Of a stretch of 64,000 nucleotides of DNA, positions 1 through 64,000 are shown one piece after another; position 1 is the first letter of the stretch; every line of letters begins with the position of its first letter. The stretch comes from Cyanobium sp. PCC 7001 (GTDB lineage Bacteria; Cyanobacteriota; Cyanobacteriia; PCC-6307; Cyanobiaceae): NCBI RefSeq assembly GCF_000155635.1, contig NZ_DS990556.1, forward strand, positions 124,001-188,000. The letters are read 5' to 3'. The notes under the pieces were generated by a model. The model did no database searches, was not told where the DNA came from, and was given only the letters and a program-made list of their open reading frames with translations. The position numbers and the translations under genes were made by a program.

Positions 1-917
1 GCTGGCTGGGCCTTCTGTTCGTTGCGGTGGGGCTGGCGGGAACGAGCGTGGCCGACCACCTGCTGCTGGTGTACCCGCTGCCGATGGCCCTGATGCTGAT
101 GGCCCTGGGCACGGTGATCGTGAGCAACATCACCCAAGACCTCACCCAGCTGGGCGGACTGTGGAGCCGGCGTCCGGTGATGGGCATCGCCTTCCTGGTG
201 GGCGCGGCCGGTCTTGTGGGCCTGCCCCCGTTCGGAGGCTTCTCGGCCCTGCGGGAGCTGCTCGATCTCACCGCCGCCAGCAATCACCCCGTGCTGCTCT
301 CGAGCCTGGTGCTGGTCACCAATGCTCTGATCGCCGGTGGCCTGATCCGGGTGTTCGGGCTGATCTGGGCCGGAGAGCCCTCGGTGTTCACGATCCGTTC
401 GGCCGAGGTGCTCTGGCTGATGGTGCTGCCGACCACAGTGCTGATGGGCATGGTGCTGCACCTGCCCGTGCTCCTGGCTCTGAACCATGTGTTCCCCCTC
501 AACCCGATCCTGGACTGGGGCCCCACGGGTGTGCTGCTGCTGATCAGCACCCTGGTGGGCGGAGGGCTGTCGGCCGTGTTCTATCTGCGGCCCCATCCCC
601 TCGCCAAGCTTCCCGCCATGCTCGGCGGCCTCCAGGCCTGGCTCGCCGAGGACATGCAGACCGAGCGCTTCTACCACCGCACCGTGGTGGCCATGGTGCT
701 GGCCCTCGCCCGGTTCGGGGCCTGGAGCGATGCCCGGCTGGTGGATGGCTTCAGCAGCGGCACCGGTGCGGCTGCCATGGCGGGGGCCCGGCGCCTCAGC
801 TTCACCACCTCAGGCCGTTCCCAGGCCTATGCCCTCACCCTGGTGCTCGGCGTGCTGCTGATGGCGGCCTGGCTGATCGCCGGCGGCGGCCAGCCCGTTC
901 CCCAGACCCTGCCCTGA
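1..917 (+). CDS. ndhF: NAD(P)H-quinone oxidoreductase subunit F, CO2-uptake type, C-terminal part
   Basis: Membrane subunit of a CO2-uptake NDH-1 complex. Only the C-terminal ~305 residues are present; the reading frame is open to base 3, so the start lies before the window. The protein is very hydrophobic, with repeated transmembrane segments and the antiporter-like stretch GLVGLPPFGGFSALREL, and ends in a last membrane helix before GGGQPVPQTLP. Nine bases separate it from ndhD, then a CO2-hydration protein and a fasciclin gene. This order is known for the NDH-1MS (NdhF3/NdhD3/CupA/CupS) module. Whether it should be called F3 or F4 cannot be settled from this fragment. Confidence 0.88.
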   Translation, partial: WLGLLFVAVGLAGTSVADHLLLVYPLPMALMLMALGTVIVSNITQDLTQLGGLWSRRPVMGIAFLVGAAGLVGLPPFGGFSALRELLDLTAASNHPVLLSSLVLVTNALIAGGLIRVFGLIWAGEPSVFTIRSAEVLWLMVLPTTVLMGMVLHLPVLLALNHVFPLNPILDWGPTGVLLLISTLVGGGLSAVFYLRPHPLAKLPAMLGGLQAWLAEDMQTERFYHRTVVAMVLALARFGAWSDARLVDGFSSGTGAAAMAGARRLSFTTSGRSQAYALTLVLGVLLMAAWLIAGGGQPVPQTLP

Positions 918-926
918 TCCGCGGCC

Positions 927-2480
927 ATGTCGTTCCTGATCCTCCTGTTCGTCGTTCCCCTGCTGGCGGGGCTTCTGGTGTCCGTGCTGCCACCGGAAGG
1001 CACCCTCAGGCCACGGCCCACCGCCCTGGCGGCCGCCTTGATCCAGCTGGCGCTGGTCCTGCTCTGCTGGCGCTATCCGCCCGAACCCCTCCACCTGGCC
1101 TGGCTGCCGAAGCTGGGGCTCGGGCTTGAGCTGGGCCTCGACGGCCTCTCCCTGCCGCTGATGGTGCTCACCAGCCTGCTCACGGCCCTGTCGGTGCTGG
1201 CCTCCCCGGTGAACCAGAGTCGCCCGCGGCTGTACTTCGCCCTGATCCTCGCCACCAACCTGGGCCTGGTGGGGGCGTTCCTGGCCACCAACGCCCTTCT
1301 GTTCCTGCTCGCCTTCGAGCTGGTGCTGATCCCCACCACCCTGCTGGTGGCGACCTGGGGCAAGGAGAGACGCGCCGCCGCCGCGGTCCGCTACCTCCTC
1401 TACGGCGCCGTGTCCGGGCTGGCCCTGCTTGCCGGCGTGCTGGCGATCGGCTGGTACTCGGCCCAGAGCCCCTCGGGCATCGCCATGGCCAGCGATGGCT
1501 CGGCCCTCACCCTGTTCAGCTACCAGACCCTGGAGGCGGCCGAGATCCCCTCCGGCGTGGGCACCGTGATCCTTGGGCTGCTGGTGCTCAGCTTCGGGTT
1601 GAAGCTGCCGGTGGTTCCGCTGCACGGCTGGCAGCCGATCAGCTACGCCGAGGCGCCCATTCCGGTGGTCATGCTGCTGAGCGGGGCCGTGTCCAAGCTG
1701 GCGGCCTACGGTCTGCTTCGCTTCGGGGTGGGGTTCCTGCCCGAGGCCTGGGCCAACCTCTCGCCCTGGATTGCCGCCATCGCCGCCATCAGCGCGGTGT
1801 ACGGGGCCATGACCGCCATCGCCCAGACCGACATCCGCCGGCTGATGGCCTACAGCTCGCTGGGTCACATGGGTCTGCTCACGCTGGCCCTGGCGGCGGC
1901 CACACCGCTGAGCCTCCAGGGGGCGGTGGCCCAGGTGATCGCCCATGGCCTGATCTCCGCCCTGCTGTTCTCCTGCGTGGGCCTGATCGAGCGCAAGACC
2001 GGCACCACCGCCATCCCGGATCTCTCCGGTCTGATGAATCCGATCCGCGGGCTTCCCTTCACCATGGGCATGTTGCTGCTGGCCCTGATGGCCGCGGCCG
2101 GAATCCCCGGGCTGGCCGGCTTCCCCGCCGAGCTGCTGGTGTTCGAGGGGAGCTGGCTCACCTTCCCCAGGGCCACCCTGGTGTGCCTGGTGGCGTCGGG
2201 CTTCACGGCTGTCTATGCGGTGAGGCTGTTCAACCGCGTCGGCTTCGGTCGCCTCGACAACGCGCGAGCTGACTGGCAGGCCACCACCTGGGGTGAGCGG
2301 GCTCCCGCCATGGTGCTCACCACCCTGGTGCTGCTGGCCGGCATCTGGCCGAGCCTCCTCACCGGCTGGAGCGAACCCGACACCGCAGCCCTGGCCCTGC
2401 CCCATCCCCTCCCTGCTGACACCCAGCTGGTCGCCCGGACCATTCCGTCCTCCACCCACGCCATGGAGCCTCTGGCATGA
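927..2480 (+). CDS. ndhD: NAD(P)H-quinone oxidoreductase subunit D, CO2-uptake type
   Basis: Proton-pumping NuoM-like membrane subunit of the specialised NDH-1 complex that converts CO2 to bicarbonate on the thylakoid side. The 517 residues form about 14 transmembrane helices. Family landmarks are the LAFELVLIPTTLLVATWG helix (conserved Glu), LPVVPLHGWQPISYAEAP and the RRLMAYSSLGHMGL segment. The length is normal. It starts 9 bases after ndhF and overlaps the next gene by ATGA, so the operon is probably translationally coupled. D3 is favoured over D4 by the cupS-like gene downstream, but this is an inference. Confidence 0.93.
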   Translation: MSFLILLFVVPLLAGLLVSVLPPEGTLRPRPTALAAALIQLALVLLCWRYPPEPLHLAWLPKLGLGLELGLDGLSLPLMVLTSLLTALSVLASPVNQSRPRLYFALILATNLGLVGAFLATNALLFLLAFELVLIPTTLLVATWGKERRAAAAVRYLLYGAVSGLALLAGVLAIGWYSAQSPSGIAMASDGSALTLFSYQTLEAAEIPSGVGTVILGLLVLSFGLKLPVVPLHGWQPISYAEAPIPVVMLLSGAVSKLAAYGLLRFGVGFLPEAWANLSPWIAAIAAISAVYGAMTAIAQTDIRRLMAYSSLGHMGLLTLALAAATPLSLQGAVAQVIAHGLISALLFSCVGLIERKTGTTAIPDLSGLMNPIRGLPFTMGMLLLALMAAAGIPGLAGFPAELLVFEGSWLTFPRATLVCLVASGFTAVYAVRLFNRVGFGRLDNARADWQATTWGERAPAMVLTTLVLLAGIWPSLLTGWSEPDTAALALPHPLPADTQLVARTIPSSTHAMEPLA

Positions 2481-3787
2481 CCCCCACTTCCTCAGCAACA
2501 CTGCCCGCCAGCGGCACCTCCCGGATTCCGCCCTCAACCCATCGCTACGCCGACATCATTCATCGGCTCGAGGCCGGCGGCTCGATGCTGCCTGATACGC
2601 CGGAGAACCTGATGCAGATCATCGGCATCTACAAGGCCTACGCCGTGCCGATGGACTTCTACTGGCGGGACCTTCTCTACATCGCCGAGCGGGTTTTCCT
2701 GAATCCGATTCCGGCCTTCAAGTATTTCATCTCGCAGGAGTACCTCGACCGGCCCAACAGCTATGCCGGCGATCAGTCCCAGCTGCGCATCTGGCGCGGA
2801 GGGGAAAAGGCCCATCCGGAGCTGCTGGAGTTCATGGCCAGGGGCGAAACCCGCCCCATGTCCAAGCTCTTCCATCACCTCTGGCATGACCGGGTGAACA
2901 TGGAGTTCGCCGAGGCGTGCATGGATGCCATGTTCTGGCACCAGGGCATGGGCGGCCGCTTCAACGACTATCTCGATTCAGAGCCCTACCGCATCGAAGC
3001 CGACAAGGCGATCAAGGCCTACTTCAAGGGCAACCCCCTGATGCTTGGGCTGTACAAGCTGTTTCCGGACATGTTCCTGGAGCAGGTGCGGAAGCTCTCC
3101 TATTACGCCAATCTCGGCCTCTTCTGGGAGGTGATGGCCCCGGTGTTCTTCGAGATGAGCGACCTCTACGACGAGGGCAAGCTCACCTCGGTGCCCGCGG
3201 CGATGGACTTCCTGGTGAACGGCATCTTCGCGGTGGCGGGCCGGCCCATCTACCACCACGTGTTCATCGGGGATGAGTGTTTTGAAATCATTCCCAAGAG
3301 CGCCGGATTCACCTGGCTCTACGAGGCGGCCCTGCCCTATGTCGAGGCGGTGTTCTACCGCACGGCGCCGTTCCGCGGCACCAAGAGCTACAACGCCCAG
3401 GCGCTCCAGGTGCCGGCCGACCAGGCCGATTTCCACTACGGCATTCTCTACGCCGATGTGTTTCCGGTGGGTTCGGCCGGGATCCCTCCCACCCTGCTGA
3501 TGCAGGACATGCTCCACTTCCTGCCTCCCTACCTGCAGGAGATGTACCGCCACCACAAGCGCGGTGAAGAGGATCAGCTGATTCAGCTGGGCATCACCTT
3601 CCAGCGCTCGATGTACAACGTGACATCGGCGGTGATCCAGGCCCTGCGCTGTGCCCTGCTCTACCCGCTCGACGACACCGATCCGGAGCACCTGATGGCC
3701 AACCGCCGCTTCTTCGAAGCGCAGATGGACCGCTTCCTCAGGCCGGAGGCCCGGCTGCCGGCGATCCAGAGCCAGGACTACCGCTGA
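2477..3787 (+). CDS. CO2 hydration protein (CupA/ChpY or ChpX type)
   Basis: Carbonic-anhydrase-like subunit (CupA/ChpY or CupB/ChpX) that works with NdhD/NdhF to hydrate CO2. The 436-residue protein matches the family in length and in signature stretches such as LPDTPENLMQIIGIYKAYAV, FYWRDLLYIAERVFLNP and LFHHLWHDRVNMEFAEACMD. The N-terminal ~25 residues are poorly conserved in character, and the start may be internal. The ATG overlaps the ndhD stop by four bases. No signal peptide is visible, in line with a peripheral subunit on the membrane arm. CupA rather than CupB is suggested only by the following fasciclin gene. Confidence 0.9.
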   Translation: MTPTSSATLPASGTSRIPPSTHRYADIIHRLEAGGSMLPDTPENLMQIIGIYKAYAVPMDFYWRDLLYIAERVFLNPIPAFKYFISQEYLDRPNSYAGDQSQLRIWRGGEKAHPELLEFMARGETRPMSKLFHHLWHDRVNMEFAEACMDAMFWHQGMGGRFNDYLDSEPYRIEADKAIKAYFKGNPLMLGLYKLFPDMFLEQVRKLSYYANLGLFWEVMAPVFFEMSDLYDEGKLTSVPAAMDFLVNGIFAVAGRPIYHHVFIGDECFEIIPKSAGFTWLYEAALPYVEAVFYRTAPFRGTKSYNAQALQVPADQADFHYGILYADVFPVGSAGIPPTLLMQDMLHFLPPYLQEMYRHHKRGEEDQLIQLGITFQRSMYNVTSAVIQALRCALLYPLDDTDPEHLMANRRFFEAQMDRFLRPEARLPAIQSQDYR

Positions 3788-3813
3788 TCTCCTCTCTCCA
3801 CCACCGCTGAAGC

Positions 3814-4215
3814 ATGGCCACGATCCTGGAAACCGCTGCCTCCGCCGGCAGCTTCAACACGCTCCTTGCCGCCGTGGATGCCGCGGGACTGCGCGGCGCC
3901 CTGGAGGGAGACGGTCCGTTCACGGTGTTCGCCCCGGTGGATGACGCCTTCGCGGCCCTGCCGCCGGGAACGGTGCAGACCCTGGTGGACAACCCGCCCC
4001 AGCTGGCCCGCATCCTCAAATTCCATGTGCTGGCCGGTGACCATCGCCGCGAGGCCCTGGTGGCCCAGCCGGAATGGGAGAGCCTGGAAGGGGCTCCGAT
4101 CGCCATCCGTCGGGCCGATCCGTTCGAGGTGAAGAACGCCACCGTGGTGGCCGCCGATGTGGTGTGCGACAACGGCGTGGTGCACGTGATCGACCGGGTG
4201 ATCCTGCCGGGTTGA
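3814..4215 (+). CDS. cupS: Fasciclin-domain protein, CupS-like
   Basis: A single fasciclin (FAS1) domain fills the 133 residues: the N-terminal half has [12 protein letters not shown] and [17 protein letters not shown] (H1 motif), and the end has [13 protein letters not shown] (H2 motif). There is no signal peptide, which differs from secreted fasciclins. It sits 26 bases after the CO2-hydration gene in the same direction. In cyanobacteria the fasciclin protein CupS is a subunit of the inducible NDH-1MS complex, so context and domain together support that role. A free-standing fasciclin protein of other function is the alternative. Confidence 0.8.
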
Positions 4216-4232
4216 CCGGCTGCGCCGGACGA

Positions 4233-4613
4233 TCAGCCCGCTGGCGTGCGGCGTTCCGCCGGCAGCGGGCCATCCCGATCCGAGCGGAACTGCAGCGTCA
4301 TGCCTTCGAGGTGCTGCTGCACCAGCTGCACCAGCTTCTCGAACATCTGATGGGTCTGGGGTGCCCGCAGTCCCATGGCCTCCCGGCTCAGCAGCACCAG
4401 CTCCAGCACCTTGCCATCCGCCTTGGACTGGACGTCGGCGAAGAGCTGCATCCGCTGGCTTTCGCCGCCCTCCTTCACCATGGCGCCCAGGTGAGCGGAG
4501 GTGCGGTGATCGACCTCGGCATTGAGCGCCCTCAGCACCGGATCCAGGGCCCGCAGAATCGCTGCGGACTCCGGATGGCCTTCGGGCTTGAGCACCAGGA
4601 GAAACCGCGCCAT
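4233..4613 (-). CDS. Conserved hypothetical protein
   Basis: Predicted 126-residue soluble protein starting MARFLLVLKPEGHPES. I chose this ATG because the longer reading frame upstream is arginine/proline-rich and runs under the divergent oxidoreductase gene. The mix of hydrophobic strand (ARFLLVLKP), helices and a conserved-looking GLRAPQTHQMFEKLVQLVQQ segment suggests a compact alpha/beta fold. No motif was recognised. It converges with the fasciclin gene (17-base gap) and is divergent from the FAD-dependent oxidoreductase at 4719. Confidence 0.65.
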   Translation of the reverse strand: MARFLLVLKPEGHPESAAILRALDPVLRALNAEVDHRTSAHLGAMVKEGGESQRMQLFADVQSKADGKVLELVLLSREAMGLRAPQTHQMFEKLVQLVQQHLEGMTLQFRSDRDGPLPAERRTPAG

Positions 4614-4718
4614 GGACCTCAGCTTGGTCGTAGACGCTACCGCGCTTCGGGCGGGGTTTCTGTCCCTGCGCGCCACTGCCACCCCTGCCATCCTGTTGGC
4701 TGTGTGGGGTGAGGCCCG

Positions 4719-5942
4719 TTGAGACCCCGATCCGTTCAGGGATCCATCGCCGTCATCGGGGCCGGGGTGGCCGGCTGTGCCTGCGCGGCCCAGCTGCGGC
4801 GGCAGGGGTTCTCCGGCCCCATCAGCCTCTGGGAGGTGGGTCGGGGGCCCGGAGGTCGCGCCAGCACCAGGCGCTCCCGGGCTGATGAGGAGCTGGCGAT
4901 CGACCATGGGGCGCCGCTGCTCAACATCACCGCCGATCCAGCCCCGGCGCTCCTGGAGCCCCTCCTGGCGGGGGGGTGGATCGCCCCCTGGAGCGGCCTG
5001 ATGGCCCTGCTGGAAGGGGAATCGAAGCTCCACATCGGCCGTCCGGACATGCTCGGCCAGGGCGACCTCTATGTCGGCGTCGGCGGGATGGACGGTCTGT
5101 GCCGGGGCCTGCTGGACCTGGCTGCCCAGGGCGAGGGGTCCGCCATCAGCCCCCACTACCGCACCCTGATCCGCTCCCTGGATGTCTCAGACACGGGCAC
5201 CTGGCGGCTCTGGGATGGGACAGGCGGGCTGTTGGGGCAGGCGGACTGGCTGGTGTTGAGCAGCACGCTGCTGGCCCACCCCCGCAGCTGCCTGCTGTTC
5301 GACTGGCCCGCGGTGCCGATGGCCGAAGCGGCCGCCAAGCTCGCCGATCTGCAGCTCGACCACGCCCTCACCACGATCGCCGGCATCCGCGCCGAAGCCC
5401 GCAGCAACCTGCTGTTGATCGTGCCGGAGGACGATGCTCTGCTCTGGCGGGCGCTGCCCTTCACCCTGGTCAACTTCGATGCCGCCGCCCAGCAGTGCTG
5501 GGGGCTGCGGCGGATCAGCATCCAGCCCCTCGCCGATGGCCGCTGCGCTGTGGTGGCCCACTCCAGCGATGCCTTCGCCGCCGACCATCTGGATGTGTAC
5601 GGCTCCCGCTCCGCCGTGGCCCGGCTCCTGGCCCTTCCCCCCGACTCCGGGCGGGAAGAGGAAGTGATCGAGGCCCTGTCCCAGGCGGTGCTCCAGTGTC
5701 TGGCCCCCTGGATCGATGCGGCCAGCCTGGAGCGGGCCTCCCCCCAGCTGATGCGCTGGGGTGCGGCCTTCCCCGTGGCGCCGGGTCTGCCGCAGGCCCT
5801 CATGCTCTGCCCCCGCAGCCGGGTGGGCTTCTGCGGGGACTATCTCGCGGGGCAGGGGTTCGGCCGGATCGAGGGGGCGCTGCGCAGCGCCGAGCATCTC
5901 GCCGGCGCGCTGCTGCAGGCCGGGCTGGACTCCCGGACCTGA
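4719..5942 (+). CDS. NAD/FAD-dependent oxidoreductase (renalase-like amine oxidase family)
   Basis: The N terminus carries a Rossmann dinucleotide-binding motif, IAVIGAGVAGCACAAQLRRQ, followed by an FAD-type GRASTRR stretch near residue 48, as in renalase-like flavoproteins. The C terminus has the second FAD-contact region (FCGDYLAGQGFGRIEGALRS). Length is 407 residues. The start is taken as TTG at 4719; a start closer to SIAVIGAG is possible. Substrate is unknown. It is divergent from the hypothetical gene at 4233 and is followed after 16 bases by a small membrane-protein gene, which may be cotranscribed. Confidence 0.8.
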   Translation: MRPRSVQGSIAVIGAGVAGCACAAQLRRQGFSGPISLWEVGRGPGGRASTRRSRADEELAIDHGAPLLNITADPAPALLEPLLAGGWIAPWSGLMALLEGESKLHIGRPDMLGQGDLYVGVGGMDGLCRGLLDLAAQGEGSAISPHYRTLIRSLDVSDTGTWRLWDGTGGLLGQADWLVLSSTLLAHPRSCLLFDWPAVPMAEAAAKLADLQLDHALTTIAGIRAEARSNLLLIVPEDDALLWRALPFTLVNFDAAAQQCWGLRRISIQPLADGRCAVVAHSSDAFAADHLDVYGSRSAVARLLALPPDSGREEEVIEALSQAVLQCLAPWIDAASLERASPQLMRWGAAFPVAPGLPQALMLCPRSRVGFCGDYLAGQGFGRIEGALRSAEHLAGALLQAGLDSRT

Positions 5943-5958
5943 CGAACGGACTCACGTG

Positions 5959-6444
5959 ATGACTGGGAGAGATGGGGCCATGGTTGAAGACGGATCGAAG
6001 CCCCTGGTCGAGTGGCAACGGAGGGCGGCTCTGGGCAGGGCCCTGGGCGTCGCCATCGGCATGGCCTCGTTGCTGTGGCTTCTGTGGGGCGGCCTTGTTC
6101 CAGCCGCCCTGCCGCTGGATGCCCCCGCTGCAGCCAGCCGTTACCGCTGTGACGGCGACCTGCTGGTGGCCCGGATCGAGAACGGTGCCGTGGATGCCCT
6201 GGCGGTTCCCAACACGATCGCGGGCACGCTGCCGGGAGCGTTCGTGGTGATCGACTGGCGCGATCTGCACCTGCAGCTCCCCCGCACCAACAACGCGGGT
6301 CCCCCCAGTTTCACCGACGGCCGCTGGTGGTGGAGCCTGGAGGATCCCGAGCGGCCTGATCTGCGCCTGCGGCGCGGCGACCAGGTGCGCTTCGCCTGCG
6401 AAGTCCTGGACGGCGATGCGCCGGACTCCGGTTCGTCAGATTGA
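5959..6444 (+). CDS. Conserved membrane-anchored hypothetical protein
   Basis: 161 residues if translation begins at 5959; an ATG at 5980 is equally possible. One membrane helix near residues 30-55 (ALGVAIGMASLLWLLWGG) is followed by a soluble domain rich in Trp and Arg (DWRDLHLQLPRTNNAG, GRWWWSLEDPERPDLRLRRG). This looks like a single-pass protein with an exported or lumenal C-terminal domain. The family was not recognised. It lies between the FAD oxidoreductase and a strong terminator at 6517, so it is probably the last gene of that unit. Confidence 0.65.
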   Translation: MTGRDGAMVEDGSKPLVEWQRRAALGRALGVAIGMASLLWLLWGGLVPAALPLDAPAAASRYRCDGDLLVARIENGAVDALAVPNTIAGTLPGAFVVIDWRDLHLQLPRTNNAGPPSFTDGRWWWSLEDPERPDLRLRRGDQVRFACEVLDGDAPDSGSSD

Positions 6445-6516
6445 GCGCCTGGGTGGGTACCGTCGAAGGGTCGAGGTGGACGATGTCCCCACGTCCCTGG
6501 GGATGTTTTCCGAGAC

Positions 6517-6538
6517 GGGGCCCTGCGGGGCCCCTTTT
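6517..6538 (+). terminator. Rho-independent terminator after 5959-6444
   Basis: GGGGCCC (6517-6523) pairs with GGGCCCC (6528-6534) around a four-base loop and is followed by TTTT. It lies 73 bases after the membrane-protein gene and 50 bases before the SepF-like gene. Confidence 0.85.
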
Positions 6539-6588
6539 GCTTGGCCGGCAGCTCCGCTGCGACTAGCCTGCGCCCACGCGCCGCGTCC

Positions 6589-6873
6589 ATGCAGACCCCT
6601 TTTGGTGATTGGTTGCCCGAGGTGGTGGTGTTTCACCCCCTCCGCTTCGAAGACGCCCAGGAGATCGTCCAGGCGGTGCGCGAGCTCAAGACCGCCGTGG
6701 TGCATGCCGGCTCCATGGATCGCAGCGAGGCCCAGCGCCTGATCGACTTCGTGGCCGGCGGCGTCAGCGCCATGGATGGTCAGGCGGAGTGCCTCGATGA
6801 GGTCACCTTCGTGTTCGCCCCGGAGCTGATCACCTTGCGGCGCGACGTTCCGCCTGGGGCCTCAGGGGCGTGA
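6589..6873 (+). CDS. Short SepF-like (DUF552/YlmF) protein
   Basis: 94 residues, starting MQTPFGDWLP. The body matches the SepF core: VVVFHPLRFEDAQEIVQAVR (cf. the EAQEI helix of SepF), AVVHAGSMDRSEAQRLIDFV and GGVSAMDGQAECLDEVTFVF. SepF anchors FtsZ to the membrane and assists septum formation. This protein consists of the core only and lacks the N-terminal amphipathic membrane-anchoring helix and the linker usual in ~150-190-residue SepF proteins. It overlaps the convergent gene at 6862 by 12 bases. It could be a second, soluble paralogue with a different partner. Confidence 0.72.
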   Translation: MQTPFGDWLPEVVVFHPLRFEDAQEIVQAVRELKTAVVHAGSMDRSEAQRLIDFVAGGVSAMDGQAECLDEVTFVFAPELITLRRDVPPGASGA

Positions 6874-7098
6874 GGCCACCGTGCTGAGCTGCAGCCAGCA
6901 TCCACCGGGGGCCAGCTTCTCCACCACCACCCCCTGCTGCTGCCGCAGGGCCAGGGCCTGGGCAAAGCTCTCGGCTTCGTCGCGGTAGTGGAACCGGGCC
7001 GCCAGCACCTGCTGGGGCACGCTCTGTTCCCGCTCCACGCGGGGACGGACGCGGTAACGACCTTCGGGGTAACGACCTTCGGGGTTGGGCTCGGCCAT
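6862..7098 (-). CDS. Conserved hypothetical protein with YPEGR repeat
   Basis: 78 residues from the ATG at 7098 (MAEPNPEGRYPEGRY). A 15-base tandem duplication duplicates the Arg-Tyr-Pro-Glu-Gly unit near the N terminus. The rest (VPQQVLAARFHYRDEAESFA, ALRQQQGVVVEKLAPGG) reads as a small alpha/beta fold. No known motif was seen. It converges on the SepF-like gene. A longer start at 7146 is possible but adds low-quality sequence. Confidence 0.6.
   Translation of the reverse strand: MAEPNPEGRYPEGRYRVRPRVEREQSVPQQVLAARFHYRDEAESFAQALALRQQQGVVVEKLAPGGCWLQLSTVASRP
7055..7084. repeat. 15-bp tandem repeat, two copies
   Basis: TAACGACCTTCGGGG occurs twice head to tail (7055-7069 and 7070-7084). It is in frame in the gene 6862-7098 and encodes a repeated RYPEG unit, so it expands the protein without breaking it. 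Confidence 0.9.
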
Positions 7099-7226
7099 CG
7101 CGCCATTCTGGGGGTGGCCCATTCCCCATGGCAGGCCCTTCAGCATTTCCCAGGATTTGCGCTCCCCAGGCAGCCTCGCCCCAGCCCCACGGGCCAGGTC
7201 ACGGGGTAGGTCACGGGGCGGGCTGT

Positions 7227-7865
7227 TCAGGGCCTCAGCAGCTCCCGGCTCAACCGCTCCAGGGCGATCGGCGAGCGGATCAGCTGCTCATGGGTCCACA
7301 CCGGCAGGCTTTCCCGTCGGCCGCAGGGCAGCACGGCCCGCCACCCCGGTGTGACCATCAGATCCATCGGGGTGTAGAAGCTGGTGCACTCCACCTGCTC
7401 CAGGGTGCCGAGCTCCTGGTTCAGCTGCCGCAGCAGCCTGCTGCCGCAGCGCATGTCGGCGATGCCGGGCAGCAGCCGACTCGGCCAGGGCAGGGCATTG
7501 AGCGAGCCCTGATGGGGACTCCCCACGCTGATGAAGCGGCGCGTCCGCCGGTGCCCTCCCAGGCACTGCAGCCAGATCCTGCCCACCACGCCCCCCATCG
7601 AGAAGCCCAGCAGATCGAGCGGCTGCTCGGGCGGGATCGTTGCCGCCACCTGCGCGCCCAGCTGCTGGGCCAGGGTGTCCAGGGGCACCTGGCCCAGCCC
7701 ATGGGGCAGGTGGGGGGCCAGCAGCGGCCGGCGGCCGGCCAGGTGACGCCTCAGTGGATCGAAGATGCGCGGGGTGTCCCAGAGCCCATGCACCAGCACC
7801 AGGGGCACATCGTCTCGGCCGGAGGTGCGGCTTTCCCCACGCCCCGACCCGTCACGATCGTTCAT
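7227..7865 (-). CDS. Alpha/beta hydrolase (lipase/esterase type)
   Basis: 212-residue serine hydrolase. An oxyanion-hole motif (PLVLVHGLWDTPRIF) lies near residue 22 and the nucleophile elbow LLGFSMGGVVGRIW (GxSxG) near residue 89; a candidate Asp is in SFYTPMDLMVTPGW and a candidate His in LPVWTHEQLIRSP. This is the layout of triacylglycerol lipase/EstA-like proteins. No signal peptide. Its start is only 41 bases from the start of the divergent hli gene, so the two share a very short promoter region. Substrate is unknown. Confidence 0.85.
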   Translation of the reverse strand: MNDRDGSGRGESRTSGRDDVPLVLVHGLWDTPRIFDPLRRHLAGRRPLLAPHLPHGLGQVPLDTLAQQLGAQVAATIPPEQPLDLLGFSMGGVVGRIWLQCLGGHRRTRRFISVGSPHQGSLNALPWPSRLLPGIADMRCGSRLLRQLNQELGTLEQVECTSFYTPMDLMVTPGWRAVLPCGRRESLPVWTHEQLIRSPIALERLSRELLRP

Positions 7866-7906
7866 GTTCCTTTACAATTCACCCAGTCTTTCGTTGCTTC
7901 CCTCCC

Positions 7907-8050
7907 ATGGCTGACAGCGCCTCCCGCTTCGGTTTCGTTGCCTTCGCGGAAACCTGGAATGGCCGTCTGGCCATGATGGGCTTCGTGATCGGCCTGGCCA
8001 CCGAGATCCTCACCGGCCAGGGCATCCTCGCCCAGGTGGGTCTCGGCTGA
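7907..8050 (+). CDS. hli: High-light-inducible protein (one-helix chlorophyll-binding)
   Basis: 47 residues with the Hlip signature ETWNGRLAMMGFVIGLATEI: one membrane helix with the Glu and Asn/Arg chlorophyll-binding residues of the LHC superfamily. Hlips bind chlorophyll and carotenoid and protect photosystem assembly under excess light. The start is fixed by MADSASRFGFVAFAETW, typical for the family. It is followed 27 bases later by a strong terminator, so it is monocistronic, and it is divergent from the hydrolase gene at 7227. Confidence 0.93.
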   Translation: MADSASRFGFVAFAETWNGRLAMMGFVIGLATEILTGQGILAQVGLG

Positions 8051-8077
8051 GGATCGGGCACCATCGCCCTTCCCGTG

Positions 8078-8104
8078 GCCCCCTGGCTCTGTCAGGGGGC
8101 TTTT
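8078..8104 (+). terminator. Rho-independent terminator of hli
   Basis: GCCCCCTG (8078-8085) pairs perfectly with CAGGGGGC (8093-8100) around a 7-base loop, followed directly by TTTT. Confidence 0.92.
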
Positions 8105-8111
8105 GTGATGG

Positions 8112-8137
8112 CAGGTTCGTGATGACAGGTTCGTGAT
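8112..8137. repeat. Short direct repeat CAGGTTCGTGAT
   Basis: Two copies with a 14-base period (8112-8123 and 8126-8137), just after the hli terminator and in no gene. No function is evident; it is probably a slippage duplication. Confidence 0.7.
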
Positions 8138-8189
8138 AGCAGGGCACCAGCCTTGCCATGGTGGCTCCGTCCCGTCGCGCGCCTGTCCC

Positions 8190-8303
8190 ATGCCCCCATC
8201 CCCGCCCGCTTCCCCCGTGGTGGTGAAGCTGCAGATCATCGCGGCCGTGTTTCTTCCCATGGCCCTGCTGGCGGTGTGGCTGCGGTCCCAGGGGTTCTGG
8301 TGA
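8190..8303 (+). CDS. Possible small membrane protein (37 aa)
   Basis: ATG at 8190 opens a 37-codon frame, MPPSPPASPVVVKLQIIAAV, then a hydrophobic stretch ending LAVWLRSQGFW. It has one predicted membrane helix, as in small photosystem or NDH subunits. However, it overlaps the 3' end of the UmuD-like gene on the other strand (8236-8303), so one of the two may be wrong there. No recognised homologue. Confidence 0.3.
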   Translation: MPPSPPASPVVVKLQIIAAVFLPMALLAVWLRSQGFW

Positions 8304-8784
8304 TGGCGCCGTGCTGCCGCCGCCGCGGCAGCAGATGGTGCACCGCATGGATCACCACCCCCCAGATCAGGGCGTCGTCGTCCTGCAGGACCATGGGGGC
8401 AATGGCGGGGTCGCTGGCCACCAGCTGCCAGGGCGGCCGTTGGCCGCGCAGCTGACGCAGCAGAAAGCGACCGTCGTGCACGACCACCACCGTGCAGCCG
8501 GGTCGGGCGTTCACGCTGCGGTCGATCACCAGCAGGTCACCGTGGTGGATGCCGGCAGCCCGCATGGCATCGCCCTCCACCCGCATCAGGAACGTGGAGG
8601 TGGGCCGTGGGATCAGGGCGGCGTTGAGATCGATCGAGGCTTCGACGTAATCGTCAGCCGGGCTGGGGAATCCCGCGGCCACGGTCTCCGTGGCGAGGGG
8701 AAGACCGGTGCCGGCCGCGGCCGTGTCGATGGGGCCGAGCCAGGTGAGCTCGCCTCCGGGGGACTCACGGCGAAGGCGCTGCAT
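8236..8784 (-). CDS. UmuD/LexA-type S24 peptidase-like protein lacking both catalytic residues
   Basis: Full S24 fold: FPSPADDYVEASIDLNAALI near the start, FLMRVEGDAMRAAGIHHGDL, then VNARPGCTVVVVHDGRFLLR and LIWGVVIHAVHHL. In active UmuD the motif is GDSM with nucleophilic Ser and a later Lys general base; here the codons read GAT GCC ATG (Asp-Ala-Met) and the Lys position is Arg (FLLRQL). It is therefore predicted to be unable to self-cleave. Start M at 8784 is chosen because a LexA box covers 8806-8819, inside the longer frame from 8823. The C terminus runs ~30 residues beyond usual UmuD. No umuC is adjacent. Confidence 0.8.
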   Translation of the reverse strand: MQRLRRESPGGELTWLGPIDTAAAGTGLPLATETVAAGFPSPADDYVEASIDLNAALIPRPTSTFLMRVEGDAMRAAGIHHGDLLVIDRSVNARPGCTVVVVHDGRFLLRQLRGQRPPWQLVASDPAIAPMVLQDDDALIWGVVIHAVHHLLPRRRQHGAITRTPGTAATPPAGPWEETRPR

Positions 8785-8805
8785 GCGGCTCGAACCACGA
8801 CGCTG

Positions 8806-8819
8806 CGTACATTTGTACT
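8806..8819 (-). promoter_or_regulatory. LexA/SOS box upstream of the UmuD-like gene
   Basis: On the minus strand the sequence reads AGTAC-AAA-TGTAC-G, an exact match to the cyanobacterial LexA consensus RGTAC-N3-DGTWC-B. It lies 22 bases before the ATG at 8784, a good position for repression, and decides the start. Confidence 0.85.
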
Positions 8820-8856
8820 GCATCGCGCCGGTGCGCTGGCGTTCGGCCGCTGCCCC

Positions 8857-9438
8857 TCAGCCGCCGCACCCCCGCCGCACCACCTCCTCCTGCAGGGCCG
8901 CCAGGTCGGCATCGGCCGGGGCCTGGGGCGCGAACAGCAGCGACCAGGCCAGCGGCACGTCACCCGCCCGCAGCGCTGTGTCGATGGCGCTGATCCACGC
9001 CGGGCCACTGCCCGGCAGCCCCTCGATCAACCGGCGGGAGGACTCCATCCGGCCGGTGGCGGCGCCCACCAGATGGACATGGGCGAAGGCGTCGACGGGG
9101 GCATCCTGGGGGCGGAGTTGCAGCAGCACCAGCTCTCCCGGAAGGATCGGCGCCGTGGGCCAGTCGAGCGGGGTGCGGATCGGCTCGCCGGGGCTGCCCA
9201 CCAGGCGCCAGGTGGTGGCCCGCGCGCGGGCGATCCGCAGCTCCAGCAACGGTTCCACCACCACCAGCCGGGGCCGGTCCACCGGCACGATGCCGAGGGC
9301 GTCCGCCTCCTCCACCGGCTCCACCCGCGGCGCCACCACGCACACGGCCACCGGCAGCTGGGGCTGCTGAATGGCGTTGCTGGCGGGGGTCGCAGCCAGG
9401 CCTGCCAGCACCAGCAGGTTCACCAGCCGGAGACGCAT
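8857..9438 (-). CDS. Hypothetical exported protein
   Basis: 193 residues beginning MRLRLVNLLVLAGLAATPAS, a clear signal peptide with a likely cleavage near residue 20. The mature part has repeated Val/Leu-rich strands (RPRLVVVEPLLELRIARARA, LPGELVLLQLRPQDAP) and a C-terminal helix. The family was not recognised. The ATG shares one base with the stop of the PilZ gene (TGATG), so the two are translationally coupled and probably act together. Confidence 0.62.
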   Translation of the reverse strand: MRLRLVNLLVLAGLAATPASNAIQQPQLPVAVCVVAPRVEPVEEADALGIVPVDRPRLVVVEPLLELRIARARATTWRLVGSPGEPIRTPLDWPTAPILPGELVLLQLRPQDAPVDAFAHVHLVGAATGRMESSRRLIEGLPGSGPAWISAIDTALRAGDVPLAWSLLFAPQAPADADLAALQEEVVRRGCGG

Positions 9439-9881
9439 CAACGAAAGCCGGGGAAGTTCCGGAGGTCCTGGCGCAGATCGGTGAGTCGGCGGCCCTGGGC
9501 GTCATCGCCCCGCCGCATCAGGGTGGCGAGAAACGTGGATTCGAAGTTCACCGCATTGACGAAGACACCACCGCAGTAGAAGGCATGGCTGAGGCGATCG
9601 ACCCAGGCCACGTGGTAGTGGGATTGGATCGCATCGCCGATGCTCGGGTGGTGGAACGTGATCGGCCCCGCGTGGCCGACGTCGATGGGAACTTCGGGAG
9701 GAAAGAGCAGGCAGGCTCCTGAGGAACTGATGTCCCAGAGGCGACCGATGAAGGCCGGTTCAGCTGTGGGATGGGAGGCATGGAAATCCACCCGGATCGA
9801 CATGCTGATCGCAGGCACGATCCGACGGGTTTCCTTGCGTGGCCGGTACTCCGGGTCGTAGTCAGAGCGGTCGGGGGGCAT
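9438..9881 (-). CDS. PilZ-domain protein
   Basis: 147 residues. An Arg-rich motif (RPRKETRRIVP, RxxxR type) near residue 13 is followed ~36 residues later by WDISSSGACLLFP, the D/NxSxxG motif; together these are the c-di-GMP-binding signature of PilZ domains. The remaining beta-barrel strands (GPITFHHPSIGDAIQSHY, FYCGGVFVN) fit. PilZ proteins act as c-di-GMP receptors for motility, adhesion or polysaccharide export. It sits between an HxlR regulator gene (47-base gap) and the exported protein gene coupled to its stop. Confidence 0.8.
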   Translation of the reverse strand: MPPDRSDYDPEYRPRKETRRIVPAISMSIRVDFHASHPTAEPAFIGRLWDISSSGACLLFPPEVPIDVGHAGPITFHHPSIGDAIQSHYHVAWVDRLSHAFYCGGVFVNAVNFESTFLATLMRRGDDAQGRRLTDLRQDLRNFPGFR

Positions 9882-9928
9882 CGGCTGGGTGGGGAGCGCC
9901 TCCGACGGCCCTGCACTGTGAGCGCAAG

Positions 9929-10327
9929 TTAACTGCTCTGGCTCGATCCCACCACACCCTGCCCCTGCGGACTCACCTTCTCGCCCCAGGCATGCAGTTC
10001 ATCCAGCACCGGGAGCAGCTCACACCCCAGCGGAGTGATGGCGTAGTCGACCCGGGGCGGCACCTGGGCATACACGGTGCGCTGCACGACGCCGTCCGCC
10101 TCCAGTTCGCGCAGCTGGGCGGTGAGCACCTTCTGGCTGACGCCGGGGAGGGCCCGCTGGAGATCGGAGAAGCGGCGCACCGCCTCGATGAGTTCCCGCA
10201 GAATGAGCAGCTTCCAGCGGCCCTGAATCACCCGCAGGGCCAGCTGGGCCTTGCAGTCGGCATGGTCATGGCTGTGCCGGAATCCCGGCCGGGATTCCTG
10301 CGGCTGCTCGGCCCCCTGCCCGTCCAT
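9929..10327 (-). CDS. HxlR-family transcriptional regulator
   Basis: 132 residues with the winged-helix HxlR layout: ADCKAQLALRVIQGRWKLLI (conserved N-terminal Cys and GRWK), LREL, RRFSDLQRALPGVSQKVLT (recognition helix) and LREL-EADGVVQRTVYAQVPP (wing), then YAITPLGCELLPVLDELHAW. HxlR proteins often sense electrophiles or redox state through that Cys. The gene is divergent from an FMN reductase-pirin pair across a 122-base gap, the usual arrangement for a regulator and its target. Confidence 0.92.
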   Translation of the reverse strand: MDGQGAEQPQESRPGFRHSHDHADCKAQLALRVIQGRWKLLILRELIEAVRRFSDLQRALPGVSQKVLTAQLRELEADGVVQRTVYAQVPPRVDYAITPLGCELLPVLDELHAWGEKVSPQGQGVVGSSQSS

Positions 10328-10449
10328 GGGTTACGTCGAGGTCACCGACCCACTTTGGCGTACCTGCTTGTGCCGAGGGGGGAGGCTGCCGCACGATCGG
10401 TCTGCCCATCTCCGGCATCCTCCGGGCCGGCTTCCGTGATCCTGTCCCC

Positions 10450-10962
10450 ATGACCGATCTGCTCGTGCTGGCCGCCAGCAACGGCGAAAATCTGCGCCTG
10501 GCTGAGCGCTTCGCGGCGGCGGCGAGGGCCCGTGATCTCAGCGCCGAGGTGCTGGATCTCACCACCCTGCCGCTGCCGCTGTTCACCCCCCGGGCCCTGG
10601 AGGCTGGCCTGCCGGCCGCCGTGGCCGATCTGCATCGCCGCCTGGCGGCGACACCCCGCTGGGTGATCTGCGCACCGGAGTACAACGGCTCGATTCCGCC
10701 GGTGCTCACCAGTGCCATCGCCTGGCTGTCGGTGCAGGGCGACGATTTCCGTGCCCTGTTCAACCAGCGTCCGATCGTCATCGCCACCCACTCCGGCGGC
10801 GGCGGCCACACCGTGATGGCGGCGCTGCGGCTGCAGCTCGCCCATCTCGGCGCCCATGTGGTGGGCCGCCAGCTGGTGAGCAACGCCACCCATCCCGCCA
10901 AGGACAGCAGCATCGCCGACCTGGTGGATCGGCTGCTTTCCCTCGACAGTCCCCGACCATGA
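10450..10962 (+). CDS. NADPH-dependent FMN reductase family protein
   Basis: 170-residue flavodoxin-like protein. The N-terminal LLVLAASNGENLRLAERFAA corresponds to the FMN phosphate loop and WVICAPEYNGSIPPVLTSAI to the conserved PEYN motif of NAD(P)H:FMN/quinone reductases; VIATHSGGGGHTVMAALR completes the fold. Likely a quinone or azo reductase. It starts 122 bases from the divergent HxlR gene and its stop overlaps the pirin ATG by ATGA, pointing to coordinated redox-stress expression. Confidence 0.9.
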   Translation: MTDLLVLAASNGENLRLAERFAAAARARDLSAEVLDLTTLPLPLFTPRALEAGLPAAVADLHRRLAATPRWVICAPEYNGSIPPVLTSAIAWLSVQGDDFRALFNQRPIVIATHSGGGGHTVMAALRLQLAHLGAHVVGRQLVSNATHPAKDSSIADLVDRLLSLDSPRP

Positions 10963-11678
10963 CCTCCCTCACCTCCGCCGGGGCCGACACCCTGGTGTTC
11001 CGTCCCGCCGCCGAGCGCTTCCACAGCCAGCTGGACTGGCTGGACAGCTGGCATTCCTTCTCGTTCTCCCATCACCACGACCCCGCCTGGATGGGCTTCG
11101 GCCCGCTGCGGGTGATCAATGACGACACCATCGCGGCGGGGAAGGGCTTCGGCCTCCATCCCCACCGCGACATGGAGATCGTGACGGTGATGGTGGAGGG
11201 TCAGCTGAACCACCGCGATTCCATGGGCCACACGGCGGTGCTCCGCGAAGGCGAGGTGCAGGCGATGAGCGCCGGCACCGGGGTGGTGCACAGCGAGATG
11301 AACCTCGGTGATCGGCCCTGCCGGCTGCTGCAGATCTGGATCGAACCCGTCCGCAGGGGACTGCCGCCGGGGTATGGCCAGAAGCCCTTTGCGATCGGTC
11401 CGGGCTGGACGCCGCTGCTCAGTCCCGATGCCGCCGGTGACACCCTGGCGATCCAGCGCCCGGTGCAGCTCTGGCGCGCCCAGCCCCGGCCAGGAGATGC
11501 CCTTGACCTGGCCATCGCCCCTGGCAGCCAGGGCTGGCTGCAGCTGATCGATGGCGAGGGGGAGATTGGCGGCAGGGGGCTGCAGCGGGGCGATGGGCTC
11601 GGGTTCTCCGCCGGCGCCTTGCCTGCTTTCGTGGCAGGTCCCAGCGGGGCCGATCTGCTCCTGTTCGCCCTGCGCTGA
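10959..11678 (+). CDS. Pirin family protein (YhhW-like)
   Basis: 239 residues forming a bicupin. The metal-binding motif GLHPHRDMEIVTVMVEGQL, and then VLREGEVQAMSAGTGVVHSE with its His and Glu ligands, match bacterial pirins such as YhhW, which have quercetin dioxygenase activity. The C-terminal cupin is degenerate (GSQGWLQLIDGEGEIGGRGL). Overlaps the FMN reductase stop by four bases, and both face the HxlR gene. This is a common electrophile/aromatic-response set; the substrate in vivo is not known. Confidence 0.92.
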   Translation: MTSLTSAGADTLVFRPAAERFHSQLDWLDSWHSFSFSHHHDPAWMGFGPLRVINDDTIAAGKGFGLHPHRDMEIVTVMVEGQLNHRDSMGHTAVLREGEVQAMSAGTGVVHSEMNLGDRPCRLLQIWIEPVRRGLPPGYGQKPFAIGPGWTPLLSPDAAGDTLAIQRPVQLWRAQPRPGDALDLAIAPGSQGWLQLIDGEGEIGGRGLQRGDGLGFSAGALPAFVAGPSGADLLLFALR

Positions 11679-11690
11679 CCATGTCCGAGC

Positions 11691-12125
11691 ATGGTGCTCC
11701 GGTCGCCCGTTCCCTTGGACCTCCAGCTCGCGATGCTTCAGCCCCCGCGCGGCTACCTCACGCTCAGTTGGCTGGGCCTGGTGGCCAACGCCCTGCTGCT
11801 GCCCCTCACCCTCTGGGTGATCCTGCAGGATCCCACCTGGCGCACGGTGCACATCGTGCTGGGCTCCAGCGCTGTGCTGCCCACGGCCGTGGTGGGTCTG
11901 GTGGCCACCACGGGCCTGCTGAAGTGGCGGGCCTGGGGACAGATCGTGGCGATCGTGGCCCTCTCGATGAGCCTGGCCGTGGGTCTGCCCTACGGCATCG
12001 TGCGCCTCGCCGTGTTCAGCGAGGGCCGCGTGCTCACCGCCGTGATCGCCGCCCTGGTGTGGGCGGTGAATGCGGCGGTGCTGGTGTACTGGTGCCGTCC
12101 CTGCATCCGGCGTTACCTCACGTAG
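11691..12125 (+). CDS. Conserved membrane protein
   Basis: 144 residues, with four predicted membrane helices (LGLVANALLLPLTLWVIL; IVLGSSAVLPTAVVGLVATT; GQIVAIVALSMSLAVGL; VIAALVWAVNAAVLVYW) and a short basic tail. Start may be at the internal Met (MLQPPRGYLTLSW) 14 codons later. No motif recognised. It follows pirin by 12 bases and could be in the same transcript. Confidence 0.6.
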   Translation: MVLRSPVPLDLQLAMLQPPRGYLTLSWLGLVANALLLPLTLWVILQDPTWRTVHIVLGSSAVLPTAVVGLVATTGLLKWRAWGQIVAIVALSMSLAVGLPYGIVRLAVFSEGRVLTAVIAALVWAVNAAVLVYWCRPCIRRYLT

Positions 12126-12156
12126 GTCGCGGCGGCCAGCCGAAGATGTTGTGAAG

Positions 12157-12177
12157 GTGACAGTTTCTGGCTGTCAC
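12157..12177. repeat. Inverted repeat GTGACAG-N7-CTGTCAC
   Basis: A perfect 7-bp stem with a 7-base loop, 31 bases after the membrane-protein gene and 38 before the next gene. There is no T-run, so it is either a weak terminator or a protein-binding palindrome for the gene at 12216. Confidence 0.55.
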
Positions 12178-12215
12178 AAGGGCCATGATCCTCTTTGGAT
12201 CTCGTGTTGTGAGAG

Positions 12216-12449
12216 ATGGCTCCCGTTCATGCCCAGCATGTGCGTCACTACCGTCTTGTGGACCAACAGGGTGCGCCCCATCCGGTGCTCGACGACCTCT
12301 ATGAGTCGTTGGATGCCGCCTGGGCTGAGGCGATGGGCTGGTGGCAGGACCAGTTCGGTGCCAGTCAGGGCCCTGTGGAGATCGGGGTGGAGGTGAGCAC
12401 CGCCAGCGGTGACTGGCGCACGCTCCGTTTCCCGGGCGGCGCCGGTTGA
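12216..12449 (+). CDS. Small conserved hypothetical protein
   Basis: 77-residue soluble protein (MAPVHAQHVRHYRLVDQQGA...). Contains an acidic helix with Trp (DLYESLDAAWAEAMGWWQDQ) and a short beta C-terminus (VEVSTASGDWRTLRFPGG). A GAGAG sequence before the ATG can act as ribosome-binding site. It is followed by a very strong UUCG-type terminator, so it is a real transcription unit. No function can be assigned. Confidence 0.65.
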   Translation: MAPVHAQHVRHYRLVDQQGAPHPVLDDLYESLDAAWAEAMGWWQDQFGASQGPVEIGVEVSTASGDWRTLRFPGGAG

Positions 12450-12473
12450 TCCCCTTCCGGTTCCGTGACGCTC

Positions 12474-12506
12474 CCCCGGGGCGGCTTCGGCCGTCCCGGG
12501 GCTTTT
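12474..12506 (+). terminator. Strong rho-independent terminator with TTCG loop
   Basis: CCCCGGGGCGGC (12474-12485) pairs with GCCGTCCCGGGG (12490-12501) with one G-T pair, around a TTCG tetraloop, then C and TTTT. Confidence 0.92.
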
Positions 12507-12534
12507 GCTGTTGGGGCGAGGCCCGTCGACCGCC

Positions 12535-13155
12535 TCAGCGCCAGTCGGGGTCGTAGATCCGCAGGGTGGCGAACCCCAGCGAGGCGGGCGAGGGGTTGGG
12601 ACCGGCCGGGAAGGCCTGCACCTGGAACATGTAGGTGTCCGACACCGAGGGATTGGCCCAGGGCTTGAGCATCACGGTGAGGGTGGTGCCGGGAGCCACC
12701 GGCTCCGGAAAGGTCACCCGCACCTCCCGCTGCCGCTGATCGAAGCTGGCCTCCACGGCGATGGCCTGCCCTTCCTGGCGGGGGCGCCCCACGAAGGCTT
12801 CCGTCCGTTCCGGACTGAAGCGGAACTGGTTGTCCACCCCGCGGGACTGACGGATCGTGAGCCCAGCCAGGGAGGCGCCGGCATCCTGCGGCAATTCCAC
12901 AGTGAAGTAATACCGGGCCGAGGGCTGGCCCACGATGGAGTTGTAGCTCACCAGATCCACCTTCCAGGGAGCACGTTGGAAGTAGGTGGCGCCGCGCAGC
13001 TCCAGGGCCTGGCCCGGCTGGCTGAACGGGGGAACTGTGCTCAGCAGCGGACCCGCGGCCAGCAGGGCTGTGGCGATGGAGCTCAGGACCCGGGCGGGAT
13101 GCCGCAGCCGGGTTCCGGTTCGCACGCTTCGCCGCACGGGCTGGGGCGATTCCAT
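12535..13155 (-). CDS. DUF2808-family exported protein
   Basis: 206 residues. A basic N terminus and hydrophobic stretch (VLSSIATALLAAGPLLSTV) make a signal peptide. The mature domain has the DUF2808 hallmarks: ARYYFTVELPQDAGASLAGL, then a FSPERTEAFVGRPR stretch, VRVTFPEPVAPGTTLTVMLK and the C-terminal GFATLRIYDPDWR. These are found in many cyanobacterial exported proteins of unknown function. It stands alone, convergent with the gene at 12216. Confidence 0.82.
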   Translation of the reverse strand: MESPQPVRRSVRTGTRLRHPARVLSSIATALLAAGPLLSTVPPFSQPGQALELRGATYFQRAPWKVDLVSYNSIVGQPSARYYFTVELPQDAGASLAGLTIRQSRGVDNQFRFSPERTEAFVGRPRQEGQAIAVEASFDQRQREVRVTFPEPVAPGTTLTVMLKPWANPSVSDTYMFQVQAFPAGPNPSPASLGFATLRIYDPDWR

Positions 13156-13185
13156 GGCTGAACCCGAACCAGGGTGTTGGCTGGT

Positions 13186-14421
13186 TCAGCCTAGGCAGGA
13201 CTCCAGGAACGGACGGGGATCCTGGTCGCGGCGGTGGCGCAGCGGCAGTGCCGGGGCCTGGACGCGGGGGGCGGTGGGATCCAGCAGGGCGGTGGCTTCC
13301 AGGGCCTGCCGCAGGCGTCGCGCCGCCTGCAGGGGCATGTCCCGCGGCACGCTGATCCGATCACGCAGGTTCCGCAGGCCGGCGGCGGTTCCCGGCGGCG
13401 GCGGACAGGAGCCGGCTCCGATCAGCGTGGTGAGGGCACAGCGCAGGGCCTGATCCATGGCCTCTCCGGCCAGGGCCGGGCGCTGCTGCAGCACCTTGCG
13501 GTGCCGCAGCATCCGTGCCAGGGCCACGCTGGCGGCATCCTCGGGCTCAGGCTCCGAGGTTTCGGGGTCGGCACCGCTGGCCATGGTGAGAGGCCAGGGG
13601 CCGGTGTCGATGCGCTGGGCCAGGGCCCGCTGGCTGTCGCTGCCGTTGGCGAAACATCCCCCCATCTGGGGTGGCAGATCGTGGGCGTGGGTATGGAAAT
13701 CCCCCTGGGTTCCCCGATAGGTGCGGCGTTGCTCCAGGGCCGTGAACCAGCGGTGCAGAGCCGGGTGCTCCTGCCGCAGCAGAAAGCCCTTGTAGTAGGC
13801 CAGCGAGGCGTTCATCCGCTCCACATAGGGCACGAACACCAGGTCGGCGCTGCTAAAGCTCTCCAGCAGCCAGGGGCCGCCGCTGCGCTCCAGCTCCGCT
13901 TCCATGGCGGCGGCCGTGCGCTGGAACTGCAGCTGGGACTGCCGGTCGGACGCCAGATCCCGATGGGGCTGGCACAGCCAGCTGCACCAGGTGCGGAACA
14001 GCAGCCTCTCCAGCTGCCGCAGCGGCATCACCTCCGCTGCCAGGAGGCTGGCCTGCAGGGGGCCGAACGCTCGCTCGAGGGCTTCGAGGATCCGATCGCT
14101 CTCGGTGATCAGCCGCCCATCGAGCTCCAGGGCGGGCAGCATGCCCGAGGGCACCCGCTGGCGGTACCAGGCCTCCTTGTCGCCGTAGCAGACCATCGTG
14201 ACCTTGCGGATCCGGTAGGGAATCCGCCGCTCCTCCAGCCAGAGCCACACCTTCTGGCAGTAGGGGCACCAGGCGTGGTGGTCCCTGTAGAGGGTCACGC
14301 GGATGTCCGCCTCGCTGTGGCCGAACAGGCGCAGCCGGGCCTGGGCGTTGGTGGGGCCGTTCACCCGGTCCGCCGGGGCCGCTGCCCGGCTGGCCAGCGC
14401 ATCCCAGGCCAAGGGCTCCAT
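13186..14421 (-). CDS. Glutathione S-transferase family protein
   Basis: 411 residues, about twice the size of a classical GST. A thioredoxin-like N-terminal domain ([20 protein letters not shown], with a CPYC glutaredoxin-like motif) is followed by [20 protein letters not shown], the cis-Pro and GSH-binding Glu/Ser region, and a helical C-terminal GST domain. The last ~150 residues form a picocyanobacterial extension of unknown role. ATG at 14421 was preferred to GTG at 14424. Divergent from cpcB, with 138 bases between them. Confidence 0.85.
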
Positions 14422-14539
14422 CACAGGGTCGCTCGCGTTCCAGGAAGGCCCGTTCTAGGAGACACTGGCCGTTCATCTCGGGGTGGGGGCGCTCACGGAC
14501 GCGCGGCTCACGCTCGGGGCCTGGGCCTGCCTAGGTTCG

Positions 14540-14557
14540 GAACGAGAGTTCTCGTTC
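14540..14557. repeat. Palindrome directly before cpcB start
   Basis: GAACGAGA (14540-14547) and TCTCGTTC (14550-14557) are perfect complements separated by two bases, ending two bases before the cpcB ATG at 14560. As RNA it would form a 7-bp stem with a tetraloop over the ribosome-binding region; as DNA it could be an operator. Confidence 0.7.
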
Positions 14558-14559
14558 GC

Positions 14560-15078
14560 ATGTTCGACGCCTTCACCAAGGTTGTAGCCCAGGCTGATGC
14601 CCGCGGCGAATTCATCAATGCCGGTCAGATTGACGCCCTCTCGGCGATGGTCGGCGACAGCTTCAAGCGCATGGACACGGTGAACCGCATCACCTCCAAT
14701 GCCTCCAAAATCGTCACCAACGCCGCTCGCGATCTCTTCGATTCGCAGCCCGCTCTGATCGCCCCTGGCGGTAACGCCTACACCCATCGCCGCATGGCCG
14801 CCTGCCTGCGCGACATGGAGATCGTTCTCCGCTACGTCACCTACGCCATCTTCACCGGCGACGCCTCCGTCCTGGAAGACCGCTGCCTCAATGGCCTCCG
14901 TGAAACCTATCTCGCCCTCGGCGTCCCTGGCGCTTCCGTGGCAGAAGGCATCCGCAAGATGAAGGACGCCGCCATCGCCATCGCCAACGACCGCAACGGC
15001 ATCACCCCCGGCGACTGCTCCGCTCTCATGAGCGAAGTCGGCACCTACTTCGACCGCGCTGCCGCCGCTGTCGGCTGA
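14560..15078 (+). CDS. cpcB: C-phycocyanin beta subunit
   Basis: 172 residues, the normal CpcB length, from [18 protein letters not shown] to [14 protein letters not shown]. Chromophore cysteines are in place: Cys-82 type in [20 protein letters not shown] and Cys-153 type in [12 protein letters not shown]; the methylated Asn is in [12 protein letters not shown]. It binds bilins and pairs with CpcA in phycobilisome rods. Codon use (ATC, GTC, CTC, GAA) is that of a highly expressed gene. Unusually, cpcA does not follow: 55 bases on there is a minus-strand terminator, then repeats and a convergent PII gene. No long leader precedes it. Confidence 0.95.
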
Positions 15079-15132
15079 TCGGCGGCCCCTGGGCGTCGAG
15101 CCCCGTTCGATGCCCCCGATGGGGGTCCCATC

Positions 15133-15162
15133 AAAAAGGCGACCTGAAAACTTCAGGTCGCC
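15133..15162 (-). terminator. Rho-independent terminator on the minus strand
   Basis: GGCGACCTGAA (15138-15148) and TTCAGGTCGCC (15152-15162) pair perfectly, 11 bp with a 3-base loop. The A-run at 15133-15137 means TTTTT follows on the minus strand. It is 190 bases beyond the PII stop, so it ends either the PII transcript or a small RNA in between. Confidence 0.85.
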
Positions 15163-15220
15163 GCAGACCTCCAGCTGGAATCAGCAGGTGGAGTGAGCAA
15201 CTGTCGTCATGGGCCCAACG

Positions 15221-15310
15221 GATGTCACAGGGCCCCACAGATGTCACAGACGTGTGTAATAGACGGATGTCACAGAACGTTGTCTCGGACGACAGAGCGT
15301 TGTCCGGGAC
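15221..15310. repeat. Array of short repeats resembling a transposon end
   Basis: GATGTCACAG occurs three times (15221-15230, 15240-15249, 15266-15275), followed by two CGTTGTC-(T/C)(C/G)GGAC units (15278-15290, 15298-15310). Arrays of short TGTCAC/TGTCG-type sites are usual in the ends of IS21-, Tn552/Tn5053- and Tn7-like elements, where the transposase binds several sites. No transposase gene is in the window, so this would be a solitary end. Confidence 0.45.
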
Positions 15311-15351
15311 GGTTGATCGTAACAAGTTCAGCTGAACCTCATCCGGATCAA

Positions 15352-15693
15352 TCAGGCGAGCGTGGAATCACCGGATTCACCGGTGCGGATGCGGATGGCG
15401 TTCTCCACCGGAGTGATGACGATCTTGCCGTCGCCGATCTCCCCTGTGCGGGCTGCTGTGAGGATGGCTTGCACCACCTGATCCACGGCCTGATCGGTCA
15501 CCACTGAGGTGATCTGCATCTTGGTGAGCAGCTTCGCTTCAACCTTCACGCCGCGATAGACCTCGGTGTGGCCCATCTGTTTGCCGAAGCCCTGAACGGC
15601 CGTCACCGTGATGCCGTTGATGCCGATCTCCACAAGGGCGTCCTTGACGGCATCGAGCTTCTCAGGGCGCACGATGGCTTGAATCTGTTTCAC
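15352..15693 (-). CDS. PII-family nitrogen regulatory protein, variant T-loop
   Basis: 113 residues of a PII trimer subunit: MKQIQAIVRPEKLDAVKDAL, GFGKQMGHTEVYRG and the C-terminal ARTGEIGDGKIVITPVENAI, then RIRTGE (ATP-binding B- and C-loops). Canonical cyanobacterial GlnB has S49 and Y51 in YRGSEYTVEF; here the segment is YRGVKVEAKLL, so both the phosphorylatable Ser and the Tyr are gone. Start is GTG at 15693. This is a paralogue rather than the standard GlnB. Neighbours are a PirA-like gene and amt, which point to control of ammonium use. Confidence 0.88.
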   Translation of the reverse strand: MKQIQAIVRPEKLDAVKDALVEIGINGITVTAVQGFGKQMGHTEVYRGVKVEAKLLTKMQITSVVTDQAVDQVVQAILTAARTGEIGDGKIVITPVENAIRIRTGESGDSTLA

Positions 15694-15891
15694 GCAATAC
15701 CGGATGCACGGCTGCAGATTTAAGGGCTGGGTGCGCCGGCTTCTGTAGCAACGACAGCTATCCGCTCGAAACCGGTGGCATCGTTCACCGTGGTCCCTTC
15801 CGCGGCGGCTTCCGCGGGGCAGCGCTTGCAGCGGTTGCGAATCCCTGCCCGCTGCTGCCCGCGAGCTGCTGCCACTGATTGCTGCCAGCTG

Positions 15892-15928
15892 AAAAGCCCA
15901 CCCCTCCTCTGGTGGAGGAGCGATGGGC
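15892..15928 (-). terminator. Rho-independent terminator of the DUF4278 gene
   Basis: On the minus strand GCCCA...CTCCTC-CACCA-GAGGAG...TGGGC forms a two-part stem followed by TTTTC. It begins 34 bases after the DUF4278 stop and separates that gene from the PII gene. Confidence 0.85.
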
Positions 15929-15962
15929 CGTGATGGGTTGCGACGCGGGGCGGGGCTGCCGT

Positions 15963-16166
15963 TCAGGCGGCCTGCCCGGCGCTGTGGTGGTACACCGCGC
16001 CGCGGTAGTGGAGTTCGAGGGAAGGATCCACGGGTGCGGGTTCGTGCTTCAGGGGTGCCACGTAGTGCCGACCTCTGTAGGTGTGCTCGACAGCCTCGCT
16101 GGAGGGATGTTCGTGCTGGCTGGCGTCGTAGGGAATGCCGCGATAACGGAGTTTGCTGGTGGCCAT
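15963..16166 (-). CDS. DUF4278 protein, PirA-like
   Basis: 67 residues starting MATSKLRYRGIPYDAS. Three YRG units (KLRYRGIPY, EHTYRGRHYV, ELHYRGAVYHH) are the DUF4278 signature. A DUF4278 protein of Synechocystis, PirA, binds PII and so relieves PII activation of arginine synthesis. Here the gene lies beside a PII paralogue, on the same strand, behind a 64-base leader that follows a candidate glutamine-sensing RNA. The ATG at 16166 was chosen because upstream codons coincide with that RNA. The link to PirA is by domain and context only. Confidence 0.75.
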   Translation of the reverse strand: MATSKLRYRGIPYDASQHEHPSSEAVEHTYRGRHYVAPLKHEPAPVDPSLELHYRGAVYHHSAGQAA

Positions 16167-16230
16167 GATTCCGACCGTGTTGGGATTGAAAGCAAGCGGT
16201 GCGCCCAGGGCGACCGATGTGGAGCAGACG

Positions 16231-16360
16231 AGCGTTGCTTCACCCGCTTCGCGGCAGCCCTGAGGGTTGCCTGCGACCGGGCTACTTCCAGCAGTCCCCT
16301 TTCGGGTGGTCGTCCCTGCCGACTCCACCGGAGCGGTGGAGCTGGCCTGGACTGAACTCA
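16231..16360 (-). promoter_or_regulatory. Candidate glutamine riboswitch (glnA / Downstream-peptide class) upstream of the DUF4278 gene
   Basis: Reading the minus strand: GAGTTCA, then a stem closed by CAGTCC...GGACTG, then GGAAGTAG (16289-16282), a long hairpin closed by CCCG...CGGG with inner TCGC/GCGA and GGCA/TGCC pairs, then TGAAGCAACGC ending at 16232. The glutamine aptamer consensus is GUUCA-P2-GGAAGUAG-P3-GAAGGAACGC, so the core elements are present in order with one mismatch (GAAGCAACGC). The P2 arm is long and P1 has a mismatch. This class is known upstream of short genes in picocyanobacteria. Confidence 0.5.
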
Positions 16361-16367
16361 GAAGGGA

Positions 16368-16412
16368 CAAAGGCCCAACGTTGTGTCCTGCAACACAGTT
16401 CTAGGGCCTTTG
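16368..16412. repeat. Long imperfect inverted repeat between the riboswitch and amt
   Basis: CAAAGGCCC (16368-16376) pairs with GGGCCTTTG (16404-16412); inside, AAC/GTT and TGTGT/ACACA continue the stem around a 6-base loop. There is no T-run on the plus strand. It could be a bidirectional terminator-like element or part of a regulatory RNA. The rest of 16413-16650 has no gene; a degenerate NtcA-like GTA-N8-AAC at 16546-16559 is the only other thing noted. Confidence 0.65.
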
Positions 16413-16650
16413 GCTGTTCATGGTGAACATAGGCAGTCTTTGGAAGCAAAAGTTTGCAGTGGACAGGGTGGACGGGGTCTGCTCCCCGGGCTGTGCCTGC
16501 GTTTCCGCACCGAAGCCAGTCAGGGCCGGAGTCCGGGTGCTTTTGGTATCAAAACGAACACCGAAGGGTGCGGCTACGGCGCATTGTCGTTCGCAATGGG
16601 CGTCCCATGGGCGTCCAACCCCATCGAGCAGCCGTCTTTCTGATCTGCCC

Positions 16651-18113
<1,463 letters not shown>

Positions 18114-18205
18114 GACGCTTCCCAACCCTGTTCTGGGCCCATTCCCCATCACGGGGTGATGGGCCTCCCATCCGGTGCTGCGAGTCCAGCAGTTTCCGGA
18201 TCCTG

Positions 18206-18231
18206 AGCCCACGGTCCGCCGTGGGCTTTTT
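18206..18231 (+). terminator. Rho-independent terminator after amt
   Basis: AGCCCACGG (18206-18214) and CCGTGGGCT (18219-18227) form a perfect 9-bp stem with a TCCG loop, then T5. A second, T-less hairpin (GGCCCAT...ATGGGCC) lies about 60 bases upstream. Confidence 0.93.
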
Positions 18232-18305
18232 GCTGCCTACGCTGCCCAGGACCCCGATGGCGCCCCGGGCAGGATGCCGGTGGTCGCTGTTCTGATGCTG
18301 TTCCG

Positions 18306-19670
18306 ATGACCGACTGCTTCGATCTGATCGTGCTGGGTGCCGGTTCCGGCGGGCTCGCCGCCGCCAAGCGGGCAGCTTCCTACGGAGCCCGGGTGGCGAT
18401 CGTGGAGGGGGATCGGGTGGGCGGCACCTGCGTGATCCGCGGCTGTGTGCCCAAGAAACTGCTGGTCTACGGCTCCGCCTACAGCCACCTGCTCGATGAC
18501 GCCGCCAGCTTCGGCTGGTCGGTGGACGCCATCCGCTGCGAGCCTTCCCGGCTTCTGGCCAATGTGCGTGCCGAGGTGGATCGCCTCAATCAGTTGCACA
18601 TCGGCTTCCTGGAGAAGGCCGGCGTGGAGCTGGTGCGGGGGTGGGGGAGCTTCTCGGGGCCTGAGAGCGTGATGGTGAAGGCAGCCGATGGTTCCAGCCG
18701 GGAGCTGCGGGCCCCCCGCATCCTGATCGCCGTGGGGGGCCGGCCCCACCGCCCCGCCATCCTGGGCGCCGATCTGGCCTGGGTGAGCGACGACATGTTC
18801 CTGCTGGAACGGTTGCCGGAGCATGTGGTGGTGGTGGGCGGCGGCTTCATCGCCTGCGAGTTCGCCTGCATCCTCCATGGGCTCGGCGTGGCCGTCACCC
18901 AGTTGGTGCGGGGCGATCATCTGCTGCGCGGCTTTGATCGCGAGGCCAGCCGCGCGGTTCAGGAGGCCATGCAGGAGAAGGGCATCGACCTGCGCTTCGC
19001 CCATACCCCGGCGGCCATCACCGGCGACTGCGCTCCCGGGGAACTGACGCTCACCACCCAGAGCGGGGAGCAGATCACCTGCGGCGGCGTGCTGCTGGCC
19101 ACCGGGCGCAAGCCCTTCCTCGGTGGGCTCAACCTCGAGGCTGCGGGGGTGGCCGTGGAGGGGGATGCCATCCCGGTGGACGCCGATCAACGCACCAACG
19201 TGCCCCACATCTATGCCGTGGGCGATGTCACCGATCAGGTGAACCTCACACCGGTGGCGGTGGATGAGGGTCGCGCCTTCGCCGACACGGTGTACGGGCA
19301 CCGGCCGAGGCAGGTGGACCACGACCTGGTGGCCAGCGCTGTGTTTTCCCAGCCCGAACTGGCGGGGGTGGGTCTCACTGAGGAGCAGGCCATCGCCCGC
19401 CACGGCGCGGAAGCCATCCGGGTCCACCGGGCCCGGTTCCGCCCGATGAGCCAGGCCCTGCCTGGCCGGGGCCCGCGCGTGCTGCTCAAGCTGATCGTGG
19501 AGATCGCTTCGGACCGCGTGCTTGGCTGCCACATGGTGGGCGAACACGCCGCCGAGATCATTCAGATGGCGGCGATCGCCATCGGGATGGGAGCCACCAA
19601 GGCTGATTTCGACCGCACCATGGCCCTGCACCCCTCGGTGGCCGAGGAGTTCGTGACCATGCCGAACTAG
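18306..19670 (+). CDS. gor: Glutathione-disulfide reductase
   Basis: 454-residue flavoprotein that reduces glutathione disulfide with NADPH. It has the N-terminal FAD motif LIVLGAGSGGLAAAKRAA, the redox-active disulfide GGTCVIRGCVPKKLLVYG, the NADPH-binding VVVGGGFIACEFACILHG, the second FAD motif NVPHIYAVGDVTDQVNLTPV and the C-terminal MALHPSVAEEFVTMPN with the catalytic His-Glu pair. The RGC-V spacing (CVIRGC) is the cyanobacterial type. Single gene, bounded by terminators at 18206 and 19673. Confidence 0.95.
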   Translation: MTDCFDLIVLGAGSGGLAAAKRAASYGARVAIVEGDRVGGTCVIRGCVPKKLLVYGSAYSHLLDDAASFGWSVDAIRCEPSRLLANVRAEVDRLNQLHIGFLEKAGVELVRGWGSFSGPESVMVKAADGSSRELRAPRILIAVGGRPHRPAILGADLAWVSDDMFLLERLPEHVVVVGGGFIACEFACILHGLGVAVTQLVRGDHLLRGFDREASRAVQEAMQEKGIDLRFAHTPAAITGDCAPGELTLTTQSGEQITCGGVLLATGRKPFLGGLNLEAAGVAVEGDAIPVDADQRTNVPHIYAVGDVTDQVNLTPVAVDEGRAFADTVYGHRPRQVDHDLVASAVFSQPELAGVGLTEEQAIARHGAEAIRVHRARFRPMSQALPGRGPRVLLKLIVEIASDRVLGCHMVGEHAAEIIQMAAIAIGMGATKADFDRTMALHPSVAEEFVTMPN

Positions 19671-19672
19671 GG

Positions 19673-19690
19673 GCCCCCTAGGGGGCTTTT
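19673..19690 (+). terminator. Rho-independent terminator of gor
   Basis: A self-complementary GCCCCCTAGGGGGC (19673-19686) followed by TTTT, directly after the gor stop. It also contains the stop codon of the convergent gene at 19678; with no separate loop, at least the central bases must open. Confidence 0.8.
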
Positions 19691-20061
19691 ATGCCCCACT
19701 GGGCCCGGAGCCCGGGGTTGCTCAGCTCCCAGGCATGTTCCGCCGCCGCAACGGTGTGGGAGTGGCGGCTGGGCACCAGGCCCCGCTGGCGGAAGAGCTC
19801 CTCCAGCTGGATTGCGTACTGGCTGGCCTGGGCGATCAGCAGCTCGAGATGGGTGCTGCCGCCGCTGGCTTCGAGCATGGTGGGATTGAAGCGGCACTGC
19901 TCCAGGTCTTCCCGGTGCCGCTCCAGCCAGGCCCACTCGTACTGGAGCATGGCATCGGTGCACCGTTCCAGCTCGTCCTGGAACAGGACCTGTGGGGCGT
20001 GGTCCGTCGTGGGGCTCTGCCGGCTGGCGAGTCGCTGCATGATGTCGCGCAGATGACTCAT
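19678..20061 (-). CDS. Conserved hypothetical protein
   Basis: 127-residue, largely helical soluble protein (MSHLRDIMQRLASRQSPTTD..., then QVLFQDELERCTDAMLQYEW and a Leu/Gln-rich helix STHLELLIAQASQYAIQLEE). No catalytic motif or membrane segment. Its stop lies inside the gor terminator. It is 38 bases downstream of the ferritin gene on the same strand and may share its transcript. Function unknown. Confidence 0.65.
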   Translation of the reverse strand: MSHLRDIMQRLASRQSPTTDHAPQVLFQDELERCTDAMLQYEWAWLERHREDLEQCRFNPTMLEASGGSTHLELLIAQASQYAIQLEELFRQRGLVPSRHSHTVAAAEHAWELSNPGLRAQWGIKAP

Positions 20062-20099
20062 GAACCCGGTTGCGGCGCTGCTGGCATTGTTGCCTGGCC

Positions 20100-20633
20100 T
20101 CAGGCCCCCTGGTTGCTGAAGCCCATCATCGTGGCTTTCACGTGGGCCAGGGCGGTGCCTTCGAGAAACTGCTGATCCAGCAGCAACAGCGCCGCGGCAT
20201 TGTCCCCCGCCAGCCTGAGGCGTTTGCGCACGAACCGGGCCTCGGCCTCCTCCTTGATCTGTTCCTCCACGAACCAGTCGAGCATCGCCGCGGCACTGCG
20301 CTCGGCGCGCTCATCGGCGAGGCTGTAGAGCTGGTTGATCGAGGCGGTCACCTCCTTCTCCATCTCGTAGACCCGGTCGAACAGCTGCTGAACCGAATCC
20401 CAGTGGCGCGGAGGGGCCTGAATGGTGGGAAGGATCACCTCGTCATCGCAGTCCACCAGGTAGGCGATCATCCGGGCCGCATGGGTCCGCTCCTCATCGC
20501 TCTTGGCGTGCATGTACTGCGAGAAGCCCGCCAGATCCCTCTCCCGCAGCCAGATCGACATGGCCAGGTAGGTGTGGCTGGCCTGGAATTCCGATTCCAG
20601 ATGCCGGTTGATGGCTTGGGTGAGCTGATTCAC
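20100..20633 (-). CDS. ftn: Ferritin
   Basis: 177-residue four-helix non-haem ferritin for iron storage in the cytoplasm. The ferroxidase ligands are visible: Glu in INRHLESEFQASHTYLAM, the Glu-Glu...His set in KSDEERTHAARMIAYLV, Glu in YEMEKEVTASINQLY, and later LDWFVEEQIKEEAEARFV. Start is GTG at 20633 (MNQLTQAINRH). Length and layout match marine Synechococcus ferritins rather than bacterioferritin: the haem-ligand Met is not evident. A small gene of unknown function follows. Confidence 0.92.
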   Translation of the reverse strand: MNQLTQAINRHLESEFQASHTYLAMSIWLRERDLAGFSQYMHAKSDEERTHAARMIAYLVDCDDEVILPTIQAPPRHWDSVQQLFDRVYEMEKEVTASINQLYSLADERAERSAAAMLDWFVEEQIKEEAEARFVRKRLRLAGDNAAALLLLDQQFLEGTALAHVKATMMGFSNQGA

Positions 20634-20955
20634 AGGGGTCCGGGATCCTGGCGGTGGAGTCTCTTCAGGCTATGGATGGGGGAGGCTGCCGGCACCCGGC
20701 GTCCGGGCAAGGGAGCCCCCAGCGCGGGGAGATCCAGTTGCTGCTGCGCCCAGTGGGCGGCGAGGGCGGCCAGCAGGCTGAGGCGGTTGCCGTGAACACG
20801 AAGCACGGGGGGTCGGGCGGCTCGCTCCAGCCTGCTGCCGCTGTGCTGACCTGGGGCTGATCGATGCGACGGGGGCGGGCAGCCAATGGCACAGATGCAT
20901 GCATCGGGGGTGCGCGGCCGCCAGGGGGGAGGATGGGCTCCAGCAGTTGCCTGCC
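20634..20955. other. 322-bp intergenic region without gene
   Basis: Divergent promoter region between ferritin and the glutamine amidotransferase. Open frames here are short, proline/arginine-rich and lack a ribosome-binding site. I found no hairpin or recognisable Fur or NtcA site by eye. Confidence 0.6.
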
Positions 20956-21695
20956 ATGCCCTGCCTGCTCGCCATCCAGCACCTCGACCGCGAGGGGCCG
21001 GGCCTGTTCGCCGAGGCCGCCGCCGCCCGGGGCTGGGAGCTGCGGGTGTCGCGCCCTGACCGTGGTGATCCGTTGCCCGATCCGGGCGCCGGCGATGTGC
21101 TGCTGGTGCTGGGTGGACCGATGGGGGTAGCCCAGATCGGCGATCCCGCCTATCCCTGGCTTGCGGCGGAAGTGGAGCTGCTGCGCCGCGTGCTGGAACG
21201 CCGCCATCCGGTGGTTGGCATCTGCCTGGGAGCGCAGCTGCTGGTGCATGCCGCCGGTGGGGTTGTGGAACCCCTCAGTGCCGGTGAGCCGCCGGTGGCG
21301 ATCCGCGAGGTGGGCTGGGGGGCGGTGTCCTTCACCGTGGCTCTGAGCAGGAACCGCTGGTCCGCGGTCTCGATCCGAGTGAGGTGATGCTGCACTGGCA
21401 TGGCGACCGGGTGCGCCTGCCATCCACGGCCCAGTTGCTCGCTTCGACCCTGCTCTGCCCGGAGCAGATCTTCCGCTTGGGGCCGCGGGCCTATGGCCTG
21501 CAGTGCCATGTGGAAGTGCTGCCCGGCGATCTGGATCGCTGGCTCCTTGAGGATGGCGCCTATGTGGAGGCGGCCCTCGGCCCCGGCGGGGCCGAGCGGA
21601 TCAGGCTCGAGGCCCACCACTGGGGGGAGCGTTGTCGCCGCCAGGGGCGCCGCCTGATCGACAACCTGCTTGATCGTCTGGCCCCAGGGACCTAG
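20956..21695 (+). pseudogene. Type 1 glutamine amidotransferase gene with one-base frameshift
   Basis: Would give a 246-residue class-I glutamine amidotransferase. First frame: MPCLLAIQHLDREGPGLFAE, VLLVLGGPMGVAQIGDPAYP and the nucleophile elbow VVGICLGAQLLVHAAGG, ending at GWGAVSFTVA. Second frame continues EQEPLVRGLDPSEVMLHWHG and then GLQCHVEVLPGDL, with the catalytic His-Glu. The shift needs one missing base between 21331 and 21345; unaltered, the first frame stops at 21387. As in GuaA-like stand-alone amidotransferases, the acceptor is unknown. Same type of defect as in amt. Overlaps the convergent phosphoesterase stop by 4 bases. Confidence 0.82.
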
Positions 21696-22786
21696 GCCAG
21701 GGGGATCCGCGGCGAGCGGCGGGGCAGGCTGGGCCCGGCACTGGGCTGCAGCTGGCCGGGCAGCACGGCTGGATCCAGGGGGCTGAGGCTGTTGAGGCTG
21801 TAGGTGGTGTCGATCAGCTCCGAGCCGCCTGCGGGCAGCTCCAGCAGGGTGAGGGTCTGACCCTGGCTCTGGCTGCTCTGGAGCAGCCGCCGCGGACCGC
21901 TGCCCATCGCTCCCAGGCTCAGCAGGTTCAGCCTGCCGACGCGGCTGGGGAAATAGGCGTGATGGTGGCCGCTCACGTAGAGATTCACCTGCCCGTTCTC
22001 CAGCAGCTGCAGCACCTCGCCGGGGCGATGCAGCACCTCGCCGGGGCGGTCCCGGCCCTGGCTCACGGCGTAGAGCGGCAGATGGCCGATCACCAGACGC
22101 AGCCGGGCCTGCCGGGCCGCGGCACTGGCCAGTTGCTGCTGGGCCCAACGCCTCTGGTCGGCGCCGAGCGAGGCCGACGAGGCATCCAGCACCAGAATGA
22201 ACACGTCCCCGTGCACCAGGCTGTAGCGGAAGGGGAAAGCGGCGCCGGCCTGCAGATTCAGCCCCAGCCGCGTGCGCTGGGCGGTCCAGAACCGCTCGGC
22301 CCGCTGCCGATCCAGTGCGAACAGGTACCTCCCCTGGCTCTGGCTGCTGGAGGCATCGTGGTTGCCCATGGCAGGCACGAAGGGGATGCCCCTGTTCAGC
22401 AGGGGATCGAGAACCTGCCGGCCGAAGCTGCGCCACATGGCATCGAGCTGCCCTGCGTCGAGCCCTGCTTTCTGGCCGGCCACCATGTCCCCGGCGCAGA
22501 TCACCAGATCGGGCGCCAGGCTCTGGAGCAGGTCCACCCCGCGTTGCACCTGGGGCACGTAGCTGGTGGAGCCGTAGCTGCTGTTGAGATCACTGATCAG
22601 GGCCAGCCGCAACGGGGCTTGCATGGGGCCCGGAGTGCCGGCCACTGGCCCGGAGAGGACAGGCCTGGAGTCGAAGCTCCGGGCCGCGAGCGCTGCGGCG
22701 CCGACGGCACCCAGCTGGAGGAACTGCCGGCGGAGCAAGGGCCGGCGAGCGGGGGGCATCGGAATCCGAAGGCGGGTTGGCTGCAT
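21692..22786 (-). CDS. Tat-exported metallophosphoesterase
   Basis: 364 residues. The N terminus has a twin-arginine signal (RRPLLRRQFLQLGAVGAAAL). Calcineurin-like motifs follow: LALISDLNSSYGS (the usual DxH is D-L-N), LVICAGDMVAGQ, FVPAMGNHDAS, LVIGHLPLY and LYVSGHHHAYFPS. Expected to be a periplasmic phosphatase or phosphodiesterase with a two-metal centre; Asn for the first His is tolerated in a branch of the family. A 21-base duplication near the middle repeats RPGEVLH/Q. Substrate not known. Confidence 0.88.
   Translation of the reverse strand: MQPTRLRIPMPPARRPLLRRQFLQLGAVGAAALAARSFDSRPVLSGPVAGTPGPMQAPLRLALISDLNSSYGSTSYVPQVQRGVDLLQSLAPDLVICAGDMVAGQKAGLDAGQLDAMWRSFGRQVLDPLLNRGIPFVPAMGNHDASSSQSQGRYLFALDRQRAERFWTAQRTRLGLNLQAGAAFPFRYSLVHGDVFILVLDASSASLGADQRRWAQQQLASAAARQARLRLVIGHLPLYAVSQGRDRPGEVLHRPGEVLQLLENGQVNLYVSGHHHAYFPSRVGRLNLLSLGAMGSGPRRLLQSSQSQGQTLTLLELPAGGSELIDTTYSLNSLSPLDPAVLPGQLQPSAGPSLPRRSPRIPLA
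22009..22048. repeat. 21-bp in-frame tandem duplication
   Basis: GCAGCACCTCGCCGGGGCG occurs at 22009-22027 and 22030-22048 (period 21). It adds seven residues (RPGEVLH then RPGEVLQ) to the phosphoesterase without breaking it. Confidence 0.88.
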
Positions 22787-22823
22787 GATGCCGCGACCCG
22801 CCGACGGCGATCAGGCGACGGAA

Positions 22824-22985
22824 TCAGAAGACGGCGAGGGAGGCGCCGAGGCCGACGACCATGGCGGCGATCACGGCCACGGCCCACAGGGCATGGGAGC
22901 GGGCGTCGCTGGGGGATTCCCCGACCACCGCCTGGATCTCATCGGCGTAGAGGTTGTCGTGGTTTTCCAGGTCGTGGGTGTGCAT
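22824..22985 (-). CDS. Small single-pass membrane protein (53 aa)
   Basis: ATG at 22985 gives MHTHDLENHDNLYADEIQAV..., then a predicted membrane helix ALWAVAVIAAMVVGLGASLA and the C-terminal VF. The His/Asp-rich N terminus and terminal helix resemble small thylakoid subunits. Codon use and the clean frame support a real gene, although it is short. It is transcribed toward the Tat phosphoesterase (37-base gap) and may be cotranscribed with it. Confidence 0.55.
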   Translation of the reverse strand: MHTHDLENHDNLYADEIQAVVGESPSDARSHALWAVAVIAAMVVGLGASLAVF

Positions 22986-23121
22986 GGGGGCTCCCTTGAC
23001 GGCTGTCTCAACCGTAGGCAGCCCCCGATCTCCCGACTACCCGTGCTGCATCACAAGATGTGAGCGCCTGTGACGGCTCTGGGTCGACGGCTCTGGGGCC
23101 TGGGGGGCGGGGTGCCGAGGC

Positions 23122-23553
23122 TCAGGCCCCGCCACCGCCGGAGCGCTTCGCACCCTTGCGGCCCTTGCCGGGGCCGCCCACAGGAACCTCAATGCCGTTG
23201 CGGGCGTAGATCTTGCGCCGCTCCTCACGGGTCTCGGCCCGCAGCTTCCTGCGGGACTGGCCGTCGGCCTTCTTGCAGCTGCGCAGGGCCTCCTGGTTGC
23301 TGGCTGCCCTGGTGCAGCGGAGGTAATCCTCCTGGATCTTGATGCTCTGCTGCTGCTTCTTGACCATCAGGGCCTTCACTTCGGGGAAGATCTTCTCCTT
23401 CTGGGCCGGGGTGAGCCGCTCCGGAGGGGCGGAGGTCTGGCCGATGGCCGGAGTGAAGCTGCCGAGGGCCAGCGCCAGGGTGGCGGCGGTGAGGCAGCCT
23501 CCGCTGATCAGCAGGCGGGGCAGGGTGGTGGGCAGAGGGGAACGCAGGGCCAT
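23122..23553 (-). CDS. Small periplasmic Lys/Arg-rich protein, third gene of a two-component operon
   Basis: 143 residues from the ATG at 23553. Residues ~1-37 are a signal peptide (LPRLLISGGCLTAATLALAL, then GSFTPAIGQ). The mature part is helical and highly charged: LTPAQKEKIFPEVKALMVKK, DYLRCTRAASNQEALRSCKK (two Cys that could form a disulfide) and a basic Gly-rich tail. It begins four bases after the histidine kinase stop. Size, helical nature and position recall CpxP/Spy-type periplasmic accessory proteins; this is inference, since no LTxxQ repeat pair was confirmed. Confidence 0.7.
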   Translation of the reverse strand: MALRSPLPTTLPRLLISGGCLTAATLALALGSFTPAIGQTSAPPERLTPAQKEKIFPEVKALMVKKQQQSIKIQEDYLRCTRAASNQEALRSCKKADGQSRRKLRAETREERRKIYARNGIEVPVGGPGKGRKGAKRSGGGGA

Positions 23554-23557
23554 GGGC

Positions 23558-24931
23558 TCAATCGGGAGCGACACCGTTGATCCTGGGCGAACCATCTGCC
23601 TCAGGTCTGACCGAGGCCCCTGAAGATGTGACCAGATCTGACAACGCCGCCCTGCCGAGGGACCGTCCGCGCAGTCCAAGGGTGTAGCCGCCCTGGGGAG
23701 GATGCCGGTGGAAGAGCTCTCCTCCGTGGGCCGTGGCGGTTCTCTGGGCGATCGCCAGGCCCAGGCCGCAATGGCCGTCGCCGCCGCGGGCTTCGTCGAG
23801 CCGTCGGAACGGCTGAAGGGCCTGCTCCCAGAGCGGATCGGGGATGCCGCTGCCTGTATCCGTCACGGTGATGGAGAATCCGTCTCCGTTCCAGGGCTCC
23901 AGTGCCAGCTCGATCGGTGGTTGCCCATGGCTCGCAGCGTTGCTGAGCAGGTTGCCCACGGCCCGGCTCAGGCTGGTCGGGCGGACCCAGGCCCGCAGGG
24001 GCCGCAGGCGCAGGGTGAGCCCCCGCACGCCGCTCTGGCCCGCCACCTCCGCCAGCAGGGCATCAAGCTCCACCTCCACCGGAGCCTCATCGGCATCCCC
24101 CCGGGCGAAGGAGATGAATTGCCGGGTGATGCGCTCGAGCGCATCGAGGTCGGCCTGGGCCTTGGCCGAGTCCTCCGCCGTCATCGGCTGGCTCTCCGCC
24201 AGGTGCAGCCGCAGCCGCAGCCGGGTGATCGGACTGTTCAGGTCGTGGCCGATTCCGGCGAGCATGGTGGCCCGCTCGCGCCTCCCGTCCTCCAGGCGCT
24301 GCAGCAGGGCATTGAAGCGGCGGGTGATCTGGCGCACGGCCCGGGTGCCGCGCTCGCTCAGCGGCTCGGGGTTCTGGCCGCTGCCGAGCTGCTGCAGCGA
24401 AGTTTCCAGCTGCCGCAGCGGCCTCTGCACCTCCAGGCTCAGCACCAGGGTGGAGAGGCCGAGGCCGCTGGCCACCAGGGAGAGCACCAGGGAGAGGGGG
24501 TCGGGCGGCCAGCGACGCAGGGCGGGCACCGACACCGACAGCCAGATCGGCTCGATCGGTGACACCATCTCCACCCACAGGCCTCCCCCGGCAGCCACCA
24601 CGTCGCGGCAGTAGCCGAGCTGGTCGCAGAGCTCCTCGTGCAGGGCCTCCGCCTCGGCCTGGCCATGGGATCCCTCTGGCGGCGGTGATTCCGCCAGCTC
24701 CAGCCCGCTGAGCTCGGCCACCGCCTCCATCGGGTACTGCTCCAGGGCCAGTTCCCCCAGCCGCAGGCTGAAGGCCACTTCCGAGCCGAGCTGAGCCATC
24801 TGGCTGCGGGCCAGACGACGGCTCAGCAGCGACTGCACCGCCACCAGGCACAGCAGCCACAGCAGCAGCCCGCAGCCGGCATAGGCGAGCACCCGCAGGC
24901 CGCGGTGGCGCCTAGACCCGCGGCTGGCCAT
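23558..24931 (-). CDS. Sensor histidine kinase (EnvZ type)
   Basis: 457 residues. TM1 (VLAYAGCGLLLWLLCLVAVQ), a ~150-residue periplasmic domain, TM2 (LSLVLSLVASGLGLSTLVLS), a HAMP region, the H-box ATMLAGIGHDLNSPITRLRL (phospho-acceptor His), the N-box AVGNLLSNAASHG, and G-boxes DTGSGIPD and GHCGLGLAIAQ. The start at 24931 overlaps the response regulator stop by 20 bases; ATGs at 24946/24952 are alternatives. The signal sensed is unknown. Operon order is regulator, kinase, small periplasmic protein. Confidence 0.9.
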   Translation of the reverse strand: MASRGSRRHRGLRVLAYAGCGLLLWLLCLVAVQSLLSRRLARSQMAQLGSEVAFSLRLGELALEQYPMEAVAELSGLELAESPPPEGSHGQAEAEALHEELCDQLGYCRDVVAAGGGLWVEMVSPIEPIWLSVSVPALRRWPPDPLSLVLSLVASGLGLSTLVLSLEVQRPLRQLETSLQQLGSGQNPEPLSERGTRAVRQITRRFNALLQRLEDGRRERATMLAGIGHDLNSPITRLRLRLHLAESQPMTAEDSAKAQADLDALERITRQFISFARGDADEAPVEVELDALLAEVAGQSGVRGLTLRLRPLRAWVRPTSLSRAVGNLLSNAASHGQPPIELALEPWNGDGFSITVTDTGSGIPDPLWEQALQPFRRLDEARGGDGHCGLGLAIAQRTATAHGGELFHRHPPQGGYTLGLRGRSLGRAALSDLVTSSGASVRPEADGSPRINGVAPD

Positions 24932-25634
24932 CGGGGACGAAGACATAGCCATAACCCCACACGGTCTGGATGTGGCGGGGCTGGGAGGGATCGTCTTCCA
25001 CCAGCCGCCGCAGCCGGGACACCTGCACATCCATGCTGCGGGCATCGGTGTCGCTGGTGGGGCCGCGGGACAGTTCGATCAGCCGCTCCCGCGACAGGGG
25101 CCGGTGGGGGTGCTGGGCAAACGCCAGCAACAGGCTGAACTCGCCGCTGGTGATGCTCACCGGCTGGCCCTGCCGCTCCAGCTGGCGGCTGCTGGGGTGC
25201 AGCACCCAGGCGCCGAAGGGGATCGGACTGGCCTCCGCCTGGGGCGCTCCGGCCGGGCCGCTGCCGCGCCGGCGCAGCACCGCCTCGATGCGGGCCGTGA
25301 GTTCCCGGGGCAGGAACGGTTTGGCCAGGTAGTCGTCGGCGCCCTGCTCCAGGCCGATGATGCGGTCCACCGCATCGCCCTTGCCCGTGAGCATCAGCAC
25401 CGGCAGGTCGTCGCCGCCGTCCCGGAGCCGCCGCAGCAGGCAGAGCCCGTCATCGCCGGGGAGCATCAGATCGAGCACCACCAGATCGGGCCGCTGGCTC
25501 TCGAGCCGGGCGGTGAGCTGCTGGCCGTTGGCCAGGCAGCGCACCTCGTAGCCCTGATCGCCGAGATAGCGCTGCAGCATCTGGCGGAGTTCGGGATCGT
25601 CATCGACGACCCAGATGCGGTGGGGTCGGGCCAT
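24912..25634 (-). CDS. OmpR-family response regulator
   Basis: 240 residues. Receiver domain: IWVVDDDPELRQMLQRYLGD (acidic pocket), LVVLDLMLPGDDGLCLLRRL (phospho-accepting Asp) and ADDYLAKPFLPRELTARIEA (Lys). C-terminal winged helix: SGEFSLLLAFAQHPHRPLSR, ARSMDVQVSRLRRLVEDDPS and HIQTVWGYGYVFVPDG. It is the first gene of the operon with the overlapping kinase. Closest in layout to OmpR/EnvZ pairs; the target genes are not evident here. Confidence 0.94.
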   Translation of the reverse strand: MARPHRIWVVDDDPELRQMLQRYLGDQGYEVRCLANGQQLTARLESQRPDLVVLDLMLPGDDGLCLLRRLRDGGDDLPVLMLTGKGDAVDRIIGLEQGADDYLAKPFLPRELTARIEAVLRRRGSGPAGAPQAEASPIPFGAWVLHPSSRQLERQGQPVSITSGEFSLLLAFAQHPHRPLSRERLIELSRGPTSDTDARSMDVQVSRLRRLVEDDPSQPRHIQTVWGYGYVFVPDGQPRV

Positions 25635-25715
25635 GGCTCCGGCAGGCCGGCAGGAGGCGTGTGCGGCTCATCCTCACCCCAGCCCCCGGCTGGTCGGTCG
25701 ACGCACTGTCCCCGC

Positions 25716-26693
<978 letters not shown>

Positions 26694-26786
26694 CGTGAGC
26701 GCCGTTCCTGCCGCTCACCCTAGGGACGGCTGGTGCGGCCGGAACGGCAGCTCCTGCTCCAGCCGATCCGGCGTGAACCGGACTCC

Positions 26787-26829
26787 GCAACACGCTCCCA
26801 CAACAACCATTGCGGGCGGGCCGTGTTGC
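26787..26829. promoter_or_regulatory. Inverted repeat GCAACACG-N27-CGTGTTGC in the cysK/bicA promoter region
   Basis: GCAACACG (26787-26794) and CGTGTTGC (26822-26829) are perfect complements, about 61 bases before the bicA ATG and 94 before the cysK start. Too far apart for a simple dimer site, but suited to two half-sites of a LysR-type regulator such as CcmR/CmpR. No direct evidence of use. Confidence 0.4.
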
Positions 26830-26889
26830 AGCCGAGCTGGTCTCTAATGTTCGCTACCCCGGAGGGCTCCTGAGGAGCAGGTGCGTTGC

Positions 26890-28620
26890 ATGGCCACAGT
26901 CAAGGCATCACCAGCTCGTCCAGCCTTCCGGGTGCTGAATCACTTCAGCACCGGCAACATCCGCGGCGACCTCTTCGGTGGCGTCACCGCAGCGGTGATC
27001 GCCCTGCCGATGGCCCTGGCCTTCGGGGTGGCCTCAGGAGCCGGTGCCACCGCGGGCCTCTGGGGGGCCGTGCTGGTGGGTCTGTTCGCCGCCCTGTTCG
27101 GCGGCACCCCCACCCTGATCTCGGAGCCCACCGGCCCGATGACCGTGGTGATGACCGCCGTGATCGCCAGCCTCACGGCCCAGGATCCGGAGAACGGCCT
27201 GGCCATGGCCTTCACCGTGGTGATGCTGGCCGGAGTGTTCCAGATCCTCTTCGGAGTGCTGCGCCTGGGCCGCTATGTCACCCAGATGCCCTACACGGTG
27301 ATCTCGGGCTTCATGAGCGGCATCGGCATCATCCTGATGGTGCTGCAGATCGGGCCCTTCCTCGGCCAGGCCATCCCCAGGGGAGGGGTGCTGGGCACCC
27401 TCACCAACCTGCCGGGCCTCATCGCCGGTGCCCGACCGGCGGAAGTGACCCTGGCGGTGGTGACCCTGGCCATCCTCTGGTTCACCCCCGGCCGGATCCG
27501 GAAGCTGGCCCCGCCCCAGCTGATCGCGCTCATCGCCGGCACGATCCTCTCCCTCACCCTGCTCAGCGGCGCCGATGCCTCCGCCGAGGTGGAGGGCATC
27601 CGCCGCATCGGGGCCATCACCGCCGGCCTGCCCAGGCTGCAGGTGCCCACCTTCGAGGCCTCCCAGCTGCAGCTGATGCTGGTGAACGGTGCCGTGCTGG
27701 GCATGCTCGGCTGCATCGATGCCCTGCTCACGGCTGTGATCGCCGACAGCATCACCCGCACCGAGCACGATTCCAACAAGGAACTGATCGGCCAGGGCCT
27801 CGGCAACCTCGTCTCCGGCCTGTTCGGTGGCATCGCCGGAGCCGGCGCCACCATGGGCACGGTGGTGAACATCCAGGCCGGGGGCCGCAGCGCCCTCTCC
27901 GGCCTCAGCCGCGCCCTGATCCTGATGCTGGTGATCCTGGTGGGCGGGCCTCTGGCCGCCCAGATCCCCCAGGCCGTGCTCGCCGGCATCGCCCTCAAGG
28001 TGGGCTTCGACATCGTGGACTGGAGCTTCCTCAAGCGCGCTCACCGGATCTCGATCACCGGCGCGCTGATCATGTATCTGGTGATCGCTCTCACGGTGCT
28101 GGTGGATCTGATCGCCGCCGTGGGGATCGGCGTGTTCATCGCCAACATCGTCACCATCGACAAGATGAGCGCCCTGCAGAGCCAGGCGGTGAAGTCGATC
28201 TCCACCGGTGACGGTGACCTTCTGCTCGAGCCGGAGGAGAGGAGCCTGCTCGATCGGGGTCAGGGTCAGGTGCTGCTGTTTCAGCTCACCGGCGCCATGA
28301 TCTTCGGGGTGGCCAAGGCCATCGGCCGCGAGCACAACGCCATCGGTGACTGCAGCGCCGTGGTGTTCGACCTCACCGAGGTGTCCCACCTCGGCGTCAC
28401 CGCCGCCCTGGCGGTGGAGAACGCCGTGGAGGAGGCGATCGAGAAGGGCCGCCAGGTTTATGTGGTCGGCGCCAGCGGCACCACCCGTCAGCGGCTCGAG
28501 AAGCTGGGACTGTTCGCGAAGCTGCCGGCTGACCACGCCAGCCTCAGCCGTTCTTCCGCGCTGCAGCGCGCCGTCGAAGGCCTCGGGGCAGCCACCCAAC
28601 CGGCCGCCTCCCCGGTTTAG
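26890..28620 (+). CDS. bicA: Sodium-dependent bicarbonate transporter BicA (SulP family)
   Basis: 576 residues. Plasma-membrane SulP transporter that imports bicarbonate in the carbon-concentrating mechanism. The N-terminal [60 protein letters not shown] and [20 protein letters not shown] segments are near-identical to known BicA. About 14 membrane helices are followed by a cytoplasmic STAS domain ([20 protein letters not shown]). ATG at 26890 preferred; GTG at 26881 has the GAGGAG site only 3 bases upstream. It overlaps the coq4 stop by 4 bases. Confidence 0.94.
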
Positions 28621-29300
28621 GCCGAAGTAAGCCCGTAGGGCTCGTTATCGGCGGGCTCCAGGATGCCGAGCTCCGCTCTCCACTCGCTCACCGGGCGGTC
28701 CCAGGCCTCCTCCCAGCACACCGCCGCAAGGCAGGAGGCCTGGCGGCCCAGGCTGATGCCGTGGGCGGCGGCGGCACTCATCCGCGGAAAGCGCTGAGGC
28801 TGGAGCCTGAACGTGGACAGCTGGGCCGCGGTGGTGAGCAGCACGTAGGCCGGGAACCCGATCTGGGTGGCCGTCACCGCCAGCACGCCCGTCTCACCCT
28901 CCGGGAGTGTTCCGAAGCCGCACACCACGTGGTGGATGTCGTGGGTGGTGGCGATGCGCTGCGTCAGCCAGAGGGCCTCCGTGTCGATCGGCCGGGGCCG
29001 GAAGAACGCAGGGTCGTAGTGGAGCCGGTGGATCAGCTCGGCATAGCAGCGGCCCAGGCTCCCCTCCGGCAGGGACGCCAGCCGCGCCAGGTCGGGCTGC
29101 AGGGGTGGGTAGCGCGCCTCCAGCATCGCGGCCGCACCGGGCTGGGCGCGGAAGCGCTGGAGGCAGGCGTCCATCTGGGGCGTGGCCAGCATGTTGTCCA
29201 CGAGATCGGCCACTGACCCCAGATCGCCACCGCTGCGGCCGATCGCCACCAGCAGCTTCAGGTTGTTCGCCGCCCGCAACAGCTCCGAAAAACGGGACAT
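28617..29300 (-). CDS. Coq4 family protein
   Basis: 227 residues. The zinc-binding signature of COQ4, HDxxH-x(n)-E, is present as [20 protein letters not shown]. The helical body ([38 protein letters not shown]) fits. In respiratory bacteria and eukaryotes COQ4 takes part in ubiquinone synthesis; cyanobacteria make plastoquinone, so the role here is not known. ATG at 29300 chosen, as longer frames upstream are under the divergent SulP gene. Lies between two SulP transporter genes. Confidence 0.85.
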
Positions 29301-29424
29301 CCGGTGCCTGGCGAAGAGTCTCCAGAATCGCCCGGCCGGGGCGCGGCGTCTGGGGTATCCGGTCGGGAGCCCCTCGGTCTGAGAAGGTGGCCAGCACGGT
29401 GACCTGGCTCGGCAGGGTCGGCTG

Positions 29425-31029
29425 ATGCCCTGTTCCCCGTCCTCCCCTTCCCCCGCACCATCCCCCACTGTGCTCCCGATGGTCTTCCCCCAGCGCTTCT
29501 CGTTGCGCGAGTGGTGGCAACGACCCCATCGCGACATCCTCTCGGGCCTGGTGGTGGCCTTCGCCATGATCCCGGAGGCCATCGCCTTCTCGGGCATCGC
29601 CGGGGTGGACCCGCAGGTGGGCCTGTTCGGCGCCTTCTGCCTGGCCGTGACCCTGGCGATCGTGGGCGGCCGCGTCGCGATGATCACCTCCGCCACCGGC
29701 TCCACCGCGCTGCTGATGACGGGCCTGGTGGCCCAGGGCGAGGCCCTGGGGCAGGGCCTGGGACTGCAGTACCTGCTGGCGGCGGGGGTGCTCACCGGTC
29801 TGTTCCAGATCGCCTGGGGCTATCTGCGCCTGGCGCACCAGATGCGGTTCGTGCCCCAGCCGGTGATGGCGGGATTCGTCAATGCGCTGGCCATCCTGAT
29901 CCTGCTGGCCCAGCTGCCCCAGCTCGGCCTCGATGTGTTCCATCCGGAGAAGGTGGCGGTGCGTGCCGACCAGGTGCCGGCGGTGTGGCTGCTCACCCTG
30001 CTCACCCTGGCGGTGATCTACCTGCTGCCGCGGCTGACCCGGGCGATTCCCTCCGCCCTGGTGGCCATCGTGCTCACAACCGCACTGGCGATCGGGCTGC
30101 AGCTGGATGTGCCCACCGTGGCCTCCCTGGGGACGTTGCCTGCGGGTCTGCCGGCGTTCGGCCTGCCCCAGGTGCCCTTCGATCTCAACACCCTGGGGTT
30201 GATCCTGCCCACGGCGCTGGCCATCTCCCTGGTGGGGTTGATGGAGACCTTCCTCACCCAGGACATCCTCGATGACCTCACCGACCAGACCAGCCACAAG
30301 AACGTGGAGGCCCGCGGCCAGGGCATCGGCAACATCGTGAGCTCCCTGTTCGGGGGGATGCCCGGTTGTGCCCTGGTGGGCCAGTCGGTGATGAACGTGG
30401 GCTACGGCGGCAGCACCCGCCTCTCCACCCTGATCTCCGGGGTGAGCCTGCTGGGGATGATTCTCCTGGCCCGTGACTGGGTGAACCGGATCCCCATGGC
30501 CACGCTGGTGGGGGTGATGATCATGATCGCGATCAACACCGCCAACCGCCGCTCCATCAGCGCCATTCGCCGCATCCCCCGCAGCGACACCGCCGTGATG
30601 CTCGTCACCGTGGTGATCACGGTGCTCACCCACAACCTGGCGATCGGCCTGCTGGCCGGGGTGGCCCTCGCCGGCATCCTGTTCAGCCGCAAGGTGGCCA
30701 AGGTGATCGCGGTGGAATCCCGCCTGGTGAGCGACGACCACCGCGTGTACACCGTGCGGGGCCAGCTCTTCTTCGTGAGCAGCATCTACTTCCGCCAGGG
30801 CTTCGACGTGCACGAACACCCGCCCCGGGTGACCATCGACATGGGCGAGGCCCACATCTGGGATCAGAGCGGCGTCACGGCCCTCGACCAGGTGATCCGC
30901 CGCATCAAGCTGGGCGGCAGCACGGTGGAGGTGGTGCACCTCAACCCCGCCAGCACCGATCTCTTCTCCCGCATCGGGGTGGCGGAGGAAGCGGGCGGCC
31001 GGGGCGGAGAGCCGGCCGGCGCCCATTAG
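29425..31029 (+). CDS. SulP-family anion permease with STAS domain
   Basis: 534 residues from 29425; an ATG at 29479 ([16 protein letters not shown]) may be the true start. A SulP permease distinct from Bic[76 protein letters not shown]; a C-terminal STAS domain ([20 protein letters not shown]). Substrate could be bicarbonate or sulfate. Proximity to bicA hints at bicarbonate and to cysK at sulfate; neither is shown. Divergent from coq4. Confidence 0.9.
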
Positions 31030-31089
31030 GCCGGCAGCCACACTCGCCCGCCGGCCGAGCCAGACTTCGTGTAACGAACCATCACGGCG

Positions 31090-31335
31090 ATGCTCAAGCC
31101 GCTCTGGCTGGTGCGTCCCCGCCCGGACGGGGGCTGCGACTACGTCAGCTTTCAATTCGATGGGGTCAGCGGCTCTGCCCTGACCGGCTGTGTGGAGATG
31201 CGCGAGGGCAGCCATCTCCCCCCCCAGATGCCCCTGCTGAAGCGGCGCCACCGGCTCGATCCCGACGAGGCGGAGCGCTGCCGTGTGCGGCTGGAGCAGG
31301 AAGGTGGATTCCGTTTCAGCGATCCCCTCTTCTAG
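31090..31335 (+). CDS. Small hypothetical protein
   Basis: 81 residues (MLKPLWLVRPRPDGGCDYVS...). A beta-rich start, then MEMREGSHLPP-like stretch read as VEMREGSHLPPQMPLLKRRH and a charged helix DPDEAERCRVRLEQEGGFRF. No motif recognised. It follows the SulP gene by 60 bases on the same strand and precedes the CPP1-like gene. Confidence 0.55.
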   Translation: MLKPLWLVRPRPDGGCDYVSFQFDGVSGSALTGCVEMREGSHLPPQMPLLKRRHRLDPDEAERCRVRLEQEGGFRFSDPLF

Positions 31336-31400
31336 GTGTCGCTTTCCCCTCTTGCGGCCTGGCCTCGATACGCTCTCTGCAGGCGTGCTGTTCGCCGGCG

Positions 31401-32084
31401 ATGGTGATGCCAGATCCTTCCGATCCCCAACCCCCGGCGGCTGAGCCCCTCGGACCCTATGAGCGTCTGGGGGTGACCCCGGAATCCAGCTTCGAGGAGG
31501 TGCAGGCCGCCAAGCAGCTGCGCCTCGATGAAGCCGGCGACGACCCCATGGCCCGCTCGAGGATCGAGGCGGCTTACGACGCCCTGCTGATGGAACGCCT
31601 GAAGCAGCGTCAGCAGGGCCGGGTGAGCACGGCGGCCCGCACCGCCTCCGCCCGTGAACAGTTGGCCCCGCCGCCGCCGCGGGTGGCGATGCCGGCCCTG
31701 CCCCAGCTCTCCCTGCCCAAGGTGGCCAGGCCCGCCCTGGGCCTCCCCACCCTGGAGCTGGCCCAGGGCAGCGACCTGGCCCTTGCCCTCGGGGGCTTCG
31801 GCCTCCTGCTGGGCCTGTTGCTGCTGGTGCCTTCGGTGGCCCCGGAGTTTCTCCTCGCCCTGGCCACGGGCCTCACGGTGGTGTGCCTGCAGCGCCGCCG
31901 CCGCCGCTTTCTGGCTGCCGTGGGCTGGGGGTTCGGCCTGCTCACCCTGGGCCTGGTGATCGGCGGACTGCTGATGGGTGCCCTGGCCTCCGGCGCACCT
32001 GCGGGTCTGCCGCTCAACGCGCAACAGCTGCAGAGCATCCCCACCCTGCTCCTGCTGCTTCTGGCTGCCCTGTTCGTCGCCTGA
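31401..32084 (+). CDS. CPP1-like / DUF3353 protein
   Basis: 227 residues. A truncated J-like N-terminal domain (PYERLGVTPESSFEEVQAAK, ARSRIEAAYDALLMERLKQR) is followed by a proline-rich linker and three to four C-terminal membrane helices (LALALGGFGLLLGLLLLVPS; LTLGLVIGGLLMGALASG). This is the layout of CPP1/CDF1, a chaperone-like protein for protochlorophyllide oxidoreductase in chloroplasts. The HPD motif of true J-domains is absent, as in that family. Converges on hslO with one base between stops. Confidence 0.85.
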   Translation: MVMPDPSDPQPPAAEPLGPYERLGVTPESSFEEVQAAKQLRLDEAGDDPMARSRIEAAYDALLMERLKQRQQGRVSTAARTASAREQLAPPPPRVAMPALPQLSLPKVARPALGLPTLELAQGSDLALALGGFGLLLGLLLLVPSVAPEFLLALATGLTVVCLQRRRRRFLAAVGWGFGLLTLGLVIGGLLMGALASGAPAGLPLNAQQLQSIPTLLLLLLAALFVA

Positions 32085-32085
32085 A

Positions 32086-33015
32086 TCAGGGCGCCGGGAA
32101 CTCGGCGATCAGATCGCCGAGTTCAACGCCGCTCACCCCATACACCGTGCTGCAGAAGTGGCAGGTGAGTTCAGCTGCCCCGTCCTCCTCCAGCATCGCG
32201 CTGAGTTCCTCGCGCCCCAGCAGTTTCAGGGCGGCCAGGCTGCGGTCACGGCTGCAGCGGCAGCGGAAATCCACCGGCTGCGCCTCGGCGCGCTCGCCGA
32301 TGGGCAGGGGGTCGAGATCGGGAAAGATGGCCTGCAACAGGCTGATCAGGTCGCCCTCGCAGGCCTCCAGCTCCGCGCTGAACGATTCCACCTCGCGGCA
32401 GCGCTCCTCCAGCAGGGCCACCAGCGCCGGCTCCCGGGCCGCCTTGGGCAGCACCTGAACGAGCACGCCGCCACTGCAATGGACGCCCTGGCTGTCGATC
32501 CGCTCGCCCACGAACACCGCCGAAGGGGTCTGCTCCGAGTGCAGCAGGTAAGAGGCCACGTCATCGCCGATCCCACCGCTCACCAGCTCCACCGTGGAAC
32601 TGAACGGTTCGCCGCGTCCCCAGTCGCGCACCACGTGCAGATAGCCCGTGCCGGTGGCCGTGCGGAAGTCGAACTGGCAGGCGCCGCCGGAATCCTGCAC
32701 CAGATCGAGTTCCAGGCCGGGGTTTCCCACGTACCCCCGCACGGTGCCGTCGCGGCCCGCATCCACCATCAGCCCCCGCAGGGCGCTGTCGGAGGAAATG
32801 CGCAGATTCACCCGTCCATGGGCGATCTTCATCGAACTGGCCAGCAGCAGCCCCGCCCCCATCGCCCGCCCCAGCAGGGCCGTGGTGAGAAAGGAGAGCT
32901 GGTGGCGGCTGGCCGCGGCCCGGCTGGCCCCGGTGGTGGACACCGCCACCAGCCGGATGCCGCCGCCGGCGGCGGTGGCCCGCACCAACTGGTCGCCTCC
33001 AGGCTGGACAGGCAC
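32086..33015 (-). CDS. hslO: Redox-regulated chaperone Hsp33
   Basis: 309 residues. Holdase chaperone switched on by oxidation. The N-terminal substrate-binding domain ([57 protein letters not shown]) is followed by the zinc redox switch CxC-Xn-CxxC: [10 protein letters not shown] and [12 protein letters not shown]. All four Cys are present, so it should be functional. An ABC ATPase gene lies 16 bases upstream in the same direction. Confidence 0.95.
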
Positions 33016-33031
33016 GGGGGGAGGCTTCGGC

Positions 33032-33700
33032 TCAGCGCATCGTAAGGAGCGCGGCTGGCGGCGTCGCCTCTGCCGACAGGTCCGTCAGGCTGCCGTTCTG
33101 CAGGCGCCAGCGACTGGCCGCCGCCCCCTGGAACAGTTCGGGTTCGTGGGTCACCACCAGCACGGCCCGGTCCCGGGCCAGGGCCTGCAGGAGGGCCACG
33201 ATGTCGTCGCGCACGGCCCAGTCCAGACCGGCGGTGGGCTCGTCCAGCAGCAGCACCCCGGGGTTGCGCAGCAGCTGCACCGCCAGCGCCAGGCGCCGCT
33301 GCTGGCCGCCACTCAGTTGCTCGGGCAGGTGCTGCAGGCTCAGGCCCGCCAGTCCCACCAGCTCCATTACCGCCGCCACCTTGTCCTGGTCCAGTCGGCG
33401 GTGGCCCAGCCGCAGCTCCTGGCCCACGGTGAGCCCGAGGAAGTGGCGCTCGGGAAACTGAAACACCAGGCCGCACAGCCAGCGGCGCTGGCGGGATGAG
33501 AGGGGATCGCCATTCCAGTGGATCGAGCCGCGGTCGGGTTCCGCCAGACCACTGATCACCTCCAGCAGGGTGGTCTTGCCCCCGCCGCTGCGGCCGGCCA
33601 CCAGGCCGATGGCTCCGGGCGCGAGCTGCAGGTCCACCTCGCGCAGCACCGGACTGCTGGCCGTGGCCGGTTGGTAGCGGATGCCGCGCAGTTCGAGCAT
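33032..33700 (-). CDS. ABC transporter ATP-binding protein (CbiO/ECF-like)
   Basis: 222 residues. Walker [22 protein letters not shown]-loop in [20 protein letters not shown], signature [16 protein letters not shown], Walker [17 protein letters not shown] and switch His in [11 protein letters not shown]. The [13 protein letters not shown] wording is like CbiO/EcfA subunits of energy-coupling-factor importers. No permease gene is adjacent, so the partner must be elsewhere. ATG at 33700 ([11 protein letters not shown]) is preferred over the longer frame. Confidence 0.88.
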
Positions 33701-33777
33701 CGCCCCAGCATGCCTGGAGGGGGCCGTGTCGGATAGTGGCGTGACGTTCGCGCTGCGGCCTGGCCGCACGGTCTGCC

Positions 33778-34242
33778 ATGGAGGTGCGCTTCCGCGACTT
33801 CGATCCCTTCAACTGCTGGATCTGGCTGCGCTTTTCCCATCCACCCGGCCAGGGGGAGCGGGGCTACGTGGAGACGGCCTTCGACAGCTGGTTCTTTCTG
33901 GGCAAGCTCGGCGGCTTCAATGCCGAGAACCTCCAGGCCCACGAGGAGGGGGCGGAGCTCAGCTGGATGGCCTACGACACCGAAGCCGCCGACGGCGCTC
34001 TGCCGGCCCTGATGCACAACATGGGTCCGATGGAATACCAGGGGGAGTGGGCCCGCTGCTGGGTGGATCTCGGCACCAGCGACGCCTTCGGCCTCGACGT
34101 GCTGATCAACACCCTGCGCCAGCTGGACAACGACGTGGTGGAGATCACCGAGCTGCTGGTGGGGGGGCTCAACGAGGACTGGCCGATCGAGGAACAGCCT
34201 GAGGCGATGCTGCCGATGCTGGGCGGCCTCTCGGAGAGCTGA
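33778..34242 (+). CDS. DUF3531 family protein
   Basis: 154 residues: MEVRFRDFDPFNCWIWLRFS, VETAFDSWFFLGKLGGFNAE and SDAFGLDVLINTLRQLDND are typical of DUF3531, conserved in cyanobacteria and plastids, soluble and of unknown role. Normal length. Eight bases separate it from rsmE, suggesting one transcript. Confidence 0.85.
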   Translation: MEVRFRDFDPFNCWIWLRFSHPPGQGERGYVETAFDSWFFLGKLGGFNAENLQAHEEGAELSWMAYDTEAADGALPALMHNMGPMEYQGEWARCWVDLGTSDAFGLDVLINTLRQLDNDVVEITELLVGGLNEDWPIEEQPEAMLPMLGGLSES

Positions 34243-34250
34243 GCGTCGCA

Positions 34251-35066
34251 GTGGGCCGGGAGCTGCGCCGGTTGCTGGTGGATCCGCTGCGGCTGACGGA
34301 GGCCGGTGGGCTGCTGCCGCTGGAGCGCGGGGAACTGCACTACCTGCGCCGCGTGCTGCGGCTGCGGCAGGGCGATCGCTTTGCCGTGGTGGATGGCCTG
34401 GGCAGGCTGTGGTCGGCGAACCTCCAGACCGATCCGGCGCGGCAGGAGGGGGCGGCGCTGCTGGAGCAGCCTTTCGAGCGACCCCTGGAGCAGGGGCCCC
34501 GCCCCGCCCCGCCCCTGCGCCTAGCCATCGCCCCGCCGAGGCGGGATGGGGAGGTGCTGCTGCGGATGGCCTGCGAGCTGGGCATCGATCAGATCCAGTG
34601 GCTCAGTGCCGAGCGCAGCGTGGTCGATGCGCCGCCCCGGGAAGAACGGCAGCGGTCGGTGCTGCGGGAGGCCCTGGAGCAGTGCGAGCGGCTCTGGTTG
34701 CCCCGGAGTTCTGGGCCCGAGCCGGCGGCTGCCTGGTTCGCCCGCCAGCCGGAGGATCAGTTGCTGCTGCTGGCCACCACCCGCTGCAGCGACGCCGCTC
34801 CGCTGCTGGAGGTGCTCGAGCGTGAGGGCTCCAAGGTCGCTTCGCCGGATTCGAGCACCGTCACCCTGGCGGTGGGACCGGAGGGGGGGTGGTCGCCCCT
34901 GGAGCAGGAGCAGGCGCTGGAACGGGGCTGGCTGGCCGTGTCCCTGGGGGACGGAATCCTGCGCACCTCCACGGCAGCGGTGGCCGGCGTCACCCTGCTG
35001 AGTGCATGGCGCCAGGGCCGGCAGCGGCCGCTCAGCTCCGGAACATCTGGTCGGCCATCGCCTTGA
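34251..35066 (+). CDS. rsmE: 16S rRNA (uracil(1498)-N(3))-methyltransferase
   Basis: 271 residues, start GTG at 34251. The N-terminal PUA-like domain (ELRRLLVDPLRLTEAGGLLP, HYLRRVLRLRQGDRFAVVDG) is followed by the SPOUT/knot methyltransferase domain: LRMACELGIDQIQWLSAERS, TVTLAVGPEGGWSPLEQEQA (AdoMet-binding GPEGG) and VSLGDGILRTSTAAVAGVTL. Methylates U1498 of 16S rRNA in the 30S subunit. The 3' end overlaps the convergent gene at 35032 by 35 bases. Confidence 0.93.
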   Translation: MGRELRRLLVDPLRLTEAGGLLPLERGELHYLRRVLRLRQGDRFAVVDGLGRLWSANLQTDPARQEGAALLEQPFERPLEQGPRPAPPLRLAIAPPRRDGEVLLRMACELGIDQIQWLSAERSVVDAPPREERQRSVLREALEQCERLWLPRSSGPEPAAAWFARQPEDQLLLLATTRCSDAAPLLEVLEREGSKVASPDSSTVTLAVGPEGGWSPLEQEQALERGWLAVSLGDGILRTSTAAVAGVTLLSAWRQGRQRPLSSGTSGRPSP

Positions 35067-35448
35067 AGGCGCCGAGGTTGGCGCCCGGACGCCGCCGCTT
35101 CATCGGCAGGGCATTGGCGGGGTTGAGGCAGTCCGGCGCGAAGGTCACCTGGGACGGGGGCGGCAGGGCTTCCTGGGCCGCCCGCAGCTCCGCGGCGATC
35201 GCCTCGGCGGTGGTGAGGGCCACGGCCGCCGCGACCACCGGCGTCACGGCTTCTGTGGCGGCTTCTGTGGCGGCGGGTGCCGGCGCCTGAGCCTTGCTGG
35301 CCGCATTGGCTCCGGCCTTGCCCTTGGCGGGCGCTGGGGCCGCTTCCGGTGCGGCTTGCTGGGCGATCGCCACCTTGGCCGGCTTGGACTCCTTGCCGCC
35401 GTCGCCCCCACTCAGGTCGAGAAAGAAGCCCTTGCGCTTGAACACCAT
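35032..35448 (-). CDS. Ala/Pro-rich hypothetical protein
   Basis: 138 residues: MVFKRKGFFLDLSGGDGGKE, then ~80 residues of Ala/Pro/Glu low complexity, and a conserved-looking end (SQVTFAPDCLNPANALPMKR, GANLGAFKAMADQMFRS). Likely intrinsically disordered in the middle. The two ends may be the functional parts. Overlaps the rsmE 3' end. Family not recognised. Confidence 0.6.
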   Translation of the reverse strand: MVFKRKGFFLDLSGGDGGKESKPAKVAIAQQAAPEAAPAPAKGKAGANAASKAQAPAPAATEAATEAVTPVVAAAVALTTAEAIAAELRAAQEALPPPSQVTFAPDCLNPANALPMKRRRPGANLGAFKAMADQMFRS

Positions 35449-35561
35449 CGCGGCTGTGGCGGCAACGTCGTGGGGTGATTATCCGCCGGCAGAGGCTCCA
35501 GGGGCGCTGGCCTTAGGGCAGTGCAACACACTGGGAGGGCCGTTCCAGGCCGGAGCCGCCC

Positions 35562-36317
35562 GTGTTCGCCCCGCCCCCGCAGCTCCTGTCCACCTGGCTG
35601 ATCGCCCTGGCTCTCAATGCCGTGCTGATCGGCGCGGCCCAGCGGCTTCCCCTGCTCACCGCCGCGGGATGGGCCCATGCCGGTGCCCTGGGCACGCTCC
35701 TGTGGGGGACGTTGGGTGCCCGGGGGTGGCTGGCGGTGGTGGGCTACCTGGCCCTGGGCTCCCTGGTCACGCGGCTGGGCTTCCGGCGGAAACAGGAGGC
35801 GGGGCTGGCGGAGGCGCGCGGCGGACGGCGCGGACCGGAGAACGTGTGGGGGTCCGCCGCCGCGGGTGCAGCGCTGGCCGTGCTGAGCGTGCTGGTGGCC
35901 CCGGTGTGGCGGCCGCTGCTGCTGGTGGGCTTCGCGGCCAGCTTCGCCGCCAAGCTGGCTGACACCTTCGGCAGCGAGATCGGCAAGCGCTGGGGCCGCC
36001 ACACCCTGCTGATCACCAGCCTGCGCCCCGTGCCTCCAGGCACCGAAGGGGCCGTGAGCCTGGAGGGCACGGCCGCCAGCCTGGCCGGCAGTGCCCTGAT
36101 GGCGGCCTGGATGGCGGGTCTGGGGCTGCTGCAGGGCTGGGGGGATGGGCTGCTGGTGACCGGCGTGGGCCTGGTGGCCACCCTGCTGGAGAGCGTGATC
36201 GGTGCCACGGTGCAGCCCCGTTGCGGCTGGCTGACCAACGAGATGGTGAACGGCGTTCAGACCGTGCTCGCCGCGGCGCTGGCCATGGCGACCCGGCTGG
36301 CCATCGCCGCCGCCTGA
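35562..36317 (+). CDS. DUF92 / TIGR00297 membrane protein (VTE6-like)
   Basis: 251 residues, about six to seven membrane helices. Signature FAASFAAKLADTFGSEIGKR followed by LLITSLRPVPPGTEGAVSLE and GTAASLAGSALMAAWMAG; VGATVQPR-type end seen as ESVIGATVQPRCGWLTNEMV. The plant homologue VTE6 is a phytyl-phosphate kinase that recycles phytol for tocopherol and phylloquinone; a similar role is plausible. The 3' end overlaps the convergent sigma-factor gene by 61 bases. Confidence 0.87.
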   Translation: MFAPPPQLLSTWLIALALNAVLIGAAQRLPLLTAAGWAHAGALGTLLWGTLGARGWLAVVGYLALGSLVTRLGFRRKQEAGLAEARGGRRGPENVWGSAAAGAALAVLSVLVAPVWRPLLLVGFAASFAAKLADTFGSEIGKRWGRHTLLITSLRPVPPGTEGAVSLEGTAASLAGSALMAAWMAGLGLLQGWGDGLLVTGVGLVATLLESVIGATVQPRCGWLTNEMVNGVQTVLAAALAMATRLAIAAA

Positions 36318-37144
36318 AGCTGCGCCAGCAGGGCAACCCCCTGCAGCCGGCAGAGGTGGGCAGGCCTGGCCAGCTCCCGCGCCAGCTCGCTCCAGCCGAG
36401 GCCGTCCAGCCAGTGGCCCTCCACCAGGCGACGGTCGTGGGCATCGAGCTGGTCAAGCTGCTCGCGCAACCAGGCCAGATGGGGATCCTGGCCGGCTTCG
36501 GCCTGGCCGCGCAGGGCCGTGGCGGGATCGGCGAGCTGGTCCAGACGGCTGCCGGCCTCCCCGCCGTCCCCAGCGGCTGCTGGTGCATCGAGGCTGCAGA
36601 GCTGGAGGGCGCGGTGCACCCGTCCCGACTCCTCCAGCTGGCTGAGGCTGCAGCCCAGGGCCCGGGCCAGCCGCGGGCCATCCGGGGCGGACAGACCCGC
36701 GGCCCGGCGCTGCTCCAGCCAGCGCTCGGCCCTCTGGTGCAGCTCCCGCAGCCGTCGAGGCGTCTGGAGAGGCTGCTGGCGATCCCGGCGGTCCTGCAGC
36801 ATCGCTCCGCGAACGCACGGCACGACATAGCTGCTCAGGCTCACCCCGCGGCGGATGTCGAAGCCCTCCACGGCGTGGACCAGGGCCTCGAACCCCACCG
36901 AGCAGAGCTCATCGAAGGGCTGCCCGGTGCGACGGCTCTCCCGCTGGGCCACCATGCGCACCAGGGCCAGGTTGTTCTCCACCAGGGCGTTGCGCCAGCG
37001 CAGCCGCGCCTGCTTCTGGCGGGACCGGTCCAGCCGGTTGAGCAGGGCCCGGTTCCTGGAGCGGATCCGGCCGGGATCAGGGCCGGGATCGGGGCCTGGA
37101 TCACCGGGTGGGGGCGGGGCAGGGGGAACCGAACGGGGGTGCAT
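36257..37144 (-). CDS. Alternative RNA polymerase sigma factor (sigma-70, group 3-like)
   Basis: 295 residues. Region 2: RNALVENNLALVRMVAQRES, FDELCSVGFEALVHAVEGFD (core-binding) and RGVSLSSYVVPCVRGAMLQD (-10 recognition). A region 3 (PRRLRELHQRAERWLEQRR) and a degenerate region 4 helix-turn-helix (LDAHDRRLVEGHWLDGLGWS) follow. The N terminus is a Pro/Asp/Gly repeat. The missing canonical region-4 motif places it among picocyanobacterial type-3 sigma factors. It overlaps the DUF92 gene 3' end by 61 bases. Confidence 0.85.
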   Translation of the reverse strand: MHPRSVPPAPPPPGDPGPDPGPDPGRIRSRNRALLNRLDRSRQKQARLRWRNALVENNLALVRMVAQRESRRTGQPFDELCSVGFEALVHAVEGFDIRRGVSLSSYVVPCVRGAMLQDRRDRQQPLQTPRRLRELHQRAERWLEQRRAAGLSAPDGPRLARALGCSLSQLEESGRVHRALQLCSLDAPAAAGDGGEAGSRLDQLADPATALRGQAEAGQDPHLAWLREQLDQLDAHDRRLVEGHWLDGLGWSELARELARPAHLCRLQGVALLAQLQAAAMASRVAMASAAASTV

Positions 37145-37196
37145 GGACGGGGATGGGGATCCACTTCCACGCTCTGCGGGCCGCCCGGCCGCACCC

Positions 37197-37892
37197 TCAC
37201 TCCCTTGGGTGAGCCGCGTTCACCCGATCGGGTGAGCCCGGCGGGCACTGGCCTGCCCAGGCGCACAGGGCGGGCCAGCTCCGGACCCTGCGGTAGACCT
37301 CGCCGTGGCCGCCGCTGTTGAGGTGCAGGCCATCCGGGCACAGCCAGTGCCGCCAGCCGGGATCGGCCAGCATCGGCCGCAGCAGGGGCAGGAAGGGCAC
37401 ATCGGCCTCGAGGCAGGCCTGCTCCAGCAGGGCCTCGTAGCGGCGGAGCTGGTCGAGGGAGTACCAGAGCACCTCCGCGAAGGGCATGCGCTCCTCCAGC
37501 ACGGGGGTCAGCCCCAGCACCAGCACCGGTGCCAGCGCCCCGGCCCGCTGCAGCAGCTGCTGCAGGCCGAACAGGAAGCCATCGGCATCGAGCTGGGGGC
37601 GACCGTCCGGGCGCCCCACCCGGGCGGTGTCGTTCACCCCCACCGCCAGCAGGATGCCCTGGGGGCTCTGGCGGCGCAGTTCGCCGCGGCACCCCACCTC
37701 CCGCTCCAGGCGTGCCGCCACCCGGGCCAGGCCATCGCCGCGCACGCCCAGGCCGTACACCACCGGGCCATCGCCAAGGGCCATCCAGTGGCGCCGCAGC
37801 CGCTCGCACCAGCCGCCCTGTTCGTGATCGCCCCAGCCGTACACCCCGCTGTCGCCGATCACGATCAACTTGCGCGGAACCTGAAGACCCAT
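37197..37892 (-). CDS. SGNH/GDSL-type hydrolase
   Basis: 231 residues. Block I LIVIGDSGVYGWGDHEQGGW has the catalytic Ser in GDS; block II Gly in VVYGLGVRGDGL; block III ILLAVGVNDTARVG (Asn); block V LCPDGLHLNSGGHGEVYRRV with the Asp-His pair. Lipase/esterase or acyl hydrolase of the TesA type; no signal peptide, so probably cytoplasmic. ATG at 37892. 75 bases from the divergent mnmH start. Confidence 0.9.
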   Translation of the reverse strand: MGLQVPRKLIVIGDSGVYGWGDHEQGGWCERLRRHWMALGDGPVVYGLGVRGDGLARVAARLEREVGCRGELRRQSPQGILLAVGVNDTARVGRPDGRPQLDADGFLFGLQQLLQRAGALAPVLVLGLTPVLEERMPFAEVLWYSLDQLRRYEALLEQACLEADVPFLPLLRPMLADPGWRHWLCPDGLHLNSGGHGEVYRRVRSWPALCAWAGQCPPGSPDRVNAAHPRE

Positions 37893-37967
37893 GGGCGGTT
37901 GCCGGGAGCTGAACCGACGCGATCCTGCTGCACGCCCGATCCCGGCCGGCCAGGGAGGATTGGCCAG

Positions 37968-39068
37968 ATGCGATCTCCGAGCACCATGGCCCTGCGGCAG
38001 CCGGTCGATGCCTTCCTGGCCGAGCCGGGGCCCCTGCTCGATGTGCGCAGCCCGGCGGAATTCCGGCAGGGGCACATCCCCGGCGCCCGCAACCTGCCCC
38101 TGTTCAGCGATGAGGAGCGGGCCGAGATCGGCACCCTCTACAAGGAGGCCGGCCGCGAGGCCGCCGTGCTGAGGGGCCTGGCCCTGGTGGGTCCACGGCT
38201 GGAGGCCATGGCCCGGGAGCTGGCCGCCGTCGCCACGGTCTCGCCGGGACTGCCCCTGCGCCTCACCTGCTGGCGGGGCGGCATGCGCAGTGCCAGCGTG
38301 GCCTGGCTGGCCGAGCAGCTCGCCCTGCCCACCCTGCTGCTGGAAGGCGGCTACAAGGCCTTCCGCCACTGGGTGCTCAGCCGCTTCGAGCGCCCCTGGC
38401 CCCTGCGCCTGCTGGGCGGCCGCACCGGCACCGGCAAGACCGACCTGTTGCTGGAGCTGGAGCGGCGGGGTGCGGCCGTGGTGGATCTGGAGGGGCTGGC
38501 ACATCACCGCGGCAGCAGTTTCGGGGGGCTGGGGCTGCCGCCCCAGCCCAGCAGCGAACACTTCGAGAACCGCCTGGCCACCGCCCTCACCGCCCGGCAG
38601 GGGGCTGTCCAGATCTGGCTGGAGGCCGAAAGCGCCCAGGTGGGCCGCTGCCGCATCCCCGGAGCCCTCTGGCGCCAGATGCAACAGGCACCCGTGCTGG
38701 AGGTGCGCCGTCCGCTCGAGGAACGGGTGAACCAGCTGGTGCGGATCTACGGGGTACAGGAGCCGGAAGCGCTGGCGGAGGCCACCCGCCGCATCGGCCG
38801 CCGGCTCGGCCCCCAGCGCACCGCCGTGGCCCTGGAGGCCATTGCCGCCGGCGACTGGCCCTCCGCCTGCCTGCAGATGCTCGAGTACTACGACCGCTGC
38901 TACGACCATGAGCTGGATGGCCACAGCAGCCGGCCGGTGGAGCTGGAGGACCTCCCGGCCGCTGCCGCGGCCGAGCTGCTGCTGCAGCGGGGGCTGGTGC
39001 AACGGGCGTCCTCCGCAGGCGGCGCTGCCCTCAGCCAGCCAGCATGCGGCGGCGCAGGCGGTCGCTGA
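37968..39068 (+). CDS. mnmH: tRNA 2-selenouridine/geranyl-2-thiouridine synthase
   Basis: 366 residues. An N-terminal rhodanese domain (PLLDVRSPAEFRQGHIPGAR) with the active-site Cys in LRLTCWRGGMRSASVAWLAE, then a P-loop domain (LLGGRTGTGKTDLLLELERR). This is SelU/YbbB, which replaces sulfur by selenium at wobble U34 via a geranylated intermediate and needs SelD. Both motifs are intact. Tail-to-tail overlap (38 bases) with the ABC permease gene. SelD is not in the window. Confidence 0.93.
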   Translation: MRSPSTMALRQPVDAFLAEPGPLLDVRSPAEFRQGHIPGARNLPLFSDEERAEIGTLYKEAGREAAVLRGLALVGPRLEAMARELAAVATVSPGLPLRLTCWRGGMRSASVAWLAEQLALPTLLLEGGYKAFRHWVLSRFERPWPLRLLGGRTGTGKTDLLLELERRGAAVVDLEGLAHHRGSSFGGLGLPPQPSSEHFENRLATALTARQGAVQIWLEAESAQVGRCRIPGALWRQMQQAPVLEVRRPLEERVNQLVRIYGVQEPEALAEATRRIGRRLGPQRTAVALEAIAAGDWPSACLQMLEYYDRCYDHELDGHSSRPVELEDLPAAAAAELLLQRGLVQRASSAGGAALSQPACGGAGGR

Positions 39069-40635
39069 GGTCTTCACCCAGCAGGGTGAGCCCGGCGTAG
39101 GCCAGCATCAGCGCCGCCAGTTCGTCGTAGGCGAAGCTGCTGAGCGCCTCCAGCAGCTGGCTGCCCAGGCCCGTGGCTCCCACCAGACCCACCACCACGG
39201 ATTCGCGCAGGATCACATCGGCCCGGTAGGCGCCGTAGGCCAGGTAGGGCCGCGCCAGGGCGCTGAAACGCCCGTAGAGCAAGGCCAGACGCGGCCCGCT
39301 GCCGGCACCGGCCAGGGCCTGCTCCGCCCCCTCGCCGCGGTGCTCGGCACTCTCCAGCAGCAGCCGGCCCAGCACCCCCAGGTTGTGCAGTCCCAGGGCG
39401 AGGGCGCCGGTGACCACGCCCGGCTCGAGCACGAACAGCAGCAGCAGCGCGATCAGCGGTGGTGGCCATAGCCGGCCCAGGGCCCACACACCCCGCACGG
39501 CGATCTGCCCCAGGGGCCAGGGCCGCACCATCAGCAGCAGCAGCGGCGCCAGCCCCACCGCGAGGGCCGCGGCCAGCAGGGTGAGCCCGAGCGTGTGGCC
39601 CACCAGGCTCGGCCATGGAAGCGCCGCCACGGCGGCCCAGTCGGCGGGGGGCATGGGCGGCAGCGGTTGCCAGCGCAGCAGGCCGCGGGGATCCACCTGC
39701 AGGGCCCAGGCCACCAACGCGAGCACGGGCAGCAGCAGGGTGCCCGCCAGCACCAGTTCCCGCCCGCTGCGGCCCACGCTGCCGTCACCCGGTCTCGCAT
39801 CGACCTGCGGAATGAGGTTGAGCCGCGACGGCATCGTCCAGCGCCGTCGCAACAGGCCCACCAGCCACTCCAGCAGCAGCATGGCCGCCAGCAACAGCCA
39901 CAGGCCGGTCCACAGGTCCCTGAAGGCCAGCGACTGCAGGGTGAGCCGCAGCTCCGTTCCCAGCCCCCCCAGGCCGAACACCCCCAGCAGGGTGGCGCTG
40001 CGCAGGGCGCATTCCAGCCGGTAACCGCCGTAGCTCAGCAGCTGGGGCAGCAGCGGCGGCCCCATGGCGGTGAGCAGGGCCGCCGGTGCCCCGACGCCGG
40101 CGGCCGTGAGGGCCTCCAGGCTCACGGTGGGCAGGGCGTCGAGCTGATCGCTCACCACCCGGGCCACCAGGGCTCCGAAGGGGATGGCGATCGCCAGCAC
40201 GGCCACCGCCGGCTGCAGGCCCACCACCTGCAGCAGCAGCAGGCCCCAGAGCAGCTCGTGGATGGAGCGGGGCAGGGCCAGCAGGCGACGGATCAGCTCC
40301 GCCGGCCACTCTCGGCCGCTGCAGCGCTGCCACACCAGGCGCGAGCTCAGCACCCCCAGCACCAGTCCCAGCGCCAGGCTCAGGGCCCACCCCAGCAGGG
40401 CCATGCCCACGGTGACCCCCAGGCCGGCGAGCACAGAACTCACCACCAGCGGATCCAGCGATGGGCGCAGCACCGCCAGGGCGAACCGCCCCACCAGGCT
40501 CCAGCCGCCGCCGTGGCCGATGGCAGGCAGCAGCATTGCCAGGGGCAGCAGCACCAGGGCCGGCAGCAGCACCCACAGGGGAGCCGCCGGCCTGCAGCGC
40601 CACCACCAGGCTCCGTTGGCCGCCGTGTCGATCAT
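39031..40635 (-). CDS. Phosphonate/phosphite-type ABC permease, two-domain fusion (PhnE-like)
   Basis: 534 residues: two membrane domains in one chain. The first holds VSSVLAGLGVTVGMALLGWA and the coupling loop SLEALTAAGVGAPAALLTAM; the second holds GHTLGLTLLAAALAVGLAPL and EGAEQALAGAGSGPRLALLY. Both loops fit the EAA motif of binding-protein-dependent permeases. PhnE is normally ~260-290 residues and forms homo- or heterodimers; here one gene supplies both halves. Operon with phnC (21 bases upstream) and phnD. The substrate may be phosphonate, phosphite or another oxyanion. Confidence 0.85.
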   Translation of the reverse strand: MIDTAANGAWWWRCRPAAPLWVLLPALVLLPLAMLLPAIGHGGGWSLVGRFALAVLRPSLDPLVVSSVLAGLGVTVGMALLGWALSLALGLVLGVLSSRLVWQRCSGREWPAELIRRLLALPRSIHELLWGLLLLQVVGLQPAVAVLAIAIPFGALVARVVSDQLDALPTVSLEALTAAGVGAPAALLTAMGPPLLPQLLSYGGYRLECALRSATLLGVFGLGGLGTELRLTLQSLAFRDLWTGLWLLLAAMLLLEWLVGLLRRRWTMPSRLNLIPQVDARPGDGSVGRSGRELVLAGTLLLPVLALVAWALQVDPRGLLRWQPLPPMPPADWAAVAALPWPSLVGHTLGLTLLAAALAVGLAPLLLLMVRPWPLGQIAVRGVWALGRLWPPPLIALLLLFVLEPGVVTGALALGLHNLGVLGRLLLESAEHRGEGAEQALAGAGSGPRLALLYGRFSALARPYLAYGAYRADVILRESVVVGLVGATGLGSQLLEALSSFAYDELAALMLAYAGLTLLGEDLSDRLRRRMLAG

Positions 40636-40656
40636 CGCCGGGCTCTCACAGGGTCC

Positions 40657-41421
40657 TCACGCCTCTGACGCCATGGGCTCCGAGCCGGCGTAGAGGGATG
40701 CCAGCAGGCCGCTGTCCACCTCCTGGCGGGGCCGGTCGAACTGCAGCCGGCCGCCCCGCAGCCCCACCACCCGGTCGAAGCCGTCGAGCAGGTCGGGCCG
40801 GTGCAGGCTCAGCAGCAGGGCCCGGGGGGCACGGCCCTCCTCCAGCAGCAGCTGCAGCAGCTCGGCGGCCAGGCGGGGATCCAGGCTCGCCAGGGGTTCA
40901 TCGGCCAGCAGCAGCACGGGCTCCTGGCGCAGCAGCCGGCCCAGGGCCACCCGCTGGCGCTGACCGCCCGAGAGGGCGGCCACGGGCCGATCGAGCAGGG
41001 CCGGATCCAGATCGAGCCGTCGCAGGATGGCGGTGCAGGCGTCGCTCTCGAGCGGCAGCAGCAGGTTGAGCAGGGCCCGCGGCCATCCCCACCGGCCGAG
41101 CAGGCCGGCATTGAGGTTCTGCTGCACGCTCAGCTCCTCGATCAGGCGGAGGTCCTGCCAGAGGGTGCCGATGCGCGCCTGCTGGCGCCGCCGGGCCCGC
41201 GCGGAGCGGGCCCGCTCGCGACCCTGCCAGCGCAGCCGCCCCCGCTCCGGCGTGATCACCCCGTTGGCCACCGCCAGCAGGGTGCTCTTGCCGGCGCCGC
41301 TCGGACCGAGCAGGGCCACCCGCTCTCCCGCCCGCAGCCGCAGGCTCACCCCGTCCAGGCGGGGCTGGCCGCGGCCGCGCACGTGGATCTCCTCCAGCTC
41401 CAGCACCGAGGCCGGATCCAT
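40657..41421 (-). CDS. phnC: Phosphonate-type ABC transporter ATP-binding protein
   Basis: 254 residues. Walker A VALLGPSGAGKSTLLAVANG, Q-loop IGTLWQDLRLIEELSVQQNL (Trp-Gln rather than Phe-Gln), signature LSGGQRQRVALGRLLRQEPV, Walker B LLLADEPLASLDPRLA and switch LLLSLHRPDLLDGFDRVVGL. Spacing and wording match PhnC. Its ATG shares a base with the phnD stop (TGATG), and the permease follows by 21 bases. Confidence 0.9.
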   Translation of the reverse strand: MDPASVLELEEIHVRGRGQPRLDGVSLRLRAGERVALLGPSGAGKSTLLAVANGVITPERGRLRWQGRERARSARARRRQQARIGTLWQDLRLIEELSVQQNLNAGLLGRWGWPRALLNLLLPLESDACTAILRRLDLDPALLDRPVAALSGGQRQRVALGRLLRQEPVLLLADEPLASLDPRLAAELLQLLLEEGRAPRALLLSLHRPDLLDGFDRVVGLRGGRLQFDRPRQEVDSGLLASLYAGSEPMASEA

Positions 41422-42377
41422 CAGCGGATCTTGCCCACCTGGCGCCCCACCGCCTCGATCGCCTCGTACTGCTTGTTGCTGGCGGGCACGAAGCTGTCGG
41501 CGCCGAAGAGCTCCAGGATCTGGGCCTGGCGCGGATCGCTGGACGTCAGCCCGGTGAAGGCCTGTTCCAGCCGTTGGGTGAACCCCTGGCCGTAGTCCTT
41601 GTCCAGGCCGGGCTGCACCACCCAGGTGTAGTTGGCGTAGCCGGGCGTGCGCCACAGCTCCACCACCTTGGTGGTGTCCACCTTGCCCTCCTCGATCCGG
41701 CTGCGCCACACCTGCTCGTTCACCACTCCGGCGTCGTAGGTGCCGCTCTCCACCAGGGCGATGAGGGCATCGTGGCTGCCGCTGAATCCCGGATTGCCGC
41801 CGGCGAAATCGCGCAGCTGCACGCCGGCCTGGTTGAGGTAGTACTGGGGCATGAGGCGGCCGGAGGTGGAACTCTCCGAGCCGAAGGTGAAGCGCTTGCC
41901 CTTCAACTGTCGCAGCCCGTCCTGATCGCTGATGGGCTTGAGGCCGCTCTTCGGGTTGGCGATGAACACGCTGTGGAAGGAGCGGTCGATGTCCCGCTGG
42001 GCCAGGGCGCGGGCACCGGGTTTCTGCAGCCAGGCCTGCACGCCGGTGAGGCCGCCGAACCACACCAGGTCAAGATCGCCGGTGCGGAAGGCGCTCACGG
42101 CGGCGGTGTAGTCGGTGACCGGCACGAAGCGCACGGGCACCTTCAGCTGCTCGCTCAGCTCCTCGGCCACCAGGCCGTAGAGGCGGTTGAGTTTCTCGGG
42201 GTTCTGGTCGGGGATGGCACCCAGGCGCAGCACCCGCTTCTCGTTGGGTCGGGCGGCCTCGCTGCTGCTGCCATCCGGGGCCGAGGCACCGTCGGGGCGG
42301 GGGGAACAGGCCGTTGGCAGCAGGCCGATCAGGAGCAGGCCGGCGAGCGCAACGGCCCAGCGTTCTCGTGGGGTCAA
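41421..42377 (-). CDS. phnD: Phosphonate/phosphite-type substrate-binding lipoprotein
   Basis: 318 residues from TTG at 42377. The N terminus is a lipoprotein signal (VALAGLLLIGLLPTACSPRP) with the lipobox Cys. The mature protein has PhnD-type motifs: LRLGAIPDQNPEKLNRLYGL, VRFVPVTDYTAAVSAFRTGD, DLVWFGGLTGVQAWLQ, and SGSHDALIALVESGTYDAGV. The YTAAV wording occurs in phosphate/phosphonate/phosphite PhnD homologues of marine cyanobacteria. No ATG exists between the aspC stop and the signal peptide, hence the TTG start. Confidence 0.88.
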   Translation of the reverse strand: MTPRERWAVALAGLLLIGLLPTACSPRPDGASAPDGSSSEAARPNEKRVLRLGAIPDQNPEKLNRLYGLVAEELSEQLKVPVRFVPVTDYTAAVSAFRTGDLDLVWFGGLTGVQAWLQKPGARALAQRDIDRSFHSVFIANPKSGLKPISDQDGLRQLKGKRFTFGSESSTSGRLMPQYYLNQAGVQLRDFAGGNPGFSGSHDALIALVESGTYDAGVVNEQVWRSRIEEGKVDTTKVVELWRTPGYANYTWVVQPGLDKDYGQGFTQRLEQAFTGLTSSDPRQAQILELFGADSFVPASNKQYEAIEAVGRQVGKIR

Positions 42378-42420
42378 GGGTCCGGAAACTGACGACCCGA
42401 CGATCCTGCCCGAACGGTTC

Positions 42421-43674
42421 TCAGAGCGAAGCGAGGAACCGCCCCAGGCGCGCCAGGCCGTCTTCGATCGTGGGCGGCGCGGCGGCGCAGGACAGGCGGA
42501 TGCAGCGGTCGTCGCCGAAGGCCACGCCGGGCACCACCGCCAGGCCCACCTCATCGATCAGGCGCTCACACAGGGTCATGGAGTCGAGTCCGTAGGCACT
42601 CACATCCGGGAAGGCGTAGAAGGCCCCCTCCGGCGTGGGCAGGGCGACGCCTGGAATTGCCTGCAACCCGGCGCTCAGCAGCGCCCGCCGGTGGTTGAAC
42701 TCTCCGGCCATGGCCCGCACGCAGTCGCGCGACCCCTCCAGGGCCGCCACCGCGCCGTACTGGGCAAAGCTGCAGACGTTGCTGGTGGACTGGCTCTGCA
42801 GCGCCGCCGCCGCCGCCATCACCGGTTCGGCACCCGTCAGCCAGCCGATGCGCCAGCCGGTCATCGCCCAGCCCTTGGCGAAGCCGTTGACCGTGAACAC
42901 CCGCCCGGCGAGGTCTGGCGCGACAGCGGCCAGGCTGTGGTGCTGATGGCCGGGGGCGAGCAGGAACTCGTAGATCTCGTCGCACACCACGGCCACGTGC
43001 GGGTGGCGGCGGAGCACCGCGGCCACGGCCTCCAACTCGCGGCGGGAGAGCACGATGCCGGTGGGATTGCTGGGGCTGTTCAGCACCAGCAGCTTGGTGG
43101 CCGGGGTGATCGCCCGCTCCAGCTGATCCGCGTCGAGGCGGAATCCCCGGGAGGCCTCACAGGGCAGCAGGGTCACCGAAGCGCCCGCCAGGCGGGCGAT
43201 CTCCGGATAGCTCAGCCAGTAGGGGGCCGGCAGCAGCACGGTGTCGCCCGGGTCGAGCAGCACCTGGAAGAGGTTGTAGAGGGCCTGCTTGCCCCCGTTG
43301 GTCACCACCACCTGCTCGCGGCTGGTGGGCACCCCGTTCTCCAGCGAGAGCTTGGCGGCGATCGCATCGCGCAGGGCCGGCTCGCCCGCGGCCGGGCCGT
43401 AGCGGGTGTGCCCCGCCTCCAGCGCCGCCGTGGCGGCCTGGCGGATGAAGGCGGGGGTGTCGAAATCCGGTTCCCCGGCGCTGAGGCTGCAGATGTCGCG
43501 GCCCTCGGCCTTCAGCTGCTTGGCGCGGGCGGCGATCCCCAGGGTGAGGGAGGGGCGCAGAGCCCGGGCCCGCTGGGAGAGGAGATCGGCCCCGCACCGG
43601 GGCTGGGGCTGGCCGGATCCTCCCGCGCCCATCAGGACCGGCTTGGCCGTCGGCAGGCTGTTCCCGCTCGCCAT
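42421..43674 (-). CDS. aspC: Pyridoxal-phosphate aspartate aminotransferase
   Basis: 417 residues from 43674 (MASGNSLPTAKPVLMGAGGS); the family usually begins near SLTLGIAARAKQLKAEGRD, so the true start may be the later ATG at 43632. Landmarks: SAGEPDFDTPAFIRQAATAA, VVVTNGGKQALYNLFQVLLD, VLNSPSNPTGIVLSRRELEA and the PLP Lys in TVNGFAKGWAMTGWRIGWLT. Transfers the amino group between aspartate and 2-oxoglutarate. 43 bases before phnD, same strand: probably the first gene of that operon. Confidence 0.92.
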   Translation of the reverse strand: MASGNSLPTAKPVLMGAGGSGQPQPRCGADLLSQRARALRPSLTLGIAARAKQLKAEGRDICSLSAGEPDFDTPAFIRQAATAALEAGHTRYGPAAGEPALRDAIAAKLSLENGVPTSREQVVVTNGGKQALYNLFQVLLDPGDTVLLPAPYWLSYPEIARLAGASVTLLPCEASRGFRLDADQLERAITPATKLLVLNSPSNPTGIVLSRRELEAVAAVLRRHPHVAVVCDEIYEFLLAPGHQHHSLAAVAPDLAGRVFTVNGFAKGWAMTGWRIGWLTGAEPVMAAAAALQSQSTSNVCSFAQYGAVAALEGSRDCVRAMAGEFNHRRALLSAGLQAIPGVALPTPEGAFYAFPDVSAYGLDSMTLCERLIDEVGLAVVPGVAFGDDRCIRLSCAAAPPTIEDGLARLGRFLASL

Positions 43675-43891
43675 GGCACTGATGTCGTGGCTTGCGCTGG
43701 TGGTTGCGGCAGTGGCCACCATCCCTAGATCCGGCATTGGCAGGGGGCCGGCGTGGAGACAGCGCGGCTCAGGCGTCTTCGCCATCCTGCACCACGCCTG
43801 GCCCCTGACGGGGTTCGACTGGCACGAAAGCCGCCGTTCCGCCCAGCTCTGTCACAGGATGGCGCACTGCGTTGCCGTCCATTCCCCTCCG

Positions 43892-44623
43892 ATGCCGCCG
43901 CCGCCCACCACCGGCGAGACCGGGCAGCCCGATCTGTTCGGCCCCCTCACCCCTTCTGCAGGGCCTTCCGCTGGGCCCGCTTCAGGCTCCGGGTTGCCAG
44001 CTGTGGAGCCCGATCTCGACCTCGCCGGCGTGGCGGCGGCCTGCGCCGCCTGCCGCCGCTGCGGGCTGGCGGCGACCCGGCAGCACGTGGTGGTGAGCCG
44101 CGGCGACCCCGCCGCCCGCCTGATGGTGATCGGCGAGGGGCCTGGTGCCCAGGAGGATGCCAGCGGCCAGCCCTTCGTGGGCCGGGCCGGCCAGCTGCTG
44201 GATCAGATGCTGGCCAGCGTGGGGATCGACTCCAACCGCGATGCCTACATCTGCAACGTGGTGAAGTGCCGTCCGCCGGAGAACCGCAAGCCCACCCCGG
44301 CGGAGATGGCGGCCTGCCGCCCCTGGCTGGACCGTCAGATCCAGCTGAATGATCCCGCCGTGATCCTGCTGGCGGGTGCCACGGCCATGGAGGGCGTGCT
44401 GGGGGTGAAGGGCGGCATCACCCGACTGCGCGGCCAGTGGCGTCAGGGGTCCGGCCCGGTGCTGGCCGGTCGCTGGCTGATGCCGATCTTTCACCCCTCC
44501 TATCTGCTGCGCAATCCCTCGCGCCAGTCCGGCAGTCCCAAGTGGCTCACCTGGCAGGACCTCCAGGATGTGCGGCGCCGGCTGGACCAGGGCGGAACCC
44601 GCCGATCCGGCGGCGGTTTGTGA
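43892..44623 (+). CDS. Uracil-DNA glycosylase, family 4 ([4Fe-4S])
   Basis: 243 residues. After a disordered ~45-residue start: VAAACAACRRCGLAATRQHV (first two cluster Cys), LMVIGEGPGAQEDASGQPFV (motif A), GRAGQLLDQMLASVGI, YICNVVKCRPPENRKPTPAE (third Cys), the fourth Cys in MAACRPW, and motif B LMPIFHPSYLLRNPSRQSGS. Removes uracil from DNA. Divergent from aspC across 217 bases; 30 bases before the ispG ATG. Confidence 0.93.
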   Translation: MPPPPTTGETGQPDLFGPLTPSAGPSAGPASGSGLPAVEPDLDLAGVAAACAACRRCGLAATRQHVVVSRGDPAARLMVIGEGPGAQEDASGQPFVGRAGQLLDQMLASVGIDSNRDAYICNVVKCRPPENRKPTPAEMAACRPWLDRQIQLNDPAVILLAGATAMEGVLGVKGGITRLRGQWRQGSGPVLAGRWLMPIFHPSYLLRNPSRQSGSPKWLTWQDLQDVRRRLDQGGTRRSGGGL

Positions 44624-44653
44624 CAGGCTTTGGCCAATCTCCGGCCCCCTGCC

Positions 44654-45907
44654 ATGACCGGTACCCTGGCTCGCCCCGACTCCGCCGCCAGCTCTCCAGC
44701 GGGGCTCCCCGCCGACTGGGCCAGCAACCCCCGCTACGACACCGTCATCCGGCGCCGCAAGACCCGCAGCGTGCGGGTGGGCGATGTGTGGGTGGGCAGC
44801 GACCACCCGGTGGTGGTGCAGTCGATGATCAACGAGGACACCCTGGACGTGGAGGGGGCCACGGCGGGCATCCGCCGTCTGCATGAGGCCGGCTGCGAGA
44901 TCGTGCGGCTCACGGTGCCGAGCCTGGCCCATGCGAAGGCGGTGGGCGAGATCCGCAGGCGTCTGGAGGACACCTACCGCCCGGTGCCGCTGGTGGCCGA
45001 CGTGCACCACAATGGCATGAAGATCGCCCTGGAGGTGGCGCAGCACGTGGACAAGGTGCGCATCAATCCGGGCCTGTATGTGTTCGACAAGCCCGATCCG
45101 AACCGCACCGAGTTCACCGCCGAGGAGGTGGCGGCGATCGGGGAGCGGATCCAGACCACGCTCGAGCCGCTGGTGAGCCTGCTGAAGGAGCAGGACAAGG
45201 GCCTGCGCATCGGCGTGAACCACGGTTCCCTGGCGGAGCGCATGCTGTTCACCTACGGCGACACCCCCCTGGGGATGGTGGAGAGCGCCATGGAGTTCAT
45301 CCACATCTGCGACCGCCTCGACTTCCACAACATCGTGGTGTCGATGAAGGCCTCGCGGGCGCCGGTGATGCTGGCTGCCTACAGGATGATGGCCGACCGC
45401 ATGGACGCGGATGGCTTCCCTTACCCCCTGCATCTGGGGGTGACCGAGGCGGGCGACGGCGACTACGGCCGCATCAAGAGCACCGCCGGCATCGCCACCC
45501 TGCTGGCCGAGGGCCTGGGGGACACGATCCGGGTGTCGCTCACCGAGGCACCGGAGAAAGAGATTCCTGTGTGCTACTCGATCCTGCAGGCCCTGGGGCT
45601 GCGCAAGACGATGGTGGAGTACGTGGCCTGCCCCAGCTGCGGCCGCACGCTGTTCAACCTGGAGGAGGTGCTTCACACGGTGCGCTCCGCCACCGCCCAC
45701 CTCACCGGTCTGGACATCGCCGTGATGGGCTGCATCGTCAACGGCCCGGGCGAGATGGCCGATGCCGACTACGGCTACGTGGGCAAGACCCCCGGCACCA
45801 TCTCCCTGTACCGCGGCCGTGAAGAGATCCGCCGTGTTCCGGAGGCCGAGGGTGTGGATGCCCTGATTGCCCTGATCAAGGAGGACGGTCGCTGGGTGGA
45901 TCCCTGA
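44654..45907 (+). CDS. ispG: 4-hydroxy-3-methylbut-2-enyl diphosphate synthase (ferredoxin)
   Basis: 417 residues from ATG at 44654 (TTG at 44630 possible). MEP-pathway enzyme for isoprenoids. [80 protein letters not shown] and the [4Fe-4S] region ([40 protein letters not shown]). The extended cyanobacterial/plant form uses ferredoxin. All three cluster Cys are present. Confidence 0.96.
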
Positions 45908-46033
45908 GCGGCCCGGCCGCTCAGCTGGATGCCCCTTTGGATGCCCCTTCACGATCCGGTCATCCGTCCCCGGCCTGACCGTGGTTCGGCGCTAGGTTGA
46001 CGATCTGTATCCCGCCCCCGCAGGGTTCCTTCC

Positions 46034-47380
46034 ATGGGCAGCGCACGCACCAGTCTGATCGTGCTGGTCAGCGTGGGTGCCTGTGCGGCAACGGCGGTCA
46101 TGGCCCGTGAAGCCGTCACCCCGCCGGGAGGGGCGGGGAGCATCACCGACAGTCCCAAGGAGGTGATCGACCAGACCTGGCAGATCGTCTTCCGCGACTA
46201 TCTGGATATCAACGGCAAGTACACCCCGGAGCAGTGGAGACAGCTGCGTCGCGATGTGCTGGCCAAGAGCTATGGCACCCCGAAGGAAGCCTATGAGGCG
46301 ATCCGGGGCATGCTCGCCACTCTGGATGATCCCTACACCCGTTTCCTGGACCCCCGTGAGTTCAAGGAGATGCAGATCGACACCTCCGGTGAACTCTCCG
46401 GGGTGGGCATTCAGCTGAGTCTCGACAAGGACACCAAGGACCTGGTGGTGGTGGCGCCGATCGAGGGGTCTCCGGCCTCGCGGGCCGGGGTGCTGCCCAA
46501 GGACGTGATCACCGCCATCGACGGCAAGAGCACCAAGGGCATGACCACCGAGGATGCGGTGAAGCTGATCCGCGGCCAGGCCGGCACCACGGTGACCCTC
46601 ACCCTGCGCCGCAAGGGACAGAGCCTGGATGTGCCCCTGGTGCGGGATCGGATCGAACTGCACGCCGTGGATCACCAGATCAACGTCACCCCCGACGGGG
46701 TGAAGGTGGGTTACATCCGGCTGAAGCAGTTCAACGCCAACGCCACCAAGGACATGCGCGTCGCCCTGCGCGAGCTGGAAGGGCAGAACGTTCAGGGCTA
46801 CGTGCTCGACCTGCGCAGCAATCCGGGCGGGCTGCTGGGGGCCAGCGTGGAGATTGCCCGCCAGTGGCTCAATGAGGGCACGATCGTGTCCACCAAGACC
46901 CGCAACGGCATCACCGATGTGAAGAAGGCCACCGGCCGCGCCCTCACCGACAAACCCCTGGTGGTGATGGTGAACGAGGGTTCGGCCAGTGCCAGCGAGA
47001 TCCTCTCCGGCGCCCTCCAGGACAACAACCGTGCCGTGCTGGTGGGCCAGAAGACCTTCGGCAAGGGGCTTGTGCAGTCGGTGCGGGGCCTCTCCGACGG
47101 TTCCGGCATGACCGTGACCATCGCCAAGTACATGACGCCCAAGGGGCGCGACATTCACAAGTACGGCATCGATCCGGACGTGCAGGCCAAGATGACCGAG
47201 CAGGAAGCCCAGCGCCTGCAGCTGCAGGATCTCGGCACGGCCAAGGACAGCCAGTACCGGGTCGCGGAGTCCACCCTGCGCAAGCGCCTGCAGATGGCGA
47301 ATTCCGTGGGAGGCACCTTCAACCCCGGCAGCGCCAACGTGCCGGCGGCCCTGGGCGCTTCGGCGGGCTCCCGTCCCTGA
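46034..47380 (+). CDS. ctp: Carboxyl-terminal processing protease (S41)
   Basis: 448 residues. A signal anchor (TSLIVLVSVGACAATAVMAR), an N-terminal helical region with LDDPYTRFLDPREFKEM, a PDZ domain (GVGIQLSLDKDTKDLVVVAP; GSPASRAGVLPKDVITAIDG) and the catalytic core with Ser in VNEGSASASEILSGALQDNN and Lys in VGQKTFGKGLVQSVRGLSDG. Cyanobacteria have CtpA (D1 processing), CtpB and CtpC; this is most like CtpB or CtpC by the long C-terminal tail, but that is not decided here. Periplasmic or lumenal. Confidence 0.92.
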   Translation: MGSARTSLIVLVSVGACAATAVMAREAVTPPGGAGSITDSPKEVIDQTWQIVFRDYLDINGKYTPEQWRQLRRDVLAKSYGTPKEAYEAIRGMLATLDDPYTRFLDPREFKEMQIDTSGELSGVGIQLSLDKDTKDLVVVAPIEGSPASRAGVLPKDVITAIDGKSTKGMTTEDAVKLIRGQAGTTVTLTLRRKGQSLDVPLVRDRIELHAVDHQINVTPDGVKVGYIRLKQFNANATKDMRVALRELEGQNVQGYVLDLRSNPGGLLGASVEIARQWLNEGTIVSTKTRNGITDVKKATGRALTDKPLVVMVNEGSASASEILSGALQDNNRAVLVGQKTFGKGLVQSVRGLSDGSGMTVTIAKYMTPKGRDIHKYGIDPDVQAKMTEQEAQRLQLQDLGTAKDSQYRVAESTLRKRLQMANSVGGTFNPGSANVPAALGASAGSRP

Positions 47381-47410
47381 TCGCCACCCCTGCGGATCCC
47401 CCCCCACAGC

Positions 47411-47698
47411 GTGACTCCACCCGCCTCGATCTGGGCGCTCAAGCCGTGGTGGTGTCAGCCCTGGAGCATCGTGCTCACGGGAGTGGCTGTGTCCATCGGC
47501 TCCTGGTGGCTGCTGCACCGCTGGTGGATCACGGCGCCGGTGGCGGCCGCGGTGCTGGCGTGGTGGTGGCTGTTCCTGGTGCTGGTACCGGCCGGCTACA
47601 CACAGTCGGTCGTGGCGCAGGAGGCAGCTGGAACAGTGGAGCCGCCACGCAGCACTGATCCGCCTCGCACTGCACCGCCACCCGATGACGCCGGCTGA
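47411..47698 (+). CDS. Small conserved membrane protein
   Basis: 95 residues, GTG start. IWALKPWWCQPWSIVLTGVA, then membrane helix GVAVSIGSWWLLHRWWITAP and a second VAAAVLAWWWLFLVLVPAG; Pro-rich tail. Tryptophan-rich two-helix proteins of this sort (DUF6737-like) are conserved in cyanobacteria; the exact family is not verified. 30 bases after ctp, likely cotranscribed. Confidence 0.6.
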   Translation: MTPPASIWALKPWWCQPWSIVLTGVAVSIGSWWLLHRWWITAPVAAAVLAWWWLFLVLVPAGYTQSVVAQEAAGTVEPPRSTDPPRTAPPPDDAG

Positions 47699-47779
47699 CA
47701 GGGGAGTTCAGGGCCTTTCAGGGGATGGCTGCAGGATCGCTGCGGGAACTTCCGGGCAGAGCTGACGACGGCGCTGCGA

Positions 47780-47938
47780 TCAGGCGACCGGCTGCATCAG
47801 GCCGCCACCGGGACCGGAGTCGTCGTCGTCGTTGTTCTCGTTGGGGGCCTGGAGCACGGCGAAGAGGCCGAGGGCGGCGGCACTGATGACGGCCGACATC
47901 AGGCTCAGATCGGCGCCAGCGCCAGTCCCGACACTCAT
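47780..47938 (-). CDS. Small membrane protein with Asn/Asp-rich tail (52 aa)
   Basis: ATG at 47938: MSVGTGAGADLSLMSAVISA, helix continuing AALGLFAVLQA, then PNENNDDDDSGPGGG and MQPVA. One membrane helix plus an acidic, disordered tail. A good sigma-70 promoter sits 26 bases upstream, which supports a real gene. Size and layout recall small photosystem II or NDH subunits, but no family was identified. Confidence 0.6.
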   Translation of the reverse strand: MSVGTGAGADLSLMSAVISAAALGLFAVLQAPNENNDDDDSGPGGGLMQPVA

Positions 47939-47963
47939 CACGTCCCCCATGCAGCTCCGACCT

Positions 47964-47992
47964 TATTTACAAAACTCTCAGTATCGTAACAA
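47964..47992 (-). promoter_or_regulatory. Sigma-70-type promoter for the 52-aa membrane protein
   Basis: On the minus strand TTGTTA (47992-47987) and TAAATA (47969-47964) are separated by exactly 17 bases, close to consensus -35/-10, in an AT-rich patch unusual for this genome. The gene start is 25 bases downstream of the -10. Confidence 0.7.
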
Positions 47993-48068
47993 GGTTTTGC
48001 GGGTGTGGGCCGTTTCCGGCAGCCAGGCCCTGCCTCCCGCCCCCGCCCCGTCGCAGACCCGCAGGGCC

Positions 48069-51000
48069 TCAGACCCTGAGCACCTCGGCATTCCGGGCCC
48101 GCTGCGCTTCGGCCCGCTGGGCCTCGGTGAGGCCGTCGGCGCCGGGGATCTGATCGGCCATCTGGTTCAGCCACCCCATCAGCTCCTCCAGCTGCCGCTC
48201 CACCGGCAGCACCCCCAGGCCCCGGGCCAGCACCTTGGCGGTGCTGCCGCTGCCGGCCTGGTACACGAGCCGGCCGTGCAGATGCTGGGGCAGGCCCTGG
48301 CGCAGCAGCCGGAAGGCGGGTTCCTCCATGGGGGTGTCCAGGGCGATGTTGGGTTTCTCCGGTTTGATCCGTGAGAAGCCGCAGCGCCTGGCCACCAGCT
48401 TCAGCTCCATCAGCTGCAGCAGGGCCGTCACGGGGGCGGGGATGGCGCCGTAGCGATCCACCCAGGCCGCGGCCAGCTCCACCAGGGCCTCCTTGCTGGT
48501 GCAGTCGGCGGCGGCCCGGTAGGCGGCCATCTTCTCGTCGTTCTCGGTGATCCAGTCGCCGGGGATGAAGGCGGTGATCGGCAGGTCGATCTGGGTGTCG
48601 TCCACCTTGGGGATGTCCTGACCCTGGATCTCGGCCAGCGATTCCTGCAGCATCTCCATGTAGAGGTCGAAGCCGATGGCCTCCATCTGGCCGCTCTGCT
48701 CCACCCCCAGCAGGTTGCCCACGCCGCGGATCTCCATGTCGCGCATGGCCAGCTGGTAGCCGCTGCCCAGCTGGGCGAACTCCTGGATCGCCCGCAGCCG
48801 CTGCCGTGCCGCCTCGCTCAGGGAGGCATCACCCGGATAGAAGAGCCAGGCGTGGGCCTGGATGCCGCTGCGGCCCACCCGGCCGCGCAGCTGGTAGAGC
48901 TGGGCCAGACCGAACCTGTGGGCGTCCTCGATCAGGATCGTGTTCACCCGGGGGATGTCGAGGCCGCTCTCCACGATCGTGGTGCAGAGCATCAGGTCGG
49001 CCTCACCGGCGTTGAAAGCCACCATGGCGCTCTCCAGCTCGCCCTCGGCCATCTGCCCGTGGGCCACCAGCAGCTGCAGCCCCGGCAACATCTGCCGCAG
49101 GCGCTCGGCCACCTCCTCGATCCCCTCAACCCGAGGCACCACATAGAAGATCTGGCCACCCCGGTCGAGCTCCTGGCGGATGGCGCTGCGCACCGCCTCC
49201 TCATCCAGGGCCGCCAGGTGGGTCTTGATCGGCCGGCGCAGGGGAGGCGGCGTGGTGATCAGGCTCATCTCCCGCACCCCCGAAAGGCTCATGTAGAGGG
49301 TGCGGGGAATCGGCGTGGCGCTGAGGGTCAGCACGTCCACGTCCTTGCGCAGGGCCTTGATCTTCTCCTTCTGGTTCACGCCGAAGCGCTGCTCCTCGTC
49401 CACCACCAGCAGGCCCAGCTGTTTGAAGCGGGTGCCCTTGCCCAGCAGCTGGTGGGTGCCCACCACCACGTCCACCGTGCCCGCCGCCAGGCCCTCCTGG
49501 ATCAGCTTGCGCTCCGCCGCGGTGCGGAAGCGGTTCAGCAGGCTCACCTTCACCGGGTAGGGCGCGAAGCGCTCGGAGAGGGAGCGCCAGTGCTGCTGGG
49601 CCAGCACGGTGGTGGGGGCGAGCATCGCCACCTGCCGGCCGGCGGTGACGGCCTTGAAGATGGCGCGGATGGCCACCTCGGTCTTGCCGAAGCCCACGTC
49701 GCCGCACACCAGCCGGTCCATGGGCTGGGCCTGTTCCATGTCGCGCTTCACGTCGGCGATCGCCTTCACCTGATCCGGGGTGGGCTCATAGGGGAAGGAG
49801 TCCTCCAGCTCGTTCTGCCAGGGGCCATCGGGGGGGAACGGGAAGCCAGGCGTCTTGTGCCGCTCGGCGTAGAGCTTCACCAGGTCGAGCGCCACCCTGC
49901 GCACCGCCTTGCGGGCCCGCTCCTTGGCCTTGCTCCAGGCCGTGCCGCCCATGCGGTTGAGGTCCGGCGGGCTGTCGCTGGTGGCGCGGTAGCGGCCCAG
50001 GCTGCCCAGCTGGTCGGCGGCCACCCGCAGCAGCCCATCGGCGTACTGCACCACCAGGTAGTCGCGCTCCTCGCCGCCGATGGCGAGCTTCTCGAGCCTG
50101 AGGAAGCGGCCGATGCCGTGGTTGCGGTGCACCACGAAGTCACCCGGCTGCATCTTGTTCGGATCCACCGTGCGACTGGCCGCCTTGCGGCGGCGGCGCA
50201 CGTAGCCCGTGGCGGCGAGGCTGTGCTGACCGAAGAATTCCCGGTCGGTGATCAGCACCAGCTTCCAGGCCGGCAGCTGCAGGCCCTCCAGCTCGGCGGT
50301 GCCCCTGGTTTTCAGGGCCACCGGGGTGTTCTGCTCGATCAGCCGCTCGATCGCCGGGGTGTCCGCCGGGTTGGGCACGAAGCGGGTGATGCAGTCGTGC
50401 TCCTCGAGCAGGGCCACGGCCCGCGACGGCTGGGCGGAGAGCAGCCACACCCGTGCCCTCTCCTGCTGGAACCCCTTGATCAGGGCGGCCAGCTTGCCGA
50501 AGGCGTTGGGGTGGGCCGGCACGGAGCGGGAGGCCAGATCGAAGCTGTTGGGGTGGCTGTCGCTCTCGTGCAGTTCGGCCAGATCGAAGCCCGGGAACGC
50601 CTCGACCGCCGCGAGCACCGCGCTGGCGGGGCGGTGCAGCACGGCAGGCAGGGCGGCGCCAAGCTCCCGTGTCACCTCGGCATGGTGCTCGACGGCGTGC
50701 TCATACCACTGCTGGCCGTGGGCCAGGCAGTGGCGGCGCTCGTCCACCGCGATCACGGTGCCGGCCGGCAGGTAGTCCAGCAGGGAGGCCGGCTCGGCCC
50801 AGGCCAGGCCCATCAGCCGCCGCAGGCCTTCCGGCGTGCCGCCCTCCAGCAGCTGCTCCTGGGCCTCGGGGCTGAGCAGCTGCTCCAGCCCCTCGGGCAT
50901 CGACTCCCGCAGGGCGTCAGCGATCAGGGGGGTGTAGCCGGTGGGGGTGAGGCGCACCACCTCGGTGGCATCGAGGGAGCGCTGGCTGGTGGGGTCGAAC

Positions 51001-51638
51001 TCCCGCAGCTTCTCGAGCTCCTCCCCGAAGAACTCCAGCCGCACCGGCAGCTCGGCGCTCACCGGGAACACATCCACGATGTCGCCGCGGCGGCTCCAGG
51101 TTCCCTCCTGATCGATGCTGGGCACACGGGCGTAGCCCAGCTGGGTGAGGGTGCCGGCCAGCTCCTCCAGATCGACGCTCTGGCCCTTGCGGAGGCTGAG
51201 GCAGCGGGCCTCCAGGGCTGCGGGCGGGGGGAGATGGGGCTGCAGCGCCCGTTCGGTGGCCACGATCGCCAGCCGGTTCCGGGAGGCGCCGTCCTCGCTC
51301 CGATCGAGCAGCTCGCTGAGCACCTGCAGCTGGCCCCAGGTGATCTCGCTGGTGGGATCGAACCCCTCGTAGGGACTGCCCTCACTGGTGGGATAGAGCT
51401 GGCTGCTCGGCCAGCCCATCAGCTCGAGCAGCGCCGCCCAGCGCCCGGCCTCCTCGAGGGTGGGCACGATCACCAGCAGCGGGGCATGGGCAGCTCCGGC
51501 CAGGGCACTGCTGATCAGGGCCCGTGCCGCCCGTCCCGCGCCGCTCAAGCGCAGACGATCGCCACGGCGGCTGCGCTCCAGCACCTCTCCGGTCAGGGAG
51601 GCCTGCTGCAGCTGGCGCACCAGGGCGGAGAGGGGCAT
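48069..51638 (-). CDS. mfd: Transcription-repair coupling factor
   Basis: 1189 residues, normal length. Removes RNA polymerase stalled at DNA lesions and recruits UvrA. N-terminal UvrB-like module (LLVIVPTLEEAGRWAALLEL; GSPYEGFDPTSEITWGQLQV), RNAP-interacting domain (MQPGDFVVHRNHGIGRFLRL), translocase motifs VCGDVGFGKTEVAIRAIFKA (Walker A), LLVVDEEQRFGVNQKEKIKA (DEEQ), LTLSATPIPRTLYMSLSGVR, and QLYQLRGRVGRSGIQAHAWL (motif VI), then a C-terminal autoinhibitory domain. No defect seen. Single gene. Confidence 0.97.
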   Translation of the reverse strand: MPLSALVRQLQQASLTGEVLERSRRGDRLRLSGAGRAARALISSALAGAAHAPLLVIVPTLEEAGRWAALLELMGWPSSQLYPTSEGSPYEGFDPTSEITWGQLQVLSELLDRSEDGASRNRLAIVATERALQPHLPPPAALEARCLSLRKGQSVDLEELAGTLTQLGYARVPSIDQEGTWSRRGDIVDVFPVSAELPVRLEFFGEELEKLREFDPTSQRSLDATEVVRLTPTGYTPLIADALRESMPEGLEQLLSPEAQEQLLEGGTPEGLRRLMGLAWAEPASLLDYLPAGTVIAVDERRHCLAHGQQWYEHAVEHHAEVTRELGAALPAVLHRPASAVLAAVEAFPGFDLAELHESDSHPNSFDLASRSVPAHPNAFGKLAALIKGFQQERARVWLLSAQPSRAVALLEEHDCITRFVPNPADTPAIERLIEQNTPVALKTRGTAELEGLQLPAWKLVLITDREFFGQHSLAATGYVRRRRKAASRTVDPNKMQPGDFVVHRNHGIGRFLRLEKLAIGGEERDYLVVQYADGLLRVAADQLGSLGRYRATSDSPPDLNRMGGTAWSKAKERARKAVRRVALDLVKLYAERHKTPGFPFPPDGPWQNELEDSFPYEPTPDQVKAIADVKRDMEQAQPMDRLVCGDVGFGKTEVAIRAIFKAVTAGRQVAMLAPTTVLAQQHWRSLSERFAPYPVKVSLLNRFRTAAERKLIQEGLAAGTVDVVVGTHQLLGKGTRFKQLGLLVVDEEQRFGVNQKEKIKALRKDVDVLTLSATPIPRTLYMSLSGVREMSLITTPPPLRRPIKTHLAALDEEAVRSAIRQELDRGGQIFYVVPRVEGIEEVAERLRQMLPGLQLLVAHGQMAEGELESAMVAFNAGEADLMLCTTIVESGLDIPRVNTILIEDAHRFGLAQLYQLRGRVGRSGIQAHAWLFYPGDASLSEAARQRLRAIQEFAQLGSGYQLAMRDMEIRGVGNLLGVEQSGQMEAIGFDLYMEMLQESLAEIQGQDIPKVDDTQIDLPITAFIPGDWITENDEKMAAYRAAADCTSKEALVELAAAWVDRYGAIPAPVTALLQLMELKLVARRCGFSRIKPEKPNIALDTPMEEPAFRLLRQGLPQHLHGRLVYQAGSGSTAKVLARGLGVLPVERQLEELMGWLNQMADQIPGADGLTEAQRAEAQRARNAEVLRV

Positions 51639-51712
51639 GGCGGCCGTACTTCCAGAATCCCTGATCTTGCCAACCGGTCCACCGGGGCGGTGGACGTTGC
51701 CACAATGCGGAG

Positions 51713-52630
51713 GTGGCGCGCTACGTCTGCCCCTACTGCCGTCCCCGGCCGCTGGCGATGTTCCGCCGCAGCGACGGGGTGTGGATCTGCGCCCGCTGCG
51801 GTGACCCCCTGCAGCGGGTGCCGCTGGTGCGCCCGCTCTCCGCCATCGCCGGTCTCGCCGTGGCGGTGGGGCTGGGGGTCGCGCTGCTGCCGCTGCGGCG
51901 TCTCATCCCGGAGCCGCTGGCCGCCGGGGTGCCTGCGCGGCTGCTGCAGGCCACGGAACCGCTCACGGCACGGCAGGGGCCGACCGGGCTGGTGGGCATC
52001 GACGAGGCCAGCCTGCTGCGGGAGCTCGAGGTGGCCGATGCGGCCTGGATTCCCCGGGCCGAGCGGCTCCCCGACGGACGCACCCGCTACCACTACCAGC
52101 GGCGGGTGGGGGAGCCCCAGCTCTCCCTGGCGGAGATCCGCCGACGGATCGCCGATCCCCCCCGCTTCCACTCCGAGCAGGCGGCCATCAGCCAGCTCAT
52201 CGGCGTGTTGGGCCAGGCCGGGGTGCGCATCCAGCTGGCCCAGCCCCGCAAGAGCGGAGCCGCGGCCGAGTGGGATCCCGGGGCACGCACCCTGCGGATC
52301 AAGCCCAAGGTGATGGCCTCAGGCAGCAGCGAGTTCGCCCAGGTGCTCAACCACGAGGCCATCCATGTGGCCCAGAGCTGCAGCCGTGGCAACGTGCGGG
52401 CCGCGCCCCGGCTGCTGGGTCTGAACACCAGCCTGCCGCCCCATCTCAACCGGGTGCTTGCCGAGGCGGTGTATGCCAGCGCCAGCCCCGAGGTGAAGCT
52501 GCTGGAGCGCGAGGCCTACGCCAACCAGCATCAGCTCGACCTGGGTGCCCGGCTGGTGCGGCAGCACTGCCGGCTGGCGGAATCCGCCAGGTCCAGGTCC
52601 GTGAGCCTTACCCCCCGCGGCTCCCGCTGA
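51713..52630 (+). CDS. Membrane protein with N-terminal zinc ribbon and HExxH motif
   Basis: 305 residues, GTG start. A four-Cys zinc ribbon (YVCPYCRPRPLAMFRRSDGV; WICARCGDPLQRV) is followed by a membrane helix (SAIAGLAVAVGLGVALLPLR) and a ~200-residue domain with FAQVLNHEAIHVAQSCSRGN, the HExxH signature of zincin metallopeptidases; a possible third ligand Glu lies in LNRVLAEAVYASASPEVKLL. The family was not recognised. Prediction: membrane-anchored metalloprotease or a remnant of one. Overlaps the convergent gene at 52608 by 23 bases. Confidence 0.7.
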   Translation: MARYVCPYCRPRPLAMFRRSDGVWICARCGDPLQRVPLVRPLSAIAGLAVAVGLGVALLPLRRLIPEPLAAGVPARLLQATEPLTARQGPTGLVGIDEASLLRELEVADAAWIPRAERLPDGRTRYHYQRRVGEPQLSLAEIRRRIADPPRFHSEQAAISQLIGVLGQAGVRIQLAQPRKSGAAAEWDPGARTLRIKPKVMASGSSEFAQVLNHEAIHVAQSCSRGNVRAAPRLLGLNTSLPPHLNRVLAEAVYASASPEVKLLEREAYANQHQLDLGARLVRQHCRLAESARSRSVSLTPRGSR

Positions 52631-53432
52631 GGGCCAGCACGGCCTCCTCCAGCACCATGTTGAACTGCAGCAGCTGGGCATCGCTCAACTGCTGACGGCT
52701 GCTCTGGCCGAAGTGCTCCTCCAGGCAGCGCCGTCCGCGCTGGGCGTCCCAGCCCAGCTGGGCCAGCAGCTGGTCGCACTGGGCCAGCAGGTCGCGGCGG
52801 CGGAGGGGCACGGGTGCTTCATCGGGATTGCTGCCGCCGGGCAGGGCCGTGAGGGCCTGCAGGTAGGCCAGCAGATCGGCATAGGTGGTGAGCCGGCTGC
52901 GGCTGGGATGACCGAAGGCCCGCAGGAGGTACTGGCCCTCCTGCTCCCGCTGCCAGTCCAGACGGCGCAGCTGCAGATCGATCTGGGCCAGTTCACCGCT
53001 CCAATCCTCGGGATCGGGCGGCGGTTCCGGCGGTGCTTCCTGGCCGGCCCCATGGCCTGGGTCATGACCTGGAGCCGCCACGTTGGGCAGCACCGGTGCC
53101 CCCGCCTCCGGCCGCTGTGGCGGTGATTTCGGCACATCGGACTCCCTCGGGCGCGCCTCTGGCCGCCCCTCTCGCCGCCCCTCTGGCCGCCCCTCTGAGG
53201 CACCCCCTGGCCTCGCCTCTGCCGCCGGCCCTTCGGCTGAGCTGGCCCGGGTGGGCGCGAGCGGAGCCTCTCGGAGCCGCCGCTGCAGCCGTTCGAGGGC
53301 CCGGTCCTCCGCCGCCTCGGCGGTGGGACCTTCGCCCAGGGCGCTGGCCAGCAGCGCGCCATCGCGGTGGGCCGACACCTCCACCACCCGGGATCCGGGC
53401 TCCGCATGAACCAGGCGGGCCTGCAGCTGCAT
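52608..53432 (-). CDS. Hypothetical protein with dsRBD-like N terminus and charged linker
   Basis: 274 residues. The first ~55 (MQLQARLVHAEPGSRVVEVS; ALGEGPTAEAAEDRALERLQ) resemble a double-stranded-RNA-binding fold (beta strands then an Ala-rich helix), but this is weak. The middle is a Glu/Pro/Arg/Gly repeat (GRPEGRREGRPEARPRE). The C-terminal ~130 residues are helical (LDWQREQEGQYLLRAFGHPS; QLSDAQLLQFNMVLEEAVLA). Picocyanobacterial in style; function unknown. Confidence 0.55.
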   Translation of the reverse strand: MQLQARLVHAEPGSRVVEVSAHRDGALLASALGEGPTAEAAEDRALERLQRRLREAPLAPTRASSAEGPAAEARPGGASEGRPEGRREGRPEARPRESDVPKSPPQRPEAGAPVLPNVAAPGHDPGHGAGQEAPPEPPPDPEDWSGELAQIDLQLRRLDWQREQEGQYLLRAFGHPSRSRLTTYADLLAYLQALTALPGGSNPDEAPVPLRRRDLLAQCDQLLAQLGWDAQRGRRCLEEHFGQSSRQQLSDAQLLQFNMVLEEAVLALSGSRGG

Positions 53433-53487
53433 CGGTGGAGTCGGAGCCGGGAATGGCCTTCCTAGAGTGATGCCTCCGCGGGGTTCG

Positions 53488-54291
53488 ATGGAAGCCGAGT
53501 CGATTCAGTCCCTCACGCCTCTGCTCCAGGAGGTGGACCGCTGGCATGAAGCCCTGCTGCTGCTGCCGCTGCTGGTGGCCCTCGAAGCGGTCCTTTCGGC
53601 CGACAACGCCATCGCCCTGGCGGCCATCTCCCGGCGTCTGCACGATCGCGCCCGCCAGGAGACGGCCCTCAACCTCGGCCTGCTGCTGGCCCTGGTGTTC
53701 CGCCTCGGCCTGATCCTGGCCGCCCAGTGGGTTCTCAACTTCTGGCCGCTGCAGCTGGCCGCGGCGGCCTACCTGCTCTGGCTGTGCGGCCGCCATCTGG
53801 CCGGCCTGCTTCAGGCGGAGTCCGGCCTGGATGACCCAGCCGATGCCCACTCCCTGGATCCCGGTTCAGCGTCCGGCTCCGGGATCCATCACCCGGGGGG
53901 TCTCTCCGCCGCCGGTCCCCATCCCGAGGTGAAGCTCGCGAGTGTGGTGGCCACCCTGGCGATCACCGATCTGGCCTTCTCGATCGACAGCGTGGCGGCG
54001 GCGGTGGCGGTGAGTGATCGGCTCGTGCTGGTGATGGCGGGTGGCGTGATCGGGGTGATCGCCCTGCGGCTCACCGCCGAACTGTTCATCCGCTGGCTGG
54101 AGATCTTCCGGCACCTGGAGACCGCCGGTTACCTGGCCGTGGGCCTGGTGGGTCTGCGGCTGGTGCTGCGGCTGGCCTGGCCCGCGCTGGTGCCACCGGA
54201 ATGGTTCCTGCTGGCCCTGGTGGCGGGGCTGTTCCTCTGGGGCTTTTCCGTCCGTCAGCCCCCGGCTGATGCGGCGGCTCAGATGGATTGA
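53488..54291 (+). CDS. TerC-family integral membrane protein
   Basis: 267 residues from ATG at 53488 (ATG 53470 or GTG 53467 also possible). Seven membrane helices. Family motifs: LEAVLSADNAIALAAISRRL (acidic metal-site helix) and LAITDLAFSIDSVAAAVAVS (the second conserved Asp helix). TerC homologues export manganese or act in membrane-protein folding; in plants and cyanobacteria one is needed for thylakoid biogenesis. The loop between halves is Gly/His-rich. Confidence 0.92.
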   Translation: MEAESIQSLTPLLQEVDRWHEALLLLPLLVALEAVLSADNAIALAAISRRLHDRARQETALNLGLLLALVFRLGLILAAQWVLNFWPLQLAAAAYLLWLCGRHLAGLLQAESGLDDPADAHSLDPGSASGSGIHHPGGLSAAGPHPEVKLASVVATLAITDLAFSIDSVAAAVAVSDRLVLVMAGGVIGVIALRLTAELFIRWLEIFRHLETAGYLAVGLVGLRLVLRLAWPALVPPEWFLLALVAGLFLWGFSVRQPPADAAAQMD

Positions 54292-54304
54292 GGGCGGAGG
54301 GGCG

Positions 54305-54655
54305 ATGCAGGTGGAACTTCGGGACATCGGCAGTGATGACCTGCTCGACACCTTCACGGTGGAGCAGCCGACCCAGATCCCCCAGCCCGGCCGCTGGCTG
54401 GAGATCGGCCAGCGCAGCTTCCTGGTGCTGCAGCGTCGCCATCGTTACCGCCTCCGCAACGGGCGCTATGCGCTGGCGGCCGTGGCGCTGCAGGTGAAGG
54501 CCGAGGAGCGGCCCAGCGATGCCAGGCGCTGGGGTTCGGGCTGGGTGATCGGCGATCCCCTCTGCCGCTACAACGCCCGCAGCCCCCTGCTGCGCTGCGC
54601 CGTGCTCCCCGAAGGCCCCTGTGACCGCTGCGCCCACTTCGAACCCGCCGGCTGA
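54305..54655 (+). CDS. DUF6464-like conserved protein
   Basis: 116 residues from the ATG at 54305 (MQVELRDIGSDDLLDTFTVE). Beta-rich body (RWLEIGQRSFLVLQRRHRYR, LRNGRYALAAVALQVKAEER) and a Cys-rich end: CRYNARSPLLRCAVLPEGPC, DRCAHFEPAG. Four Cys could bind zinc or an iron-sulfur cluster. Starts 13 bases after terC, and its stop shares a base with the next ATG: one operon with 54655 and terC. Confidence 0.72.
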   Translation: MQVELRDIGSDDLLDTFTVEQPTQIPQPGRWLEIGQRSFLVLQRRHRYRLRNGRYALAAVALQVKAEERPSDARRWGSGWVIGDPLCRYNARSPLLRCAVLPEGPCDRCAHFEPAG

Positions 54656-54981
54656 TGGCAGCGTGTCCCGCGGCGCCTGGGCCCGAGCGCGGCGCTGCTG
54701 AGCGGAGTCGCCTGCGGGGCCGCCTGCTCGAGTTCCTCAAGTTCCGGGTGCTGGCCGCCCAGGAGGCGTTCTTCACCGGCTTCGGGGAAGGGCAGCCTGC
54801 CAATGAAGCACCCGCCAACCACGACCCCACCGCCGAAGCCAACGCCGCCAAACCGGTCGGCCCCGCCGCCGCCCGGCTGCGGGAATGGCTCCATGGCCTC
54901 GGGGTGAGGGAGTTCGATCGCCTGGATGACGACGATCTGCTGGCCGTGCTGGCCACGGCCCGTCGGCTCTACGTGGATTGA
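54655..54981 (+). CDS. Conserved hypothetical protein
   Basis: 108 residues. LRGRLLEFLKFRVLAAQEAF forms an amphipathic helix near the N terminus; an Asn/Ala-rich linker and C-terminal ARLREWLHGLGVREFDRLDD follow, with DDLLAVLATARRLYVD at the end. Overlaps the upstream stop by one base (TGATG). No motif. Conserved partner of the preceding DUF6464-like gene by context. Confidence 0.65.
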   Translation: MAACPAAPGPERGAAERSRLRGRLLEFLKFRVLAAQEAFFTGFGEGQPANEAPANHDPTAEANAAKPVGPAAARLREWLHGLGVREFDRLDDDDLLAVLATARRLYVD

Positions 54982-55109
54982 GCGGGCCCGGGGCGGCGCC
55001 CGTAGGGTGAAGGGGCTACCGCTCCACCCGTTTTCCCATCACTCCCTCCCCCCGTTCGGCTCCCCAACCGGTTCCCACGCGCTCGGTCCGCGGGGAGGCG
55101 CAGGAGCCC

Positions 55110-56423
55110 GTGCCATCCGGGTTCGCGGCCCTGGGCCTCGGTCTGCCGATCCTCAAGGCCGTGGCGGAGAAGGGCTACACCACCCCATCCCCCATCCAAC
55201 TGGAGTGCATCCCCACCGTGCTGGCGGGTCACGATGTGATGGCGGCCGCCCAGACCGGCACCGGCAAGACCGCCGGCTTCACTCTGCCAATGCTGGAGCG
55301 GCTGCGGCACGGGCCCCATGCCCGTGGCGGCGTGGTGCGGGCCCTCGTGCTCACGCCCACCCGGGAGCTGGCCGCCCAGGTGGCCGAGAACGTGGCGGCT
55401 TACGGCCGTTACCTCGACCTGCGCAGTGACGTGGTGTTCGGCGGGGTCAAGATCAACCCCCAGATCAACCGGCTGCGGGCCGGTGCCGACATCCTGGTGG
55501 CCACACCCGGACGGCTGCTGGATCTGCAGCAGCAGCGGGCCATCCGGCTGGATCGCGTGGAGGTGCTGGTGCTGGATGAGGCGGACCGGATGCTCGACAT
55601 GGGCTTCATCCGCGACATCCAGAAGCTGCTGGCACTGCTGCCGCCGAAGCGCCAGAACCTACTGTTCTCTGCCACCTTCAGCCCCTCGATCCGCAAGCTG
55701 GCCCACGGCCTGCTGCACCAGCCGGTGCAGCTGCAGGCCACCCCTGAGAACCAGGCCGCCCCCACCGTGGAGCATCTGCTCCATCCCTGCGACATGGCGC
55801 GCAAGCCGGAGCTGCTCACCCACCTGATCGCCAGCAACGACTGGCAGCAGGTGCTCGTGTTCTCGCGCACCAAGCACGGGGCCAACCGGATGGCGGATCG
55901 GCTCTGTGCGGCCGGCCTGGAGGCTGCTGCCATCCATGGCAACAAGAGCCAGGGGGCCCGCACCCGGGCGCTCGCCGGCTTCAAGACCGGTGAGGTGCGC
56001 GTGCTCGTGGCCACCGACCTGGCGGCCCGGGGCATCGACATTCATCAGCTTCCCCATGTGGTGAATCTGGATCTGCCCAATCAGGCGGAGGACTACGTGC
56101 ACCGCATCGGTCGCACCGGCCGGGCGGGCCATCCCGGCCACGCGATCTCCCTGGTGGCCGCTGAGGAGCACGAGCTGCTGGGTGCCATCGAGCGTCTGAT
56201 CGGCACCTCCCTGCCCTCTGAGACCGTGCCGGGCTTCGAGCCCACGGTGCTGCGCGCCGCGGCGCTCGACCTCAGCGGCGGCCGGGGCCGGGGAGGGCGA
56301 AGCGGCCCGGGCCGTGGCAGTGCCGGCCGCGGCGGCAGCAGCCGGCCATCCAGGCCGGAGGCGCGGGGGTCGGCAAACGGCAACAAGCGACACAACCGCG
56401 GACGCGGCCCTCGGCTCGGATAG
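55110..56423 (+). CDS. DEAD-box ATP-dependent RNA helicase (RhlE-like)
   Basis: 437 residues, GTG start. Q-motif [20 protein letters not shown], motif [18 protein letters not shown], Ia [90 protein letters not shown]. The ~55-residue C-terminal tail is Gly/Arg/Ser-rich ([18 protein letters not shown]), a typical RNA-binding RGG tail. In other cyanobacteria such helicases (CrhR) respond to cold and redox. Confidence 0.93.
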
Positions 56424-56442
56424 GGCCGCAACGAACGTCCCC

Positions 56443-56622
56443 ATGCCCTACGAGCCCGGATCCCCCGAATGCCGAGTGCTGATCGACTGCAAGAGCCAGA
56501 TCGAGTCGATGCTGCTGGCCCTGGATCGCATTGAGAACAGCGCCCACATCCGCGACCAGCTGCGCTCGGTGCACAACCAGCTGGAGGGACTGCACGCGCT
56601 CTACCGCCGCAGCAACCCGTAG
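56443..56622 (+). CDS. Small conserved helical protein (59 aa)
   Basis: MPYEPGSPECRVLIDCKSQI... then ESMLLALDRIENSAHIRDQL and RSVHNQLEGLHALYRRSNP: two long amphipathic helices with two N-terminal Cys. Predicted coiled-coil hairpin; DNA- or protein-binding is possible. A resemblance to CsoR/FrmR-type repressors was considered but the Cys-His-Cys pattern is not there. 19 bases after the helicase stop, probably cotranscribed. Confidence 0.6.
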   Translation: MPYEPGSPECRVLIDCKSQIESMLLALDRIENSAHIRDQLRSVHNQLEGLHALYRRSNP

Positions 56623-56633
56623 CGCAGCAACCC

Positions 56634-56894
56634 CTAGGGCCGGGTGCGCTGTTCCTCCAGTTCGCGGCAGAGGCTGTAGGCGCAGGGCAGGGTGGCCACC
56701 CTCCTCAGTTCTCTGTTGCCCCCGTCGCCGACAACGGCCCGGTGGCCCACCAGATAGCCGCCGGCCGTGTCGCGGAAGATCTGACAGTGGACCCCCGCTT
56801 CGGCCACGAAGGTGAGGGTGGTGGCTGAGGCCACCCCGGCCTCAGGGCCACCCGAAGGGCGTGATGGCCTGCCAGCTGGCACGCTGATGCCCAT
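56634..56894 (-). CDS. Hypothetical protein
   Basis: 86 residues. After a low-complexity Gly/Pro/Ser start, the rest (TLTFVAEAGVHCQIFRDTAG; GYLVGHRAVVGDGGNRELRR; VATLPCAYSLCRELEEQRTR) reads as a folded domain with three Cys. Convergent with the 59-aa gene (11 bases). The stretch 56895-57113 to its right has no gene; it contains a degenerate repeat of CTCCGCACGCAT. Confidence 0.5.
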   Translation of the reverse strand: MGISVPAGRPSRPSGGPEAGVASATTLTFVAEAGVHCQIFRDTAGGYLVGHRAVVGDGGNRELRRVATLPCAYSLCRELEEQRTRP

Positions 56895-57113
56895 GGACCT
56901 GCCTCGACCGCTTCCTCCGATCTAGCGTCTTCGCCGGGAGCGCAGGCGTGAGCATTTCCTAACCACACACAACTTATCCGCAACCAGCTCCGCACGCATC
57001 TCCGCACGCATCCCAGCAGGCACCTCTGCACGGACCTCTGCGCTGATGTCCGTCCTGAGCCGCCCCGACCGACGCGGTCGCGCTGCGGTCCCGGCGGTGC
57101 CCACGGCCAAGGC

Positions 57114-58148
57114 TCAGCTGCTTGCGCCCAGACCCATCCGGTCGCCCGGTCGGGCGTTCAACTGCTGGATCAGCGCCTGCCCCTGGCAGGGGCGTTTGCC
57201 CTCAAGCTGGGCGTCCCGCAGCAGCAGGGGACAGCCGCCGGTGGCGAGCACCAGTCCCTCGCCGGGGGCCACCGCCAGCACCTCTCCCGCTTCTGCACCG
57301 CCGCCGCCAGCGCCCCAGCGACCACACAGGGCCGCCGCCTCGGGAGACAGCTCGCCCCGCAGGCGCTCCACAAGCGGTTCCGTGGCCAGCAGCTTCAGAC
57401 GCCGACCATTCCAGAGGGTGTGGGCTCCGGGGTAGAGGGCCATCACCCGCCGGTGGATCTCCAGGGCAGGGAGGCTCCAGTCGACCACCGCATCCTCCTT
57501 GCGCAGCTGGCGGGCGTAGGTCATGCCGTCCTCGCTCTGGGGCCGGACCCCCAGGCGCCGCCAGCGCTCGGCTTCGGGGCCAGGGCCCGCGGCGGCGATG
57601 CGCGGCAGGGCCTCCAGCAGCAGGTCGGCGGTGAGGGCGGCCAGCCGACCTGCCAGATCCTCGGCGTTCTCGAGCAGCCCGATGGTCAGCCTGCGCTCCA
57701 GCAGCACCGGCCCCGTGTCCAGCCCGGCCTCCATCGCCATGATGCCCACGCCGGTCTCCGGATCGCCGGCCAGCAGGCTCCACTGGATCGGGGCGGCACC
57801 GCGCCAGCGCGGCAGCAGCGAGCCATGGCCGTTCCAGCAGCCCAGCGGGGGCTGGGCCAGCACCTCCGGCGGCAGGATCTGGCCGAAGGCCACCACCACC
57901 GACATCTCAGCATCGAGGGCGGCCAGCTCCGCCTGGGTGCCGGGATCCTGTCGGATCCGGCCTGGGGTGAACACGGGCAGTCCGAGGGCTTCGGCCCGCT
58001 GTTTCACCGGTGAGGCCACCAGCTGGCTGCCGCGGCCCCGGCGCCGGTCGGGCTGGCTCACCACCCCCACCACGGTGTGGCCGGCCTCCACCAGGGCCTC
58101 GAGGCTGGGAACGGCATAGGCCGGTGTCCCCCAGAACAGAATCCGCAT
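57114..58148 (-). CDS. fmt: Methionyl-tRNA formyltransferase
   Basis: 344 residues. Formylates initiator Met-tRNA. MRILFWGTPAYAVPSLEALV, PVFTPGRIRQDPGTQ, FGQILPPEVLAQPPLGCWNG, the active-site GHGSLLPRWRGAAPIQWSLL (Asn-His-Asp set) and the C-terminal OB-like domain LEIHRRVMALYPGAHTLWNG. Third gene of an operon after tldD and tldE (21-base gap). Confidence 0.95.
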   Translation of the reverse strand: MRILFWGTPAYAVPSLEALVEAGHTVVGVVSQPDRRRGRGSQLVASPVKQRAEALGLPVFTPGRIRQDPGTQAELAALDAEMSVVVAFGQILPPEVLAQPPLGCWNGHGSLLPRWRGAAPIQWSLLAGDPETGVGIMAMEAGLDTGPVLLERRLTIGLLENAEDLAGRLAALTADLLLEALPRIAAAGPGPEAERWRRLGVRPQSEDGMTYARQLRKEDAVVDWSLPALEIHRRVMALYPGAHTLWNGRRLKLLATEPLVERLRGELSPEAAALCGRWGAGGGGAEAGEVLAVAPGEGLVLATGGCPLLLRDAQLEGKRPCQGQALIQQLNARPGDRMGLGASS

Positions 58149-58169
58149 GGCAGCAGGCTCGGCGAGCGG

Positions 58170-59576
58170 TCAGGCGTCGCCGGTGATGGACAGCCCTTCG
58201 ACCCACACGTGCGGGCAGAGACCGTCAGGGGTGACCTTGGCCTCCCCTTCGAAGCCGATGATCCCCTGGAGCACCTGGCGGATGTCGCCGGCCACCGTGG
58301 CGGCCTCGATCGAGCGTGCCTGGCCGTTGCGCACCAGCCAGCCATCAAAGGGCAGGGAGAAGGCCCCCTGGCTTGCCTTCACCCCGGCATGGAGAGCGGA
58401 GAGGGAATCGATCCACACCAGCGGCTCGTCGGTGTTGAAGCGGTCCAGCCCCTGCTGGCCGCCGTCGCTGCCGGCGCTGGGCCCGATCTCGAACCAGTCG
58501 GGACCGACCGACACCTTGGCCCCCATGCCCGCGTGGCCGGTGGGCGCCACCCCGAAGGCCCGGGCCGTGGCCTCCGAGTGCAGGAAGTTGCGCAGCACGC
58601 CGCCCTCCACCAGGGCGAGGCGCCGGGTCGGGGTGCCCTCGCCATCGAAGGCCGAAGCGCCGACGTTGCCGGGATGCAGGCCGTTGTCGTGGATGGAGAG
58701 AAAGGGCACGGCCAGGGCTTCGCCCAGGGACGAGCGGTTGCTGAGGCTCACCCCATCGAGCACGGCCCGGGCGTTGAACAGGCTGCTGAAGGCGCCGATC
58801 AGATCGAGGAACGCCTCCGGGCTGAACACGCAGGTGTAGCGGCCGGTGGGGATGGGGGCGTAGTGGAGGTGGCTGATGGTGCGTTCGGCCGCTTCGCTGA
58901 TGCAGCCGTCGATGTCGAGATCGCTGGCGCCGTAGGCCAGGCGCATGGCCCCGGCGCTGCGGGGCTTGCGGCCCTCTTCCTCGGCGCGGGCGTAGAGGTA
59001 GACGCTGGCTGTGGTGAGCCGTTGGTGCCGGCAGGCGCCGTCACTGTTGAGGTAGAGGCGCTCGCTGCTGCGCTGGGCCAGGCCGTTGTAAGGCACGGTG
59101 CCGATCGCCGGGTGGCTGTCCAGCAGGGTGCGCTCGGCCTGCTGCAGCGTGCTGAGCAGCTCGAGGATCGGCTGGGGAGGATGGCTGGGCTGATCCAGCG
59201 ACGCCAGTGGCGCCGTGGCGAGGGGAGAGAAGCCAGGGGTGTCCTCCGGGTTGCCGAAGGCTGAGGCGGCCTGGGCACCGGCAAGGGCTTTCTGCAGCCC
59301 GGAGTCGGAGAGGTCGGAGGTGCTGGTGATCCCCACCAGGCCGTCGCTGTTCCATACGCGCACCGTGATGGCGCTGCGCTGGGCCCCCTTCATCTGCTTG
59401 GCCTCGCCACGGTCCACCTGCACCGAGGTGTCGGTGCTGCAGGAGGCCCCCAGATCCCATTGGCGGATGCCCTGACGGGCAGCAAGGGAGGTGAGACGTT
59501 CCTGCAGGGCGGGGGCATCCAGACCCTGGCTGGGCTCGGAATCGGGCCTGGGATTGTGAGCGGTTCCGGTCGTCAT
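58170..59576 (-). CDS. TldE/PmbA-family metalloprotease subunit
   Basis: 468 residues. Partner subunit of the TldD/E zinc protease. No HExxxH, as usual for TldE. Family stretches: DTSVQVDRGEAKQMKGAQRS, GRYTCVFSPEAFLDLIGAFS, HDNGLHPGNVGASAFDGEGT (the Gly/Asp-rich loop) and GVLRNFLHSEATARAFGVAP. Two bases after tldD. Start chosen at ATG 59576, right after tldD. With TldD it degrades unfolded peptides and matures some ribosomal peptides in other bacteria. Confidence 0.9.
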   Translation of the reverse strand: MTTGTAHNPRPDSEPSQGLDAPALQERLTSLAARQGIRQWDLGASCSTDTSVQVDRGEAKQMKGAQRSAITVRVWNSDGLVGITSTSDLSDSGLQKALAGAQAASAFGNPEDTPGFSPLATAPLASLDQPSHPPQPILELLSTLQQAERTLLDSHPAIGTVPYNGLAQRSSERLYLNSDGACRHQRLTTASVYLYARAEEEGRKPRSAGAMRLAYGASDLDIDGCISEAAERTISHLHYAPIPTGRYTCVFSPEAFLDLIGAFSSLFNARAVLDGVSLSNRSSLGEALAVPFLSIHDNGLHPGNVGASAFDGEGTPTRRLALVEGGVLRNFLHSEATARAFGVAPTGHAGMGAKVSVGPDWFEIGPSAGSDGGQQGLDRFNTDEPLVWIDSLSALHAGVKASQGAFSLPFDGWLVRNGQARSIEAATVAGDIRQVLQGIIGFEGEAKVTPDGLCPHVWVEGLSITGDA

Positions 59577-59578
59577 GC

Positions 59579-61009
59579 TCAGCGGCCCCCCACGGTGATG
59601 CTGTCGACCTTGATGTGGGGCTGGCCCACGGTGACGAAGATGCTGCCGCTCACGGAACCGCAGAAGCCGGCCGCCAGGTCGAGGTCGTTGGCGCACATGG
59701 AGATCCGCGGCATCACCTCCTTGGCCTCCCCGATCAGGGTGGCCCCCTTCACGGGCTTGGTGAGGGCTCCGTTCTCGATCAGGTACCCCTCCTCCACGGC
59801 GAAGTTGAACTGCCCGGTGGGCCCGACGCTGCCGCCGCCCATCGATTTGCAGTAGAGGCCGCGGTCCACCGAGGCGATCAGCTCCTCCGGGGTGTGGGGC
59901 CCCGGGGCGATGTAGGTGTTCCGCATGCGGCTGGCGGCCGCGAAGCTGTGACTCTGACGGCGACCGCTGCCGGTGCGCGGATGTCCGGTGCGCATCTCCC
60001 CGGCACGGTCACTGAGGAAGCGCTTGAGCACACCGTTCTCGATCAGCACCGTGCGCTGGGCCTCCATCCCCTCGTCGTCGATCGACAGGGAGCCGAAGGC
60101 GCCATCGCTCAGGCCTTCATCGATGGCCGTCACGGCACTGTGGGCGATCGGCTCGCCGATCTTCTCGGCGAAGGGGGTGGTGCCCCGCTCCACCTGGGTG
60201 GTTTCCAGCAGGTGGCCGCAGGCCTCGTGGAAGATCACGCCGCCGAACCGGTTGGCGAGCACCGCCGGCATCTGGCCGGCCTCCACATAGCCGGCGTAGA
60301 GCATGGTGGCGGCACTGCCGCACACATCCTGGGCGCTGGCGTCGGCGTCCCAGTGGCGCAGATCGTCAGGGCGACCCGAGGTGCCGTAGCGGCGGCCGAG
60401 TCCGGCGCGGTGGTCGCCATCGGCCGCCAGCACGTTCAGTCCCAGGGACTGGTGCAGCCGGATGTCGCGGGCGACGGTGCCATCGCTCGCCGCAACCAGG
60501 ATTTCCTGCCAGTCACGGGCGTACTGGCTGCGGCGGGCCTGCAGGTGCCGACCATGGCGCTGCAACAGGGCCGTGGCCTCGAGGAGCCTGGCTCCGGCCT
60601 CGCCCATGGCAGGACAGCGCGGCAGCCAATCGTGCTTGGCGGCGCCGTAATCCTTGAGGCTGCCGAGTCCCTCGAACGGGCTGGCGCTCCGGGCCGAGAG
60701 TTCCAGGCCGAGCATGCCCAGGGCCTGCTCGAGGGCCCGCAGCAGTCCGGTTTCGGAGAGGTCGTTCGTGCTCACGAAGCCGTCGCGGACTCCCCGGAAC
60801 ACCCGGATGCCCGCCCCCCTGCCGAAGGAGGGGCTGACGCTGGTGATGGCATCCTGCTCGGCCAGCATGCCGAGGTGGTCGGTGCGCTCGAGGAACACTT
60901 CCACGAGGTCGGCCCCGGCGGCCCGCCCTGCGGCCAGAAGCGGCTCCAGCCGGGGGATCCATCCCTGATCGAGATGCTCGGGCGCTGGTGGCGCTGCGGA
61001 AAGAACCAC
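59579..61009 (-). CDS. tldD: TldD-family metalloprotease subunit
   Basis: 476 residues. Catalytic subunit with the zinc motif [20 protein letters not shown] (HExxxH). N-terminal [41 protein letters not shown]-terminal [20 protein letters not shown] and [20 protein letters not shown]. Normal length. First gene of the tldD-tldE-fmt operon; 101 bases from the acsF stop, with the acsF terminator between. Confidence 0.94.
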
Positions 61010-61047
61010 GAGGTACGGGATGGAGGGGTTGCTTGGGAGGTCCTAGC

Positions 61048-61078
61048 AAAAGGGCCCCGGCGCCGGAGGCCGGAGCCC
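61048..61078 (-). terminator. Rho-independent terminator of acsF
   Basis: On the minus strand a GC-rich imperfect stem (GGGC-TCCGG...CCGG-GGCCC, 61078-61052) is followed by TTTT at 61051-61048. Confidence 0.75.
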
Positions 61079-61110
61079 AGGGGCTCTGCGGACAGGCGGG
61101 GCGGGCGCCG

Positions 61111-62229
61111 TCAGCGCACGGCGGGCTGAAAGCGGTCGCTGCGGATGGGCTTCATCAGGAACAGCTTCGCCATCTCGGCGGCATTGCCGATCCAGTAGGG
61201 CAGCTTGCGCAGGGCCCTGACGGCAGCGGGAGCGCCGCTTTGGTCAGCCTCGGTGAGGGCGGCGTTGTTGGTCACCAGCCGCTCCAGCCGCTCCCAGAAC
61301 TTGGGATTGTGCACATCCAGCACCACCGGGAACACCCGGGCGGAGGTCTCGTTGGTCTTGTCGATCACGTAGCGGTCGTAGGTGCGGGCGTCGAGGCCGA
61401 GGGCTTCGTAGAACTCCTTGCGGGCCACATCGCGCACGTACATGGTGGCGAACACCGCCAGCAGGAAGAAACGGCACCAGAGACGAGCCTGCAGGCCGCG
61501 CACCGTGTCGGGCTGGGCCTTCATCAGGGCGTCGAAGAAATCGCCGTGGCGGTTCTCATCCTGACACCAGTTCTCAAAGAAATTGAAGATCGGGAAGATC
61601 TTGCTTTCAGGATTCTTCTCCAGGTGCCTGTAGATGGCGATGTAGCGCCAATAGCCGATCTTTTCGCTCAGATAGGTGGCGTAGAAGATGAACTTGGGCT
61701 TGAAGTAGGTGTAGGCCTTGTTGGCCGTGAGGAAGCCCAGGTCGAGCTGGAGCCCGAAATCGGCCATGGACTTGTTGAGGAAGCCGGCATGGCGGGCTTC
61801 ATCCCGGGCCATGTGGGCGAAGCACTCAGCCAGAAGCGGATTCTTCTCCTTGATGCGACGGCTCAGTTCCTTGTAGAGGAGGAAGCCGGAGAATTCCGAT
61901 GTGCAGCTCTGCTCCAGGAATTCCACGAAGACCCGGCGGGTCTCGGGATCCAGCTTGTCGGCCGCTCCTTCGAATTCCCCATTCCGCACGAAGTGGTGGC
62001 GGTTGTAGTCCTTGCGGAATTCCTCGCAGATGGCCTCCAGCTCCACTTCGTTGGGGCGGAGATCCATGGCCGCCATCGCCTCGAAGTCGGTGGTGTAGAA
62101 CCGCGGCGTGAGGATGGTGTCCTTAACCGGATCCTTGATGGCGGGGGACTCCGGGGTGCCGATGGTCTGAGCCCCGTCCAGGCTGGAGCCGGGAGCGGCG
62201 GGGTTGGCGACAGCGGTTGGAGGCACCAT
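61111..62229 (-). CDS. acsF: Mg-protoporphyrin IX monomethyl ester oxidative cyclase, aerobic
   Basis: 372 residues. Di-iron enzyme forming the chlorophyll E-ring. Ligand helices: [40 protein letters not shown] (ExxH), [20 protein letters not shown] (ExxH). N-terminal [20 protein letters not shown] is typical of the family. Cyanobacteria carry one or two AcsF/ChlA forms; this is the aerobic, standard-length one. It has its own terminator, and the DUF2996 gene lies 79 bases upstream. Confidence 0.96.
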
Positions 62230-62308
62230 CAGGCTGGCAGCACAGAGCGTTGAGCCATCGTAAGTGGCCCGGGCGCTGGGGCGGCCGGGATGTAACGGCC
62301 GCGAGGGG

Positions 62309-62779
62309 TCAGTTGGCTCCGAGCCACTTCTGCCCGTTGAGCCGCTGCACCAGCCGGGACACCAGCAGGGCCAGGGTGATCTTACGCTCGTCGATCAGGA
62401 ACGATTCCACAAGGCTCGGCTCCGCACCCGCCTCAGCCACGATCACCACCTTGGGCGCCGTGAGGCTCTCCTCGGTGAAGCAGAGCCAGAAGCGCCGCTC
62501 ACCCGGCAGCACGCCCACCACCATCCAGCAGGGGTTGCCGATCACCGGCATCGGTGCCTGCTGGAAGGAGAGCTCGGGAGCTGGGCCTCCGTAGGCCTGG
62601 ATCTCCTTGCTCAGGGCGGGGATCAGCAGCTCGGGCACGAAGGTGGCGAAGGGCTGGTCCTCCGGGGCCGGCGGTTTCGCCGGCTTGGCCGGGGGCTTGG
62701 TCGCGGCCGCCTTGGCGGGGCTGGATGCTTCAGCCTGCTCTGGGCCGCCGCCCGCAGCTGGATTGGTGGCCTCACTCAC
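62309..62779 (-). CDS. DUF2996 family protein
   Basis: 156 residues. The first ~45 are a Pro/Ala/Lys disordered region; the folded part ([74 protein letters not shown]) matches DUF2996, a cyanobacterial/plastid family implicated in photosystem II assembly. Soluble. Same strand as acsF, with 79 bases between. Confidence 0.83.
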
Positions 62780-62882
62780 CGAAATTCTGGCCTCGAACCG
62801 TCAGCACGCCGACTCTAAGCCGGGTGGCGTGTGCGCCGGGTACACCCAGTTCTCCGCAACGATCAGCTCCCCGCAACGGCCC

Positions 62883-63452
62883 TCACCAGCCCTCGCCCAG
62901 CGGAGTGCCCCAGCCCTCCCCGGCGGCCACGCCGGCTTCGGCAGGAGCCGCGGTCGGGGGCGCAGCGGTGGGCGCGGCGGCAGGAGGCGGAGCGGCACCG
63001 GCTGCGGGCCGGCGGATCACGCGGTAGGGAACGGCCACGGTGGGGCTGCTCTCGCCGGCGGCCCTGGTGGGGCCCGCGGCCGCAGGGCCAGCGCCGGCTG
63101 CGCTGCGGTGCTCGGGCCTGGGGGGCTCCCAGCCGAGGTCAAAGTCAGTGCCCGTGTCAGCGCCGGGTTCGGGCCGGCCGACGTCGGTGCGGGGGGTGAC
63201 GGGACGCCGCACCTGCCGCTGAAGCTCCCGCTCGCCGCCGGTGGAGAGGGCAAGGGCGGTGCCCACGGCGCTGATGCCCGCTCCCCCGGCCGCCGCCAGC
63301 ATCAGCCACACCCCGATCGGCAGCGCCGGGGAGGTCCAGGTGAGCAGGCGCAAGGCCACGGCCGGCCGCGGGTTCACGGCGCCGATCAGCACCACGGCCA
63401 GCAGCGGTGCCAGCAGCGGTAGCAGAAGCAGCTGTCGCACCAGGGGGGGCAA
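62883..63452 (-). CDS. Hypothetical membrane protein with Pro/Ala-rich tail
   Basis: 189 residues, TTG start 3 bases after the ubiX stop. Two membrane helices (LLLLPLLAPLLAVVLIGAVN; ALPIGVWLMLAAAGGAGISA) and a long, basic then Ala/Pro-rich cytoplasmic tail. Layout resembles LapA/DUF1049-like small membrane proteins, not verified. Likely cotranscribed with ubiX. Confidence 0.6.
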   Translation of the reverse strand: MPPLVRQLLLLPLLAPLLAVVLIGAVNPRPAVALRLLTWTSPALPIGVWLMLAAAGGAGISAVGTALALSTGGERELQRQVRRPVTPRTDVGRPEPGADTGTDFDLGWEPPRPEHRSAAGAGPAAAGPTRAAGESSPTVAVPYRVIRRPAAGAAPPPAAAPTAAPPTAAPAEAGVAAGEGWGTPLGEGW

Positions 63453-63455
63453 GGC

Positions 63456-64000
63456 TCAGGATTCGGTGGAAAGGATGCCGGAACCCCGGCCGGGTTCGGG
63501 CCGATCCGCCTGGACAGGGCCCCGCCAACGCCGCAGTTCGCCCAGCTCGAACCCCAGCACATCAAAGACGCGGATCACGAGGAAATCCACCATGTCGTCG
63601 ATGTCGCGGGGCTGGTGGTACCAGGCCGGCACCGGGGGCGCGATGCGGGCTCCGGCCTCGGCGAGGGCGGTGAGGTTGCGGAGGTGCACCAGGCTCCAGG
63701 GCGTTTCGCGGGGACAGATCACCAGGGGGCGCCCCTCCTTGAGATGCACGTCGGCGGCCCGCTCCACCAGATCGAGGGCCACCCCGGAGGCGATCCGCCC
63801 CACCGTTCCCATCGAGGCCGGCAGGATCACCATCCCCCGGGTGCGGAAGCTGCCGCTGGCGATGCCGGCGGCCTGGTCGTTCCAGCGATGGCAGCGCAGC
63901 TGGCCGGTGGCGCAGCCGGTCTCCTGGCGCCAGAACCGCTCCTGCGCCTCCGGCTCGCTGGGCACCCGCAGCCCGAGTTCCGCCTGCCAGACCCCGATCG
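63456..64000 (-). CDS. ubiX: Flavin prenyltransferase UbiX, C-terminal part
   Basis: The frame is open to the window edge, so the N-terminal ~30 residues are missing. Visible: [60 protein letters not shown] and [20 protein letters not shown], the UbiX/Pad1 signature. It makes prenylated FMN for UbiD decarboxylases. Stop is 3 bases before the start of a small membrane-protein gene. Confidence 0.92.

Follow-up and report, generated by a model that had tools for sequence, protein, structure and literature searches.

The window, the whole 64-kb stretch of DNA analysed here, carries a stand-alone umuD-like gene on its minus strand, preceded by a LexA (SOS) box (Table 1). The reading frame is open over 8236–8823, and the ATG at 8784 is the likely start codon, since the only other in-frame start (ATG at 8823) would put the box within the gene; this agrees with the first-pass annotation, which had set a perfect box just before the only compatible start. 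The box is the one perfect match to RGTACNNNDGTWCB in the window (0.04 expected in shuffles) and belongs to seven distinct places that match in the 2.83-Mb genome, the consensus being that published for Nostoc PCC 7120 and discussed for cyanobacteria (PMC3091678, in excerpt). Beside the gene, positions 7907–8303 of the plus strand hold a 47-aa ORF and a hydrophobic ORF of ~37 aa, the latter ending at 8303 and antisense to the 3' end of the umuD-like gene (its last ~22 codons). The 47-aa ORF presumably resembles a high-light-inducible protein.

Table 1. The umuD-like gene, its SOS box and the features of its product, in window positions
Feature	Positions	Strand	Basis
Stand-alone umuD-like gene, 182 aa, likely start ATG at 8784	8236..8784	-	ORF and translation, PF00717, NF007621, AlphaFold core matching UmuD' 1ay9/1umu
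LexA (SOS) box AGTACAAATGTACG	8806..8819	-	0 mismatches to RGTACNNNDGTWCB; 21 bp upstream of start codon
Ala73 (GCC) at catalytic Ser60 position	8566..8568	-	alignment to E. coli UmuD/UmuD' structures
Arg110 (CGT) at catalytic Lys97 position	8455..8457	-	alignment to E. coli UmuD/UmuD' structures
Scissile dipeptide Ala37/Gly38 in VAA↓GFPSPADDYVE, equivalent to E. coli Cys24↓Gly25	8671..8676	-	alignment to 8gmt/1umu, conservation
C-terminal extension, lineage-specific, predicted disordered	8239..8337	-	end antisense to small plus-strand ORF ending 8303

The encoded protein matches the Pfam S24 domain (PF00717, 1.3e-21) and scores above the cut-off of the NCBIfam UmuD subfamily (NF007621, 122.6 bits against 110). 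Its AlphaFold model (mean pLDDT 75.6, residue blocks 61–150 at least 86) finds 1ay9 and 1umu as best fold matches, with a TM score of 0.87 by target length, rmsd 2.0 and 38% identity for the UmuD' structure 1ay9; structural matches outside the S24 proteins were disregarded. Fold, UmuD profile and an N-terminal arm with an (A/C)-G scissile bond are thus present and the Ser-Lys dyad is absent, bearing out the earlier call of a UmuD-like fold with both catalytic residues replaced. Neither a LexA nor a HumD identity was found: TIGR00498 gives 56.4 against a cut-off of 110.95 and Pfam no DNA-binding domain match, and the HumD profile (HumD being an armless UmuD'-like form) gives 68.8 bits against 120 for a protein that has an arm. 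The C-terminal extension of ~30 residues, singled out at first pass, exists as an open reading frame, but its residues (approximately 150–182) have pLDDT values of 57–71 and are shorter or different across the wider family; as it is disordered, variable and partly antisense to the small ORF, we give it no weight.

A search for a second, active umuD and for umuC had been proposed at first pass, alongside the remark that no umuC adjoins the gene. None is found next to the dyad-less (hereafter dead) umuD in the window or at related dead-copy loci. At G000:C1 of the source genome (about 644,900–645,270), a second UmuD lies directly before a 437-aa UmuC (both within 644,899–646,565), with motifs GESM and TVKRL that leave its Ser-Lys dyad intact; no arm resembling AGFPSPADDYVE precedes its domain. 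The copy sought is therefore there, catalytic and adjoining umuC but armless. The genome's own LexA is encoded elsewhere than the window and has an intact dyad. In sequence, the window protein is the mirror image of the second UmuD, the one with an arm and no dyad, the other with a dyad and no arm.

Forty-nine related genomes encode a complete armless catalytic copy, which stands next to umuC in 48 by script and in the last (G057) by reading of the translation. Both Ser and Lys are retained in 49/49 despite a mean pairwise identity of 62%, which is hard to explain unless the armless copies still cut something. An arm hidden in another frame or upstream was rejected: a six-frame search covering 700 bp upstream of the Ser codon recovered an arm-like peptide for 0/49 catalytic copies, against 90/90 controls. 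In the same analysis, the spacing from box to Ser codon was below 59 codons in 35 of the 44 catalytic genes whose box has no more than one mismatch; in E. coli UmuD, 59 residues precede Ser60.

Among 90 tabulated Cyanobiaceae genomes, chosen as dead-copy holders or as comparison genomes, 49 combine a dead, arm-bearing copy with a catalytic armless one, 34 have just one UmuD, which carries both dyad and arm (G010, whose apparent armless copy is a contig-end fragment, L024, makes a 35th) and six have a dead copy without a complete catalytic one (G044, G064, G070, G072, G316 and G069). In G069, the catalytic copy is cut by a contig end (L254) that leaves its Lys out of sight; 55 dead-copy genomes thus comprise 49 with a complete armless catalytic copy and G069 with a truncated one, besides the five others. 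A further 25 genomes of other genera have a single full UmuD (24 read fully, G117 in part), and S24-family searches of 60 single-copy genomes (18 + 42) returned no second UmuD apart from the fragment in G010 and, in G035, a truncated copy, many of the 60 also having a weak, short S24-like match of 20–39 bits. The G035 copy (L338) has the Lys part without the Ser part and stands alongside a normal single UmuD. Split and single states are mixed in 0/115 genomes, and all 12 additional Cyanobiaceae genomes from a class-wide search have full-form UmuD.

These counts draw on a source list of 334 Cyanobiaceae genomes, 24 of them without a match; residues were read in 115 genomes (G001 being off that list) plus the 12. 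LexA matches (HMM score under 80 bits) were removed before counting, and G007 (77% complete) and G027, G281, G282, G091 and G113 (no UmuD match at 1e-12) are uncounted. One copy per class was counted per genome (G079 has two dead copies), the contig-end fragments of G010 and G069 were left out of class counts and trees, three third-type copies (described below) were tabulated apart, and named relative loci overlapping G genomes were counted once. Non-cyanobacterial relatives, Proteobacteria included, have the dyad (17 loci, L069–L085). At two betaproteobacterial loci (L069 and L075), a LexA-like S24 gene, whose product has an additional N-terminal domain, is followed by umuD and umuC, both S24 dyads being intact. 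In many relatives (L040–L068), the dead gene lies ~1–2 kb from a contig end, hinting at a repeat nearby, and adjoins one type of gene, which we take to be Rho-N/SAP-like; L064 is a metagenome-assembled contig titled Bifidobacterium breve whose dead umuD is of the Cyanobium type, probably through a binning error.

Ala and Arg occupy the dyad positions in 55/55 dead copies of related genomes, and such fixation marks the pair as neither error nor decay. A pseudogene or sequencing error was rejected for the window gene, the same state recurring in 55 genomes at a dN/dS of about 0.2. A decaying, functionless duplicate would fit the loss of the catalytic residues, yet we regard it as extremely improbable, given a median dN/dS of 0.20 (356 non-independent pairs, none above 1), the invariant Ala and Arg and the many LexA boxes. 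The medians are 0.28 for catalytic copies (170 pairs) and 0.23 for full ones (304), these pairs likewise being non-independent and none exceeding 1. A box with at most one mismatch lies upstream of 43/48 catalytic, 36/55 dead and 24/34 full genes, against 4–5% for scrambled patterns, a catalytic gene and a full gene whose upstream DNA was too short having been left out; 19/55 dead genes have no such box, and boxes allowing two mismatches are common by chance (36–43% in scrambled patterns).

Loss of the dyad could in principle be offset by another nucleophile and base within the dead protein, a finding that, at first pass, had been named as one that would overturn the reading of a protein unable to cleave itself. 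We judge such hidden self-cleavage very unlikely: the Ser, Thr and His columns at least 95% conserved in the 55 dead copies match the commonest residue of full UmuD, all Cys and Lys columns stay below 95%, the sole changed polar column has Asp replacing His, and the core of the model folds like an ordinary UmuD'. No lineage-specific conserved candidate emerges from the 55 copies.

These observations suggest that in many freshwater picocyanobacteria a self-cutting UmuD has been replaced by two genes. It is likely, in our view, that UmuD has been split into a substrate and a protease subunit, with cleavage in trans activating Pol V. The window protein, with its N-terminal arm, Ala37-Gly38 bond and no dyad, would be the substrate subunit, and the umuC-linked paralogue, with its Ser-Lys dyad and no arm, the protease subunit. 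On DNA damage, LexA would release both genes; the two products would pair as a heterodimer, the protease subunit would cut its partner's arm in trans on RecA/ssDNA filaments, and the resulting UmuD'-like heterodimer would join UmuC as Pol V. Heterodimer formation, cleavage, RecA dependence, induction and Pol V activation are steps that we infer. In vitro, heterodimers formed by two E. coli mutants, the arm-truncated UmuD 18 and UmuD S60A, are cleaved efficiently in trans in a RecA/ssDNA-dependent manner (PMC5342242, in excerpt); because that mixture divides the roles as the natural pair does, the analogy favours trans cleavage here. Retention of a canonical cut site together with an armless catalytic UmuD next to umuC points the same way, and away from a protein that always stays uncleaved. 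We also hold as fairly probable a broader proposal, in which cut site and active site sit on two obligate, mostly unlinked paralogues, Pol V needs the heterodimer and strict trans cleavage, the cut site decays in lineages without the protease, and a second family took the first step independently.

The first-pass annotation had proposed a damage-induced UmuD that cannot cleave itself and would either act as a dominant brake on translesion polymerase or have a new binding role. Its premise stands, in that no self-cleavage dyad is present; a simple dominant brake or an unrelated binding role is disfavoured by the cut site and the armless partner, the brake persisting as a rival. In that rival, which we think unlikely, the full-length dead copy would pair with the armless copy without being cleaved and hold Pol V off or send its partner to proteolysis. 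Rapid delivery of UmuD' to ClpXP by E. coli UmuD/UmuD' heterodimers (PMC4552617, in excerpt) offers a precedent, and the dead/armless pair, with the dyad absent from 55/55 dead copies, has the UmuD/UmuD' composition; a brake nevertheless leaves the invariant Ser-Lys dyad of the armless copy (49/49) unexplained.

It also sits poorly with the behaviour of the cut motif. A PF00717 search found no catalytic UmuD in G044, G064, G070, G072 and G316, where a dead copy is present. Val or Ile at P3 and Ala at P1, both in the part that cleavage would remove, are kept as [V/I]-x-Ala↓Gly in 50/50 dead copies with a partner (G069 included) and lost in 4/5 partnerless ones, which read GAS↓G (G072), PTS↓G (G064), PAT↓G (G316), QTS↓G (G044) and VAA↓G (G070). 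Fisher's test of partner absence against motif loss gives p 1.5e-5 with kinship ignored. On the tree there are four partner losses and three motif losses, too few events to reach significance in an independent-pairs sign test (p 0.25); partnerless branches make up 25% of clade length, and three chance motif losses on them have a probability of ~0.016. The association of motif loss with loss of the partner is therefore suggestive, short of proof. Thr at P1 in G018, which has an active single-copy UmuD, shows that Ala there is not absolute, and GFPSPADDYVE itself could be kept for a role in UmuD' instead of cleavage.

In the five partnerless genomes, umuC stands alone behind a box-like sequence seen by eye, with no umuD adjoining (L168, L169, L171, L172 and L173 in G064, G072, G044, G070 and G316, respectively). 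Given these genomes, the dead protein may also work uncleaved, and the partnerless sisters G064 and G072 have dN 0.041 against dS 0.117. A cleavage-independent function, as a Pol V subunit or otherwise, with the dead copy binding UmuC or another partner uncleaved, is nonetheless quite improbable: dead copies without a partner are a minority state (5/55), the cut motif has gone from four of the five, in keeping with loss of the normal role, and two of the genomes are the two long end branches flagged in the tree (G044, 1.29; G316, 0.61). Cleavage in trans by the armless copy remains our preferred reading.

The history of the split is uneven. In a quick tree of few columns, dead copies group in a clade that also contains a nested third type (SH-aLRT 99), and catalytic copies have a clade of their own (98). 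The third type is an S24 paralogue with both arm and dyad gone (L253 in G044, L256 in G073 and L257 in G079), with motifs GNGM, GNGL or GHRL together with LRPL and a one-mismatch LexA box in 3/3; other g17 genomes have 4–5 S24 matches, and this paralogue may be present in them too. Split genomes are patchy in the UmuC tree, with no single clade; three changes between split and single states are needed, which implies loss or joint transfer. Where members of the same genus are single-copy (for example, G008), the neighbour genes stand together and the dead gene is absent. The two g29 genomes have dead umuD, catalytic umuD and umuC clustered within about 4 kb, with umuC 1.2 and 2.1 kb from the dead gene.

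Outside Cyanobiaceae, 40 UmuD-like loci of 27 genomes were read, of which all 40 have the arm and 35 the dyad. Five genomes of genus g58, in another cyanobacterial family (f22), carry a umuC-linked UmuD with Ser replaced by Pro and Lys by Arg (loci L322, L325, L333, L357 and L358, with L360–L364, in G505, G543, G511, G493 and G520). These dead UmuDs form a separate clade (100/99) and keep [V/I]SA↓GFPSP in 5/5, and each of the five genomes has a single further S24 protein, a stand-alone UmuD with dyad and arm. Thus a UmuD that lacks the dyad but keeps its cut site, accompanied by an intact paralogue, has arisen twice, Lys being replaced by Arg on both occasions. The intact g58 paralogue retains its own arm, and loss on both sides is therefore not a general pattern.

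Cleavage of UmuD is the gate to error-prone synthesis, and whether it proceeds in cis or in trans has been discussed from E. coli mutants and models. A natural pair confined to trans cleavage, if that is what these genomes encode, would open this question to direct tests and give structural studies clean proteins with one function each; it would equally be a clear example of complementary loss of function turning a self-processing homodimer into a heterodimer. Among the matches listed from open-licence papers, no title or abstract opening describes a split UmuD; the umuD duplication of Cyanobium gracile PCC6307 has been reported as a count (PMC5101192, in excerpt).

With E. coli UmuD the window protein shares the S24 fold, the arm with its scissile bond before GFPSPA.DYVE and the LexA box; it differs in having no Ser-Lys dyad, in lying outside a umuC operon and in its armless partner paralogue. 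That partner is armless like UmuD' and the short HumD-like proteins, whereas the window protein keeps its arm and fails the HumD model. UmuDAb of Acinetobacter is another atypical UmuD homologue that belongs to the SOS response (PMC4807011, in excerpt), but its own N-terminal domain is needed for repression, and the window protein has no such domain match. A dead paralogue paired with an active one also recalls trypanosome prozyme (PMC5201418, in excerpt), although prozyme is an activator and the cyanobacterial dead paralogue would be a substrate. The closest parallel is the mixture of UmuD 18 and UmuD S60A, in which the active site likewise comes from one protomer and the arm from the other (PMC5342242, in excerpt); that pair was made by mutation, whereas the cyanobacterial one, with its predicted cleavage, is natural and conserved.
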